37,932 nucleotides of DNA from positions 1 through 37,932 of IMG/VR virus record IMGVR_UViG_3300008114_001224. One strand, written 5' to 3'. The DNA is from a virus. Below the pieces are notes generated by a model. It was not told where the DNA came from. It saw only the letters and a list, made by a program, of their open reading frames with translations, and ran no database searches. Each line of letters begins with the position of its first letter. The stretch's first letter is position 1. This document shows, piece by piece, positions 1 to 37,932 of the stretch. The position numbers and the translations under genes are program-made.

Positions 1-8
1 TTTGTTAA

Positions 9-40
9 TTTAAAAGGTTAATAAATATTATCCTTTTAAA
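9..40. repeat. Long inverted repeat / hairpin
   Basis: TTTAAAAGG (9-17) is perfectly complementary to CCTTTTAAA (32-40), and inside it TAAT (19-22) can pair with ATTA (27-30), giving a long AT-rich hairpin. It could be the terminator of a gene lying before the window, but no clear run of T follows. The 12-mer GGTTAATAAATA sits in it at 16-27 and recurs at 283-294 and 29271-29282. Confidence 0.5.
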
Positions 41-143
41 TTTAGGGTTAGCAGAAGATGGAGAGCGCAGAGGCAATGACAAACTTTTTTGTCTTGCAAA
101 AAATTTGTCTGAGCCTGTTAGAAAAAGGACACGTGCTGTGGAA

Positions 144-187
144 AGACAAGGGGGGTCCCCCTCCTTGGCTTGGCCCGGGGGGTGTCT
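144..187. ncRNA. GC-rich foldable island, possible structured RNA
   Basis: This is the only strongly GC-rich patch in the first 30 kb. AGACA (144-148) can pair with TGTCT (183-187), enclosing a hairpin at 149-162 (AGGGG/CCCCT) and a second one (CCTTGG 163-168 with CCGGGG 175-180, using two G-U pairs). No credible gene covers it. Only the potential fold is seen; transcription, strand and function are unknown. It could also be a DNA-level site. Confidence 0.3.
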
Positions 188-236
188 GCATAGGGGATCC
201 ATCACATCCTCTAGAATAAAAAATTTCTCCTACCGG

Positions 237-267
237 TTTGGAGTTTTAAAATTTAGTTGTATGTTTG
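237..267 (+). promoter_or_regulatory. Bacteroidota-type promoter
   Basis: TTTG at 237-240, a 19-base spacer, then TATGTTTG at 260-267: a full match to the TTTG / TAnnTTTG pattern. The predicted start, near 271-273, would give a transcript meeting the hairpin at 297-330 after about 50-60 bases, so it may make a short RNA or be attenuated before the 352 gene. Confidence 0.55.
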
Positions 268-296
268 TCATGTTATTTTAAGGGTTAATAAATAGC

Positions 297-330
297 ACAA
301 AGGTCTGGAGTTGAAAGCCCGGGCCTTTGT
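297..330 (+). terminator. Strong hairpin, terminator-like
   Basis: ACAAAGGTCTGG (297-308) pairs with CCGGGCCTTTGT (319-330) over 12 base pairs, two of them G-U, around a 10-base loop. The sequence after it is T-rich but interrupted (ttatttgtatt). It lies between the promoter at 237-267 and the -7 box at 340-347, so termination or attenuation is the likely role. Confidence 0.5.
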
Positions 331-339
331 TATTTGTAT

Positions 340-347
340 TATATTTG
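340..347 (+). promoter_or_regulatory. -7 box of a leaderless promoter
   Basis: TATATTTG ends four bases before the ATG at 352, so the transcript would start at or next to the start codon. No TTG at the usual distance upstream was found, so the match rests on the -7 box and on the spacing shared with the boxes at 482, 1724, 2915 and 32268. Confidence 0.4.
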
Positions 348-351
348 TCTT

Positions 352-477
352 ATGGAAAAATGGATACTATTTGTCCTATATGTATTAGGTGTATGTGTAG
401 GAGTTGCTATAGGGTACATGATGTCTGGATGTAAGTCTACCCAGAAGTGTGATGCCTATAGTAAGTGTGCTAAATAA
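352..477 (+). CDS. Small membrane protein, 41 aa
   Basis: A 41-residue reading frame (too short for most gene callers) with a hydrophobic stretch from about residue 4 to 24 (WILFVLYVLGVCVGVAIGYM), followed by a short polar tail with three cysteines (GCKSTQKCDAYSKCAK). The first cysteine follows M-S-G, resembling a lipobox (M-S-G-C), so it could be a tiny lipoprotein with a signal peptide, or a single-pass membrane peptide with a short tail. The promoter box at 340-347 places transcription start at the ATG. Function unknown. Confidence 0.55.
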   Translation: MEKWILFVLYVLGVCVGVAIGYMMSGCKSTQKCDAYSKCAK

Positions 478-481
478 TTTG

Positions 482-489
482 TATATTAG
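482..489 (+). promoter_or_regulatory. -7 box of a leaderless promoter
   Basis: TATATTAG ends three bases before the ATG at 493. The same ten-base context (TTTGTATATTAGT) recurs at 2911 with identical spacing to the 2926 start. No TTG upstream at 19-21 bases was found here. Confidence 0.4.
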
Positions 490-492
490 TAT

Positions 493-1356
493 ATGAAGAA
501 GATAGACATGGGTAAGTATATAGTACTCATTGGTAATGATGCCACTGAGACATTTGACTATTACAAAGTCCCGGAAATGCATGGTCTAAACCGTCAGGAT
601 GCACAAGCTGAAGAAGTAGATCATAGAGAAACTAAAGACTACCAAGGTAGAAGCACCAAAGAAGAACTTCTTCTCAAGAAAGTGAAAATATATTTTGATC
701 ACATTAATGGTTTTGGTAAAGTAAGTGATCTAGAAGTCATAGTGAATTGTGCCTATGGTATACTAGAAGAAAATGAATCTTCTATAGATGCACTCAAAGA
801 GGGATGGATTCCCTGGGAGGGGAAGTGGTACAATGAAAGAAGTACCCGGATAGATCTAACAGAATACAAGCCAACTAAAACCACAAAGAAATTATCTAAA
901 AGAATTATACTAGAACACGGGGATGTTGCTGGTAATCTAGAAGCTTACGTGGAGTTGTATGATAAGTATTGTACATATCATGGATTTAAGCGGGATATTA
1001 AACTAGAATCTTTTAAGGATTGTAAAGTCATAGAGTACTGGGCAGATACATTGGTGGGAATTAGTTTGTATAAACAGTTTGATACACAATTTGTAGCATA
1101 CCAGTTTATCTGGGATTATGCTGATCCTAAACTTTCTCTAGGAACAGTAGCTCAAATGTATGAATGTGAAACTGCTAAGTTACTTGGCTGCGAATATGTA
1201 TATTTGTTGGGGGGATATGAGAAGTGCTGTCTGTATAAGTCAAACTATTCAGGGTTTGAATTCTGGACAGGAAAAGAGTGGAGTAAAGATATTGAACTCT
1301 ACACAAGACTAGTAGAAAGGGATGAACAAATTAAGATAGAGAATTATGATCTATGA
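493..1356 (+). CDS. Arginyl-tRNA transferase-like GNAT-fold protein, 287 aa
   Basis: Residues about 197-250 resemble the C-terminal domain of arginyl-tRNA-protein transferases (ATE1/Bpt family): a 'VAYQFIWDYADPKLSLGT' stretch, then an amphipathic helix with ETAKLLGCEYVYLLGGY and CCLYKSNYSGFEFW, which parallels the family pattern 'YYDP..SLGTY..L.EI..AK.LGL.Y.YLGY...C..M.YK..F.P.E'. The N-terminal ~130 residues are polar and unrecognised. Known members transfer an amino acid to protein N-termini from charged tRNA; whether this one does so, acetylates, or modifies something else is not visible. It is led by a leaderless promoter box and overlaps the next gene by 11 bases. The domain call is a pattern judgement. 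Confidence 0.55.
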   Translation: MKKIDMGKYIVLIGNDATETFDYYKVPEMHGLNRQDAQAEEVDHRETKDYQGRSTKEELLLKKVKIYFDHINGFGKVSDLEVIVNCAYGILEENESSIDALKEGWIPWEGKWYNERSTRIDLTEYKPTKTTKKLSKRIILEHGDVAGNLEAYVELYDKYCTYHGFKRDIKLESFKDCKVIEYWADTLVGISLYKQFDTQFVAYQFIWDYADPKLSLGTVAQMYECETAKLLGCEYVYLLGGYEKCCLYKSNYSGFEFWTGKEWSKDIELYTRLVERDEQIKIENYDL

Positions 1357-1546
1357 ACCAACTAATAGAGTAGAAGTAAACACACCAAAAGGCCCGGGGG
1401 TTATTTGGTTAGTAACTGAATATGGGCATGAAACAGATACTATATACACTGTGATTCTAAATGATACGGGAGAGTTTTGGCAGTTTACTCACAAAGACAT
1501 AAGAGCAAAAAACAATATTACATATAACCGGGTAATAAAAAATTAA
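1346..1546 (+). CDS. Small SH3/KOW-like protein, 66 aa
   Basis: Short protein with the sequence character of a small beta barrel: 'VEVNTPKGPGVIWLVTEYG', then 'YTVILNDTGEFWQFTHKDI', alternating hydrophobic and polar residues with Gly turns, as seen in KOW or SH3-like domains. It overlaps the end of the upstream gene by 11 bases and so is translationally linked to it. No enzymatic motif. Function unknown; a nucleic-acid or protein-binding role is a guess. Confidence 0.6.
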   Translation: MIYEPTNRVEVNTPKGPGVIWLVTEYGHETDTIYTVILNDTGEFWQFTHKDIRAKNNITYNRVIKN

Positions 1547-1577
1547 GTATATTATATAGTACTTAATAATTTATATC

Positions 1578-1715
1578 ATGGCAAAAATAAAAGAAATATC
1601 AACTAAGCTTGAAAGTCCAAAAGTATCCCGTCCAGGTGTACATGCTAAAGCGAAAACTAGTAATTTAAAGTCTAGCAAAAACTATAAAAAGTTATATAGA
1701 GGTCAAGGTAAATAA
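1578..1715 (+). CDS. Small basic phage protein, 45 aa
   Basis: A 45-residue Lys-rich protein starting MAKIKEISTKLESPKVSRPG and ending YKKLYRGQGK. The run 'SRPGVHAKAKTSNLKSSKNY' is, from memory, typical of tiny conserved proteins in Bacteroidota phages, of unknown role. High charge suggests nucleic-acid binding or packaging into the particle. A GTATATTA element at 1547-1554 lies 23 bases upstream and may be its promoter, leaving a short leader. Confidence 0.65.
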   Translation: MAKIKEISTKLESPKVSRPGVHAKAKTSNLKSSKNYKKLYRGQGK

Positions 1716-1723
1716 ATTTTGTT

Positions 1724-1731
1724 TATATTTG
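1724..1731 (+). promoter_or_regulatory. -7 box of a leaderless promoter
   Basis: TATATTTG ends three bases before a GTG at 1735, the same spacing as at 482 and 2915. No TTG at the right distance upstream. The box helps choose GTG 1735 as the start of the next gene. Confidence 0.4.
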
Positions 1732-1734
1732 TCT

Positions 1735-2109
1735 GTGACTCTAGAAGAAAAAGTACTTTGGGAAAAGGCAACTAATCTTGCAGAAGATAACCTGCAAGCT
1801 AGAGAATTATTTGAAAAATTAAAAACCAATACAATGCAACTAAAAGGAAAAAGGGTTTTATTAAACAAACCAGAAATGAAAGAATCTCCATTTGAATTAA
1901 GTGAAGCTGACAAGCAAGCAATTGAAATGGACATGAGAAAGACATGGACTAAGTTAGAAGTTTATGCTATCGGGGATGAAGTAGAATCAGTAAAAGTGGG
2001 GGATAAAGTCTACATGGGAATCATTGGACTTCAAGCATCTGAAGCGGTAGAGCTAGAAGATGGAGTAAAACTAATGGTAGCTGAACGAGACATTGCAATA
2101 GTATGGTAA
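1735..2109 (+). CDS. GroES-like co-chaperonin, 124 aa
   Basis: From about residue 36 the protein follows the GroES plan: 'MQLKGKRVLLNKPEM' as the first strands, then 'LEVYAIGDEVESVKVGDKVY', and a C-terminus 'GVKLMVAERDIAIVW', matching the family's 'GK.VLAVG..V..VKVGD.V' and 'V.E.DILAV'. GroES proteins cap the chaperonin GroEL; phages such as T4 (gp31) encode substitutes to fold capsid protein. The segment between the first strands and the 'VYAIG' stretch is longer and helical-looking, and could replace the mobile loop. I prefer GTG 1735 over TTG 1729 because of the promoter box; ATG 1834 is a third option that would remove an acidic, helical N-terminal extension. It overlaps the next gene by 7 bases. 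Confidence 0.65.
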   Translation: MTLEEKVLWEKATNLAEDNLQARELFEKLKTNTMQLKGKRVLLNKPEMKESPFELSEADKQAIEMDMRKTWTKLEVYAIGDEVESVKVGDKVYMGIIGLQASEAVELEDGVKLMVAERDIAIVW

Positions 2110-2411
2110 ACTTTACACAAGAATCAGAAGATATATATCAGAGTCAAATGAAAACACCGTTTGATAAGATAGTATCTAAACAGATACCACTTGAAGATAG
2201 ACTTGTAAATCTTGATAGACCCAAGTATTATGGCGGAGCAGGAAATACTTATGAGGTATTTAATGTACTAGAAGCCTGGGGATTAGATGAAGACTTTTAT
2301 CTAGGGAATGTTATAAAGTATTTAGCACGAGCTGGTAAAAAAACTTCTAATAAGAAAGAAGATTTACAAAAAGCTTTAGTATATTTACAACGAAGAATAG
2401 ATAAATTATGA
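2103..2411 (+). CDS. DUF3310-like protein, 102 aa
   Basis: Residues about 40-102 match the DUF3310 pattern: 'RPKYYGG...YEVFNVLEAWGL' then 'FYLGNVIKYLARAGKK' and 'KEDLQKALVYLQRRI'. This domain, sometimes labelled nucleotide kinase-like by distant similarity, is widespread in phages; its activity is not established. The N-terminal 40 residues are polar. Start and stop overlap both neighbours (ATG inside the upstream gene end; ATGA with the next gene), so it is part of the 1735-2853 operon. Confidence 0.75.
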   Translation: MVNFTQESEDIYQSQMKTPFDKIVSKQIPLEDRLVNLDRPKYYGGAGNTYEVFNVLEAWGLDEDFYLGNVIKYLARAGKKTSNKKEDLQKALVYLQRRIDKL

Positions 2412-2662
2412 GTGAACAAGTAGCCTTTAAAGAAACTAAGATATATTCTTTCGGGGATATCTTAGTAGGTTTGGACTCAGAAGAGATCAATGAGTCTGAA
2501 CAAATTATTGAATTGAGAAAGACCTTCTCTAAATTAGCAGAAGATCTTAAGGATAACTATAATGAAAACAGATCACCAGTAAAGAGTCTTTTGTTTGACC
2601 AAGCAATTGGAGAGATCACAAGAACATTATTGTTATCTGAGAAACTATTAAAAATGAAGTGA
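2408..2662 (+). CDS. Hypothetical helical protein, 84 aa
   Basis: Acidic, predicted mostly helical protein (LRKTFSKLAEDLKDNYNE, then IGEITRTLLLSEKLLKMK). No recognised motif. Linked by ATGA overlap to the DUF3310-like gene upstream and by TGATG to the small membrane gene downstream, so it is co-translated with them. Function unknown. Confidence 0.6.
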   Translation: MSEQVAFKETKIYSFGDILVGLDSEEINESEQIIELRKTFSKLAEDLKDNYNENRSPVKSLLFDQAIGEITRTLLLSEKLLKMK

Positions 2663-2853
2663 TGAGAATAGTTGCAATTATTATATTATTTACAGTTATT
2701 GCTATGTTATGGGCAATAGCACATTTACTATATAAGCCTGTGTATGATAAAATCTCACAGCAGTATGTAATTAATGAAGATGATTTTAAAATTGCAAATA
2801 TTTGCATTGGCGTTATGTTAGCTATTGCACTATCAATCGGCCTACTACTCTAG
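2662..2853 (+). CDS. Small two-span membrane protein, 63 aa
   Basis: Two hydrophobic segments, about residues 2-22 (RIVAIIILFTVIAMLWAIAH) and 43-63 (IANICIGVMLAIALSIGLLL), separated by a polar loop of about 20 residues. ATG 2662 shares bases with the upstream TGA and is preferred over GTG 2659. It is the last gene before a terminator. It could be a holin-like or other inner membrane protein, but the lysis cassette with its own holin lies elsewhere (10411-12040). Confidence 0.6.
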   Translation: MRIVAIIILFTVIAMLWAIAHLLYKPVYDKISQQYVINEDDFKIANICIGVMLAIALSIGLLL

Positions 2854-2882
2854 CCTGTTTTCCTTGTTTCTCATACAGGTAC

Positions 2883-2913
2883 AATCCCCGGTTGCAAAGC
2901 TGGGGATTTTTTT
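2883..2913 (+). terminator. Rho-independent terminator
   Basis: AATCCCC (2883-2889) pairs with GGGGATT (2902-2908), extended inside by GGTT/AGCT with wobble pairs around a GCAA tetraloop, then a run of seven T. It closes the accessory operon. Confidence 0.85.
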
Positions 2914-2922
2914 GTATATTAG
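2892..2922 (+). promoter_or_regulatory. Leaderless promoter of the appendage cassette
   Basis: TTG at 2892-2894, a 20-base spacer, then TATATTAG at 2915-2922, ending three bases before the ATG at 2926. The promoter overlaps the terminator hairpin, so end of one operon and start of the next are interleaved. Confidence 0.5.
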
Positions 2923-2925
2923 TGT

Positions 2926-3237
2926 ATGGCAGAAATCATTGAACAAGGTGAGTTAAATGTACTTGGTACTACACTAGCTACGGGTAGTACAGCTGTAGTA
3001 TCTACTAAACTATTAACAATGAGGTTTTATAATCCTTTAGCTTATGTACTTACTATAGAAAGATATGATGCATCAACAGCTACTAGTGAAGTATTATATG
3101 AATTTAATCTAGCAGCGGGTGACACAATTAATGATAACTTGCAATATGCGTTAAAAGCTGGAGACAAGATAACTGCTTATTCAGATATTCCAGGAACAAC
3201 ATACTATATTTACGGAGTAGACTATGCAACTGATTGA
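2926..3237 (+). CDS. Small structural protein, 103 aa
   Basis: First gene of the appendage cassette. A beta-rich protein without cysteine, with 'MRFYNPLAYVLTIERYDA' and an 'AAGDTINDNLQYALKAGDKI' turn, the character of a small virion jelly-roll or a fibre-attachment protein. No family recognised. It overlaps the following fibre gene by 14 bases, which suggests the two products are made together and may associate. Function inferred from position only. Confidence 0.6.
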   Translation: MAEIIEQGELNVLGTTLATGSTAVVSTKLLTMRFYNPLAYVLTIERYDASTATSEVLYEFNLAAGDTINDNLQYALKAGDKITAYSDIPGTTYYIYGVDYATD

Positions 3238-4633
3238 TAAGAATGGTAATGTCTTTGGTGGTGGAATAGAAATAACTGGTCCAGATGGAAAGCCAAAAAC
3301 AACAGGGGGCGGAGGTGGTTCACCTACAGGGCCAGCCGGGGGTGATTTATATGGTACCTATCCAAACCCTGGTGTAGATTGGAACTTGGGTATATCTACA
3401 TATAGCATGTATTATTATCCATTAAGTTCAAATCCTGCTGGATATATTACAACTGCAGCTCTCTCAGGTTATTTAACTGTGGCTACCGCAGCAAGTACCT
3501 ATTATCCGCTTACAAATCCTAATGCATTTATCTCAGGTATAACAGGATCAGATGTAGTAACAGCTCTTGGATATACTCCGTATGATGCAGCTAATCCTGC
3601 AGGATATATAGATTCATCTGCACTAACTCCATACTTAACATCTGCAACAGCAGCTACTACTTATCAACCAAAATTAACTTTAACTACTACAGGAACATCA
3701 GGTGTAGCTACTTTAAGTGGTGCCACATTAAATATTCCTAATTATACAAGTAGTGTTTCAGCAATAGATACTCAACTTTTTTTAAGCAGTGGTGTATGGA
3801 CTAAACCTACTGGAGCAAAATATGTAGAGGTTTATTTAGTTAGTGGTGGTGGAGGAGGTGGATCAGGCAGAAGGGGGGCAACTAATACTGCACGATATGG
3901 AGGTGGTGGTGGTTCATCTGGTTCTTTTAACATTGCTAAAATAAATGCGGACAATTTAGCTGCAACAGAAAATATTTGGATTGGTACAGGAGGAACTTCG
4001 GGCCCTGCTATAGCAGTTAATGATACCAATGGTTCACCAGGAGGTACTGGGGGACTTTCATTATTTGGTGGTTCAGGTACTGCTATTACTGCAAAACTTA
4101 CTACTGGAAATGGATTTGGTGGTGTTGGAGGAACTGCTGCTGCACAAGGTGGTTCTTCTATAGGAAACTCAGTTATGTTTGGGGTATTGTATAGCTCATC
4201 TATTTTTGCTACAGGAACATTAGGACCAGGTGCTTTTTCAGGAGGTTCAACTACTTATTTATCTAGACCATTAACGGGAGGTGGAATAGGTGGGGGCCTT
4301 AGTACAGTAAATGCAACTAATACAGGAGGTGGTGTTCTTATAACAGGTATTGCTACAACACAAACAATTGCAAGTGTTTCAACAGCATCAGCTGTAGGTA
4401 GTTCTGGAAATAATGGTAGTTTACTAACAAATAGTCCTTCAGGATTATTTTTTGCAAGTGCTGGAAGTGGTGGAAATTCTGGAGATGCAGCCGGCACTAT
4501 AGCTGGGGGTAGGGGTGGAAATGGAGGTCCTGGTGCCGGAGGTGGGGGAGGAGGAGCATCTGCAAATGGTGCAAACTCAGGCGCGGGCGGAACTGGAGGA
4601 AATGGTTTTTGTTTAATTATAACATATTTCTAA
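3224..4633 (+). CDS. Tail fibre with glycine-rich C-terminal domain, 469 aa
   Basis: The N-terminal half repeats tail-fibre type segments (YYPLSSNPAGYITTAALSGY, ITGSDVVTALGYTPYDAANP), typical of trimeric phage fibres. From residue ~190 'LFLSSGVWTKPTGAKYVEVY' introduces the glycine-rich domain (many GGGGG runs to the end, finishing GGNGFCLIITYF) found at the tips of fibres and adhesins, e.g. the sandwich of polyglycine helices in T4-like gp38 adhesins. The protein probably binds the host surface. Antisense frames here are shadows created by the glycine codons. It ends TAATG, overlapping the tiny gene that follows. Confidence 0.8.
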   Translation: MQLIDKNGNVFGGGIEITGPDGKPKTTGGGGGSPTGPAGGDLYGTYPNPGVDWNLGISTYSMYYYPLSSNPAGYITTAALSGYLTVATAASTYYPLTNPNAFISGITGSDVVTALGYTPYDAANPAGYIDSSALTPYLTSATAATTYQPKLTLTTTGTSGVATLSGATLNIPNYTSSVSAIDTQLFLSSGVWTKPTGAKYVEVYLVSGGGGGGSGRRGATNTARYGGGGGSSGSFNIAKINADNLAATENIWIGTGGTSGPAIAVNDTNGSPGGTGGLSLFGGSGTAITAKLTTGNGFGGVGGTAAAQGGSSIGNSVMFGVLYSSSIFATGTLGPGAFSGGSTTYLSRPLTGGGIGGGLSTVNATNTGGGVLITGIATTQTIASVSTASAVGSSGNNGSLLTNSPSGLFFASAGSGGNSGDAAGTIAGGRGGNGGPGAGGGGGGASANGANSGAGGTGGNGFCLIITYF

Positions 4634-4764
4634 TGATAAGAGTAGCCATAATAGTAGACGGTGTTGTAGAAAATGTAATTGTAATCACACAAGAAAACCT
4701 AGATATGTTATTAGATGTAGATCATATAATATCTGATACATTAGAAATCGGGGACAAAGTATAA
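4633..4764 (+). CDS. Tiny fibre-associated protein, 43 aa
   Basis: Begins MIRVAIIVDGVVENVIVIT and ends 'LEIGDKV'. The pattern 'hydrophobic strand - (D/N)GVV.NVI - ... - GD.V' is shared with short proteins often encoded next to phage tail-fibre genes and distantly recalls tail-fibre assembly proteins. It overlaps the fibre stop codon by one base (TAATG), so it is translationally coupled. A role in fibre folding or attachment is inference. Confidence 0.6.
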   Translation: MIRVAIIVDGVVENVIVITQENLDMLLDVDHIISDTLEIGDKV

Positions 4765-4849
4765 ATACTCTTCTTATAAGTTTGTTATCTAAATAATTTT
4801 TATTATATTATAGATATAGTGTATATAATTACTACTAAAATAATATAAT
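4765..4849 (+). promoter_or_regulatory. AT-rich gap with possible promoter
   Basis: The gap before the S74 fibre gene is almost pure A/T. It contains TAAGTTTG (4777-4784), matching TAnnTTTG but with no good TTG upstream, and a TATATAAT stretch near 4820. A promoter here is plausible but weakly supported. Confidence 0.3.
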
Positions 4850-5983
4850 ATGAGCCAAATTAATGTAGATATAATACTTCCTCAATCATCAAATGTTGTA
4901 GGAGTAAATGGAGTAAACATAAGTTCCCCACTAGGAGATCCTGCTAACGTTGCTTTTGGAAATGGTGGTCTTTCAATGGTTTCAGGTTCTAATACTACAT
5001 TAATTGGTAGTAGTGCTGGTGGGTCACTAACAACAGGAAATCAAAATACAGCAGTTGGTACATATTCATTAGTAAATTGTACAACAGGAAGTAATAATGT
5101 TGCTGTTGGTATGAATTCATTATTTGCTAATGTTACTGGAAATAGAAATATATCAATTGGAAATTTTGCATTATATTCAAATACAGTAGGTAACAACAGT
5201 GTAGCAATTGGATATGAAGCTTTAAAACTTTATACTGGTACTCCTGGTCAAGTAGCAATTGGTTTTAATGCTTTGGCAAGTACAACAACTGGTATTAATA
5301 ATACTGCAATTGGAGTTTCAGCTCTAGGTTTAGCAACCGGATCAAGTAATACATCAGTTGGACATGAATGTTTACCTAGTTTAACTAGTGGAACAGGGAA
5401 TACAGCTTTAGGATTGCGAGCTGGTGCAACATTTAATTCCGGAAGTCAGAATACTATTGTGGGTTATCAAATGGGTTGGACATTAACTTCTGGAAATAAT
5501 AATGTTATGCTCGGTACTGGTCAAGCTGGTGCATCTTATTTAAGTTCTGGAAGTAACAATATACTAATAGGTTATCTTGCAGAACCATCTACTCCAATTG
5601 TGAGTAATGAAATTACTCTTGGTAACTCAAGCAATACAGTTCTTAGATGTGCTGTTACTTCTATAACATCACTCTCAGATGTTAGAGACAAAAAAGAAGT
5701 TACTGAGTTAACTGCAGGACTTAATTTTGTAAATACTCTTAAACCAGTGGAGTTTGTGTGGGATGAAAGAAATGAAAATGGTAAACATGATGTTAAAGAT
5801 TTTGGTTTCATAGCACAAGATCTTAAAAAATCTCAGGAAGATGCAGCATTAGCTGAAACATTAAATTTAGTATATGAACAAAATCCTGAGAGACTTGAAG
5901 CTTCTTATGGAAAACTTGTTCCAATTCTTGTCAAAGCAATACAAGATTTATCAAAAGAACTTAATGAATTAAAAAATAAATAA
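4850..5983 (+). CDS. Beta-repeat fibre with S74 self-cleaving chaperone domain, 377 aa
   Basis: N-terminus MSQINVDIILPQSSNVVGVN is shared with the next gene and is the likely virion anchor. Residues ~40-250 are repeats of about 20-25 residues of the type 'TG.NN.AIG..AL', like the head repeats of trimeric autotransporter adhesins (Hep_Hag/YadA). From residue 276, SDVRDK is the catalytic Ser-Lys pair (S276, K281) of the peptidase S74 intramolecular chaperone family, followed by 'VEFVWDE', 'DFGFIAQDL' and a C-terminal helix (LVPILVKAIQDLSKELNEL). In this family the C-terminal domain trimerises the fibre and then cuts itself off before the Ser. Host adhesin. Confidence 0.85.
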   Translation: MSQINVDIILPQSSNVVGVNGVNISSPLGDPANVAFGNGGLSMVSGSNTTLIGSSAGGSLTTGNQNTAVGTYSLVNCTTGSNNVAVGMNSLFANVTGNRNISIGNFALYSNTVGNNSVAIGYEALKLYTGTPGQVAIGFNALASTTTGINNTAIGVSALGLATGSSNTSVGHECLPSLTSGTGNTALGLRAGATFNSGSQNTIVGYQMGWTLTSGNNNVMLGTGQAGASYLSSGSNNILIGYLAEPSTPIVSNEITLGNSSNTVLRCAVTSITSLSDVRDKKEVTELTAGLNFVNTLKPVEFVWDERNENGKHDVKDFGFIAQDLKKSQEDAALAETLNLVYEQNPERLEASYGKLVPILVKAIQDLSKELNELKNK

Positions 5984-5984
5984 G

Positions 5985-6989
5985 ATGAGTACAATAAATG
6001 TAGATATTGTTAATCCACAATCAGCAAACTATGTTGATGTAAACGGTATTGAATTAAGATCTTTATCTGGTGGTCCAGGAACATTAAATAAATATATTGG
6101 AGCTTCAGCTCCAGCATCATTAACAGCTAATGCTAACCTTATGGTTGGTAGTGGAGGAAGTGGCATTACTACTGGAAGTAGTAATACCGTATTAGGTTTA
6201 TTTAGTGGAGGCTCACTTACAGATGGTGATGATAATGTTGCCGTAGGATCTATTGCTTTAACAAATACTAATTCTGGTTCTGAAAATGTAGCAGTGGGTA
6301 AACAAGCTCTTGCCGTGGTAGGAAACAGCTCATTTGGTCAAGTAGCAGTAGGAAGTGGGGCACTAAAAAGTATTATAGCTGTAACATCTAGTCCTAACAC
6401 AGCTATTGGATGGCGATCTCTATGGAATACTACGTCTTCTGGTGCAAATACAACTGTAGGTGCGGGATCTGGTCAAAGTGTTAGCACCGGTTCAGATAAT
6501 ACTTTTTTAGGTGTATATGCTGGTGAAGGAAACGGTTTAAATCCTATTACAACAGGTTCAAATAATATTTGCATTGGTTCAAATTCCGGAGCACCTACAT
6601 CAAGCACTAGTAATTCAATTACATTAGGTAATAGTTCTAATAATGTTTTAAGATGTGCAGTAACGTCTATTACATCTTTATCAGATGCAAGAGACAAAGA
6701 AGAAGTTGCTGAATTAGCAGTGGGATTAGAATTTGTTAAAGAGCTTAATCCTGTATCATTTGTTTGGAATGATAGAGAAGAAGATGGAAAGCATGGTGTA
6801 AAAGATTTTGGATTCATTGCACAAGATTTAAAGTCTACTCAAGAAAAATATGAGATGGCTGAAACATTAGGTCTTGTATATGAAGAAAACCCAGAGAAGT
6901 TAGAAGCAAGTTATGGTAAACTTATACCAATCTTGGTTAAAGCTATTAAAGAATTGTCTGCTAAAGTAGAGGCATTAGAAAATAAATAA
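5985..6989 (+). CDS. Second beta-repeat fibre with S74 chaperone domain, 334 aa
   Basis: Paralogue of the upstream gene. The N-terminus MSTINVDIVNPQSANYVDVN and the last 102 residues (SDARDK with S233 and K238, DFGFIAQDL, LIPILVKAIKEL) match the previous fibre closely, while the repeat region (TGSSNTVLG, TGSDNTFLG, TGSNNICIG) is shorter and different. The two genes are two bases apart, so both fibres are probably made, giving either a mixed set of fibres or alternative receptors. Confidence 0.85.
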   Translation: MSTINVDIVNPQSANYVDVNGIELRSLSGGPGTLNKYIGASAPASLTANANLMVGSGGSGITTGSSNTVLGLFSGGSLTDGDDNVAVGSIALTNTNSGSENVAVGKQALAVVGNSSFGQVAVGSGALKSIIAVTSSPNTAIGWRSLWNTTSSGANTTVGAGSGQSVSTGSDNTFLGVYAGEGNGLNPITTGSNNICIGSNSGAPTSSTSNSITLGNSSNNVLRCAVTSITSLSDARDKEEVAELAVGLEFVKELNPVSFVWNDREEDGKHGVKDFGFIAQDLKSTQEKYEMAETLGLVYEENPEKLEASYGKLIPILVKAIKELSAKVEALENK

Positions 6990-7014
6990 TAATTGCACAT
7001 TAAAATAAAAGGTC

Positions 7015-7353
7015 ATGGATATTTTAAATTTTATAAGTTGGATTAAAGGAAGTAGAATAGTTACTACTGCAAATCCTACTCAAACTCTTTTGCCTCTTGG
7101 ATTAAAAGATGCTAGAAGAGATGATGGTTATTTAGCGGGTGCAATCACATTAAGTGATTTTATTTCTCAAATAACTCCTATTACTCCTGCTGTTACATCT
7201 TCTATTTGGGCTAATGGTTTTAAAGTAGTTGGTTGTATTAATGAAAATTTAGTATTGCCTGATAATTCAAATTTAGAATATCAATCACCATTAGCAATGT
7301 GCGTAGGGAAAACATTAACTGTACCTGCAGGTACAACATTAACAATAGTATAA
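7015..7353 (+). CDS. Short appendage protein with MDILNFISWIK anchor, 112 aa
   Basis: Starts MDILNFISWIKGSRIVTTAN and continues 'LLPLGLKDARRDDGYLAGAI', a module that recurs at the N-termini of the genes at 7359 and 8357. The C-terminal 40 residues (VGCINENLVLPDNSNLEYQS... LTVPAGTTLTIV) form a short beta-rich head. The module is probably a virion docking domain and this protein a minimal appendage. The ATG follows 'ggtc', a start context shared by several genes here. Confidence 0.65.
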   Translation: MDILNFISWIKGSRIVTTANPTQTLLPLGLKDARRDDGYLAGAITLSDFISQITPITPAVTSSIWANGFKVVGCINENLVLPDNSNLEYQSPLAMCVGKTLTVPAGTTLTIV

Positions 7354-7358
7354 AAGTC

Positions 7359-8336
7359 ATGGATGTATTAAATTTTATAAGCTGGATTAAATCTTTAAAG
7401 ATTACCACTACTCTTCCTAATAATACTTTAATTCCTGTTGGAATTCAAGATCCTACTAGAGGAGATAGCTTTTTACCAGCTGTTATTACTAGTCAGGATT
7501 TATTAGCAAATCTTCCTGCGGGAGCACAAGGACCAATGGGTCCTCAAGGAGTACCAGGACCAGTAGGACCAGCAGGTCTTAACTGGCAAGGTGCATGGTC
7601 AGCAGCAGGAACATATGTTGTTGATGATGCAGTAGGTTTTGGTGGAGCATCTTGGTTTTGTATTGCCAATGTAGGACCAGGTGGAGTTAATCCTTCTGCA
7701 GATCCAACTAGCTGGGCATTATTAGCTTCCCAAGGAGCAACCGGACCTCAAGGTCCTCAAGGGATTCAGGGTCCTGTAGGTCCATCTGGAACAGCTACAC
7801 CAAGTTTTAGTAAAGTTCCATCAGGATTAGTTGTTGTAGCACCGGGATCTAATATAACTGTTACATTTAGCACAATACCTGCTAATACTTATAATAATAG
7901 CTCTTGGCCTATTTTTGCTATAAATACAGCTTTGCAAAAACTAGCAGCAGCAACAACTTTAAAAACAAAAGTTTATATAACTAATACAGCCCCTAATCAA
8001 GGATCTATTTTTAATGCTGTTGGAGCAACTCTTATTGCAGATACAGATACTGCAACATCAGGTGTAAATCAAAGGGTTGTAAAAATTGAAAAAGATATAT
8101 GGTTTACTAATAATGCTTGTCAATTTTTAAATAATGGAACAAACCCAAATGTAGGATTTTCTGATTCAGCTATTGGAAGTAATGCTGGAGCAACATATAA
8201 TTCTGGAATTTTTGAAAATGCAATGACAGCAGGATTTATAAACTGGTCACTTAATACATATATTGTAGTTACTGTAGAATCAGTTGGAGGGACTTCTACT
8301 ATTGCAGCTAGATATCTTTCAGTAGCAAGAATTTAA
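7359..8336 (+). CDS. Collagen-like fibre with carbohydrate-binding-like module, 325 aa
   Basis: I start at ATG 7359 because MDVLNFISWIKSLKITTTLP matches the anchor of both neighbours; an in-frame ATG at 7299 would add 20 residues inside the previous gene. After the anchor come Gly-X-Y collagen-like repeats (GAQGPMGPQGVPGPVGPAG), then a module 'GAWSAAGTYVVDDAVGFGGA-SWFCIANV...SWALLA' resembling CBM5/12 chitin-binding-like domains, then a second Gly-X-Y run (GATGPQGPQGIQGPVGPSG), and a ~170-residue beta-rich head. Trimeric host-binding fibre; the sugar-binding role is inferred from the aromatic pattern. Confidence 0.8.
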   Translation: MDVLNFISWIKSLKITTTLPNNTLIPVGIQDPTRGDSFLPAVITSQDLLANLPAGAQGPMGPQGVPGPVGPAGLNWQGAWSAAGTYVVDDAVGFGGASWFCIANVGPGGVNPSADPTSWALLASQGATGPQGPQGIQGPVGPSGTATPSFSKVPSGLVVVAPGSNITVTFSTIPANTYNNSSWPIFAINTALQKLAAATTLKTKVYITNTAPNQGSIFNAVGATLIADTDTATSGVNQRVVKIEKDIWFTNNACQFLNNGTNPNVGFSDSAIGSNAGATYNSGIFENAMTAGFINWSLNTYIVVTVESVGGTSTIAARYLSVARI

Positions 8337-8356
8337 TAATAATAATACAATAAATC

Positions 8357-8824
8357 ATGGATATTCTAAATTTTATTTCGTGGATTAAAGCTGGTAATTA
8401 TAGAACCACTTTACCAACAGATGTACCTAATCTTTTAGCAATTGGATCTAGAGATGTAACAAGAGATGATGCTTGGTTACCATTAGCAGTAAATGCAGAA
8501 CCATTACAATCATTATATGATAAAGGAACAGTAACTCAAACAATTGTTTCTAGTAATCCAGTAACTCTTAATTCAAGAAATGGAGTTGTTGAAACTGTAG
8601 CACTTACTACAGCAGCAACAGGACAAGAGTCATTTACTTTTAACAATGCTAACCTTACAACTAAATCAACTGTTCTTTTAACTGTTGAGTATTTTAGTAC
8701 TGGTTTTCCAGTGGTTAGTTTTGGTAATTTATCTGCAGGATCACTTACATTAGTTATATCTAATGTTGATGCTCTTAATGCATTAAATGGTGCTGTACGT
8801 ATACACTTTATGATCATTGATTAA
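8357..8824 (+). CDS. Appendage protein with MDILNFISWIK anchor, 155 aa
   Basis: Third copy of the anchor: MDILNFISWIKAGNYRTTLP then 'LLAIGSRDVTRDDAWLPLAV'. The remaining ~100 residues form a small beta-sandwich-like head (VTLNSRNGVVETVALTTAAT, ESFTFNNANLTTKSTVLLTV). Two bases separate its stop from the next gene. Together with 7015 and 7359 it forms a set of different heads on one base. Confidence 0.65.
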   Translation: MDILNFISWIKAGNYRTTLPTDVPNLLAIGSRDVTRDDAWLPLAVNAEPLQSLYDKGTVTQTIVSSNPVTLNSRNGVVETVALTTAATGQESFTFNNANLTTKSTVLLTVEYFSTGFPVVSFGNLSAGSLTLVISNVDALNALNGAVRIHFMIID

Positions 8825-8826
8825 TT

Positions 8827-10134
8827 ATGTCAATAGGCAATCTAAAGGACTACGGAAACAAAGGGAATAATTTCCCTTGGCAATATAGAATGTTGCTAGG
8901 TTTGGATACTATTAATGATAGTATTAATACAAATCTTGTATCCGCTGGCGCAATGGCTGTAGATGCCTTTGGAAGACAAAGAGTTTCTAATCCATTAACA
9001 TTATTTGATTCTTCCCATAGATATCATGACAATGGTTTATGGAATACATCTACTGCTAGTGGAGGTGCTGCCGTATTTAGTCCTAATGAAGGTTTAGTAA
9101 ATTTAAATGTAAATACTACAAATGGTTCTCAAGTACTACGTGAAACTACTAAAGTATTTTCTTATCAACCAGGAAAATCACTTTTAATACTTACTACATT
9201 TGTAATGTCTCCAGCTCAAAATAATCTTAGACAACGAGTCGGTTACTTTGGAACAGATAATGGTTTATATCTTCAATTAAATAACTACACACTTAGTTTT
9301 GTTGAAAGAAGTATAGTTACTGGAGTAGTTACTGAATCTGTAGTAGATCAATCAGCATGGAATGTTGATAAAATGAATGGTACTGGTCCTTCTGGTGTAA
9401 CATTAGATATTACCAAAGCTCAGATAATGTTTATGGATATTGAATGGTTGGGAGAAGGAACAGTAAGATTAGGTTTTATTATAGATGGTAATTTTATTGT
9501 GTGCCATAAATTTAATCATGCTAATTTAATTCCATCAACATATATAACAACTGCAACTCTACCATTGAGATATGAAATAACTAATATAGGAGTAACCGTA
9601 AATCCAAGTACACTAAAACAGGTTTGCTCTACAGTAATTTCTGAAGGTGGTTATGAATTAAGAGGTGCGCAACAAGCGATAGGTACTCCTATTACAGCTC
9701 CAACAAGTTTGGCTGTTGCAGGAACTTATTATCCAATAATAAGTATAAAATTAAGAGCAGGTTATTTAGATAGTGTAGTAATCCTCACAGCTCTTTCAAT
9801 AATGGGTGTAGCAACAGGTATTTACAATTGGAAAATAGTAGCATCTGGCACAACAACTGGTGGAGCATGGGTTCCTGCAGGAGTAAATTCATCAGTTGAA
9901 TATAATATTACAGGTACAAGTTTTGCAGGAGGAAGAATATTAGCATCCGGATTCTTAACATCAAGTACACAAGCATCAGTAAGTTTAGATATACTTAAAG
10001 AAGCATTGTTTAGTTTTCAACTTGAAAGAGATACTTTTACTAGTACTCCTTATGAGATTGCTTTAATAGTTAGTGCAAGTACAAATACTGAGCTTATTTA
10101 TGCATCAATGGACTGGGAAGAAGTAAGTAGATAA
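8827..10134 (+). CDS. Major appendage/structural protein, 435 aa
   Basis: The first 20 residues (MSIGNLKDYGNKGNNFPWQY) form a second anchor type shared with the gene at 10151. Residues ~48-260 follow a pattern I recognise from virion proteins of many unrelated phages: 'AFGRQRVSNPLTLFDSSHRY', 'SYQPGKSLLILTTFVMSPAQ', 'NLRQRVGYFGTDNGLYLQ', 'DIEWLGEGTVRLGFIIDG', 'LPLRYEITNIG'. Its precise structural role is not established. The C-terminal ~150 residues look like a beta sandwich (SLAVAGTYYPIISIKLRAGY). Likely a surface appendage or fibre base. Confidence 0.7.
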   Translation: MSIGNLKDYGNKGNNFPWQYRMLLGLDTINDSINTNLVSAGAMAVDAFGRQRVSNPLTLFDSSHRYHDNGLWNTSTASGGAAVFSPNEGLVNLNVNTTNGSQVLRETTKVFSYQPGKSLLILTTFVMSPAQNNLRQRVGYFGTDNGLYLQLNNYTLSFVERSIVTGVVTESVVDQSAWNVDKMNGTGPSGVTLDITKAQIMFMDIEWLGEGTVRLGFIIDGNFIVCHKFNHANLIPSTYITTATLPLRYEITNIGVTVNPSTLKQVCSTVISEGGYELRGAQQAIGTPITAPTSLAVAGTYYPIISIKLRAGYLDSVVILTALSIMGVATGIYNWKIVASGTTTGGAWVPAGVNSSVEYNITGTSFAGGRILASGFLTSSTQASVSLDILKEALFSFQLERDTFTSTPYEIALIVSASTNTELIYASMDWEEVSR

Positions 10135-10150
10135 ATAAAAAATAATAATT

Positions 10151-10411
10151 ATGTCAGTAGGAAATTTAAAAGATTATGGTAATAAAGGAAATAACTTTCC
10201 TTTTCAATTGAAAACTTTACAAGGGCTTTCAATACCTCAGTATAGAAACTTAAGAACTCTTTACTTATTTGATAATAATCCGTCAACATTAGAGTCTTTA
10301 ATTAATGCAGAATTTGCTAATGCACCTGATTCATATTTAGTGTCCCAGAATGTATTCTTTGATGGTTCAACAAATACATTTGCAGCATTTATAACATTTG
10401 CTACTTTATAA
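10151..10411 (+). CDS. Short protein with MSVGNLKDYGNKGNNFP anchor, 86 aa
   Basis: Residues 1-28 (MSVGNLKDYGNKGNNFPFQL, KTLQGLS) repeat the anchor of the 8827 gene; the rest is a ~55-residue acidic tail with no known fold. Either a minimal appendage that uses the same docking site, or a remnant of a longer paralogue. It ends TAATG, overlapping the spanin gene by one base, so fibre and lysis genes are in one transcript. Confidence 0.6.
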   Translation: MSVGNLKDYGNKGNNFPFQLKTLQGLSIPQYRNLRTLYLFDNNPSTLESLINAEFANAPDSYLVSQNVFFDGSTNTFAAFITFATL

Positions 10412-10899
10412 TGAAAAGATTATTTCTATGTTCTTTATTGCTAGTATTTGTTACTTCTTGTTCACTAGAAAGAAGATTGGAGAAATACTGTCCACTATGT
10501 ACACAAAAAGATAGTACAGTATATATAACTCAAATTAGAGATACTACAATTAAGATTCCTGGAGAAACTGTATATATAGAAGATACATTATTCTGTGATT
10601 CATTAGGTAATGTATATGCTTCTAGACTAGCTGAAAAAGATGGTACTATTATTAAACTACAATCAAGAGTAAGAGATAATAAATACAAAGTAATTGCCCG
10701 TGTAGATACTGTATACAAGACAGTTAAAGGCAATACAATTTACAAAACCAAACTTGTAACAAAAACTCAAAAGCCACAAAAAATAAAATATATCCCGGGT
10801 TGGGTCAACTTCCTAGCATGGTTGGGTGGAATATGGTTAATAATTATTATATTATATATTATATACCGTCTGATTAAAGCTCAAATACCTACATTATGA
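10411..10899 (+). CDS. Unimolecular spanin-like lipoprotein, 162 aa
   Basis: N-terminus MKRLFLCSLLLVFVTSC is a lipoprotein signal with acceptor Cys17, and residues ~132-153 (VNFLAWLGGIWLIIIILYII) are a C-terminal transmembrane span. One protein tied to the outer membrane by lipid and to the inner membrane by its C-terminus is the architecture of unimolecular spanins (phage T1 gp11 type), which fuse the two membranes in the last lysis step. The middle (DTTIKIPGETVYIEDT, DTVYKTVKGNTIYKTK) is beta-rich, as expected for u-spanins. It overlaps the holin-like gene by 4 bases and is followed by the amidase, which supports the call and a Gram-negative host. Confidence 0.75.
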   Translation: MKRLFLCSLLLVFVTSCSLERRLEKYCPLCTQKDSTVYITQIRDTTIKIPGETVYIEDTLFCDSLGNVYASRLAEKDGTIIKLQSRVRDNKYKVIARVDTVYKTVKGNTIYKTKLVTKTQKPQKIKYIPGWVNFLAWLGGIWLIIIILYIIYRLIKAQIPTL

Positions 10900-11393
10900 G
10901 AACAAATATAACACTGGCAGTTTTGACAATTTCATCTTTCTTTGCACCTATTCAATTAATGGCAATAATTTTAATGTTTATAATCTTTGTAGATACAGTT
11001 GTTAAACTAATATCTCTTAAAAAAATAACTAAAGAAACTAAGAGAAAATACAGAGATGTATTTAAATCTAGAATCCTTAGACAAGGATATGTTTACAAAG
11101 CCCTGGGTTATTATATTACTGCGGGTGTTGTATTCCCATTAGACTACTATGCACTTACTCCATTCATTAATGGATTACTAAAGTTTTTAAACTTTGATTT
11201 TGTAATTGCTGTTCCGGCAATACTTACAAATATTTTACTTGGCATATTCTCAATTATAGAATTAGCTTCAATCAATGAGAACTGGTTTGATATTACAGGT
11301 AACAATGTACTTAATAAAACATGTGATACTGTAAAGAAACTAAGAAAAGGTTTAAAAGACGCATCAGACACTTATAAAGACATCAAGAACTAA
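10896..11393 (+). CDS. Holin-like membrane protein, 165 aa
   Basis: Hydrophobic segments at about residues 7-37 (two close spans), 70-92 and 103-122, with a Lys/Arg-rich loop (KKITKETKRKYRDVFKSRIL) between, resembling the Phage_holin_4 family (phi29/Cp-1 type) found beside endolysins. It overlaps the spanin by 4 bases and the amidase by one base (TAATG). Holins form the inner-membrane lesions that time lysis and release the endolysin. The family match is by topology and context. Confidence 0.65.
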   Translation: MRTNITLAVLTISSFFAPIQLMAIILMFIIFVDTVVKLISLKKITKETKRKYRDVFKSRILRQGYVYKALGYYITAGVVFPLDYYALTPFINGLLKFLNFDFVIAVPAILTNILLGIFSIIELASINENWFDITGNNVLNKTCDTVKKLRKGLKDASDTYKDIKN

Positions 11394-12040
11394 TGAAACT
11401 AGATATTAGTAAAATAGTACAAGCGAGATTAGACAAAGATCAGTTCTATGCTGAAGAGTCTAAGAAGACACAAATCTATCTGCATCATACAGCAGGTGGA
11501 GGCAATGCAGTAGCTGTATCACGGTACTGGAATAGTAATGATACAAGAATAGCAACTGCATTTGTTATTGGGGAGAATGGAGACATTGTACAATGCTTTT
11601 CATCTAAACATTGGGCTTGGCATTTAGGTATTGATTCAGAAGACTTTACTAAGAATGGTGCAAAGTATCAGAACCTTAATAAACTTTCTGTAGGTATAGA
11701 AGTGTGTAACTGGGGTCCATTAAAACTCCGCAATGGTAAATACTATAACTATGTAAATGGTGTAGTTAAACCTGAGAATGTTACAACACTAGAGACACCA
11801 TTTAAAGGTACCAAATATTGGTACAAGTATTCAGATGCACAGATAGAATCTTTAAGACAATTGGTAGAGTATTTATGTGAAACATATGATATTCCCAAAA
11901 CTTATAGATCAGAAATCTGGGCTATTGATAAAGAAGCATTCAAAGGAGTACCTGGAATCTACACACATAATTCTGTAAGAAAAGACAAGAGTGATATGTA
12001 TCCAGATCCTAAAGTAATAGAAATGTTAAAAAACCTATAA
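11393..12040 (+). CDS. Endolysin, N-acetylmuramoyl-L-alanine amidase, 215 aa
   Basis: Amidase_2 fold: 'TQIYLHHTAGG' supplies the first zinc ligand (H31 or H32), 'TAFVIGENGDIVQ' is the central hairpin, 'KLSVGIEVCNWG' the core strand with the catalytic-region Glu, and 'IYTHNSVRKDKSDMYPDP' the second His (H192) and the acidic ligand (D201). The enzyme cuts the bond between N-acetylmuramic acid and L-alanine in peptidoglycan. There is no signal peptide, so it depends on the upstream holin. No separate cell-wall binding domain is visible, usual for Gram-negative hosts. Confidence 0.9.
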   Translation: MKLDISKIVQARLDKDQFYAEESKKTQIYLHHTAGGGNAVAVSRYWNSNDTRIATAFVIGENGDIVQCFSSKHWAWHLGIDSEDFTKNGAKYQNLNKLSVGIEVCNWGPLKLRNGKYYNYVNGVVKPENVTTLETPFKGTKYWYKYSDAQIESLRQLVEYLCETYDIPKTYRSEIWAIDKEAFKGVPGIYTHNSVRKDKSDMYPDPKVIEMLKNL

Positions 12041-12041
12041 T

Positions 12042-12200
12042 ATGAAATTTAGAAACTCTTGGAAATCATCTGCTAAGCAATGGGATAAAATAATGATTAG
12101 AATAAGATTATCATCATTAGATATATTTACATTTGAAATGGACATATCAAGAAACTTTTATTTACTTACAATATTAAATTTGACTATTAAGAATAGATAA
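12042..12200 (+). CDS. Hypothetical small protein, 52 aa
   Basis: Begins MKFRNSWKSSAKQWDKIMIR and ends ILNLTIKNR. It starts two bases after the amidase stop and is the last frame before the terminator at 12229, so it is transcribed with the lysis cassette. Basic, with no membrane span. Function unknown; possibly not a gene at all, although position and continuity favour one. Confidence 0.45.
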   Translation: MKFRNSWKSSAKQWDKIMIRIRLSSLDIFTFEMDISRNFYLLTILNLTIKNR

Positions 12201-12228
12201 TATTATTTAATCTTCTCTAAGTAACATG

Positions 12229-12258
12229 ATCCGGGTATATACTATACCTGGATTTTTT
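12229..12258 (+). terminator. Rho-independent terminator
   Basis: ATCCGGGTATA (12229-12239) pairs with TATACCTGGAT (12243-12253), 11 base pairs with one G-U, then six T. It ends the fibre and lysis transcript. Confidence 0.85.
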
Positions 12259-12266
12259 ATTTAAAC

Positions 12267-12299
12267 TTGTTTTATTTAAACTTATTTTATATATATTTG
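12267..12299 (+). promoter_or_regulatory. Promoter of the packaging/head operon
   Basis: TTG at 12267-12269, a 22-base spacer (slightly long), then TATATTTG at 12292-12299. It follows the terminator directly and leaves a leader of about 20 bases before the ATG at 12326. Confidence 0.5.
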
Positions 12300-12325
12300 T
12301 GTAAACTAATGTAAATTAATACACT

Positions 12326-12613
12326 ATGGAAACAACAAACCAACAACCGGAAATGGAGATGACTCCAGAACAATTAGAAGAGCAAAAAGAAAGAATGCTT
12401 GAGTTTTATAAAACTTCAATGCCATACTTAAAAGCTCAATTAGATTATGAAAAATTGTTATTAGAAATTGATGAAGCAAGATTTAAAAGATCAAGTATCC
12501 AATATCAATTTGCTATGATGATGAATCCTCCACAAGATGAAGAGGAAGATTTAGAAAATGATCAACCAGAAACTGCTACTAAATCAGAAAGCAGAAAACT
12601 TAAAAGAGGATAG
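12326..12613 (+). CDS. Small acidic helical protein, 95 aa
   Basis: Polar N-terminus rich in Gln and Glu, a central helix (EQKERMLEFYKTSMPYLKAQ, LDYEKLLLEIDEARFKRSSI) and an acidic/basic tail (DEEEDLENDQPE... KLKRG). No domain recognised. It is the first gene of the operon that leads to the terminase; two bases separate it from the next gene. A structural or packaging accessory role is possible from position only. Confidence 0.65.
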   Translation: METTNQQPEMEMTPEQLEEQKERMLEFYKTSMPYLKAQLDYEKLLLEIDEARFKRSSIQYQFAMMMNPPQDEEEDLENDQPETATKSESRKLKRG

Positions 12614-12615
12614 TC

Positions 12616-12996
12616 ATGGCATTAGTTAACCAAGTACAGAAGCGTGTAAAAATGCCAAAGTGGGAGGTTGTAAAATTTCAGATACTCACTCATTGTTATG
12701 TAAATAGAATAACAATGAGTGATTCTGATCTTAATTGCTTAACTCTTTTAAGTTTTAATCAACCAATTGAACTTACAAGTTTTTGTTATGATGCATCTTC
12801 AGAAGAAGAACCAATCTTTAAATCAGCACAAACTGTAAGGAATTGTATAAATAAAGCTGAGAAAACTGGATTAGTTATTAAAGATCAAACTAATAAAAAA
12901 CAAATACTAGTTAATCCAAATTTAAAAATTCAAACTGAAGGTGTTATACTTTTAGACTTTAAGTTTCTAAGCAATGAATCCCAAGAAAGCAAGTAG
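12616..12996 (+). CDS. Winged-helix-like protein, possible packaging or DNA-binding protein, 126 aa
   Basis: Residues ~15-45 (KWEVVKFQILTHCYVNRITM, SDSDLNCLTLLSFN) and ~70-115 (IFKSAQTVRNCINKAEKTGL, VIKDQTNKKQILVNPNLKIQ) look like a helix-turn-helix followed by a beta wing, a plan used by winged-helix DNA-binding proteins. From memory, similar proteins recur just upstream of the terminase in Bacteroidota phages. A small terminase subunit or a regulator are both possible. It overlaps the next gene by 23 bases. Confidence 0.55.
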   Translation: MALVNQVQKRVKMPKWEVVKFQILTHCYVNRITMSDSDLNCLTLLSFNQPIELTSFCYDASSEEEPIFKSAQTVRNCINKAEKTGLVIKDQTNKKQILVNPNLKIQTEGVILLDFKFLSNESQESK

Positions 12997-13348
12997 ACTT
13001 TACAAATCTTTTGCAGAAGACAATAATTATGAAGAACATTTAGTTGAAAATGCTATTGAGTTTTACTATAAACATTTAAGAGATATACTTAGTAATTTAA
13101 AATATCCAAGAATAAATGTTGATGGTTTAGGTCATATATATGCTAAACCTACAATTGTAGATAAAACAATAAATAAACTATATAAAGTTTTAGATGGACA
13201 TGATACGTCTACATTTAATGCATACCACAACAAAAAAGCAATGGAATTAAAACTTGATAATTTATTAAAACTTCAACAAAAAATTTTAGAGCAAAAGGAA
13301 AAGAAAACAAATTTTTTTAAAACTAAAAATAATGAAGAACGTACTTAA
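12974..13348 (+). CDS. Hypothetical protein, 124 aa
   Basis: Contains 'DNNYEEHLVENAIEFYYKHL' and 'YPRINVDGLGHIYAKPTIVD', and ends in a Lys-rich coiled-coil-like helix (LDNLLKLQQKILEQKEKKTN). The central strand-turn with 'GLGHI' resembles a small DNA-binding or assembly fold, but I cannot name it. It overlaps both neighbours (23 and 17 bases), which indicates coupled translation in the pre-terminase operon. Confidence 0.6.
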   Translation: MNPKKASRLYKSFAEDNNYEEHLVENAIEFYYKHLRDILSNLKYPRINVDGLGHIYAKPTIVDKTINKLYKVLDGHDTSTFNAYHNKKAMELKLDNLLKLQQKILEQKEKKTNFFKTKNNEERT

Positions 13349-13625
13349 TCTTATCTGGCAAAACAGATCACAAATATTTGAGGGAATTAAAAACTCAGTT
13401 GTTAGAGATGAGACTGTAGAAGAAATCTCTAGACTTAGATATGACATCTGTGATGAGTGTCCAGAAAAAGGTAAGAAGTGTGCGGTAAAGGGTACAGCTC
13501 CATGCTGTAATGAATGTGGATGCTCTCTTGCTTTTAAAACTAGATCACTATCATCATCATGTCCATTAGGTAAATGGGATGCTTTAATTACTGAAGAACA
13601 AGAAGAAGAATTAGAGAAACTATGA
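13332..13625 (+). CDS. Small zinc-finger protein, 97 aa
   Basis: After a helical N-terminus, residues ~38-85 hold a dense set of cysteines: 'YDICDECPEKGKKCAVKG', 'PCCNECGCSLAFKTRSLS' and 'SCPLGKW'. The C-x2-C ... CC-x2-C-G-C ... C-P-L spacing suggests one or two bound zinc ions. The pattern 'CCNECGC.L..KTR.L...CPL.KW' is one I associate with small uncharacterised proteins of Bacteroidota phages. It overlaps the nuclease gene by 4 bases (ATGA), so the two may work together. Confidence 0.65.
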   Translation: MKNVLNLIWQNRSQIFEGIKNSVVRDETVEEISRLRYDICDECPEKGKKCAVKGTAPCCNECGCSLAFKTRSLSSSCPLGKWDALITEEQEEELEKL

Positions 13626-14455
13626 GTATAGTATTTAATGCCAAGGATCATAGCTATAGAAGCAATGACGGCTCAGAGATTAATTGGATAAGTGTAACTA
13701 CTTTGGTATCACATTTTAAGATACCTTTTGATGCTGAGAAAGTAGCAAAGAAGGTTTGTAAGAATAAAAGATCTAAGTGGTACGGCTATACTCCAAAAGA
13801 AATTGTAACTATTTGGAATGCTGAATCAGAAAGAGCAATGTCTCTTGGTACTTTTTATCATAACCAAAGAGAAGCTGACTTATGTGCTTTAGCTTCAATA
13901 GAAAGAGAAGGTATAACTGTACCTGTATTTAAACCAACAGATTTAAATGATGGTATTAAGTTAGCACCATCACAAAAACTAGAACCAGGCGTGTATCCAG
14001 AGCATATGGTTTATCTTAAATCAGCAGGCATCTGTGGTCAGTCAGATCTCGTAGAAGTAGTTAATGGTAAAGTAAACATTATTGACTATAAAACTAATAA
14101 AGAGATTAAGACTGAATCTTACAAAGATTGGGAGGGGGTGTCTGAAAAAATGCTCTCTCCTGTATCTAGTTTAGATGATTGTAATTTTAATCACTACAGT
14201 CTGCAGTTAAGTATCTATATGTACATGATACTAAAGCATAACCCTAAATTACAACCCGGGAAAATGTTTATCCATCATATAGTATTTGAAACAGATGGTT
14301 TAGATAAATATGGATACCCTTTAACTAGTTATGATGATAATGGAGATCCAATTGTTAAAGATGTAGTGCAGATGGAAATACCATATTTAAAAGATGAGGT
14401 AATTGCAATTATGCACTACTTACATGATAACAGAGATAAAATTAAAAAGAAATGA
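13622..14455 (+). CDS. PD-(D/E)XK nuclease, RecB/exonuclease-like, 277 aa
   Basis: Carries the RecB-type nuclease motifs in order: 'SLGTFYHNQRE' (G76-x3-H80), E127 in 'PEHMV', D142 in 'GICGQSDLVEVV', and 'NIIDYKTNK' with the D155-x-K157 pair, followed by the helix with 'YSLQLSIYMYMI' that matches motif V (QL...Y). Such enzymes are Mg-dependent exonucleases used in recombination, DNA degradation or packaging-end processing. Lying upstream of the terminase, it may process replicated DNA for packaging. Overlaps both neighbours by 4 bases. Confidence 0.8.
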   Translation: MSIVFNAKDHSYRSNDGSEINWISVTTLVSHFKIPFDAEKVAKKVCKNKRSKWYGYTPKEIVTIWNAESERAMSLGTFYHNQREADLCALASIEREGITVPVFKPTDLNDGIKLAPSQKLEPGVYPEHMVYLKSAGICGQSDLVEVVNGKVNIIDYKTNKEIKTESYKDWEGVSEKMLSPVSSLDDCNFNHYSLQLSIYMYMILKHNPKLQPGKMFIHHIVFETDGLDKYGYPLTSYDDNGDPIVKDVVQMEIPYLKDEVIAIMHYLHDNRDKIKKK

Positions 14456-14967
14456 TAGTAAAACTATTTGATATACAGAATGGTAAAGTAATTCCCACAG
14501 AACATTGCTATACTCTAAAGGCTCTTAAAATGGTTATGGATAACTATCCTGATAACTATATCAAGATATATCAGTACTTATTCTATATGACTTGTCCTAA
14601 TCCAGATTTAAATCCATTCTTTTATACTCCGGATTTAGATAAAGAGTCTTTAATTCTAGATCAAATAGAAGCAGACTTCTCTACTGAAGATGAAGATATA
14701 TACATAGCACTGCAGTTCTGCCAGAGAATGTATGAGACTCCTACATCCAGAGCATACAAAGGAATTGCATCCATGTTAGATAGATTAGGTAGATATATGG
14801 AAACTACACCTATTACACACGGGCGTGATGGTAATATTACTGCTTTAGTAAATGCTGCTAAAAACTATGAGGCAATTAGAGCATCTTTCAAAGGAGCTTA
14901 TAAAGATCTACAAGAAGAACAATCTAGTAGAGTAAGAGGTGGTATTGGAATGGCATATGATCAGTAA
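14452..14967 (+). CDS. Conserved pre-terminase protein, 171 aa
   Basis: Mostly helical, with 'YTLKALKMVMDNYPDNYIKI', 'LFYMTCPNPDLNPFFYTPDL' and 'GNITALVNAAKNYEAIRASF'. No catalytic motif. It overlaps the nuclease (ATGA) and shares one base with the terminase start (TAATG), so it is made together with the terminase. A small terminase subunit or portal/terminase accessory role is the most natural guess from position, without direct sequence support. Confidence 0.65.
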   Translation: MIVKLFDIQNGKVIPTEHCYTLKALKMVMDNYPDNYIKIYQYLFYMTCPNPDLNPFFYTPDLDKESLILDQIEADFSTEDEDIYIALQFCQRMYETPTSRAYKGIASMLDRLGRYMETTPITHGRDGNITALVNAAKNYEAIRASFKGAYKDLQEEQSSRVRGGIGMAYDQ

Positions 14968-15269
14968 TGGAGATATTTGAAAACATACCAACTTATGATA
15001 ATGGAACTTGGACTGTTACAGACTTTTCTTCAAGAGAAGAGTTTGCCAAGTTTTTAAGAGACTTATTTAAAGAACCAGGTAAATATAACTTTGATGAAAC
15101 TAGCTTATTATTTAATGCTGAATCCAGAAAGTTCAGACAAGACGGATATTACTGCGACTCTCCATTTAAATCCAAAGATTTTATCAATTACTGGGATGAA
15201 CAAAAACTCAGATGTAGGAGAGGAGTTATCTATAAATCAGAAGACAACATCTCAACTACAAGCATGTAG
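14967..15269 (+). pseudogene. terL: Large terminase, N-terminal fragment
   Basis: One hundred codons ending in a stop at 15267. 'FRQDGYYCDSPFKSKDFINY' and 'WDEQKLRCRRGVIYKS' match the N-terminal part of large terminases of this phage type, where the chain should continue through a segment containing 'Y.W.NF.PI' and 'Y..LYE..AEL' before the ATPase motif. Here it ends in 'EDNISTTSM' instead. The ATPase-motif coding continues in another frame from 15236. See the finding on the split terminase. Confidence 0.65.
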
Positions 15270-15310
15270 CTATTCTTAAGAAACGTCAGATAGCTTCCTC
15301 TTACTTTCAT

Positions 15311-17035
15311 ATGGCTAAGCTTTTAAACCAGATATGGTTTGAGTCTGGGGTCACATTAAAGATAGGAGCAAGTCTTAAAGACTATATAAATGAGAAAGGC
15401 TCTTGGAAATTCTTAGATGAATATGCTGCATTCTTAAATGAACATACTGCTTGGTATAGACCAATGACTCCACACAAGGTAATGATGTGGCAACAGAAGA
15501 TAGAAGTTAGAAAAGGAGATAGAAAGAATGAGGTTGGTCTCAAAGGTACTATGCAAGGTATGTCATTTGAGAAAGATCCAACAAATGGTGTAGGGGGTCC
15601 GGTAAAGTTCTTTTTCCATGAGGAGGCAGGTATTGCTCCTAAGATGGATCAGACATATGAGTATATGAGACCAGCAATGAGATCTGGTTTAATTACTACA
15701 GGTATGTTTATAGCTGCAGGCTCAGTAGGGGATTTATCTCAGTGTAACCCTCTTAAGGATATGATCCTGAATCCTACTTCAAAAGATATTTATGCTGTAG
15801 AAACTAATTTAATAGACAGTAAAGGAACAGAAGGTCTCTCAGGTTTGTTTATTCCTGAGCAATGGTCTATGCCACCACATATAGACCAATATGGTAATTC
15901 ACAAGTAGAAGAAGCTTTGATTGCCCTGGAAGAACAATTTGAAAAATGGAAGAAAGAATTATCTCCAGAAGATTACCAGTTAAGGATATCTCAGCACCCT
16001 AGAAATATTGAAGAGGCATTTGCACATAGATCAGTATCTGTATTCCCTCCACATTTAGTAGCAGCACAAAGAAGAAGAATAGAAGAGAAGGAATATGCAT
16101 ATGAATTCTTAGATATATTCTATGATGAGAATGGTAAACCTGCTGTAAGAGAAACAACTAAACTCCCAATTATGGAGTTTCCTGTATCTAAAAAACTAGA
16201 AGATAAAACAGGAACATTAGTAGTTTGGGAAAGACCAATTAAAGATCCAACCTTTGGTCAGTATTATGCATCTATTGACCCCGTGTCAGAAGGTAAGACA
16301 ACTACCTCAGAATCACTGTGTTCTATTTATGTAATGAAAGCTCCAGTTGAAGTAACTAAGGTAACTGGCGTAGAAACAGAGACTTATCTAGAACAAGATA
16401 AAATAGTTGCAGCATGGTGCGGTAGGTTTGATGATATTAATAAAACTCATCAAAGATTAGAACTAATAATAGAATGGTATAATGCTTGGGCATTAATAGA
16501 AAGTAACATATCTCTTTTTATTCAATACATGATATCTAGAAAGAAACAAAGATATCTTGTACCAAAAGGACAGATTATGTTCCTTAAAGATCTTGGTGCA
16601 AATACTAACGTTTATCAGGAGTATGGTTGGAGAAACACGGGTAACTTATTTAAAGCTCACATGCTTAGTTATGTTATTGAGTATTGCAAAGAAGAGCTAG
16701 ATACAGAAACAAAACCAGATGGAACAATAGTAAGAACTAAATATGGAATAGAAAGAATTCCAGATCCTATGTTAATGAAAGAGATGCAAGAATACGTAGA
16801 AGGACTCAACGTGGATAGACTTGTAGCATTTACTGCTTTAGTTGCATTTATGAGGATTCAGCAATCAAATAGAGGATATGCTAAAAGAACAATCATGGAT
16901 GATGCAGCTAAAAACTTGCAAAAGTCAGAAAAAATGTTTAAATTAAATAGTAGTCCATTTAGGCATATGGGCAGCAACCGTGGATTAACAAATGGGTCAG
17001 TGTTTAAAAAATCCCCATTTAAAAATATAAAATAA
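15311..17035 (+). CDS. terL: Large terminase, ATPase and nuclease part, 574 aa
   Basis: The packaging motor that cuts concatemers and drives DNA into the head. Homologous coding begins before this ATG: the same frame is open from 15236 and encodes 'HLNYKHVAILKKRQIASSYF', the Walker A-like region of this terminase type. Within the part starting at 15311, 'GGPVKFFFHEEAGIAP' (about 95-110) is Walker B with the catalytic Glu, 'LITTGMFIAAGSVGDL' the coupling region, and 'GQYYASIDPVSEGKT' (D323) the first acidic motif of the RNase H-like nuclease. The ATG at 15311 is the first one available but would leave out the Walker A. Portal follows two bases later. Confidence 0.85.
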   Translation: MAKLLNQIWFESGVTLKIGASLKDYINEKGSWKFLDEYAAFLNEHTAWYRPMTPHKVMMWQQKIEVRKGDRKNEVGLKGTMQGMSFEKDPTNGVGGPVKFFFHEEAGIAPKMDQTYEYMRPAMRSGLITTGMFIAAGSVGDLSQCNPLKDMILNPTSKDIYAVETNLIDSKGTEGLSGLFIPEQWSMPPHIDQYGNSQVEEALIALEEQFEKWKKELSPEDYQLRISQHPRNIEEAFAHRSVSVFPPHLVAAQRRRIEEKEYAYEFLDIFYDENGKPAVRETTKLPIMEFPVSKKLEDKTGTLVVWERPIKDPTFGQYYASIDPVSEGKTTTSESLCSIYVMKAPVEVTKVTGVETETYLEQDKIVAAWCGRFDDINKTHQRLELIIEWYNAWALIESNISLFIQYMISRKKQRYLVPKGQIMFLKDLGANTNVYQEYGWRNTGNLFKAHMLSYVIEYCKEELDTETKPDGTIVRTKYGIERIPDPMLMKEMQEYVEGLNVDRLVAFTALVAFMRIQQSNRGYAKRTIMDDAAKNLQKSEKMFKLNSSPFRHMGSNRGLTNGSVFKKSPFKNIK

Positions 17036-17037
17036 CT

Positions 17038-19779
17038 ATGCAAGTATATAACGCATTACAGTTAAAAAAAGGTGCTAAAGTAGAGCAGAATAGAATGGGT
17101 AGTATTACCCAACCTTTGCAGTTTTTATCTAAAAAAGATAAAGATCCAGAATGGGCTGCTTGGAACTTAGACTGGTTAGAATGGAATGGTCTTAAGCAAA
17201 TCAGAAGAAATGCAAGAAGACTAATGAAAAACTATAAGCTTGCAAAAGGTATTATTGATAGATCTGATTATATAATTGAAGAAGATAATGAATATAAAGA
17301 TATAGTAGAATTATTAACTAGAGAAGAAGCATCAGCATTAGAGTTAAAGTTCTATCCAATTATTCCAAATGTTATTAATGTCTTAGTAGCTGAATTTGCT
17401 AAAAGATCAACAAAGCTTACATACAAAACCATTGATGAGTATTCATATAATGAAATGCTTGAGCAAAAAAGAAAAATGGTAGAAGACACTTTGATGTCTC
17501 AAGCACAAGTTAAAATTTCAGCAGCTCTTATAGAACAAGGATTAGATCCTCAATCAGAAGAAGCTCAACAACAATTAAATCCAGAACAATTAAAAAGTCT
17601 TCCTGAAATAGAGCAATTCTTTAAAAAGGATTATAGATCTATGGTAGAGCAATGGGCTTCACATCAGCATAAAGTGGATGTAGAAAGATTTAAAATGGAT
17701 GAGCTAGAAGAAAGAGGCTTTAGAGACATGCTTATCACAGATAGAGAATTCTGGCATTTCCATATGATGGAAGATGACTATGAAGTAGAGCTCTGGAATC
17801 CTGTAGTTACTTTCTATCACAAGTCTCCGGATGTAAGATATATATCTCAAGGTAACTGGGTAGGTAAGATAGATATGTTAACTGTATCAGATGTAATAGA
17901 TAAGTATGGTTACATTATGACTGAAGAACAGTTAAAAGCTTGTGAGGCTATTTATCCAATTAGATCTGGTGGTTATATTGTTGGAGGATATCAAAATGAT
18001 GGTACATATTATGATGGAACTAAATCACATGAATGGAATGTCAATATGCCATCTCTTGCATATAGACAATATACTACTGCTAGAGCCAATTCTATTATGG
18101 ATGGCGGTGATATTATAAACCAGATATTATCACAAGGAGAAGATTACTTTGACCAAGGTACTGCATACTTACTTAGGGTAACTCAAGCATATTGGAAGTC
18201 TCAAAGAAAAGTTGGTCACCTTACTAAGATTACAGAAGAAGGTGAAGTAACTAATGAGATTGTTACTGAAGACTACAAAGTAATTGATAAACCAATATAT
18301 GATACTAGATTATTTAATAATAAAACAAAAGATAATTTAGTATTTGGAGAACACATTGATTGGATTTGGATTAATGAAGTATGGGGAGGAATTAAAATTG
18401 GACCAAACATTCCTTCATTCTGGGGTATGAATAATCCAGGTGGGTTCTCTCCTATATATATCGGTATCCAAAAAAATAAAATTGGACCATTAAAGTTTCA
18501 ATTTAAAGGAGATCAAAGTTTATATGGATGTAAACTTCCTGTAGAGGGTTCTGTATTCTCAGATAGAAATACAAAGTCTACAGCACTAATAGATTTAATG
18601 AAACCATACCAGATTGGATATAACATTGTAAATAATCAGATTGCAGATATCTTAGTAGATGAACTTGGTACTGTTATTATGTTAGATCAAAACTCTTTAC
18701 CTAGGCACTCATTAGGTGAAGATTGGGGTAAAGGTAATTATGCTAAGGCTTATGTAGCAATGAAGAATTTCCAAATGCTACCTCTTGATACATCTATTAC
18801 AAATACAGAGAATGCATTAAACTTTTCTCATTTCCAGAAACTTGATCTAGAACAAACAAATAGATTAATGTCCAGGATTCAGCTTGCTAATTACTTTAAA
18901 CAACAAGCATATGAAGTAATTGGGGTTAATCCACAAAGAATGGGGCAACAGTTATCACAGCAAACCGCTACAGGAGTAGAGCAAGCTGTTGCAGCATCTT
19001 ATGCGCAAACTGAAATATTCTTTATTCAGCACTGTGATTACTTAATGCCAAGAGTACATCAGATGAGAACTGATTTAGCTCAATATTATAACTCTACTAA
19101 ACCATCTACAAGATTAACATATATCACAGGAGCAGATGAGAAAGTTAATTTTGAAATTAATGGTACAGATCTTTTAATGAGAGATCTTAATATCTTCTGT
19201 AGTACAACTGCAAATCATAGATCTATTCTTGAGCAATTAAAACAAATGGCAATTCAGAATAATACTACAGGAGCATCTATTTACGATCTTGGTAAGATTA
19301 TGCAATCTGAGTCAATTGCTGAAGTTAATACAGTACTTAAAGCATCTGATCAAAAACAACAAGCTCAGAAACAACAAGAAATGCAAAGTCAACAGCAAAT
19401 GCAACAAGAACAACTTCAAAAACAACAAGAGATTGAGCAAATGAAGATTGATGCACAAGCTGCTGAGAAAGAAAAAGATAGACAAAGAGATATCTTAGTT
19501 GCCGAAATTAGAGCTGCTGGTTATGGTTCTATGTCTGATGTTAATCAAAACATGATGTCAGACTATAATGATGCCATGAAAGAGATTAGATCAAGTGAAC
19601 AATACCAACAACAAACAGATTTGCAAAGAGAAAAAGAAGTAAATAGAATGTCTATTGAATCTCAAAAATCTCAAATTGAAAGAGAAAAAATCCAAGCGCA
19701 GAGAGATATAGCAGATAAACAGTTGCAAATTGCACAGGAAAACAAAAACAAATATGATAATAAGAATAATAAAAAATAG
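17038..19779 (+). CDS. Portal protein, 913 aa
   Basis: Follows the terminase directly and precedes the scaffold, the usual place of the portal. The core (about 20-760) is mixed alpha/beta with 'AAWNLDWLEWNGLKQIRRNA', 'IIPNVINVLVAEFAKRSTKL' and 'YEVELWNPVVTFYHKSPDVR', and 'GVNPQRMGQQLSQQTATGVE' near the expected tunnel region. Residues ~765-905 are an exceptionally Gln-rich coiled coil (QKQQAQKQQEMQSQQQMQQE), like the barrel extension of large podovirus portals. Forms the dodecameric DNA gateway and docking point for the terminase. Longer than most portals. Confidence 0.85.
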   Translation: MQVYNALQLKKGAKVEQNRMGSITQPLQFLSKKDKDPEWAAWNLDWLEWNGLKQIRRNARRLMKNYKLAKGIIDRSDYIIEEDNEYKDIVELLTREEASALELKFYPIIPNVINVLVAEFAKRSTKLTYKTIDEYSYNEMLEQKRKMVEDTLMSQAQVKISAALIEQGLDPQSEEAQQQLNPEQLKSLPEIEQFFKKDYRSMVEQWASHQHKVDVERFKMDELEERGFRDMLITDREFWHFHMMEDDYEVELWNPVVTFYHKSPDVRYISQGNWVGKIDMLTVSDVIDKYGYIMTEEQLKACEAIYPIRSGGYIVGGYQNDGTYYDGTKSHEWNVNMPSLAYRQYTTARANSIMDGGDIINQILSQGEDYFDQGTAYLLRVTQAYWKSQRKVGHLTKITEEGEVTNEIVTEDYKVIDKPIYDTRLFNNKTKDNLVFGEHIDWIWINEVWGGIKIGPNIPSFWGMNNPGGFSPIYIGIQKNKIGPLKFQFKGDQSLYGCKLPVEGSVFSDRNTKSTALIDLMKPYQIGYNIVNNQIADILVDELGTVIMLDQNSLPRHSLGEDWGKGNYAKAYVAMKNFQMLPLDTSITNTENALNFSHFQKLDLEQTNRLMSRIQLANYFKQQAYEVIGVNPQRMGQQLSQQTATGVEQAVAASYAQTEIFFIQHCDYLMPRVHQMRTDLAQYYNSTKPSTRLTYITGADEKVNFEINGTDLLMRDLNIFCSTTANHRSILEQLKQMAIQNNTTGASIYDLGKIMQSESIAEVNTVLKASDQKQQAQKQQEMQSQQQMQQEQLQKQQEIEQMKIDAQAAEKEKDRQRDILVAEIRAAGYGSMSDVNQNMMSDYNDAMKEIRSSEQYQQQTDLQREKEVNRMSIESQKSQIEREKIQAQRDIADKQLQIAQENKNKYDNKNNKK

Positions 19780-19869
19780 ACTTAGCTATATAGTCTGAAA
19801 AAAAATTTTTTATCATATAAATTTTTGAAGTTTATTGCTTATATTAAATTATAAACAAAACCAACAAAC

Positions 19870-21111
19870 ATGGAAGAATTAGAAAAAAATCTTGATGAGA
19901 ATCAAGTGCAAGATTCTACAACGGTAGGTCAAGCAGATGTAAACATTGATGAGATCTTTGGAATGCCAGGAGCTGACAGTGTTATGCTACCAGCAGAAGA
20001 AGAGAAACCAAAGTCTATGTTTTCTAAAGAAACAGTAGACACCACGTTCCTTGACACGCCTGCTTCTAAAGAAGAAGCAGCAAATAAAGAAGTAGTTAAT
20101 GAAACTATAGCTGAGTTAGATAATCTAATTTCTCAGGAAGAAGATGCTGGTAATAAAGGAAGACCAAAAGTTGATAAATCAGGTCTTGCTGAATTAGCAG
20201 TAAAAATGATTGAGGAAGGAACTCTTATTCCTTTTGATGATGATAAACCATTAGAGGAATATACTACAAAAGATTTCCGTGAACTATTTGAAGCTAACTT
20301 TCAGGAAAGAGAAAATGCAGTTAGAGAGAATACTCCAAAAGAATTTTTTCAATCATTACCTGAAGAACTTCAAGTAGCTGCAAAATATGTTGCAGATGGT
20401 GGACAAGATCTTAAAGGTTTGTTTAGAACTCTTGCGCAAGTAGAAGAGATGTATGAACTAGATACATCCAATGAGTATGATCAAGCTGAGATTGCAAGAC
20501 AATACTTACATGCTACACAGTTTGGAACTGCAGAAGAAATTGAAGCTGAGATTCAAGATTGGCATGAAATGGGGAAACTTAAACAAAAAGCTGACCAGTT
20601 CAAACCAAAGTTAGATAGAATGCAAGAAGAAATTGTAGCTAGAAAACTTGCAGAACAAGAGTATAAGAAAGAACAACAAGCAGCTCAAGCAAAAGCTTAT
20701 CAAGATAATGTATACAATACACTATCTGCTGGCGAACTAGGAGGTCTTAAATTAGATAGAAAAACTCAAAGTATTTTATTCTCAGGATTAGTTCAACCTA
20801 ACTACCCTTCAATTTCTGTTAAACCTACTAACTTACTTGGGCACTTATTAGAGAAGTATCAGTTTGTAGAACCAAGACACGATCTTATTGCAGAAGCACT
20901 TTGGTTACTTGCAGATCCAGATGGATATAAATCTAAAGTTAAAGATCAAGGAGGTAAACAAGCTGTAGAAAAAACTGTAAGACAATTGAAGACAGAACAG
21001 TCTAGAAAAATTACTTCTTCTGTAAATGATGATAGAGAATATGATTCTAAAACAAAAACAAGTAAACCACAAAGAACTATCTCTAGAAATAATATGTTCA
21101 AGAGATTTTAA
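19870..21111 (+). CDS. Scaffolding protein candidate, 413 aa
   Basis: Highly charged protein between portal and major capsid. An acidic, disordered N-terminus (~1-130, many E and D), a helical centre with coiled coil (KPKLDRMQEEIVARKLAEQE, YKKEQQAAQAKAYQ), and a basic C-terminal tail ending 'QRTISRNNMFKRF'. This charge layout, with a positive tail that contacts the capsid protein, is typical of phage scaffolds, which organise the procapsid and then leave. No protease motif seen. The A-rich leader (aaccaacaaacATG) lacks a Shine-Dalgarno site. Confidence 0.65.
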   Translation: MEELEKNLDENQVQDSTTVGQADVNIDEIFGMPGADSVMLPAEEEKPKSMFSKETVDTTFLDTPASKEEAANKEVVNETIAELDNLISQEEDAGNKGRPKVDKSGLAELAVKMIEEGTLIPFDDDKPLEEYTTKDFRELFEANFQERENAVRENTPKEFFQSLPEELQVAAKYVADGGQDLKGLFRTLAQVEEMYELDTSNEYDQAEIARQYLHATQFGTAEEIEAEIQDWHEMGKLKQKADQFKPKLDRMQEEIVARKLAEQEYKKEQQAAQAKAYQDNVYNTLSAGELGGLKLDRKTQSILFSGLVQPNYPSISVKPTNLLGHLLEKYQFVEPRHDLIAEALWLLADPDGYKSKVKDQGGKQAVEKTVRQLKTEQSRKITSSVNDDREYDSKTKTSKPQRTISRNNMFKRF

Positions 21112-21139
21112 TTAAGTAACAATAAAAACAAATATAAAA

Positions 21140-22759
21140 ATGGCAACTCCAATTTTAAACAATGGGATATTCCTAAGAGACACAGCCTACCAAGCGTCAT
21201 CGCATGTAGACTCTTATCACTTAGTGAATATGTTAAAAGATGCTGAACCTATGGATTTAGGTCCAGTAGACCTTTGGGCTATGGCTCAAAAAGTAGAAAT
21301 GCCGCTTTACCAGCTTTCTAGCTTTGGTGGCAAAAATGTAATTATGGTTGATAATGCTCGTGGAGAGTATAAGTGGCAGACCCCTGTCTCTACAGATCTT
21401 CCATATATTCTTGAGGATATTGAACCACTTAACACATTTAAAGGTGTTGATGGAAGTACCTTCAGAATTAAATTAAGCCGCAGAGAATTTGGACATGGTG
21501 ATATCATCACTTATGACAAATACAATGGGGTTGAGATGTACATTACAGATGAGGATATCCTCAACTTAGGTGACGGTTATGTTTACACTGTACAGTTGGT
21601 AAACAACGATAACAACAGATTCCTTGATAACAGATTCTTGGCTAATGGTACAAGATTCTTTAGAAAAGGTTCAGCAAGAGGTGAATATGGTGAAAGATTC
21701 TCTGACATCATTACTCAAGCTGGATTCCGTGAATACTATAACTTTGTTGGTGGTGCTGAAGCTCACGTACATTATTCTATCTCTTCTAGAGCAGACTTAA
21801 TGATCAAAGGTGGTATGAATGCAGATGGTACAGTTCCTGTAACTGAGATCTGGAGAACATTTGACAAAAATAACTTAGACCCATCAATCACATCTTTAGA
21901 GGATATGGTTAAAGTTATGGGTAAAGACGCTGTTAAAAAAGCATTTGACAATGGAGATCTTTCTAGAACTTTCTTGACAAATATGGAAGCAGCTCACCTT
22001 TCTAAAATTGCAACTGACATTGAGACTTACTTAATGTGGGGACAAGGAGGTAAAGTTCGTCAAGATGGTCCAGATGATATCAGATTGTCTGTTGGACTTT
22101 GGCAACAGTTGAACAACGCGTTCAAAAGAGTATACAACAAAAATAACTTTACTCTTGACTTATTCCGTGGAGAAATCTATAACTTCTTCAATGGTAAAGT
22201 TGAGTTCCAAGGACCAGATCCAAAAAGATCTCTTATTGTACAAACTGGTATGGGTGGTATGCGTATGGTTAATGAGGCCATTAGACAAGAAGCTATCGCA
22301 TCAGGTTTGTTAATTCAGGCTGCTGATATTGGTGCTATCACTGGTAAAGGTATGGACTTGAACTTTGGATTTGCTTATACTTCATATGTAATTCCATTCT
22401 TGGCAAATGTTAAGTTTGTTCTTAACCCAGCATTTGACAATGTTCATACAAATGATATTGAGAACCCAATCATTGATGGTTTCCCATTATCTTCTTATAG
22501 CTTTATCATCTTTGATATCACTGATAACACTAATGATAACATCTTTATGTTGAAACTTTCTTGGGATAACCAATTGAAGTGGTGGTACCAAAATGGTACT
22601 ATGGACTACATGGGAAGAACTCAAGGATTCCAGTCTTCTGGACAATTCAACGGGTACCGTGTGATGATGTCTCAAACAATGCCAGCTATTTGGGTAAAAG
22701 ACCCAACTAAAGTCTTGAAAATTGTTATGAGAAACCCAATCACCGGAGGCTCTCTATAA
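21140..22759 (+). CDS. Major capsid protein, 539 aa
   Basis: Assigned from position after the scaffold, from length, and from signs of high expression: more C-ending codons (AAC, TTC, GAC) than its neighbours, and a private strong terminator. The chain begins 'MATPILNNGIFLRDTAYQAS' and contains 'SRREFGHGDIITYDKYNGVE', 'RTFDKNNLDPSITSLEDMVK' and a C-terminal 'MMSQTMPAIWVKDPTKVLKI', fitting an HK97-type shell protein of crAss-like size, but the fold cannot be proved from sequence alone. The leader is A-rich (aaaacaaatataaaaATG) without a Shine-Dalgarno site. Confidence 0.75.
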   Translation: MATPILNNGIFLRDTAYQASSHVDSYHLVNMLKDAEPMDLGPVDLWAMAQKVEMPLYQLSSFGGKNVIMVDNARGEYKWQTPVSTDLPYILEDIEPLNTFKGVDGSTFRIKLSRREFGHGDIITYDKYNGVEMYITDEDILNLGDGYVYTVQLVNNDNNRFLDNRFLANGTRFFRKGSARGEYGERFSDIITQAGFREYYNFVGGAEAHVHYSISSRADLMIKGGMNADGTVPVTEIWRTFDKNNLDPSITSLEDMVKVMGKDAVKKAFDNGDLSRTFLTNMEAAHLSKIATDIETYLMWGQGGKVRQDGPDDIRLSVGLWQQLNNAFKRVYNKNNFTLDLFRGEIYNFFNGKVEFQGPDPKRSLIVQTGMGGMRMVNEAIRQEAIASGLLIQAADIGAITGKGMDLNFGFAYTSYVIPFLANVKFVLNPAFDNVHTNDIENPIIDGFPLSSYSFIIFDITDNTNDNIFMLKLSWDNQLKWWYQNGTMDYMGRTQGFQSSGQFNGYRVMMSQTMPAIWVKDPTKVLKIVMRNPITGGSL

Positions 22760-22774
22760 TAGATCAAAGTATGA

Positions 22775-22801
22775 GAGGGAGAGTAATATCTCCCTCTTTT
22801 T
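22775..22801 (+). terminator. Rho-independent terminator after major capsid
   Basis: GAGGGAGA (22775-22782) pairs exactly with TCTCCCTC (22789-22796) around a 6-base loop, then TTTTT. It separates the capsid transcript from the following head genes. Confidence 0.85.
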
Positions 22802-22832
22802 ACTTATTTTTAAATTTTAAAACCAACAAAAA

Positions 22833-23858
22833 ATGGAAAGTACAGGATTTACAATGGTAGAACTTAATAAAGCAGCTACCGCAAGAAAAACAGCTATTGC
22901 TGTAAGAACGTTCTTTGATAGAAACTCATCTAACATGGGATTAGAAATTTATGAACAAGTATTGTTTGATGGTGTAAAGCACCATGAGCAATTAGCTTGT
23001 TTAGAAGTTAATGGAGTAATTAGATATATCACAGGTCTAAATGAATTTGCACCTGAGATTAAAACATTACCAGAAGATCAAAGAAAAGCAAAAATCAGAG
23101 AAATCAGAACAGCAGTTGCTGAGCTAGAAAGAGAACTAGCAGCAAATGTTCTTGATATTGAAGATAAAGATTTTTGGAATAAAGTAAAATTACTTGGTCC
23201 AAATAACAAAGATTTCTGGAATAAAATAGATATTAAATGTGGTAATGAGCCATTATATCTAGATCCAAAAGATCCTTTTGATAGAATTAAAATTTATGCT
23301 ATTGAAGCTGGAGGATTTTCAATTATAGCAAAAAGCTATGAAGATGCAAGATCAAAAGCTAAACCGCCTAAATTTTATTTAGATAAAGAAGAAGAAACTG
23401 TGATGATCAGAACTGAGTACAAGAAAATGCGTAACAAAGCACTTTCTGAGTTGCAGAAGTTATTTGATAAGAACAGTACAAAACTATTCTATGTTGCTAA
23501 AGTTGTAGATATTAACAGCACGCAGTATAGAAAATCTACTCCAAATGATGTCCTTTATGAAAACATGGATATGTACATAAATGGTGAAGGTGGAGAAAGC
23601 AACAAAGAAAGAGCAGCAAAATCTTTCATGGATGCAGTAAATATGGATATGGAAACACTAAAAATTAAATCAGTTGTTCGTGATTCCGTATTTTTTAAGT
23701 ATATTATTAGTAAGGCAGATGGTCATATTTATCATGCTAAGTCAAATAGCTTACTTGGTAGAAATGTATCAGATGTTGTGGAGTACTTGAAGAACCCACT
23801 TAATGAGGATGTTCTTAAAGATCTTACAACTTCTGTTGAAAAACTATGGAACTCATAA
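22833..23858 (+). CDS. Conserved head-region protein, 341 aa
   Basis: Charged, soluble, mixed-fold protein. A short internal duplication is visible near residues 110-130: 'EDKDFWNKVKLLGPN' followed by 'NKDFWNKIDIKCGN'. The C-terminal third has 'VVRDSVFFKYIISKADGHIY'. I do not recognise the family. Its place straight after the capsid gene suggests a head-completion, decoration or internal protein. The leader 'aaccaacaaaaaATG' is of the A-rich type. Confidence 0.6.
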   Translation: MESTGFTMVELNKAATARKTAIAVRTFFDRNSSNMGLEIYEQVLFDGVKHHEQLACLEVNGVIRYITGLNEFAPEIKTLPEDQRKAKIREIRTAVAELERELAANVLDIEDKDFWNKVKLLGPNNKDFWNKIDIKCGNEPLYLDPKDPFDRIKIYAIEAGGFSIIAKSYEDARSKAKPPKFYLDKEEETVMIRTEYKKMRNKALSELQKLFDKNSTKLFYVAKVVDINSTQYRKSTPNDVLYENMDMYINGEGGESNKERAAKSFMDAVNMDMETLKIKSVVRDSVFFKYIISKADGHIYHAKSNSLLGRNVSDVVEYLKNPLNEDVLKDLTTSVEKLWNS

Positions 23859-23870
23859 AATTAAAATAAA

Positions 23871-24368
23871 ATGGCAACTAAAAAAATAATTAAAAAACCA
23901 CTAATGAATAAGAAAACAGGATATATTAGTCCTAAAGGTGTAGAAGCATATTATAGAAGAAATGATGAAAATTATTTAAGATCAAATGACCCAAATGTTC
24001 AAAGTTGGAATAAAGTAAAAAATGAAAACAAGGATGGCGAATATTATCCAACAACTAATAATCCAGATTTTAAAAAAGGAGGTTCTATGAAAAAAATGAA
24101 AACTGGTGGTATGGTTAATTCAAATGCTAAAGTACAGGCAATTAAAAAAGCTGGTAGTAAAGGTGTTAAGTCTGGAACCAATCCTAAAGCATCTGCATCT
24201 AAAGTAGCAAAAGGTAAAGTTGGTGGAACTAGTGTTGCTCCTAAAAATGCTGTTCCTAAAGCTAAATATGGTATGACAATGAAATCAGGTGGTGCTAAAC
24301 CTAAAGCAATGTATGGAGCTTCTATGAAACCAGGCATGATGAAAATGGGTGGTACTAAAAAGAAATAG
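23871..24368 (+). CDS. Lys/Gly-rich small head-associated protein, 165 aa
   Basis: N-terminal 'YISPKGVEAYYRRNDENYLR' is followed by repeats of the type KKGGSMKKMKTGGM and 'KYGMTMKSGGAKPK...MYGASMKPGMMKMGG'. Such KGG-repeat basic proteins occur in clusters beside head genes of several phage groups, with no proven role; DNA binding inside the head or being packaged cargo are possibilities. First of a run of seven to eight small basic genes extending to 26394. Confidence 0.6.
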   Translation: MATKKIIKKPLMNKKTGYISPKGVEAYYRRNDENYLRSNDPNVQSWNKVKNENKDGEYYPTTNNPDFKKGGSMKKMKTGGMVNSNAKVQAIKKAGSKGVKSGTNPKASASKVAKGKVGGTSVAPKNAVPKAKYGMTMKSGGAKPKAMYGASMKPGMMKMGGTKKK

Positions 24369-24370
24369 TC

Positions 24371-24709
24371 ATGCCTAAAGATTCTTGCTATCATAGTGTA
24401 AAAGCGCGGTATGCTGTGTTTCCTTCAGCAAGGGCTTCTCAAGCTATTGCCAAATGCCGTAAAGGTAAAGGTCAAGTAAGAAAAACTGAGAAGGGTGCAG
24501 AGCTAAAAAGATGGCAAGCAGAAAAGTGGCAAGATACTAAATCAGGAAAAGCTTGTGGTGCCGGTGGTAAAAATGAATACTGCCGGCCTACAAAAAGAGT
24601 ATCTAAAGATACACCAAAAACAAAATATGAACTATCTCCTTCTAAACTAGCTGCTAAGAAAGCTGAGAAGTCAAGAGTAGGAATGGGTAGAAGAGTTAAA
24701 AATGTATAG
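24371..24709 (+). CDS. DUF5872-like small basic protein, 112 aa
   Basis: Pattern 'YAVFPSARASQAIAKCRKGK' then 'LKRWQAEKWQDTKSGKACGA' and 'YCRPTKRVSKDTPKT' matches what I recall of the DUF5872 family, small basic proteins of large viruses and phages with conserved cysteines and unknown function. Two bases after the preceding stop, with the recurrent start context 'agtcATG'. Likely a packaged or DNA-associated protein. Confidence 0.65.
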   Translation: MPKDSCYHSVKARYAVFPSARASQAIAKCRKGKGQVRKTEKGAELKRWQAEKWQDTKSGKACGAGGKNEYCRPTKRVSKDTPKTKYELSPSKLAAKKAEKSRVGMGRRVKNV

Positions 24710-24711
24710 TT

Positions 24712-24951
24712 ATGGCAATTAAAAAAACAACAAAATCAACACCAGCTAAGAAGTCATCTTCTTCAGTTGGTATTTCTATTTTAGGTGGTAGCAAAGCAGA
24801 CATGAGAAAATGGGAAATTGAATCTGCTATGTCTACATTACAAAGAGCTGCTGAGATTCAGAAGAATGCTAAGCTCATGAATGATGTAAAAAGACTTGCT
24901 GCTGAAAAAGCAAAAGAATTTAATAGTATTGCTGCTGGTAAAAAGTTTTAA
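24712..24951 (+). CDS. Small basic protein, 79 aa
   Basis: Lys/Ser/Thr-rich disordered start (KKTTKSTPAKKSSSSVG) and then a helical body (MRKWEIESAMSTLQRAAEIQ, KLAAEKAKEFNSIAAGKKF). Spaced two bases from each neighbour in the basic-protein run. No family recognised. Confidence 0.6.
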   Translation: MAIKKTTKSTPAKKSSSSVGISILGGSKADMRKWEIESAMSTLQRAAEIQKNAKLMNDVKRLAAEKAKEFNSIAAGKKF

Positions 24952-24953
24952 TA

Positions 24954-25244
24954 ATGGCACAGGCAAAAACAAAGAAAGTAAAAGTTACTGCCGGTGGAGA
25001 AAAACATGTAGTCTACAAGAAGACTACAAAAAAAGGTGAAGGGAAGATTGGCCATATAATGGTTAATCATCCTACTAAAGATAAAGGTCAGTGGGATACA
25101 ATTGATCTTACTGCAAAAGGTAAAGCCAAGACAGTTGCGCAGGGTGTAGCTGCTACAAAGAAATGGCATAAGGATAACCCTGATTATAAATATAAAGGAA
25201 AAGGAAATGGCAAAGTCTCCAGCATGGCAAAGAAAAGAAGGTAA
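24954..25244 (+). CDS. Small basic conserved phage protein, 96 aa
   Basis: Contains 'GEKHVVYKKTTKKGEGKIGH', 'IMVNHPTKDKGQWDTIDLTA' and 'KTVAQGVAATKKWHKDNPDY', a compact strand-rich core with a very basic tail. The pattern is familiar from small conserved proteins in Bacteroidota phages, but no function is known to me. Overlaps the next gene by 38 bases. Confidence 0.6.
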   Translation: MAQAKTKKVKVTAGGEKHVVYKKTTKKGEGKIGHIMVNHPTKDKGQWDTIDLTAKGKAKTVAQGVAATKKWHKDNPDYKYKGKGNGKVSSMAKKRR

Positions 25245-25488
25245 GAATCCAGAAGGAGGTCTTAATGCTAAAGGCGTAGCATCTTACAGAGCAGCTAATC
25301 CCGGAAGTAAACTTAAGACAGCTGTTACTACTAAACCATCAAAACTAAAAGCCGGAAGTAAAGATGCTAACAGAAGAAAAAGCTTTTGCGCTAGAATGTC
25401 TGGGATGAAGAAAAAACTAACAAGCTCAAAGACAGCTAATGATCCTGACTCAAGGATTAATAAGTCTTTAAGAAAGTGGAATTGTTAA
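25207..25488 (+). CDS. DUF6321-like small basic protein, 93 aa
   Basis: Starts 'MAKSPAWQRKEGKNPEGGLN' and continues 'AKGVASYRAANPGSKLKTAV', 'NRRKSFCARMSGMKKKLTSS', 'SLRKWNC'. This is the pattern I recall for DUF6321, a family of small proteins in phages and other large viruses with no assigned function. The match at the very N-terminus supports ATG 25207 despite its 38-base overlap with the preceding gene. Confidence 0.7.
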   Translation: MAKSPAWQRKEGKNPEGGLNAKGVASYRAANPGSKLKTAVTTKPSKLKAGSKDANRRKSFCARMSGMKKKLTSSKTANDPDSRINKSLRKWNC

Positions 25489-25504
25489 TTTTAATATATA
25501 GATT

Positions 25505-26065
25505 ATGAAAACTTGTAAAGTGGGTTGTGGCAAAATGAAAGCTGGAGGCCCTGTTAAGAAAGTAAAAAAGATGGCTAAAGGTGGTGCCGCAGATTATAAT
25601 TATGGTATTCCATTAAATGGTTTACCAATGCGACCTACTAATGGTAATACGGATATTTCTAAAAATCAAATGGGAACTAATCCTACTATGAAGAAAGGTG
25701 GAATGGTTAAGAAAATGGCTAAAGGAGGTTTTCCAGATTTGAATAAAGATGGTGAAATAACTAAAGCTGATATTCTTAAAGGAAGAGGAGTATTTAAGAA
25801 AGGTGGTACAAAAAAATATCAAGGTGGTGGAAATACTGGTGAAAATCCAAATCCATCTGGAAAAAGCATTGGTAAGCAAGCCGGTGTATTTGGTGGAGCA
25901 CTTGCTGCTTTAGTTGGTTTAACTAGAGAAGAAGGTATTCAACGTAGAGCTCAAAAAGCCGAAGAGAGATACAAAAAAAGACAAGAAAAAAAGCAAGCTA
26001 AAGTAGAAGCTAAAAATATGCCTAAAAGCAGAATGGGTGGAATGACAAAATCTAAAAAGAAATAA
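25505..26065 (+). CDS. KKGG-repeat basic protein with EF-hand-like motif, 186 aa
   Basis: Repeats of 'MKAGGPVKKVKKMAKGG', 'MKKGGMVKKMAKGGFPD' and 'KKGGTKKYQGGG' alternate with a segment 'DLNKDGEITKADILKGRG' that looks like a dockerin/EF-hand calcium loop (D-x-N-x-D-G-x-I-x-x-x-D). A short hydrophobic stretch (AGVFGGALAALVGLT, about 126-140) could insert in a membrane. The C-terminus is a Lys/Arg-rich helix. Same family type as the gene at 23871. Function unknown; packaging into the head is a guess. Confidence 0.6.
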   Translation: MKTCKVGCGKMKAGGPVKKVKKMAKGGAADYNYGIPLNGLPMRPTNGNTDISKNQMGTNPTMKKGGMVKKMAKGGFPDLNKDGEITKADILKGRGVFKKGGTKKYQGGGNTGENPNPSGKSIGKQAGVFGGALAALVGLTREEGIQRRAQKAEERYKKRQEKKQAKVEAKNMPKSRMGGMTKSKKK

Positions 26066-26067
26066 TC

Positions 26068-26106
26068 ATGTGTAGCTGTAGAAATAAAGGTAAAGTAAAA
26101 AAGTAA
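26068..26106 (+). CDS. Possible 12-residue peptide
   Basis: ATG, eleven codons and a stop (MCSCRNKGKVKK), fitted exactly between two genes: three bases after the upstream stop (with 'atcATG') and three bases before the next ATG. The basic, cysteine-containing composition matches its neighbours. Too short to be sure it is a gene; it may be a spacer or a remnant. Confidence 0.25.
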   Translation: MCSCRNKGKVKK

Positions 26107-26109
26107 GTC

Positions 26110-26394
26110 ATGGCAACTAAGAAGGTTACTGCAAAATTTGGTGCATCTGTAAAAGTACAGAGAGGATATCCTGGTAAAATTAGATCTTCCAAAGATCAGG
26201 GATATACTCCTGTTGGAGAAAGAGAACCTGACAGAACTAAGTTTAAGAAAGGTGGATCAACTGATAAGAAGTGGATTCAGAAAGCAATTAATCCTGCACA
26301 TAAAGGATATTGTACACCTATGACTAAACCTACTTGTACTCCTAAGAGAAAGGCTCTTGCAAAAACTTTAAAGAAAATTGCTAAAAATAAATAG
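26110..26394 (+). CDS. Small basic conserved phage protein, 94 aa
   Basis: N-terminal 'GYTPVGEREPDRTKFKKGGS' and C-terminal 'KKWIQKAINPAHKGYCTPMT' followed by KPTCTPKRKALAKTLKK. The 'KWIQKAI...KG.CTPM.KPTCTP.RKALA' pattern recurs in small basic phage proteins, with two conserved cysteines. Start context 'aagtcATG'. Last of the basic-protein run; two bases later the connector-like gene begins. Confidence 0.65.
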   Translation: MATKKVTAKFGASVKVQRGYPGKIRSSKDQGYTPVGEREPDRTKFKKGGSTDKKWIQKAINPAHKGYCTPMTKPTCTPKRKALAKTLKKIAKNK

Positions 26395-26396
26395 TA

Positions 26397-27098
26397 ATGT
26401 TAAATAGTACTATAACTGTAAAGATTAAACAACGGCTAAATAAATTAGATAGCCAGGACTATGACAACTTAGAATGTTGGCAGATAGTCGAGGCATTTAA
26501 TAAAGCCCAAGTAGAGTGGTCTAGAAGACAGTTGCATGGTATTAATGTAGTTAAAGAAGGTGATGAGCAATCTACCAGAAGAAAAGATGATTTACAAGTT
26601 CTTCTTAATAAAACTACTATAACTAATTTAACAGATAAAGGAGACTATTCATTTTTAAGTATCCCTGGAAATTATCTTCAATGGAAAAGAGTAGATGTAT
26701 TTGCTCAGAAAGATTGTTGTGATAAAAGAAGAATGGTAATATATCTTGCTGAAGAAGCAAATGTATCTATACTTTTAAGAGACAAATTAAAGCAACCTAG
26801 TTTTGAATGGGCTGAAACATTTGCTACTCTTATAGATGATAATATAAATATCTACACAAACGGAGAATTTAATATTCCGGAAGTTCAACTTACATACTAT
26901 AGACAACCTAGAAAGATTCAAATTCAGGGATGTGTAGACCCTTATACTAATTTACAATCTTCTGTTAATGTTACATGTGAGTTTAAAGATGATATAATAG
27001 AAGTAATAATTGATGAAGCAGTTAGTATACTAGCTGGAGATATTGAGTCTGGAAACCAATTCTCTAGAGGTACAGAAACTGCAGAACGTAACAACTAA
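26397..27098 (+). CDS. Head-tail connector/adaptor candidate, 233 aa
   Basis: Begins with a helical region (VKIKQRLNKLDSQDYDNLEC, WQIVEAFNKAQVEWSRRQLH), then a beta domain with 'GDYSFLSIPGNYLQWKRVDV' and 'NIPEVQLTYYRQPRKIQIQG', and a final helix (IIEVIIDEAVSILAGDIESG). This helix-beta insertion-helix plan and the position after the capsid genes fit head-completion adaptors (gp4/gp6-type). The gene at 35943 shows a similar plan with 'MEAIFQGVQDP...FSEIEQFVIKEL'. Assignment is by layout, not by a recognised family. Confidence 0.5.
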   Translation: MLNSTITVKIKQRLNKLDSQDYDNLECWQIVEAFNKAQVEWSRRQLHGINVVKEGDEQSTRRKDDLQVLLNKTTITNLTDKGDYSFLSIPGNYLQWKRVDVFAQKDCCDKRRMVIYLAEEANVSILLRDKLKQPSFEWAETFATLIDDNINIYTNGEFNIPEVQLTYYRQPRKIQIQGCVDPYTNLQSSVNVTCEFKDDIIEVIIDEAVSILAGDIESGNQFSRGTETAERNN

Positions 27099-27103
27099 TA
27101 AAA

Positions 27104-27562
27104 ATGGAAAAACCTAGAATGTTAAAAAGAGATGCTATGACATCAGCATCTTATTCAAGTGCTCCGACAGGAGGATCTGCAAATTGTGATACAATGACAG
27201 CAGCTTGTGTATCAGAATTAATGAATGCTGCAACTAGTATTCATAAACTTCACTTAAAAGTAAAAGGGACCGGATCATATGCTGCTCATAAAGCACTTAA
27301 TGAATTATATGATGCACTACCTGGACATGCCGATGATCTTGCTGAAGGATATCAAGGAGCATCAGAAAAATTACTTGACTATAAAGAGTCAGCTCCAAGA
27401 ACATTGAATACAGTAGAAGAAGGTATAGCATATCTTAGAGATATGTATCAAATGATTAATAGCCTACAAGCTAAAATGCCTTACTCTGAAATTGTAAATT
27501 CATTGGATACTGTAAAAGATACTATTAACTCCGGAAAGTACAAATTACTTTTCTTAAAATAA
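27104..27562 (+). CDS. Hypothetical helical head/neck protein, 152 aa
   Basis: A polar N-terminus (MLKRDAMTSASYSSAPTGGS) and a helical body with 'TSIHKLHLKVKGTGSYAAHK' and 'LNELYDALPGHADDLAEGYQ'. The 'HKLHLKVKGTGSYAAHKALNELYD' run somewhat recalls Dps/ferritin-type helices (H...H...E..Y), but not enough metal ligands can be placed to claim it. Start 5 bases after the connector candidate. Function unknown. Confidence 0.55.
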   Translation: MEKPRMLKRDAMTSASYSSAPTGGSANCDTMTAACVSELMNAATSIHKLHLKVKGTGSYAAHKALNELYDALPGHADDLAEGYQGASEKLLDYKESAPRTLNTVEEGIAYLRDMYQMINSLQAKMPYSEIVNSLDTVKDTINSGKYKLLFLK

Positions 27563-27624
27563 TTTTGGAGTTACAGATATTTTTACTATATTATAATATA
27601 TATGTTTAACTAAAATTTAAAAAA

Positions 27625-29262
27625 ATGGCTTATTTTAATCATGCGTTTAAGAAAACGTTTCTTGCTACAGGAGCTAACATTGTTGGAGTTCCGATCACAG
27701 ATCCTTCTGGAAATTCTTTAGGTAATGCTAGTGCAACTGGTGGTTATATGACTACAGGTAGTTTACCAACTTATGCTTTAAATCAAATTGCTGCTGCATC
27801 TACTCCAATCAATGGTAACTATGAGAACAACTATGTTGGTCTATTTACTAGAGATTTGATTTCTGCAACTCCTGGTGATCTTGCATCTTGTTGTCCACTT
27901 TACTTAGTAGGTTCTGCTATCTACTGCCAAGACAGAATTAGTCCTTTCTTAGGTGGATACCAAGAGACTAACAAATCTAAACTTATCAATCCTAGATATG
28001 TATCTAGATTCTATAGTGTAGATTCTTGTCTTCCTACTAATAATGTAGTACACGTTGGTTCTACTTATGCTAGTGTTGGTGGTGGTGTTCTTACACTTGA
28101 TGCTGGTTCATTGGTTGGTGGTACTGGTTATACTAATGGTACTTCTACAACTATTGTAACAGGTGGAAGTGGAGAAGGATTAATCGTAGAAATTACTGTT
28201 GCAGCTAATGCAGTTACTGCTGTTAGTGTTCTTTCTCCAGGTAAAGGATATACTATTGGTGATACATTAACTATTGTTGGTGGTAACAATGATGCTACTA
28301 TTGATGTGTTAACTGTTACAGCTCCAATTGATCCAGTTATCCCTGGAACAAACTGTTGTAAAGAATTCTTATGTGGTGAGACTTATAATCTTCGTTTAGA
28401 TGTTAAAGGTTCTCCTGCATTAAGATTCTTAGATCACAATGCATACTATACTGCTACAGCTTACACAGGATGTTGTCCAGCAGGAGCTATTGCTCCAGTT
28501 GCAGTTGACTCAACTGAGGTAATGATCCTTTGGGCTAATGACTTATTAAACTCTCCAATTGTATCTCCATTCATTCAGATTGCTATTCAAGATGAGGCTG
28601 GTGTTATTTGGTATGCTCCAGGAACAAATGCTGCTTTCTTAGCTTCAGTTGGTGCTGGTACTTGGGATAACTATGTATCTCCAGGACATGTCGTAGGTGC
28701 ATGTGCTGGTTTAATTCTTAATGGTGCTTATGTTGATACAAGATTTGGAGATTGTACTTTCCAAATTTCTGACTTCTATGAGAAACAACCAGTTAATTTA
28801 TATCCAAGTGAAGTAGATTTAAATGGTGATCCATGTGAATTTACAGGAATTTGTGTTGTTAATGAGTGTTTAGGATCTCAAGCAATGGGTCTTGGAGAAT
28901 CAGTTCTTAGAGATATCATTCTTTCTGAGTCTTACAGACAAAATTTCTTCTCTTCTGATTTCAGAATCCGGGAAATTACTCAAGGTAACCAAATTGTAAA
29001 TGCTGTTAACAGACAAGCACTTTACTACAGAACTTACTTACAACACAGTGTCCCTAGATTTAACAATCCATCTGGAACATTTGATAATGATCAATACTTG
29101 TTAGAAGTTATCTTTACTGATGCTGGTTCTGCAGCCGCATATGAATTCAATGTTACATCTTGGTTGAGTAATTGTGGAGTATGTGAGCTTGAGAATTTTA
29201 CTTGCAACTCAACTTGTTCAGCAGTTGCTTTCCCAGCTCTTCCAACTCAGTGCGGAATCTAA
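27625..29262 (+). CDS. Abundant structural (probably tail) protein with inserted beta domain, 545 aa
   Basis: Signs of high expression: own A-rich leader (aaaatttaaaaaaATG), C-ending codon bias like the capsid gene, and a private terminator. Body motifs: 'MAYFNHAFKKTFLATGANIV', 'YNLRLDVKGSPALRFLDHNA', 'SPGHVVGACAGLILNGAYVD', 'SDFRIREITQGNQIVNAVNR'. Residues ~150-235 form an insertion with the pattern 'GGTGYTNGT...GGSGEGLIVEITVAANAV..VSVLSPGKGYTIGD', a beta domain found inserted in many phage virion proteins. Around fifteen or more cysteines (CC pairs). A major tail, tube or sheath-like role is inferred; I cannot say which. Confidence 0.6.
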   Translation: MAYFNHAFKKTFLATGANIVGVPITDPSGNSLGNASATGGYMTTGSLPTYALNQIAAASTPINGNYENNYVGLFTRDLISATPGDLASCCPLYLVGSAIYCQDRISPFLGGYQETNKSKLINPRYVSRFYSVDSCLPTNNVVHVGSTYASVGGGVLTLDAGSLVGGTGYTNGTSTTIVTGGSGEGLIVEITVAANAVTAVSVLSPGKGYTIGDTLTIVGGNNDATIDVLTVTAPIDPVIPGTNCCKEFLCGETYNLRLDVKGSPALRFLDHNAYYTATAYTGCCPAGAIAPVAVDSTEVMILWANDLLNSPIVSPFIQIAIQDEAGVIWYAPGTNAAFLASVGAGTWDNYVSPGHVVGACAGLILNGAYVDTRFGDCTFQISDFYEKQPVNLYPSEVDLNGDPCEFTGICVVNECLGSQAMGLGESVLRDIILSESYRQNFFSSDFRIREITQGNQIVNAVNRQALYYRTYLQHSVPRFNNPSGTFDNDQYLLEVIFTDAGSAAAYEFNVTSWLSNCGVCELENFTCNSTCSAVAFPALPTQCGI

Positions 29263-29270
29263 GAATTAAA

Positions 29271-29282
29271 GGTTAATAAATA
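29271..29282 (+). repeat. Third copy of GGTTAATAAATA
   Basis: Exact 12-base match to 16-27 and 283-294. Here and at 283 it lies 6 and 2 bases before a terminator-type hairpin, and all three copies are outside genes. Confidence 0.5.
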
Positions 29283-29288
29283 AATAAA

Positions 29289-29321
29289 GGGGAGAGAGAG
29301 TTTATACTCCTCTCCCTTTTT
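29289..29321 (+). terminator. Rho-independent terminator
   Basis: GGGAGAG (29290-29296) pairs with CTCTCCC (29310-29316), with further imperfect pairing inside (AGAG with CTC), then TTTTT. It ends the transcript of the abundant 545-residue protein. Confidence 0.8.
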
Positions 29322-29337
29322 ATTAAAAGAAAGTTAT

Positions 29338-29907
29338 ATGGCAAATCATGTATTAAGTTTAGAGGTGCCTCAAGTAATGAATGAATGCATTCTAAAGATA
29401 CTTGACACAAGTGTATATCAGACAGCAAATCCTGCTATTCCAATAGTATGCCCTACCTTAAATGTTACTGTACCTGGATTTGGTTATTCTAATCAAATTG
29501 AAGGAACAGCAATGACCAACTTTGTAAATGATGGTCACATAACTTTAACTGCTTGTGATTTACAATTACAAACAGCAGATTGCGGAACTCAATATTATAA
29601 TTTACCAGACGGTATTTATATTATAAAATATAGTGTTTCTCCAAATGATCAGGTATATGTAGAGTATAATCATTTGCGAGTAACAAGTGCTTTAAACAAA
29701 TATTACAAGATTCTTTGTGATATGGATGTTGCAGCATGTGATCCTCCATTTAAAGTAAAACAAAGACTTGAAGAACTAAGATTAATTTTTATGTATCTTC
29801 AAGCAGCAAAGTCTAAGGTAGAGTTTTGTCTTGAGCCACAGAAAGGTATGAGCTTATACAACTATGCCGTTAAGCTTTTAAATAAAATGGAATGTAAAAA
29901 CTGTTAA
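29338..29907 (+). CDS. Tail-region structural protein, 189 aa
   Basis: The N-terminal two thirds are beta-rich: 'LSLEVPQVMNECILKILDTS', 'CPTLNVTVPGFGYSNQIEGT', 'YYNLPDGIYIIKYSVSPNDQ'. The last 60 residues are helical (VKQRLEELRLIFMYLQAAKS, NYAVKLLNKMECKNC). Contains about ten cysteines. From memory, relatives occur at this place in Bacteroidota phages without assigned function. Could be a tail completion protein or tail-tip component. Confidence 0.6.
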   Translation: MANHVLSLEVPQVMNECILKILDTSVYQTANPAIPIVCPTLNVTVPGFGYSNQIEGTAMTNFVNDGHITLTACDLQLQTADCGTQYYNLPDGIYIIKYSVSPNDQVYVEYNHLRVTSALNKYYKILCDMDVAACDPPFKVKQRLEELRLIFMYLQAAKSKVEFCLEPQKGMSLYNYAVKLLNKMECKNC

Positions 29908-29927
29908 ACCAATAAAAACCAATAAAT

Positions 29928-30077
29928 ATGAACGCGTGTCCTAACTGTAAAGCAAAATTATCCTGCGGATGTCAGAAAAGAAAAGCATCTAATGGACAAC
30001 AAGTATGTGCTAATTGTTTAGCAAAATATGAAGCACAAATAAAAAATAATAAGAATAAAGAAAATACAAATAAGTAA
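29928..30077 (+). CDS. Small zinc-ribbon-like protein, 49 aa
   Basis: Too short for most gene callers: starts 'MNACPNCKAKLSCGCQKRKA' and continues 'GQQVCANCLAKYEAQ' with a Lys/Asn-rich tail. C-P-N-C ... C-G-C ... C-A-N-C gives a typical single-zinc ribbon. It ends TAATG, sharing one base with the start of the 727-residue gene, so it is translationally coupled. It might help fold or load metal into the cysteine-rich tail proteins around it, but that is speculation. Confidence 0.65.
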   Translation: MNACPNCKAKLSCGCQKRKASNGQQVCANCLAKYEAQIKNNKNKENTNK

Positions 30078-32260
30078 TGTGTAGCATAGTTCCAGGTTCA
30101 TTAACAGTAATAGTATCGGAATGTGATCCGGTTACACAGACATATTCTATTTCTGGAACTATACAAATATATAATAGTTCAACTTTACAAGGTTTAATTG
30201 CATTTGGAACAGCTTGTGGACTTGGGGGAACAAGTCCATATGTTGTAAATGGACCTTTCTCTTCAGGAACTATTACAATTCCTTATACTATAACTGGTAT
30301 TATACCTACTGGTCCATTGGGGTGTATTGTATCTGCAGACATTTATAATACATCAACAGGAACCAGTATTTTATGTGATTCAGCTGAATTAGAGTTTATT
30401 GCTGCAGAGCCTTGTTTTACAAGTTTCTTATATTATGAATTTACTAATTGCTGTACAGGAGATGTGCTTTCATTTAGTCCTGGAGATGATAAATTTTTTA
30501 TTACAATAGATGAAGGTACTTATTTATATACAGGACCAAACTATCAAGGATTAGAATCTAATACTTGTTATACTGTTTCAAATGCATTTACAAATGATCC
30601 AGTATTTTTTGGAAACTTACCTCTTGTTCCTGCTAATAGTACAGCAAATTACACAGAAGCTATAGATTGTAATGATACATTAGTATGCCCAGGTTGTGAT
30701 GTTCCATGCTACAGAGTATATTCTTGTGACGGAGGTGTTCCTCCATTTAATACATATACAGATCTTTCAGATTATCTTGGACAGTTTGTAGAACTAAGTT
30801 TAGTTGAAGAACCATCATTAGGATGTTTTTATGTACAGTTAGTTACTACTGGAACTTGCGCTGACTCTGTAGAAGTAGAGATAGTTAGTGAAACATGTAA
30901 TTGTGAATGTCTTTGTTACACGGTTGTAGGATCAGCAAAAGATATCTATTGGGTAGATTGTAATAATAGTTTACATAATACTACACTAAGTTTACCTGAG
31001 TTTCAAATATGCTCTAAAATATATCCTGTAATTGAAGGAGAAGTTGCTGGAACAATACCTGTGGTTAATATTGGCCTTCCTTGTATAAATGATGAATGTC
31101 AAACTGGATGCTATAAACTTGAAGATCTTTGTGATGGACTTTTAGATCCTATTTACACTAACAAAGTATCATTAGGAGTATATGCTATTCTAGGGCAAAT
31201 AGTTGTATTAGATGGTTATCCAGATACTTGCTGGACAGTTACTGAAGTGGCAGAATGTGATTGTGCTATTGATGTTACTGTGCTTCAGGTATATGAAGAT
31301 TGTATTACATGTAAAAATCCAAGTAAGTATAAATTAACTAATTGTGATAATAGCAATCTTATAGTCTATACAAGTTCAGACTTAAGTGCGTATGTTGGAC
31401 AAGTAATTATTAGAGAAGATTGTCCTGGATGTTGGTATGTAGAAGAAATAGAAAACATACCGTCAGATACAATTGTTACTGTAACAATAGCTTATATAGA
31501 TTGTATAGAATGTGCAAGAGAGTATTATGAATTAACAGATTGTACTGGATTTAAAGATCCAATAATTACTTACACAGATCTTAGTCAATACTTAGGTTCT
31601 GTAATTAAAATCAAATATTGTCCAGAAACATGTTGGACGGTAAATGCAACTAATGTTCCCACAAATGCTGGTATAGTAATACCGGAAGTAGAATATGTAG
31701 ACTGTCCAGAATGTTTACTTACATTTCCATGTATTTGTACAACAGTAAGAAATGACAGCACTACATCTAAAGAATATAGATACTATGACTGTAATTTAGA
31801 TGTTCAGTTCTTTACTCTTGCTGCAGGTGCAAAATCAGATAGATTCTGTATGAGAGTTTGGGCAGAGTATTATCCTGAAACAGACTATATAGAAACATTT
31901 GGAGATTGTACAGAAACTACTACAGATGTATGGGATTGCCCAGCAATTATTTATCCAAGAAGAAGTATTGAACCTGGATATAGTACACCTGTTTGCAGTA
32001 CAGAAAAATATGAAAAAATATCTTGTAGATCTGCAGATGTTTATTATAAACAAGTTCTTTATCTAAGATATGGTATAACAGATTGTTGTCCAGATGAAAA
32101 TGATAAATGGGTTATAAAGAAAGAACTTATAGATATGGATGCATTAAGAGATCCTAACTATGAATGTACAGTAGTAAATTCTTGTTGTCCTAGTACACCA
32201 TCATGTGGATATTCTCCGTGTAATTGTTCACAACCAATAACCACTTGTAATTCTCAATAA
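30077..32260 (+). CDS. Cysteine-rich repeat tail protein, 727 aa
   Basis: About 58 of 727 residues are Cys (8%). After an Ig-like N-terminal domain (~1-115), a module of about 60-75 residues repeats at least four times: a 'CY.L..CDG' strand, a 'YTDLSDYLGQFV' or 'YTSSDLSAYVGQVI' turn, and 'CPGCWYV' or 'CPETCWTV', usually followed by 'E.C.C'. The C-terminal ~170 residues contain 'FCMRVWAEYYPETDYIETFG' and a Cys-rich end (VVNSCCPSTPSCGYSPCNCS). Probably an extended tail or baseplate spike made of beta modules, with cysteines binding metal or forming disulfides after release. Confidence 0.65.
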   Translation: MCSIVPGSLTVIVSECDPVTQTYSISGTIQIYNSSTLQGLIAFGTACGLGGTSPYVVNGPFSSGTITIPYTITGIIPTGPLGCIVSADIYNTSTGTSILCDSAELEFIAAEPCFTSFLYYEFTNCCTGDVLSFSPGDDKFFITIDEGTYLYTGPNYQGLESNTCYTVSNAFTNDPVFFGNLPLVPANSTANYTEAIDCNDTLVCPGCDVPCYRVYSCDGGVPPFNTYTDLSDYLGQFVELSLVEEPSLGCFYVQLVTTGTCADSVEVEIVSETCNCECLCYTVVGSAKDIYWVDCNNSLHNTTLSLPEFQICSKIYPVIEGEVAGTIPVVNIGLPCINDECQTGCYKLEDLCDGLLDPIYTNKVSLGVYAILGQIVVLDGYPDTCWTVTEVAECDCAIDVTVLQVYEDCITCKNPSKYKLTNCDNSNLIVYTSSDLSAYVGQVIIREDCPGCWYVEEIENIPSDTIVTVTIAYIDCIECAREYYELTDCTGFKDPIITYTDLSQYLGSVIKIKYCPETCWTVNATNVPTNAGIVIPEVEYVDCPECLLTFPCICTTVRNDSTTSKEYRYYDCNLDVQFFTLAAGAKSDRFCMRVWAEYYPETDYIETFGDCTETTTDVWDCPAIIYPRRSIEPGYSTPVCSTEKYEKISCRSADVYYKQVLYLRYGITDCCPDENDKWVIKKELIDMDALRDPNYECTVVNSCCPSTPSCGYSPCNCSQPITTCNSQ

Positions 32261-32275
32261 TAATTAGTATATTAT
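32245..32275 (+). promoter_or_regulatory. Leaderless promoter of the adhesin genes
   Basis: TTG at 32245-32247, a 20-base spacer, then TATATTAT at 32268-32275, ending four bases before ATG 32280. The TTG lies in the end of the preceding gene. Confidence 0.45.
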
Positions 32276-32279
32276 AGAT

Positions 32280-33833
32280 ATGAAACCTATAAATTTAGAT
32301 AATAGTCCATGTAGTCCAATATCAAGTAATTGTGTGATTTGGCAGGGTCCAGATATTCCATGTATTAAACTATGCACTGGAGATACTGTTTCCGATGTTA
32401 TTCATAAGCTTGCTACTGAGCTTTGCAATATCATGGATCTTTTAGATGTTAATGGTTATGACTTATCTTGTTTTGATTTAGCAAGCTGTAAGCCTCAAAA
32501 CATTCAAGAGTTAATTCAATTTCTAATTGATAGAATTTGTGCAATAGAAGCTGCTCAAGCGGCAGCTGCTGCAATACCAGCTACTAATGTAACTACTAGA
32601 TCAACATCCGCAGACACATTAGTTACTGTTGCGCCTTGTTTTGTTATAGGTACAACAACAGTCATGAATATTGCTGAATATGCTCAAGCAATGGGTTCTC
32701 CAGGAACTTATACACTTACTGAAGTATTAGATGCATTAGTAAATGACGGTACTTATGGATATTGTGCATTAAGATCTACTACAGGTTTACCAGCAGATAT
32801 TCTTGCAGCAGTTCAGTCACAATGCATAGTTGATACTGATGCTTCACTTGTATATGGGACACCATTTTCTGTTGCTTATTTAGGCCAATGGGTTCCTATT
32901 GCATCTACAAATACTGTAGCAGATGCAATTAATAACATTTGGCTTTCACTTTGTGATGTTTATCAGTATGTGAGTTCACTTTCATTTACTGGATCAACCA
33001 CTAATACAATTCAGCTTTCTGTTTCAACAGGTCCAGCATATTCTTTTTCTGCAAAAATCTTAGATACTGGTTGGATAAATCTTGATGGATTTGGATTCTA
33101 TACAGGATCTGATACAGATGCATTAAGACCAAGAGTAAGAAGAATTGGAACTACTTTGCATTTTAAAGGTCAAGTAATGATTCCTATTGATGATGGAGTA
33201 GGCGCACCATTATTATGGCAATATCAAAATACTCCACCAGTAGATACATATTATTTGTCTACTACTGTAACTCCTGCATCAGTTGGTGCTGGTTCTGTAA
33301 TTGCATCCTCTACTGGATTGATTACATTTAATCAAGGTGTGTCAGTTATACCAAACTCAGTAATGAGTGCATTAGAAAGCCTTGATGATAACTATACTAA
33401 AAACTTTACAATAGGTTATAGAAGAACTCAGATTAATTCTATTCCAGATACCAGTACTATTCTTACTACCATTGGAAGTTTATCAATTGCAAGTAATAAA
33501 ACGTTATCTTTTGCTTTACTTAAAAACGGAGAGCAAAATGCTTTTTCTGGAACAGATGCATTTAATACTTCTCATTTAAACTATGTTGTATCACATGTTC
33601 GTATTGGAGACTATGTTCCTAAGTTTGATAATGCAAATACTAATGTAAATAGTAATGTTGCACCAGGAACAATTGGTTTGGATATGGAATATGATACAAA
33701 CCTAAGATATCAATTTAGTTGTAATGCAAATGATGAAACAAATCTTGGAGGGTTTATATTTCAATTAGACGGGTTAATTGCTTATATAAATCCTTGTACT
33801 ACTGATATACCAACACCAATTGTTTGTCCTTAA
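32280..33833 (+). CDS. Tail adhesin/fibre protein, 517 aa
   Basis: A Cys-rich N-terminus (residues 1-95: SPCSPISSNCVIWQGPDIPC, IKLCTGDTVSDVIHKLATEL) that ends in helices with 'CAIEAAQAAAAAIPATNVTT' is the likely trimerising anchor. 'TDTDASLVYGTPFSVAYLGQ' and 'TVADAINNIWLSLCDVYQYV' introduce a second helical segment at ~215-240, and the C-terminal 260 residues form a beta-rich head (LDTGWINLDGFGFYTGSDTD, ALRPRVRRIGTTLHFKGQVM). No enzyme motif. Probably a receptor-binding fibre paired with the next gene, whose N-terminus has a similar 'TLADALNDIISYFCEF' helix. Confidence 0.65.
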   Translation: MKPINLDNSPCSPISSNCVIWQGPDIPCIKLCTGDTVSDVIHKLATELCNIMDLLDVNGYDLSCFDLASCKPQNIQELIQFLIDRICAIEAAQAAAAAIPATNVTTRSTSADTLVTVAPCFVIGTTTVMNIAEYAQAMGSPGTYTLTEVLDALVNDGTYGYCALRSTTGLPADILAAVQSQCIVDTDASLVYGTPFSVAYLGQWVPIASTNTVADAINNIWLSLCDVYQYVSSLSFTGSTTNTIQLSVSTGPAYSFSAKILDTGWINLDGFGFYTGSDTDALRPRVRRIGTTLHFKGQVMIPIDDGVGAPLLWQYQNTPPVDTYYLSTTVTPASVGAGSVIASSTGLITFNQGVSVIPNSVMSALESLDDNYTKNFTIGYRRTQINSIPDTSTILTTIGSLSIASNKTLSFALLKNGEQNAFSGTDAFNTSHLNYVVSHVRIGDYVPKFDNANTNVNSNVAPGTIGLDMEYDTNLRYQFSCNANDETNLGGFIFQLDGLIAYINPCTTDIPTPIVCP

Positions 33834-33844
33834 TAAATTAAACT

Positions 33845-35248
33845 ATGGCTACTAATACTTGTACAAATTGTGGATGTAAAAAATGTGGATGTGCAGACAA
33901 TGCACTAGTATCACCTGCACCATGCCCAACTCCGGCTGGATGTCCTATAGAATGTGCTAATGAGGTTGTTGTTGCAACAGATACTAATCTTGCAGATGCA
34001 TTAAATGATATTATTAGTTATTTTTGTGAATTTGTTGTTGCACCATCAATAGGTGCAGTAGTTAATGTATGTGGAACAAATGATTATTTATCTGTTACAT
34101 CTACAACTAATCCATCTACTGGAGTTACTACATATACAGTATGCTTTGATCCAAATGAATTACCTGTTTATCTTGTAGATTATGGAACAGGAATTAATGT
34201 TACATCATCTACCGTAGGTAATACTACATCTTATATTGTTAGTAATACTGATCCGGGATCTGCACAAAATATTTTTAAAAATATTGCTGTAGCTGGTCAA
34301 TCAACAGTAATTGCAGATAGTAATAATGATACATTAACTTTAGCTGCCGGTACTGGCATTCAGATTACAACTAATGCAATTACAGATGAAATAACAATTA
34401 CAAATAATAGTCCGGCATCATCCGTTGGATTAGGGGATGCTGGTACTGGGGCGCATGAAAGTTTAGTAAATGATGGCACTGGACCATCATTAGCTACCAA
34501 AGGTTTAAAAGCTGGTACAGGAATTTCATTATCATCAACTGCTACAGATATAACTATATCAGCACCCTCTGTGGTTTCACCAAATCTTTGGGCAACATTT
34601 ATTGGTGATGCAGGATTTACAACAGCCAATACGCCAGTTGATATACTTACAGTAATTGGTGGTAAAGAAATATCTACTAATATAATAGGAGATACTCTAA
34701 TAATAAACAGTTGGGATTATGAAATTGGTGAATATGTTTCAACGGAAGGTGGGGTAATATTCCATAGATGGTTATCTGGAACGCCTGGAGGATCACCTGG
34801 TCCAGGATCAGTTCAAAATTATCTTGTTGTTGATACAAATGATTTATCTACATCAGCACAATGGGCTTCTTTAAATATAGATATTTCAAATGTTGAAAGT
34901 ACATGGGATGGTAAAACTAATACTACAAATCTAATTGCCGCAGGAGCACCTGGTGGAATTACAGTAGGTACCGCAGCTCAATTATGTGATGCAAGTACAA
35001 ACAATGGTAAAACAGACTGGTACCTCCCAGCCATAGATGAATTAAATAAATTATTTAATAACAGATGGGAAGTAGCACAAGGAATAACAAGTTCTGGAGG
35101 AACTCAGTTAGTCTTCACCTCCTATTGGAGTAGTACGGAGTACGACAGCAGCACCGTGTGGTACTTCTTCTTCTCCAGTGGGGGTGCCTTCAACGCCTTC
35201 AAGAACTCCACCTACTATGTGCGTGCGGTAAGGAAGTTTAATACATAA
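33845..35248 (+). CDS. Receptor-binding protein with diversified lectin-like C-terminus, 467 aa
   Basis: N-terminus MATNTCTNCGCKKCGCADNA is a Cys cluster, followed by 'LADALNDIISYFCEF' (helix) and long beta repeats (GTGIQITTNAITDEITITNN, GTGISLSSTATDITISAPSV). The last ~90 residues (GKTDWYLPAIDELNKLFNNR, YWSSTEYD, STYYVRAVRKF) match the DUF1566/Fib_succ_major lectin-like fold used as the display scaffold by diversity-generating retroelements in Bacteroidota phages. The final 45 codons are GC-rich and biased unlike the rest of the gene (see variable region). The protein likely binds the host receptor and is varied by targeted mutagenesis. A strong terminator follows. Confidence 0.8.
   Translation: MATNTCTNCGCKKCGCADNALVSPAPCPTPAGCPIECANEVVVATDTNLADALNDIISYFCEFVVAPSIGAVVNVCGTNDYLSVTSTTNPSTGVTTYTVCFDPNELPVYLVDYGTGINVTSSTVGNTTSYIVSNTDPGSAQNIFKNIAVAGQSTVIADSNNDTLTLAAGTGIQITTNAITDEITITNNSPASSVGLGDAGTGAHESLVNDGTGPSLATKGLKAGTGISLSSTATDITISAPSVVSPNLWATFIGDAGFTTANTPVDILTVIGGKEISTNIIGDTLIINSWDYEIGEYVSTEGGVIFHRWLSGTPGGSPGPGSVQNYLVVDTNDLSTSAQWASLNIDISNVESTWDGKTNTTNLIAAGAPGGITVGTAAQLCDASTNNGKTDWYLPAIDELNKLFNNRWEVAQGITSSGGTQLVFTSYWSSTEYDSSTVWYFFFSSGGAFNAFKNSTYYVRAVRKFNT
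35111..35245 (+). other. Probable DGR variable region (VR)
   Basis: Codons 423-467 of the adhesin gene. In the core, 35141-35215, 19 of 25 codons end in C (TAC, GAC, AGC, ACC, TTC, TCC, GCC, AAC), while first and second positions vary: what results when adenines of AAC codons in a template are randomised. The remaining core codons (GTG TGG, AGT GGG GGT, AAG) punctuate them. The conserved ends are TCCTATTGGAGTAGTACGGAG upstream (in part) and GTGCGTGCGGTAAGGAAG downstream, where the initiation site for mutagenic homology would lie. No template copy or reverse transcriptase was seen in the window. Confidence 0.75.
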
Positions 35249-35283
35249 AGTTGCAGTTTGTTGGTTTCTGTAACAACTGGTAG

Positions 35284-35307
35284 AACCCCTGCACTTGCGG
35301 GGGTTTT
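35284..35307 (+). terminator. Rho-independent terminator
   Basis: AACCCCTGC (35284-35292) pairs with GCGGGGGTT (35297-35305) with one G-U, around a 4-base loop (ACTT), then TTTT, G C, TTTT. It closes the adhesin transcript just after the variable region. In some DGRs a hairpin follows the VR and aids retrohoming, which this could also do. Confidence 0.85.
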
Positions 35308-35326
35308 GCTTTTATTCCTATATTTG
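35296..35326 (+). promoter_or_regulatory. Promoter of the ring/stabilization genes
   Basis: TTG at 35296-35298, a 20-base spacer, and TATATTTG at 35319-35326, overlapping the terminator. A second box, TATATTAA at 35347-35354, lies nearer the ATG at 35365. Either would transcribe the last operon. Confidence 0.45.
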
Positions 35327-35364
35327 TTAAAGTCATTTATTTTTAGTATATTAATTAGTATAGT

Positions 35365-35946
35365 ATGAGGGATTTTAAAAAACCAAACCTTAATGCTTCA
35401 AGGTATAGACCTGAAGTTTACAGTATAATGAACAAAGAGTTCTTTGACAGTTTTAAAAAGAAATATCCAAAGTATAAAAATTTGGATAATAAAGACATAA
35501 GAAAGATAATTAAATCTTTTAATGAGTTTATATATAATACAGTTATAGAAACTAGAGATGGTGTAGAATTACCTGAAGCAGTTGGTTGGTTATTTATTGG
35601 AACATGCCAAAGTCCATCTTCCGAAAATATTGATTTTGCAAAATCAAATAAATATGGTGTAGCAGTATCAAATAAAAATTGGGAAACAGATGGTAAGCTT
35701 GCAAAAATATTTTTTACAAACTACGCATTAAAACACAAAATGAAGAATAGAGAGTTTTGGAGTTTTATTGCATGTAGAGAATTTAAAAGATCTGTTGCAA
35801 AATCTTACCCAGAGAATTGGAATATGTATGTAGCTGTTGACCCAAATAAAAAATTAAAATTAGATTACAAAAGAATATCTTTTAAACATAGTCTTAAAAA
35901 TAAAACTGCCAAAGAGCTGGAACAATATAATGAGTTTGAATTATGA
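35365..35946 (+). CDS. Conserved tail/ring-region protein, 193 aa
   Basis: Basic protein with 'MRDFKKPNLNASRYRPEVYS', 'FFDSFKKKYPKYKNLDNKDI', 'RDGVELPEAVGWLFIGTCQS' and a Lys-rich C-terminus (LDYKRISFKHSLKNKTAKEL). The central 'IVNTVIETRDGVELPE.VGW..IG' type pattern resembles the DNA-bending IHF/HU-like protein found at this place in crAss-like phages, but the match is only suggestive. It overlaps the next gene by 4 bases (ATGA). Confidence 0.55.
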   Translation: MRDFKKPNLNASRYRPEVYSIMNKEFFDSFKKKYPKYKNLDNKDIRKIIKSFNEFIYNTVIETRDGVELPEAVGWLFIGTCQSPSSENIDFAKSNKYGVAVSNKNWETDGKLAKIFFTNYALKHKMKNREFWSFIACREFKRSVAKSYPENWNMYVAVDPNKKLKLDYKRISFKHSLKNKTAKELEQYNEFEL

Positions 35947-36602
35947 CAACTATAGGTGAAGCAATATCAAGAGTTAGAAATACTCTAAAAGCTGTTAAAG
36001 AAGATCCATTCTTAACAGATAGAGTTATCTATTCTTCTATTATAAAGTATGGACAAACTCTTCTTAAGAGAGAAGATAATCAGTTTAGACTGATGAAGAT
36101 TAGTTCTATATTTCAGGTATTGCCTTACATTGAACTTATAGATGTAGATAAAGTAGAAGCTGGTTGTTTGGGAGTTTACTCAGGATGTTATTTTAAAAGA
36201 TCAAAAGAAAAACTTCCAACCATTCTTAATGGAGCAATGGGTCCAATTATACGTACCACATCTTCAATAGATGGTAGCATAGAGATGTTTAGAACAGATC
36301 CAGGTACTTGGGTTTCTATGACTAAAACAACTACATTTAAATATAATACTAGAAAATATTTCTGGTATCTTAATGGTTATATATACTGTCCTAATATTGA
36401 TTGGGATGCAGTTAGAATGGAAGCTATATTCCAAGGAGTTCAAGATCCATGTACTGAGACATGTGATATAGCACAAGATAAACCACTATCATTTCCAGAA
36501 TATTTATTTTCTGAGATAGAGCAATTTGTAATTAAAGAATTAACCATGACTATGCAAGTTCCTACAGATGGTTCTGATGATAGTCAAAATGTACTTAGAT
36601 AA
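35943..36602 (+). CDS. Ring/adaptor protein candidate, 219 aa
   Basis: N-terminal helices (GEAISRVRNTLKAVKEDPFL, TDRVIYSSIIKYGQTLLKRE), a beta centre (FQVLPYIELIDVDKVEAGCL, YSGCYFKRSKEKLPTILNGA), then 'YIYCPNIDWDAVRMEAIFQG' and a final helix (LFSEIEQFVIKELTMTMQVP). The layout fits podovirus ring or head-tail adaptor proteins and it sits next to another of similar kind. TAATG coupling to the next gene. Confidence 0.55.
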   Translation: MTTIGEAISRVRNTLKAVKEDPFLTDRVIYSSIIKYGQTLLKREDNQFRLMKISSIFQVLPYIELIDVDKVEAGCLGVYSGCYFKRSKEKLPTILNGAMGPIIRTTSSIDGSIEMFRTDPGTWVSMTKTTTFKYNTRKYFWYLNGYIYCPNIDWDAVRMEAIFQGVQDPCTETCDIAQDKPLSFPEYLFSEIEQFVIKELTMTMQVPTDGSDDSQNVLR

Positions 36603-37660
36603 TGGACTTTAACTATACTCTTAAATATAGAACATTTGATCAGCTGTTAGAAGATGTAACAGTTGACTTAAATACATTTGCTTTAGAAAATATGATTGAG
36701 CCTCAGCAATTAATTAAAGTTGCTAAGAGAATTAATTATGATTTAGGATTAAGATTAAATCAACAAAAAGAAGTTCTATTAGAAGTATGCCATGGTAAGG
36801 TAAAACTGCCCGATGACTTTTATACTTTTAACTTTGCTTTTATATGTGGAAACTTTGTACAACAACTTGGTTATGGACAACAAGCTTCAGGAACTCATAT
36901 TGTAGAAGTACCTTACCAAGAGGTACCAGCTAATGTAGATGTGTGTGCCCCACCAACTGTAAACTGTAGAACATGTAATTCTAACCCATGTAATCAAACT
37001 GCAGGATGTGATCTTAATTTCCCCATAGTAGATCCAATACCTACACAGTATGATCCATTAAATCCTTATGGTGACACATGTATTGCTCCAAGAGTATTTA
37101 TGAACTGTAAAGGTGAAAAATGGGAACTTGTTCAAGTATTAAATAACTCAGGTGCAACAAGAACTTATACAGATCTTATTCCATTAAGAATGAAGCCAAG
37201 TCAAGAAATAGAATGTGACTGTCCTAATCTTTATTGGAATACCGCAAATCAAGGATGGATTAAAGGAGGATTTTTATTTACAACATTTGACACAGGTAAA
37301 GTATATTTAAACTATCAAGGTCAAATGGAAGATGATAATGGTAACTTATTAGTGCCAGATCATGATCTTTTAAATGACTATTATGAGTATGCATTTAAGT
37401 CAAGGATTTTTGAAAACCTATATTTAAATGGAGAGGATGTAGCACAAAGAATGCAGTTAATAGAACAAAGATTAAAAGCTGCAAGAAATCAAGCGTTAGG
37501 TTTGGTTAATACACCAAACTTTAGAGAGATGGAAAAAATGTGGTGGACAAATAGAAAAGCAATGTATGGTAAATATTACTATATGTTTGAAAGTTATTCA
37601 CCTGATAAAGCATATTTTGCTAATAGAAATTATGCTGGTAATTACAATAGAATAGTATAG
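36602..37660 (+). CDS. Ring/neck structural protein candidate, 352 aa
   Basis: Begins 'MDFNYTLKYRTFDQLLEDVT', 'QQLIKVAKRINYDLGLRLNQ', a helical start followed by 'GKVKLPDDFYTFNFAFICGN', the same strand motif ('lP.df') that connector-type proteins show. A Cys-rich loop (CAPPTVNCRTCNSNPCNQTA) is inserted at about residues 115-150. The C-terminus is helical and basic (AQRMQLIEQRLKAARNQALG, MEKMWWTNRKAMYGKYYYMF). Likely part of the neck ring between head and tail, coupled with its neighbours. Confidence 0.55.
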   Translation: MDFNYTLKYRTFDQLLEDVTVDLNTFALENMIEPQQLIKVAKRINYDLGLRLNQQKEVLLEVCHGKVKLPDDFYTFNFAFICGNFVQQLGYGQQASGTHIVEVPYQEVPANVDVCAPPTVNCRTCNSNPCNQTAGCDLNFPIVDPIPTQYDPLNPYGDTCIAPRVFMNCKGEKWELVQVLNNSGATRTYTDLIPLRMKPSQEIECDCPNLYWNTANQGWIKGGFLFTTFDTGKVYLNYQGQMEDDNGNLLVPDHDLLNDYYEYAFKSRIFENLYLNGEDVAQRMQLIEQRLKAARNQALGLVNTPNFREMEKMWWTNRKAMYGKYYYMFESYSPDKAYFANRNYAGNYNRIV

Positions 37661-37661
37661 T

Positions 37662-37932
37662 ATGGCAAAGCAGCAAGGTCAAAATAGTGCGCAGTTAATT
37701 ACTAATAGTTTTAATAAGGGTTTAAATAAAGACTCTGATCCTTCATTTGTAGCTGAAGGCATGTGGACACATGCAAGAAATGCATCTAACAATACTTGGG
37801 AAGGGGATATAGGTACTTTGTCAAATGAGTCATCTAATTATTTGTGTGCAACTGCTGGAGTAACAATGCCACAAACAGGTCCATTTGCTGCACCAAACAG
37901 ATATATAATAGGTGCTATACATTTATATAGTG
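37662..37932 (+). CDS. Tail stabilization/hub-like protein, 5' part only
   Basis: The first 90 codons before the window ends. 'AQLITNSFNKGLNKDSDPSF' and 'VAEGMWTHARNASNNTWEGD' fit the opening of a large structural protein typical of crAss-like phages (pattern 'NSF.KGLN.D.DPS..P.G.Y.HA.N'), usually annotated as tail stabilization or ring protein, and the following 'IIGAIHLYS' fits the first strand of its propeller-like repeat. It starts two bases after the previous stop. Confidence 0.6.
   Translation, partial: MAKQQGQNSAQLITNSFNKGLNKDSDPSFVAEGMWTHARNASNNTWEGDIGTLSNESSNYLCATAGVTMPQTGPFAAPNRYIIGAIHLYS

Follow-up and report, generated by a model that had tools for sequence, protein, structure and literature searches.

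The C-terminal tip of an adhesin encoded by a freshwater crAss-like phage is, as its sequence indicates, a genuine variable repeat (VR) of a diversity-generating retroelement (DGR), and the phages with this tip probably rely on bacterial machinery for their variability, as the mutating enzyme is absent from this phage and from dozens of others with the same tip. It appears fairly likely that the template repeat (TR), Avd and reverse transcriptase (RT) belonging to the phage VRs are not phage-borne, and that bacterial DGRs of Bacteroidota diversify the phage adhesins in trans. Because adenine-specific change occurs in phages that have no RT, a bacterial DGR acting in trans would be the simplest account.

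The phage and its adhesin

The DNA analysed, here called the window, comprises positions 1-37,932 of the IMG/VR record IMGVR_UViG_3300008114_001224 (37.9 kb) and can be assigned to an incomplete genome piece of a freshwater crAss-like phage. Its terminase, which marks the freshwater phage lineage, has viral relatives that are up to 97% identical, and its portal also matches portal proteins from uncultured crAss-like phages. A further contig, G004, is nearly identical to the window from 14530 to the window end, save for a few indels, and adds 15.6 kb beyond. The ORF that is entered by the 3' end of the window encodes, in G004, a Crassvirus muzzle protein (crAss_MUZ PF25731, E=1.7e-21), and with this the two proteins used for Crassvirales membership, a crAss-like portal and a muzzle protein, are both present. 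Window and G004 together cover about 53 kb, and the terminase relatives reach 115-122 kb. Relative to G004, the window has gaps of 133, 195 and 153 bp plus several short ones (L191/L192; window positions 15250, 23910, 32695 and 33945-33973), of which the 133 bp gap falls where the terminase gene begins; these gaps may be assembly artefacts or true deletions.

In the PHROG comparison, residues 243-446 of the adhesin match a baseplate wedge tail fiber connector, and the PHROG scores of the protein are E=5.7e-10 for phrog_677 and E=1.2e-20 for phrog_4245. Its C-terminal end is a Lcl_C (DUF1566) domain, whose Pfam match exceeds the curated cut-off. A sequence-only reading of this DNA had proposed a DUF1566 scaffold with a lectin-like fold, of which the domain holds by sequence; the fold is putative, its AlphaFold model being of low quality (pLDDT 57.6) and therefore set aside. 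The VR lies at the 3' end of the gene for this putative ligand-binding scaffold and stops a few codons before the stop codon.

The same reading had noticed that the tip is GC-rich inside an AT-rich gene, which is correct (GC 0.48-0.52 versus about 0.35), and our recount agrees with its 19 C-ending codons out of 25 in 35141-35215, as compared to 5.8% in the remaining adhesin gene (binomial p=4e-19). Codon bias as sole proof of a VR was nevertheless rejected, as similar C-ending runs exist elsewhere in the window, e.g. in a minus-strand frame at 33345-33381 that scores 19-20 of 25 by composition. As such runs are not unique, the proof of the VR has to be the template match.

Table 1. Positions of features in the window and in the Bacteroidota contig L044
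Contig	Feature	Position	Strand	Basis or remark
Window	Terminase large subunit	15311..17035	+	PHROG 6681
Window	Portal protein, crAss-like	17038..19779	+	PHROG 6547, E=5e-95
Window	Adhesin/tail-fibre-like target gene, 467 aa	33845..35248	+	ORF call, translation
Window	Lcl_C (DUF1566) domain, C-terminal end bears the VR	34901..35233	+	Pfam PF07603, residues 353-463, E=1.5e-12
Window	DGR VR, homologous to the L044 TR	35123..35229	+	edges set from 17 distinct phage VRs
Window	5' constant anchor TATTGGAGTAGTACGGAG	35123..35140	+	base-for-base common to unrelated phages and Bacteroidota VRs/TRs
Window	3' constant anchor CTATGTGCGTGCGGT	35215..35229	+	TR homology ends here; IMH-like end position
Window	GC-rich inverted repeat AACCCCTGCACTTGCGGGGGTT, then T's	35284..35305	+	read from sequence
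L044	VR	1645		end of a 321-aa DUF1566 protein
L044	bAvd gene	1823-2167		between VR and TR
L044	TR	2286-2392		variable codons nearly all AAC or AAT
L044	RT	2458-3726		3' of TR; DGR motif IGNLTSQ

The template in a Bacteroidota cassette

The pattern TGGAGTAGTACGGAG-(NNC)5-GCGTGG was run on a set in which each bacterial or archaeal species is represented by a single genome, and gave six contigs, every one of which is labelled as a Bacteroidota MAG. One of them, L044, is a 4.5 kb Chitinophagaceae MAG contig of a lake bacterium that holds two copies of the pattern and a complete cassette in the order VR-Avd-TR-RT (Table 1). Its TR contains the element TATTGGAGTAGTACGGAGAACGACAACAACAACGCGTGG, and its second codon is GAC. 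This is the repeat that the sequence-only reading had suggested to search for, i.e. one that matches the adhesin tip except at template adenines, and its AAC and AAT codons bear out the proposal that the tip was derived from mutated AAC codons. The RTs of the MAGs are of DGR type, with the motifs IGNLTSQ and YVDD. The exact template is known from this one short MAG contig; the other five contigs (L043, L045, L046, L047, L048) come from bacterial MAGs bearing DUF1566 VRs of the L044 type, and no matching TR was found near their binned RTs.

Over the first 104 nt, the window VR is changed relative to the L044 TR at 22 of 43 adenines and at 2 of 61 non-adenine positions (p=8.6e-9), and in the half that was not touched by the search pattern the changes affect 18 of 29 adenines versus 1 of 36 others (p=1e-7). 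VR and TR therefore differ almost solely at TR adenines, which is what defines a DGR target, and the changes fall nearly throughout on first and second codon positions, as had been supposed from the codons of the tip. The compositional C-ending runs mentioned above could suggest that the tip is an ordinary DUF1566 domain with a chance or codon-bias artefact, but this is extremely improbable, since even the half that had played no role in the search matches an independent template in an adenine-specific manner. On the basis of this match, the L044-type Bacteroidota DGR is taken as the template source.

Seventeen distinct phage VRs align in register to the L044 TR with 0-4 non-adenine mismatches, leaving 57-61 of the 61 template non-adenines unchanged in genomes that are AT-rich. 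The edges of the block are sharp, as the 40 nt upstream and the bases past GTGCGTGCNGT have background identity only, and the limits of 35111-35245 that had been drawn for the VR must therefore be narrowed to those of the template-homologous block (Table 1). Inside the block, the constant bases are kept even at synonymous sites, and the surrounding phage genes are AT-rich and often unrelated. In homologous adhesins such as those of L009 and L010, the tip is of the ordinary AT-rich kind, and the VRs of L017 and L018 are partly eroded.

Absence of the machinery from the phages

The assumption that the retroelement resides outside the window is supported, as RT and TR are absent from the window, from the additional 15.6 kb of G004 and from larger relatives, and the evidence best points to Bacteroidota chromosomes as its location. 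The RVT_1 profile detected no RT in 83 phage records, which comprised the window, 52 records with the VR block or a homologous adhesin, and 30 terminase relatives including those of 115 and 122 kb; with the same profile, an RT was recovered from 20 of 20 RT-bearing viral control records and from 6 of 6 MAGs. The phage records without an RT include those of 61-296 kb that bear the same VR block. In the window and G004, which represent an incomplete genome, there is neither a DGR-clade RT near the VR nor a TR, and the next best site in a template-rule scan has 25-27 non-A mismatches in 111. With the TR as query, 23 VR-bearing phage records, among them those of 120 and 296 kb, gave VRs only, and a scan of 2.9 million viral contigs for the constant pattern also gave VRs and zero TR. 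Named phages and plasmids that were searched with TR and VR DNA gave zero matches.

Could the machinery be encoded beyond the sequenced part of the phage genome, as an ordinary phage-encoded DGR with its own RT, Avd and TR? The window is a fragment, which leaves room for an own RT, and human-gut crAss-like phages of several groups do encode complete DGRs (PMC7290462, PMC12386605, PMC11054128). However, neither RT nor TR is found within 35 kb upstream and about 18 kb downstream of the VR, while in the examined viral loci with related RTs the TR is only about 0.5-0.9 kb away from the VR and near the RT. The above-mentioned lack of an RT in the long same-VR records and in the 115 and 122 kb terminase relatives also argues against it, as do the viral RT relatives, which are at most 61% identical to the L044 RT and have other templates where examined: no L044-type template occurs in these loci, and that of L111 is a cousin. 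We therefore regard a phage-encoded DGR as rather unlikely.

Variation of the block among phages

Over 4.9 kb, the two phage contigs L067 and L069 share 98.6% identity, and 21 of their 68 differences are inside the VR, 20 of them at TR adenines and 1 at another position. Close relatives thus vary in a manner that is concentrated at the template adenines of the VR, as expected for DGR targets, and it follows that phage copies become diversified. In case of the window, the VR of the adhesin is identical in G004, and no second variant of it was found. Other clonal groups of near-identical genomes also keep one VR, as do L014 and L016 at about 4-5% flank divergence. Because identical VRs persist in such groups, including window and G004, the VR activity is at most episodic.

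The VRs of L067 (minus strand), L069 and L076 are of DGR type and belong to small stand-alone DUF1566 proteins of 116-118 aa that are encoded in phage replication regions (DnaB-like helicase, primase, Sak4-like annealing protein, UDG), which shows that such VRs are not confined to tail adhesins. In the 79 kb phage L003, two adjacent DUF1566 genes (8327-8995) have VRs that match different bacterial TR types, namely AGT-AGT...TTC-TTC and AGT-TCT...AAG-CAG.

It could be argued that the phage VR is a decayed remnant of a DGR that once existed in the phage lineage and whose diversification has ended, as in many alpha crAss-like phages, the genomes of which hold VRs without TR or RT (PMC7290462). 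The partial amelioration in L017 and L018 and the identical VRs of window and G004 would fit such a decay, but it is hardly compatible with the almost complete retention of template non-adenines by 17 phage VRs despite AT-rich genomes, nor with the recent adenine-site change between L067 and L069, and it is thus very improbable.

The strongest rival to an action in trans is recombination: by way of short homologies, the phages might have captured VRs that were already diversified, either on bacterial chromosomes or in other phages, in which case the variability would be bacterial in origin and no retrohoming onto phage DNA would take place. The sharp edges of the block, anchors of only about 18 and 15 nt, the absence of the hairpin described below, the persistence of identical VRs in clonal groups and the two TR types next to each other in L003 are all in line with such a capture. 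On the other hand, no VR among the sequences compared is shared in identical form by a phage and a bacterium, and the wholesale switch of adenine sites between L067 and L069 would require repeated capture between tiny anchors. Capture by recombination is hence considered unlikely, albeit less so than the other alternatives.

Bacterial sister cassettes and the downstream hairpin

Sister cassettes are present in the bacterial contigs L101-L104 and L106, and partial ones in L274, L105 and L110, which together represent several bacterial families. The Bacteroidota cassettes of L103 and L104 have T9SS sorting-domain (Por_Secre_tail) proteins next to them, with cytochrome c and an M28 peptidase as further neighbours in L103 and an MFS transporter in L104, and these neighbour genes indicate that the cassettes are on bacterial chromosomes. 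The neighbourhood is conserved in different genomes, as L044, L103 and L104 each encode a T9SS sorting-domain protein of 162-170 aa immediately before the DUF1566 DGR target, the domain being Pfam-confirmed in L103 and L104 and recognized by eye in L044.

Most bacterial VRs, cis as well as remote, have CCGCGAAGCGGTCGATTTT or a close variant 40-66 nt downstream (L043, L044, L045, L046, L102, L103, L104, L106, L107). As DNA, GCGAAGC forms a highly stable mini-hairpin, and the element downstream of the bacterial VRs is likely a recognition element. None of the 17 phage VRs is followed by CCGCGAAGCGGTCGATTTT or the GCGAAGC hairpin; the window VR has the 3' anchor CTATGTGCGTGCGGT, and the hairpin is missing downstream. 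The inverted repeat AACCCCTGCACTTGCGGGGGTT behind the adhesin gene is, by its appearance, probably an ordinary terminator of this gene and not of the hairpin type that follows bacterial VRs.

Proposed diversification in trans

Returning to the favoured action of a bacterial DGR in trans, the donor would be a chromosomal DGR family of freshwater Bacteroidota that normally diversifies a DUF1566 protein of the bacterium itself. In an infected cell, cDNA made from the bacterial template and mutated at adenines would be pasted in trans into the phage VR, guided by two stretches of identity, of about 18 nt (5' end) and 15 nt (3' end), and the phage would thereby obtain a new receptor-binding tip. 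The cDNA may enter where replication forks expose single strands of phage DNA to which it can anneal, and annealing proteins of the phage might assist. This route is favoured over a hairpin-directed homing because the phage VRs do not have the GCGAAGC hairpin of most bacterial VRs, and the Sak4-like annealing protein encoded by L067 would suit such a step. We infer the action in trans, the annealing route and the receptor binding from the data described above. With regard to precedents, a donor plasmid has been shown experimentally in the BPP-1 system to target a separate recipient phage or plasmid, with very short 5' identity being enough (PMC3240598), the downstream stem-loop boosts efficiency but is not strictly required (PMC12875486), and DGR cDNA is thought to exploit the single-stranded lagging-strand template (PMC12875486).

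A further-reaching idea, for which we see about even chances, is that unrelated RT-less phages of freshwater Bacteroidota form a guild that keeps short template-identical landing sites in the adhesins, so that the DGR of the host, having evolved to vary a protein of the host itself, rewrites the adhesin tips during infection; this would amount to a natural system of mutagenesis in trans that uses host machinery. If bacterial DGRs indeed serve phages in trans, hypervariable phages are undercounted, RT-less "incomplete" DGRs of crAss-like phages may need a reading other than decay, and the arms race acquires a twist in which the mutagenesis machinery of the host is exploited by the host's own viruses. 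DGR surveys begin from the RT and by their own account overlook remote targets (PMC8144416), and our search of the open-access literature gave no report of a bacterial DGR that acts on phage VRs.

Comparison with known systems

The proposed system resembles the DGR of the Bordetella phage BPP-1 (mtd) in adenine-specific mutagenic retrohoming, which affects the 3' end of a gene for phage receptor binding, and in the use of Avd and an RT with a TR, and the BPP-1 system works with donor and recipient on separate replicons (PMC3240598). It differs in that BPP-1 has its own cassette and a hairpin after the VR, whereas the phages described here have the VR only and do not have the hairpin of bacterial VRs. 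With the DGRs of crAss-like phages (crAssphage LMMB, zeta and epsilon groups) it shares the crAss-like phage and a VR in a tail or receptor-binding protein, but those cassettes are phage-encoded, whereas here Bacteroidota hold the template and unrelated phages have the VR block in common; crAss-like VRs without TR or RT have been described as incomplete cassettes (PMC7290462). Similar to remote or partial DGR targets (Nanoarchaeota, PMC4372165; PMC8144416), the VR gene has no RT of its own and would be served by an RT elsewhere, but in those cases donor and target are in the genome of one cell, and here they would be divided between a bacterium and an infecting phage. The L044-type chromosomal DGR of Bacteroidota itself, with its DUF1566 target, bAvd, TR and IGNLTSQ RT, has the same constant bases and the same domain and differs by the CCGCGAAGCGGTCGATTTT element that follows most bacterial VRs.
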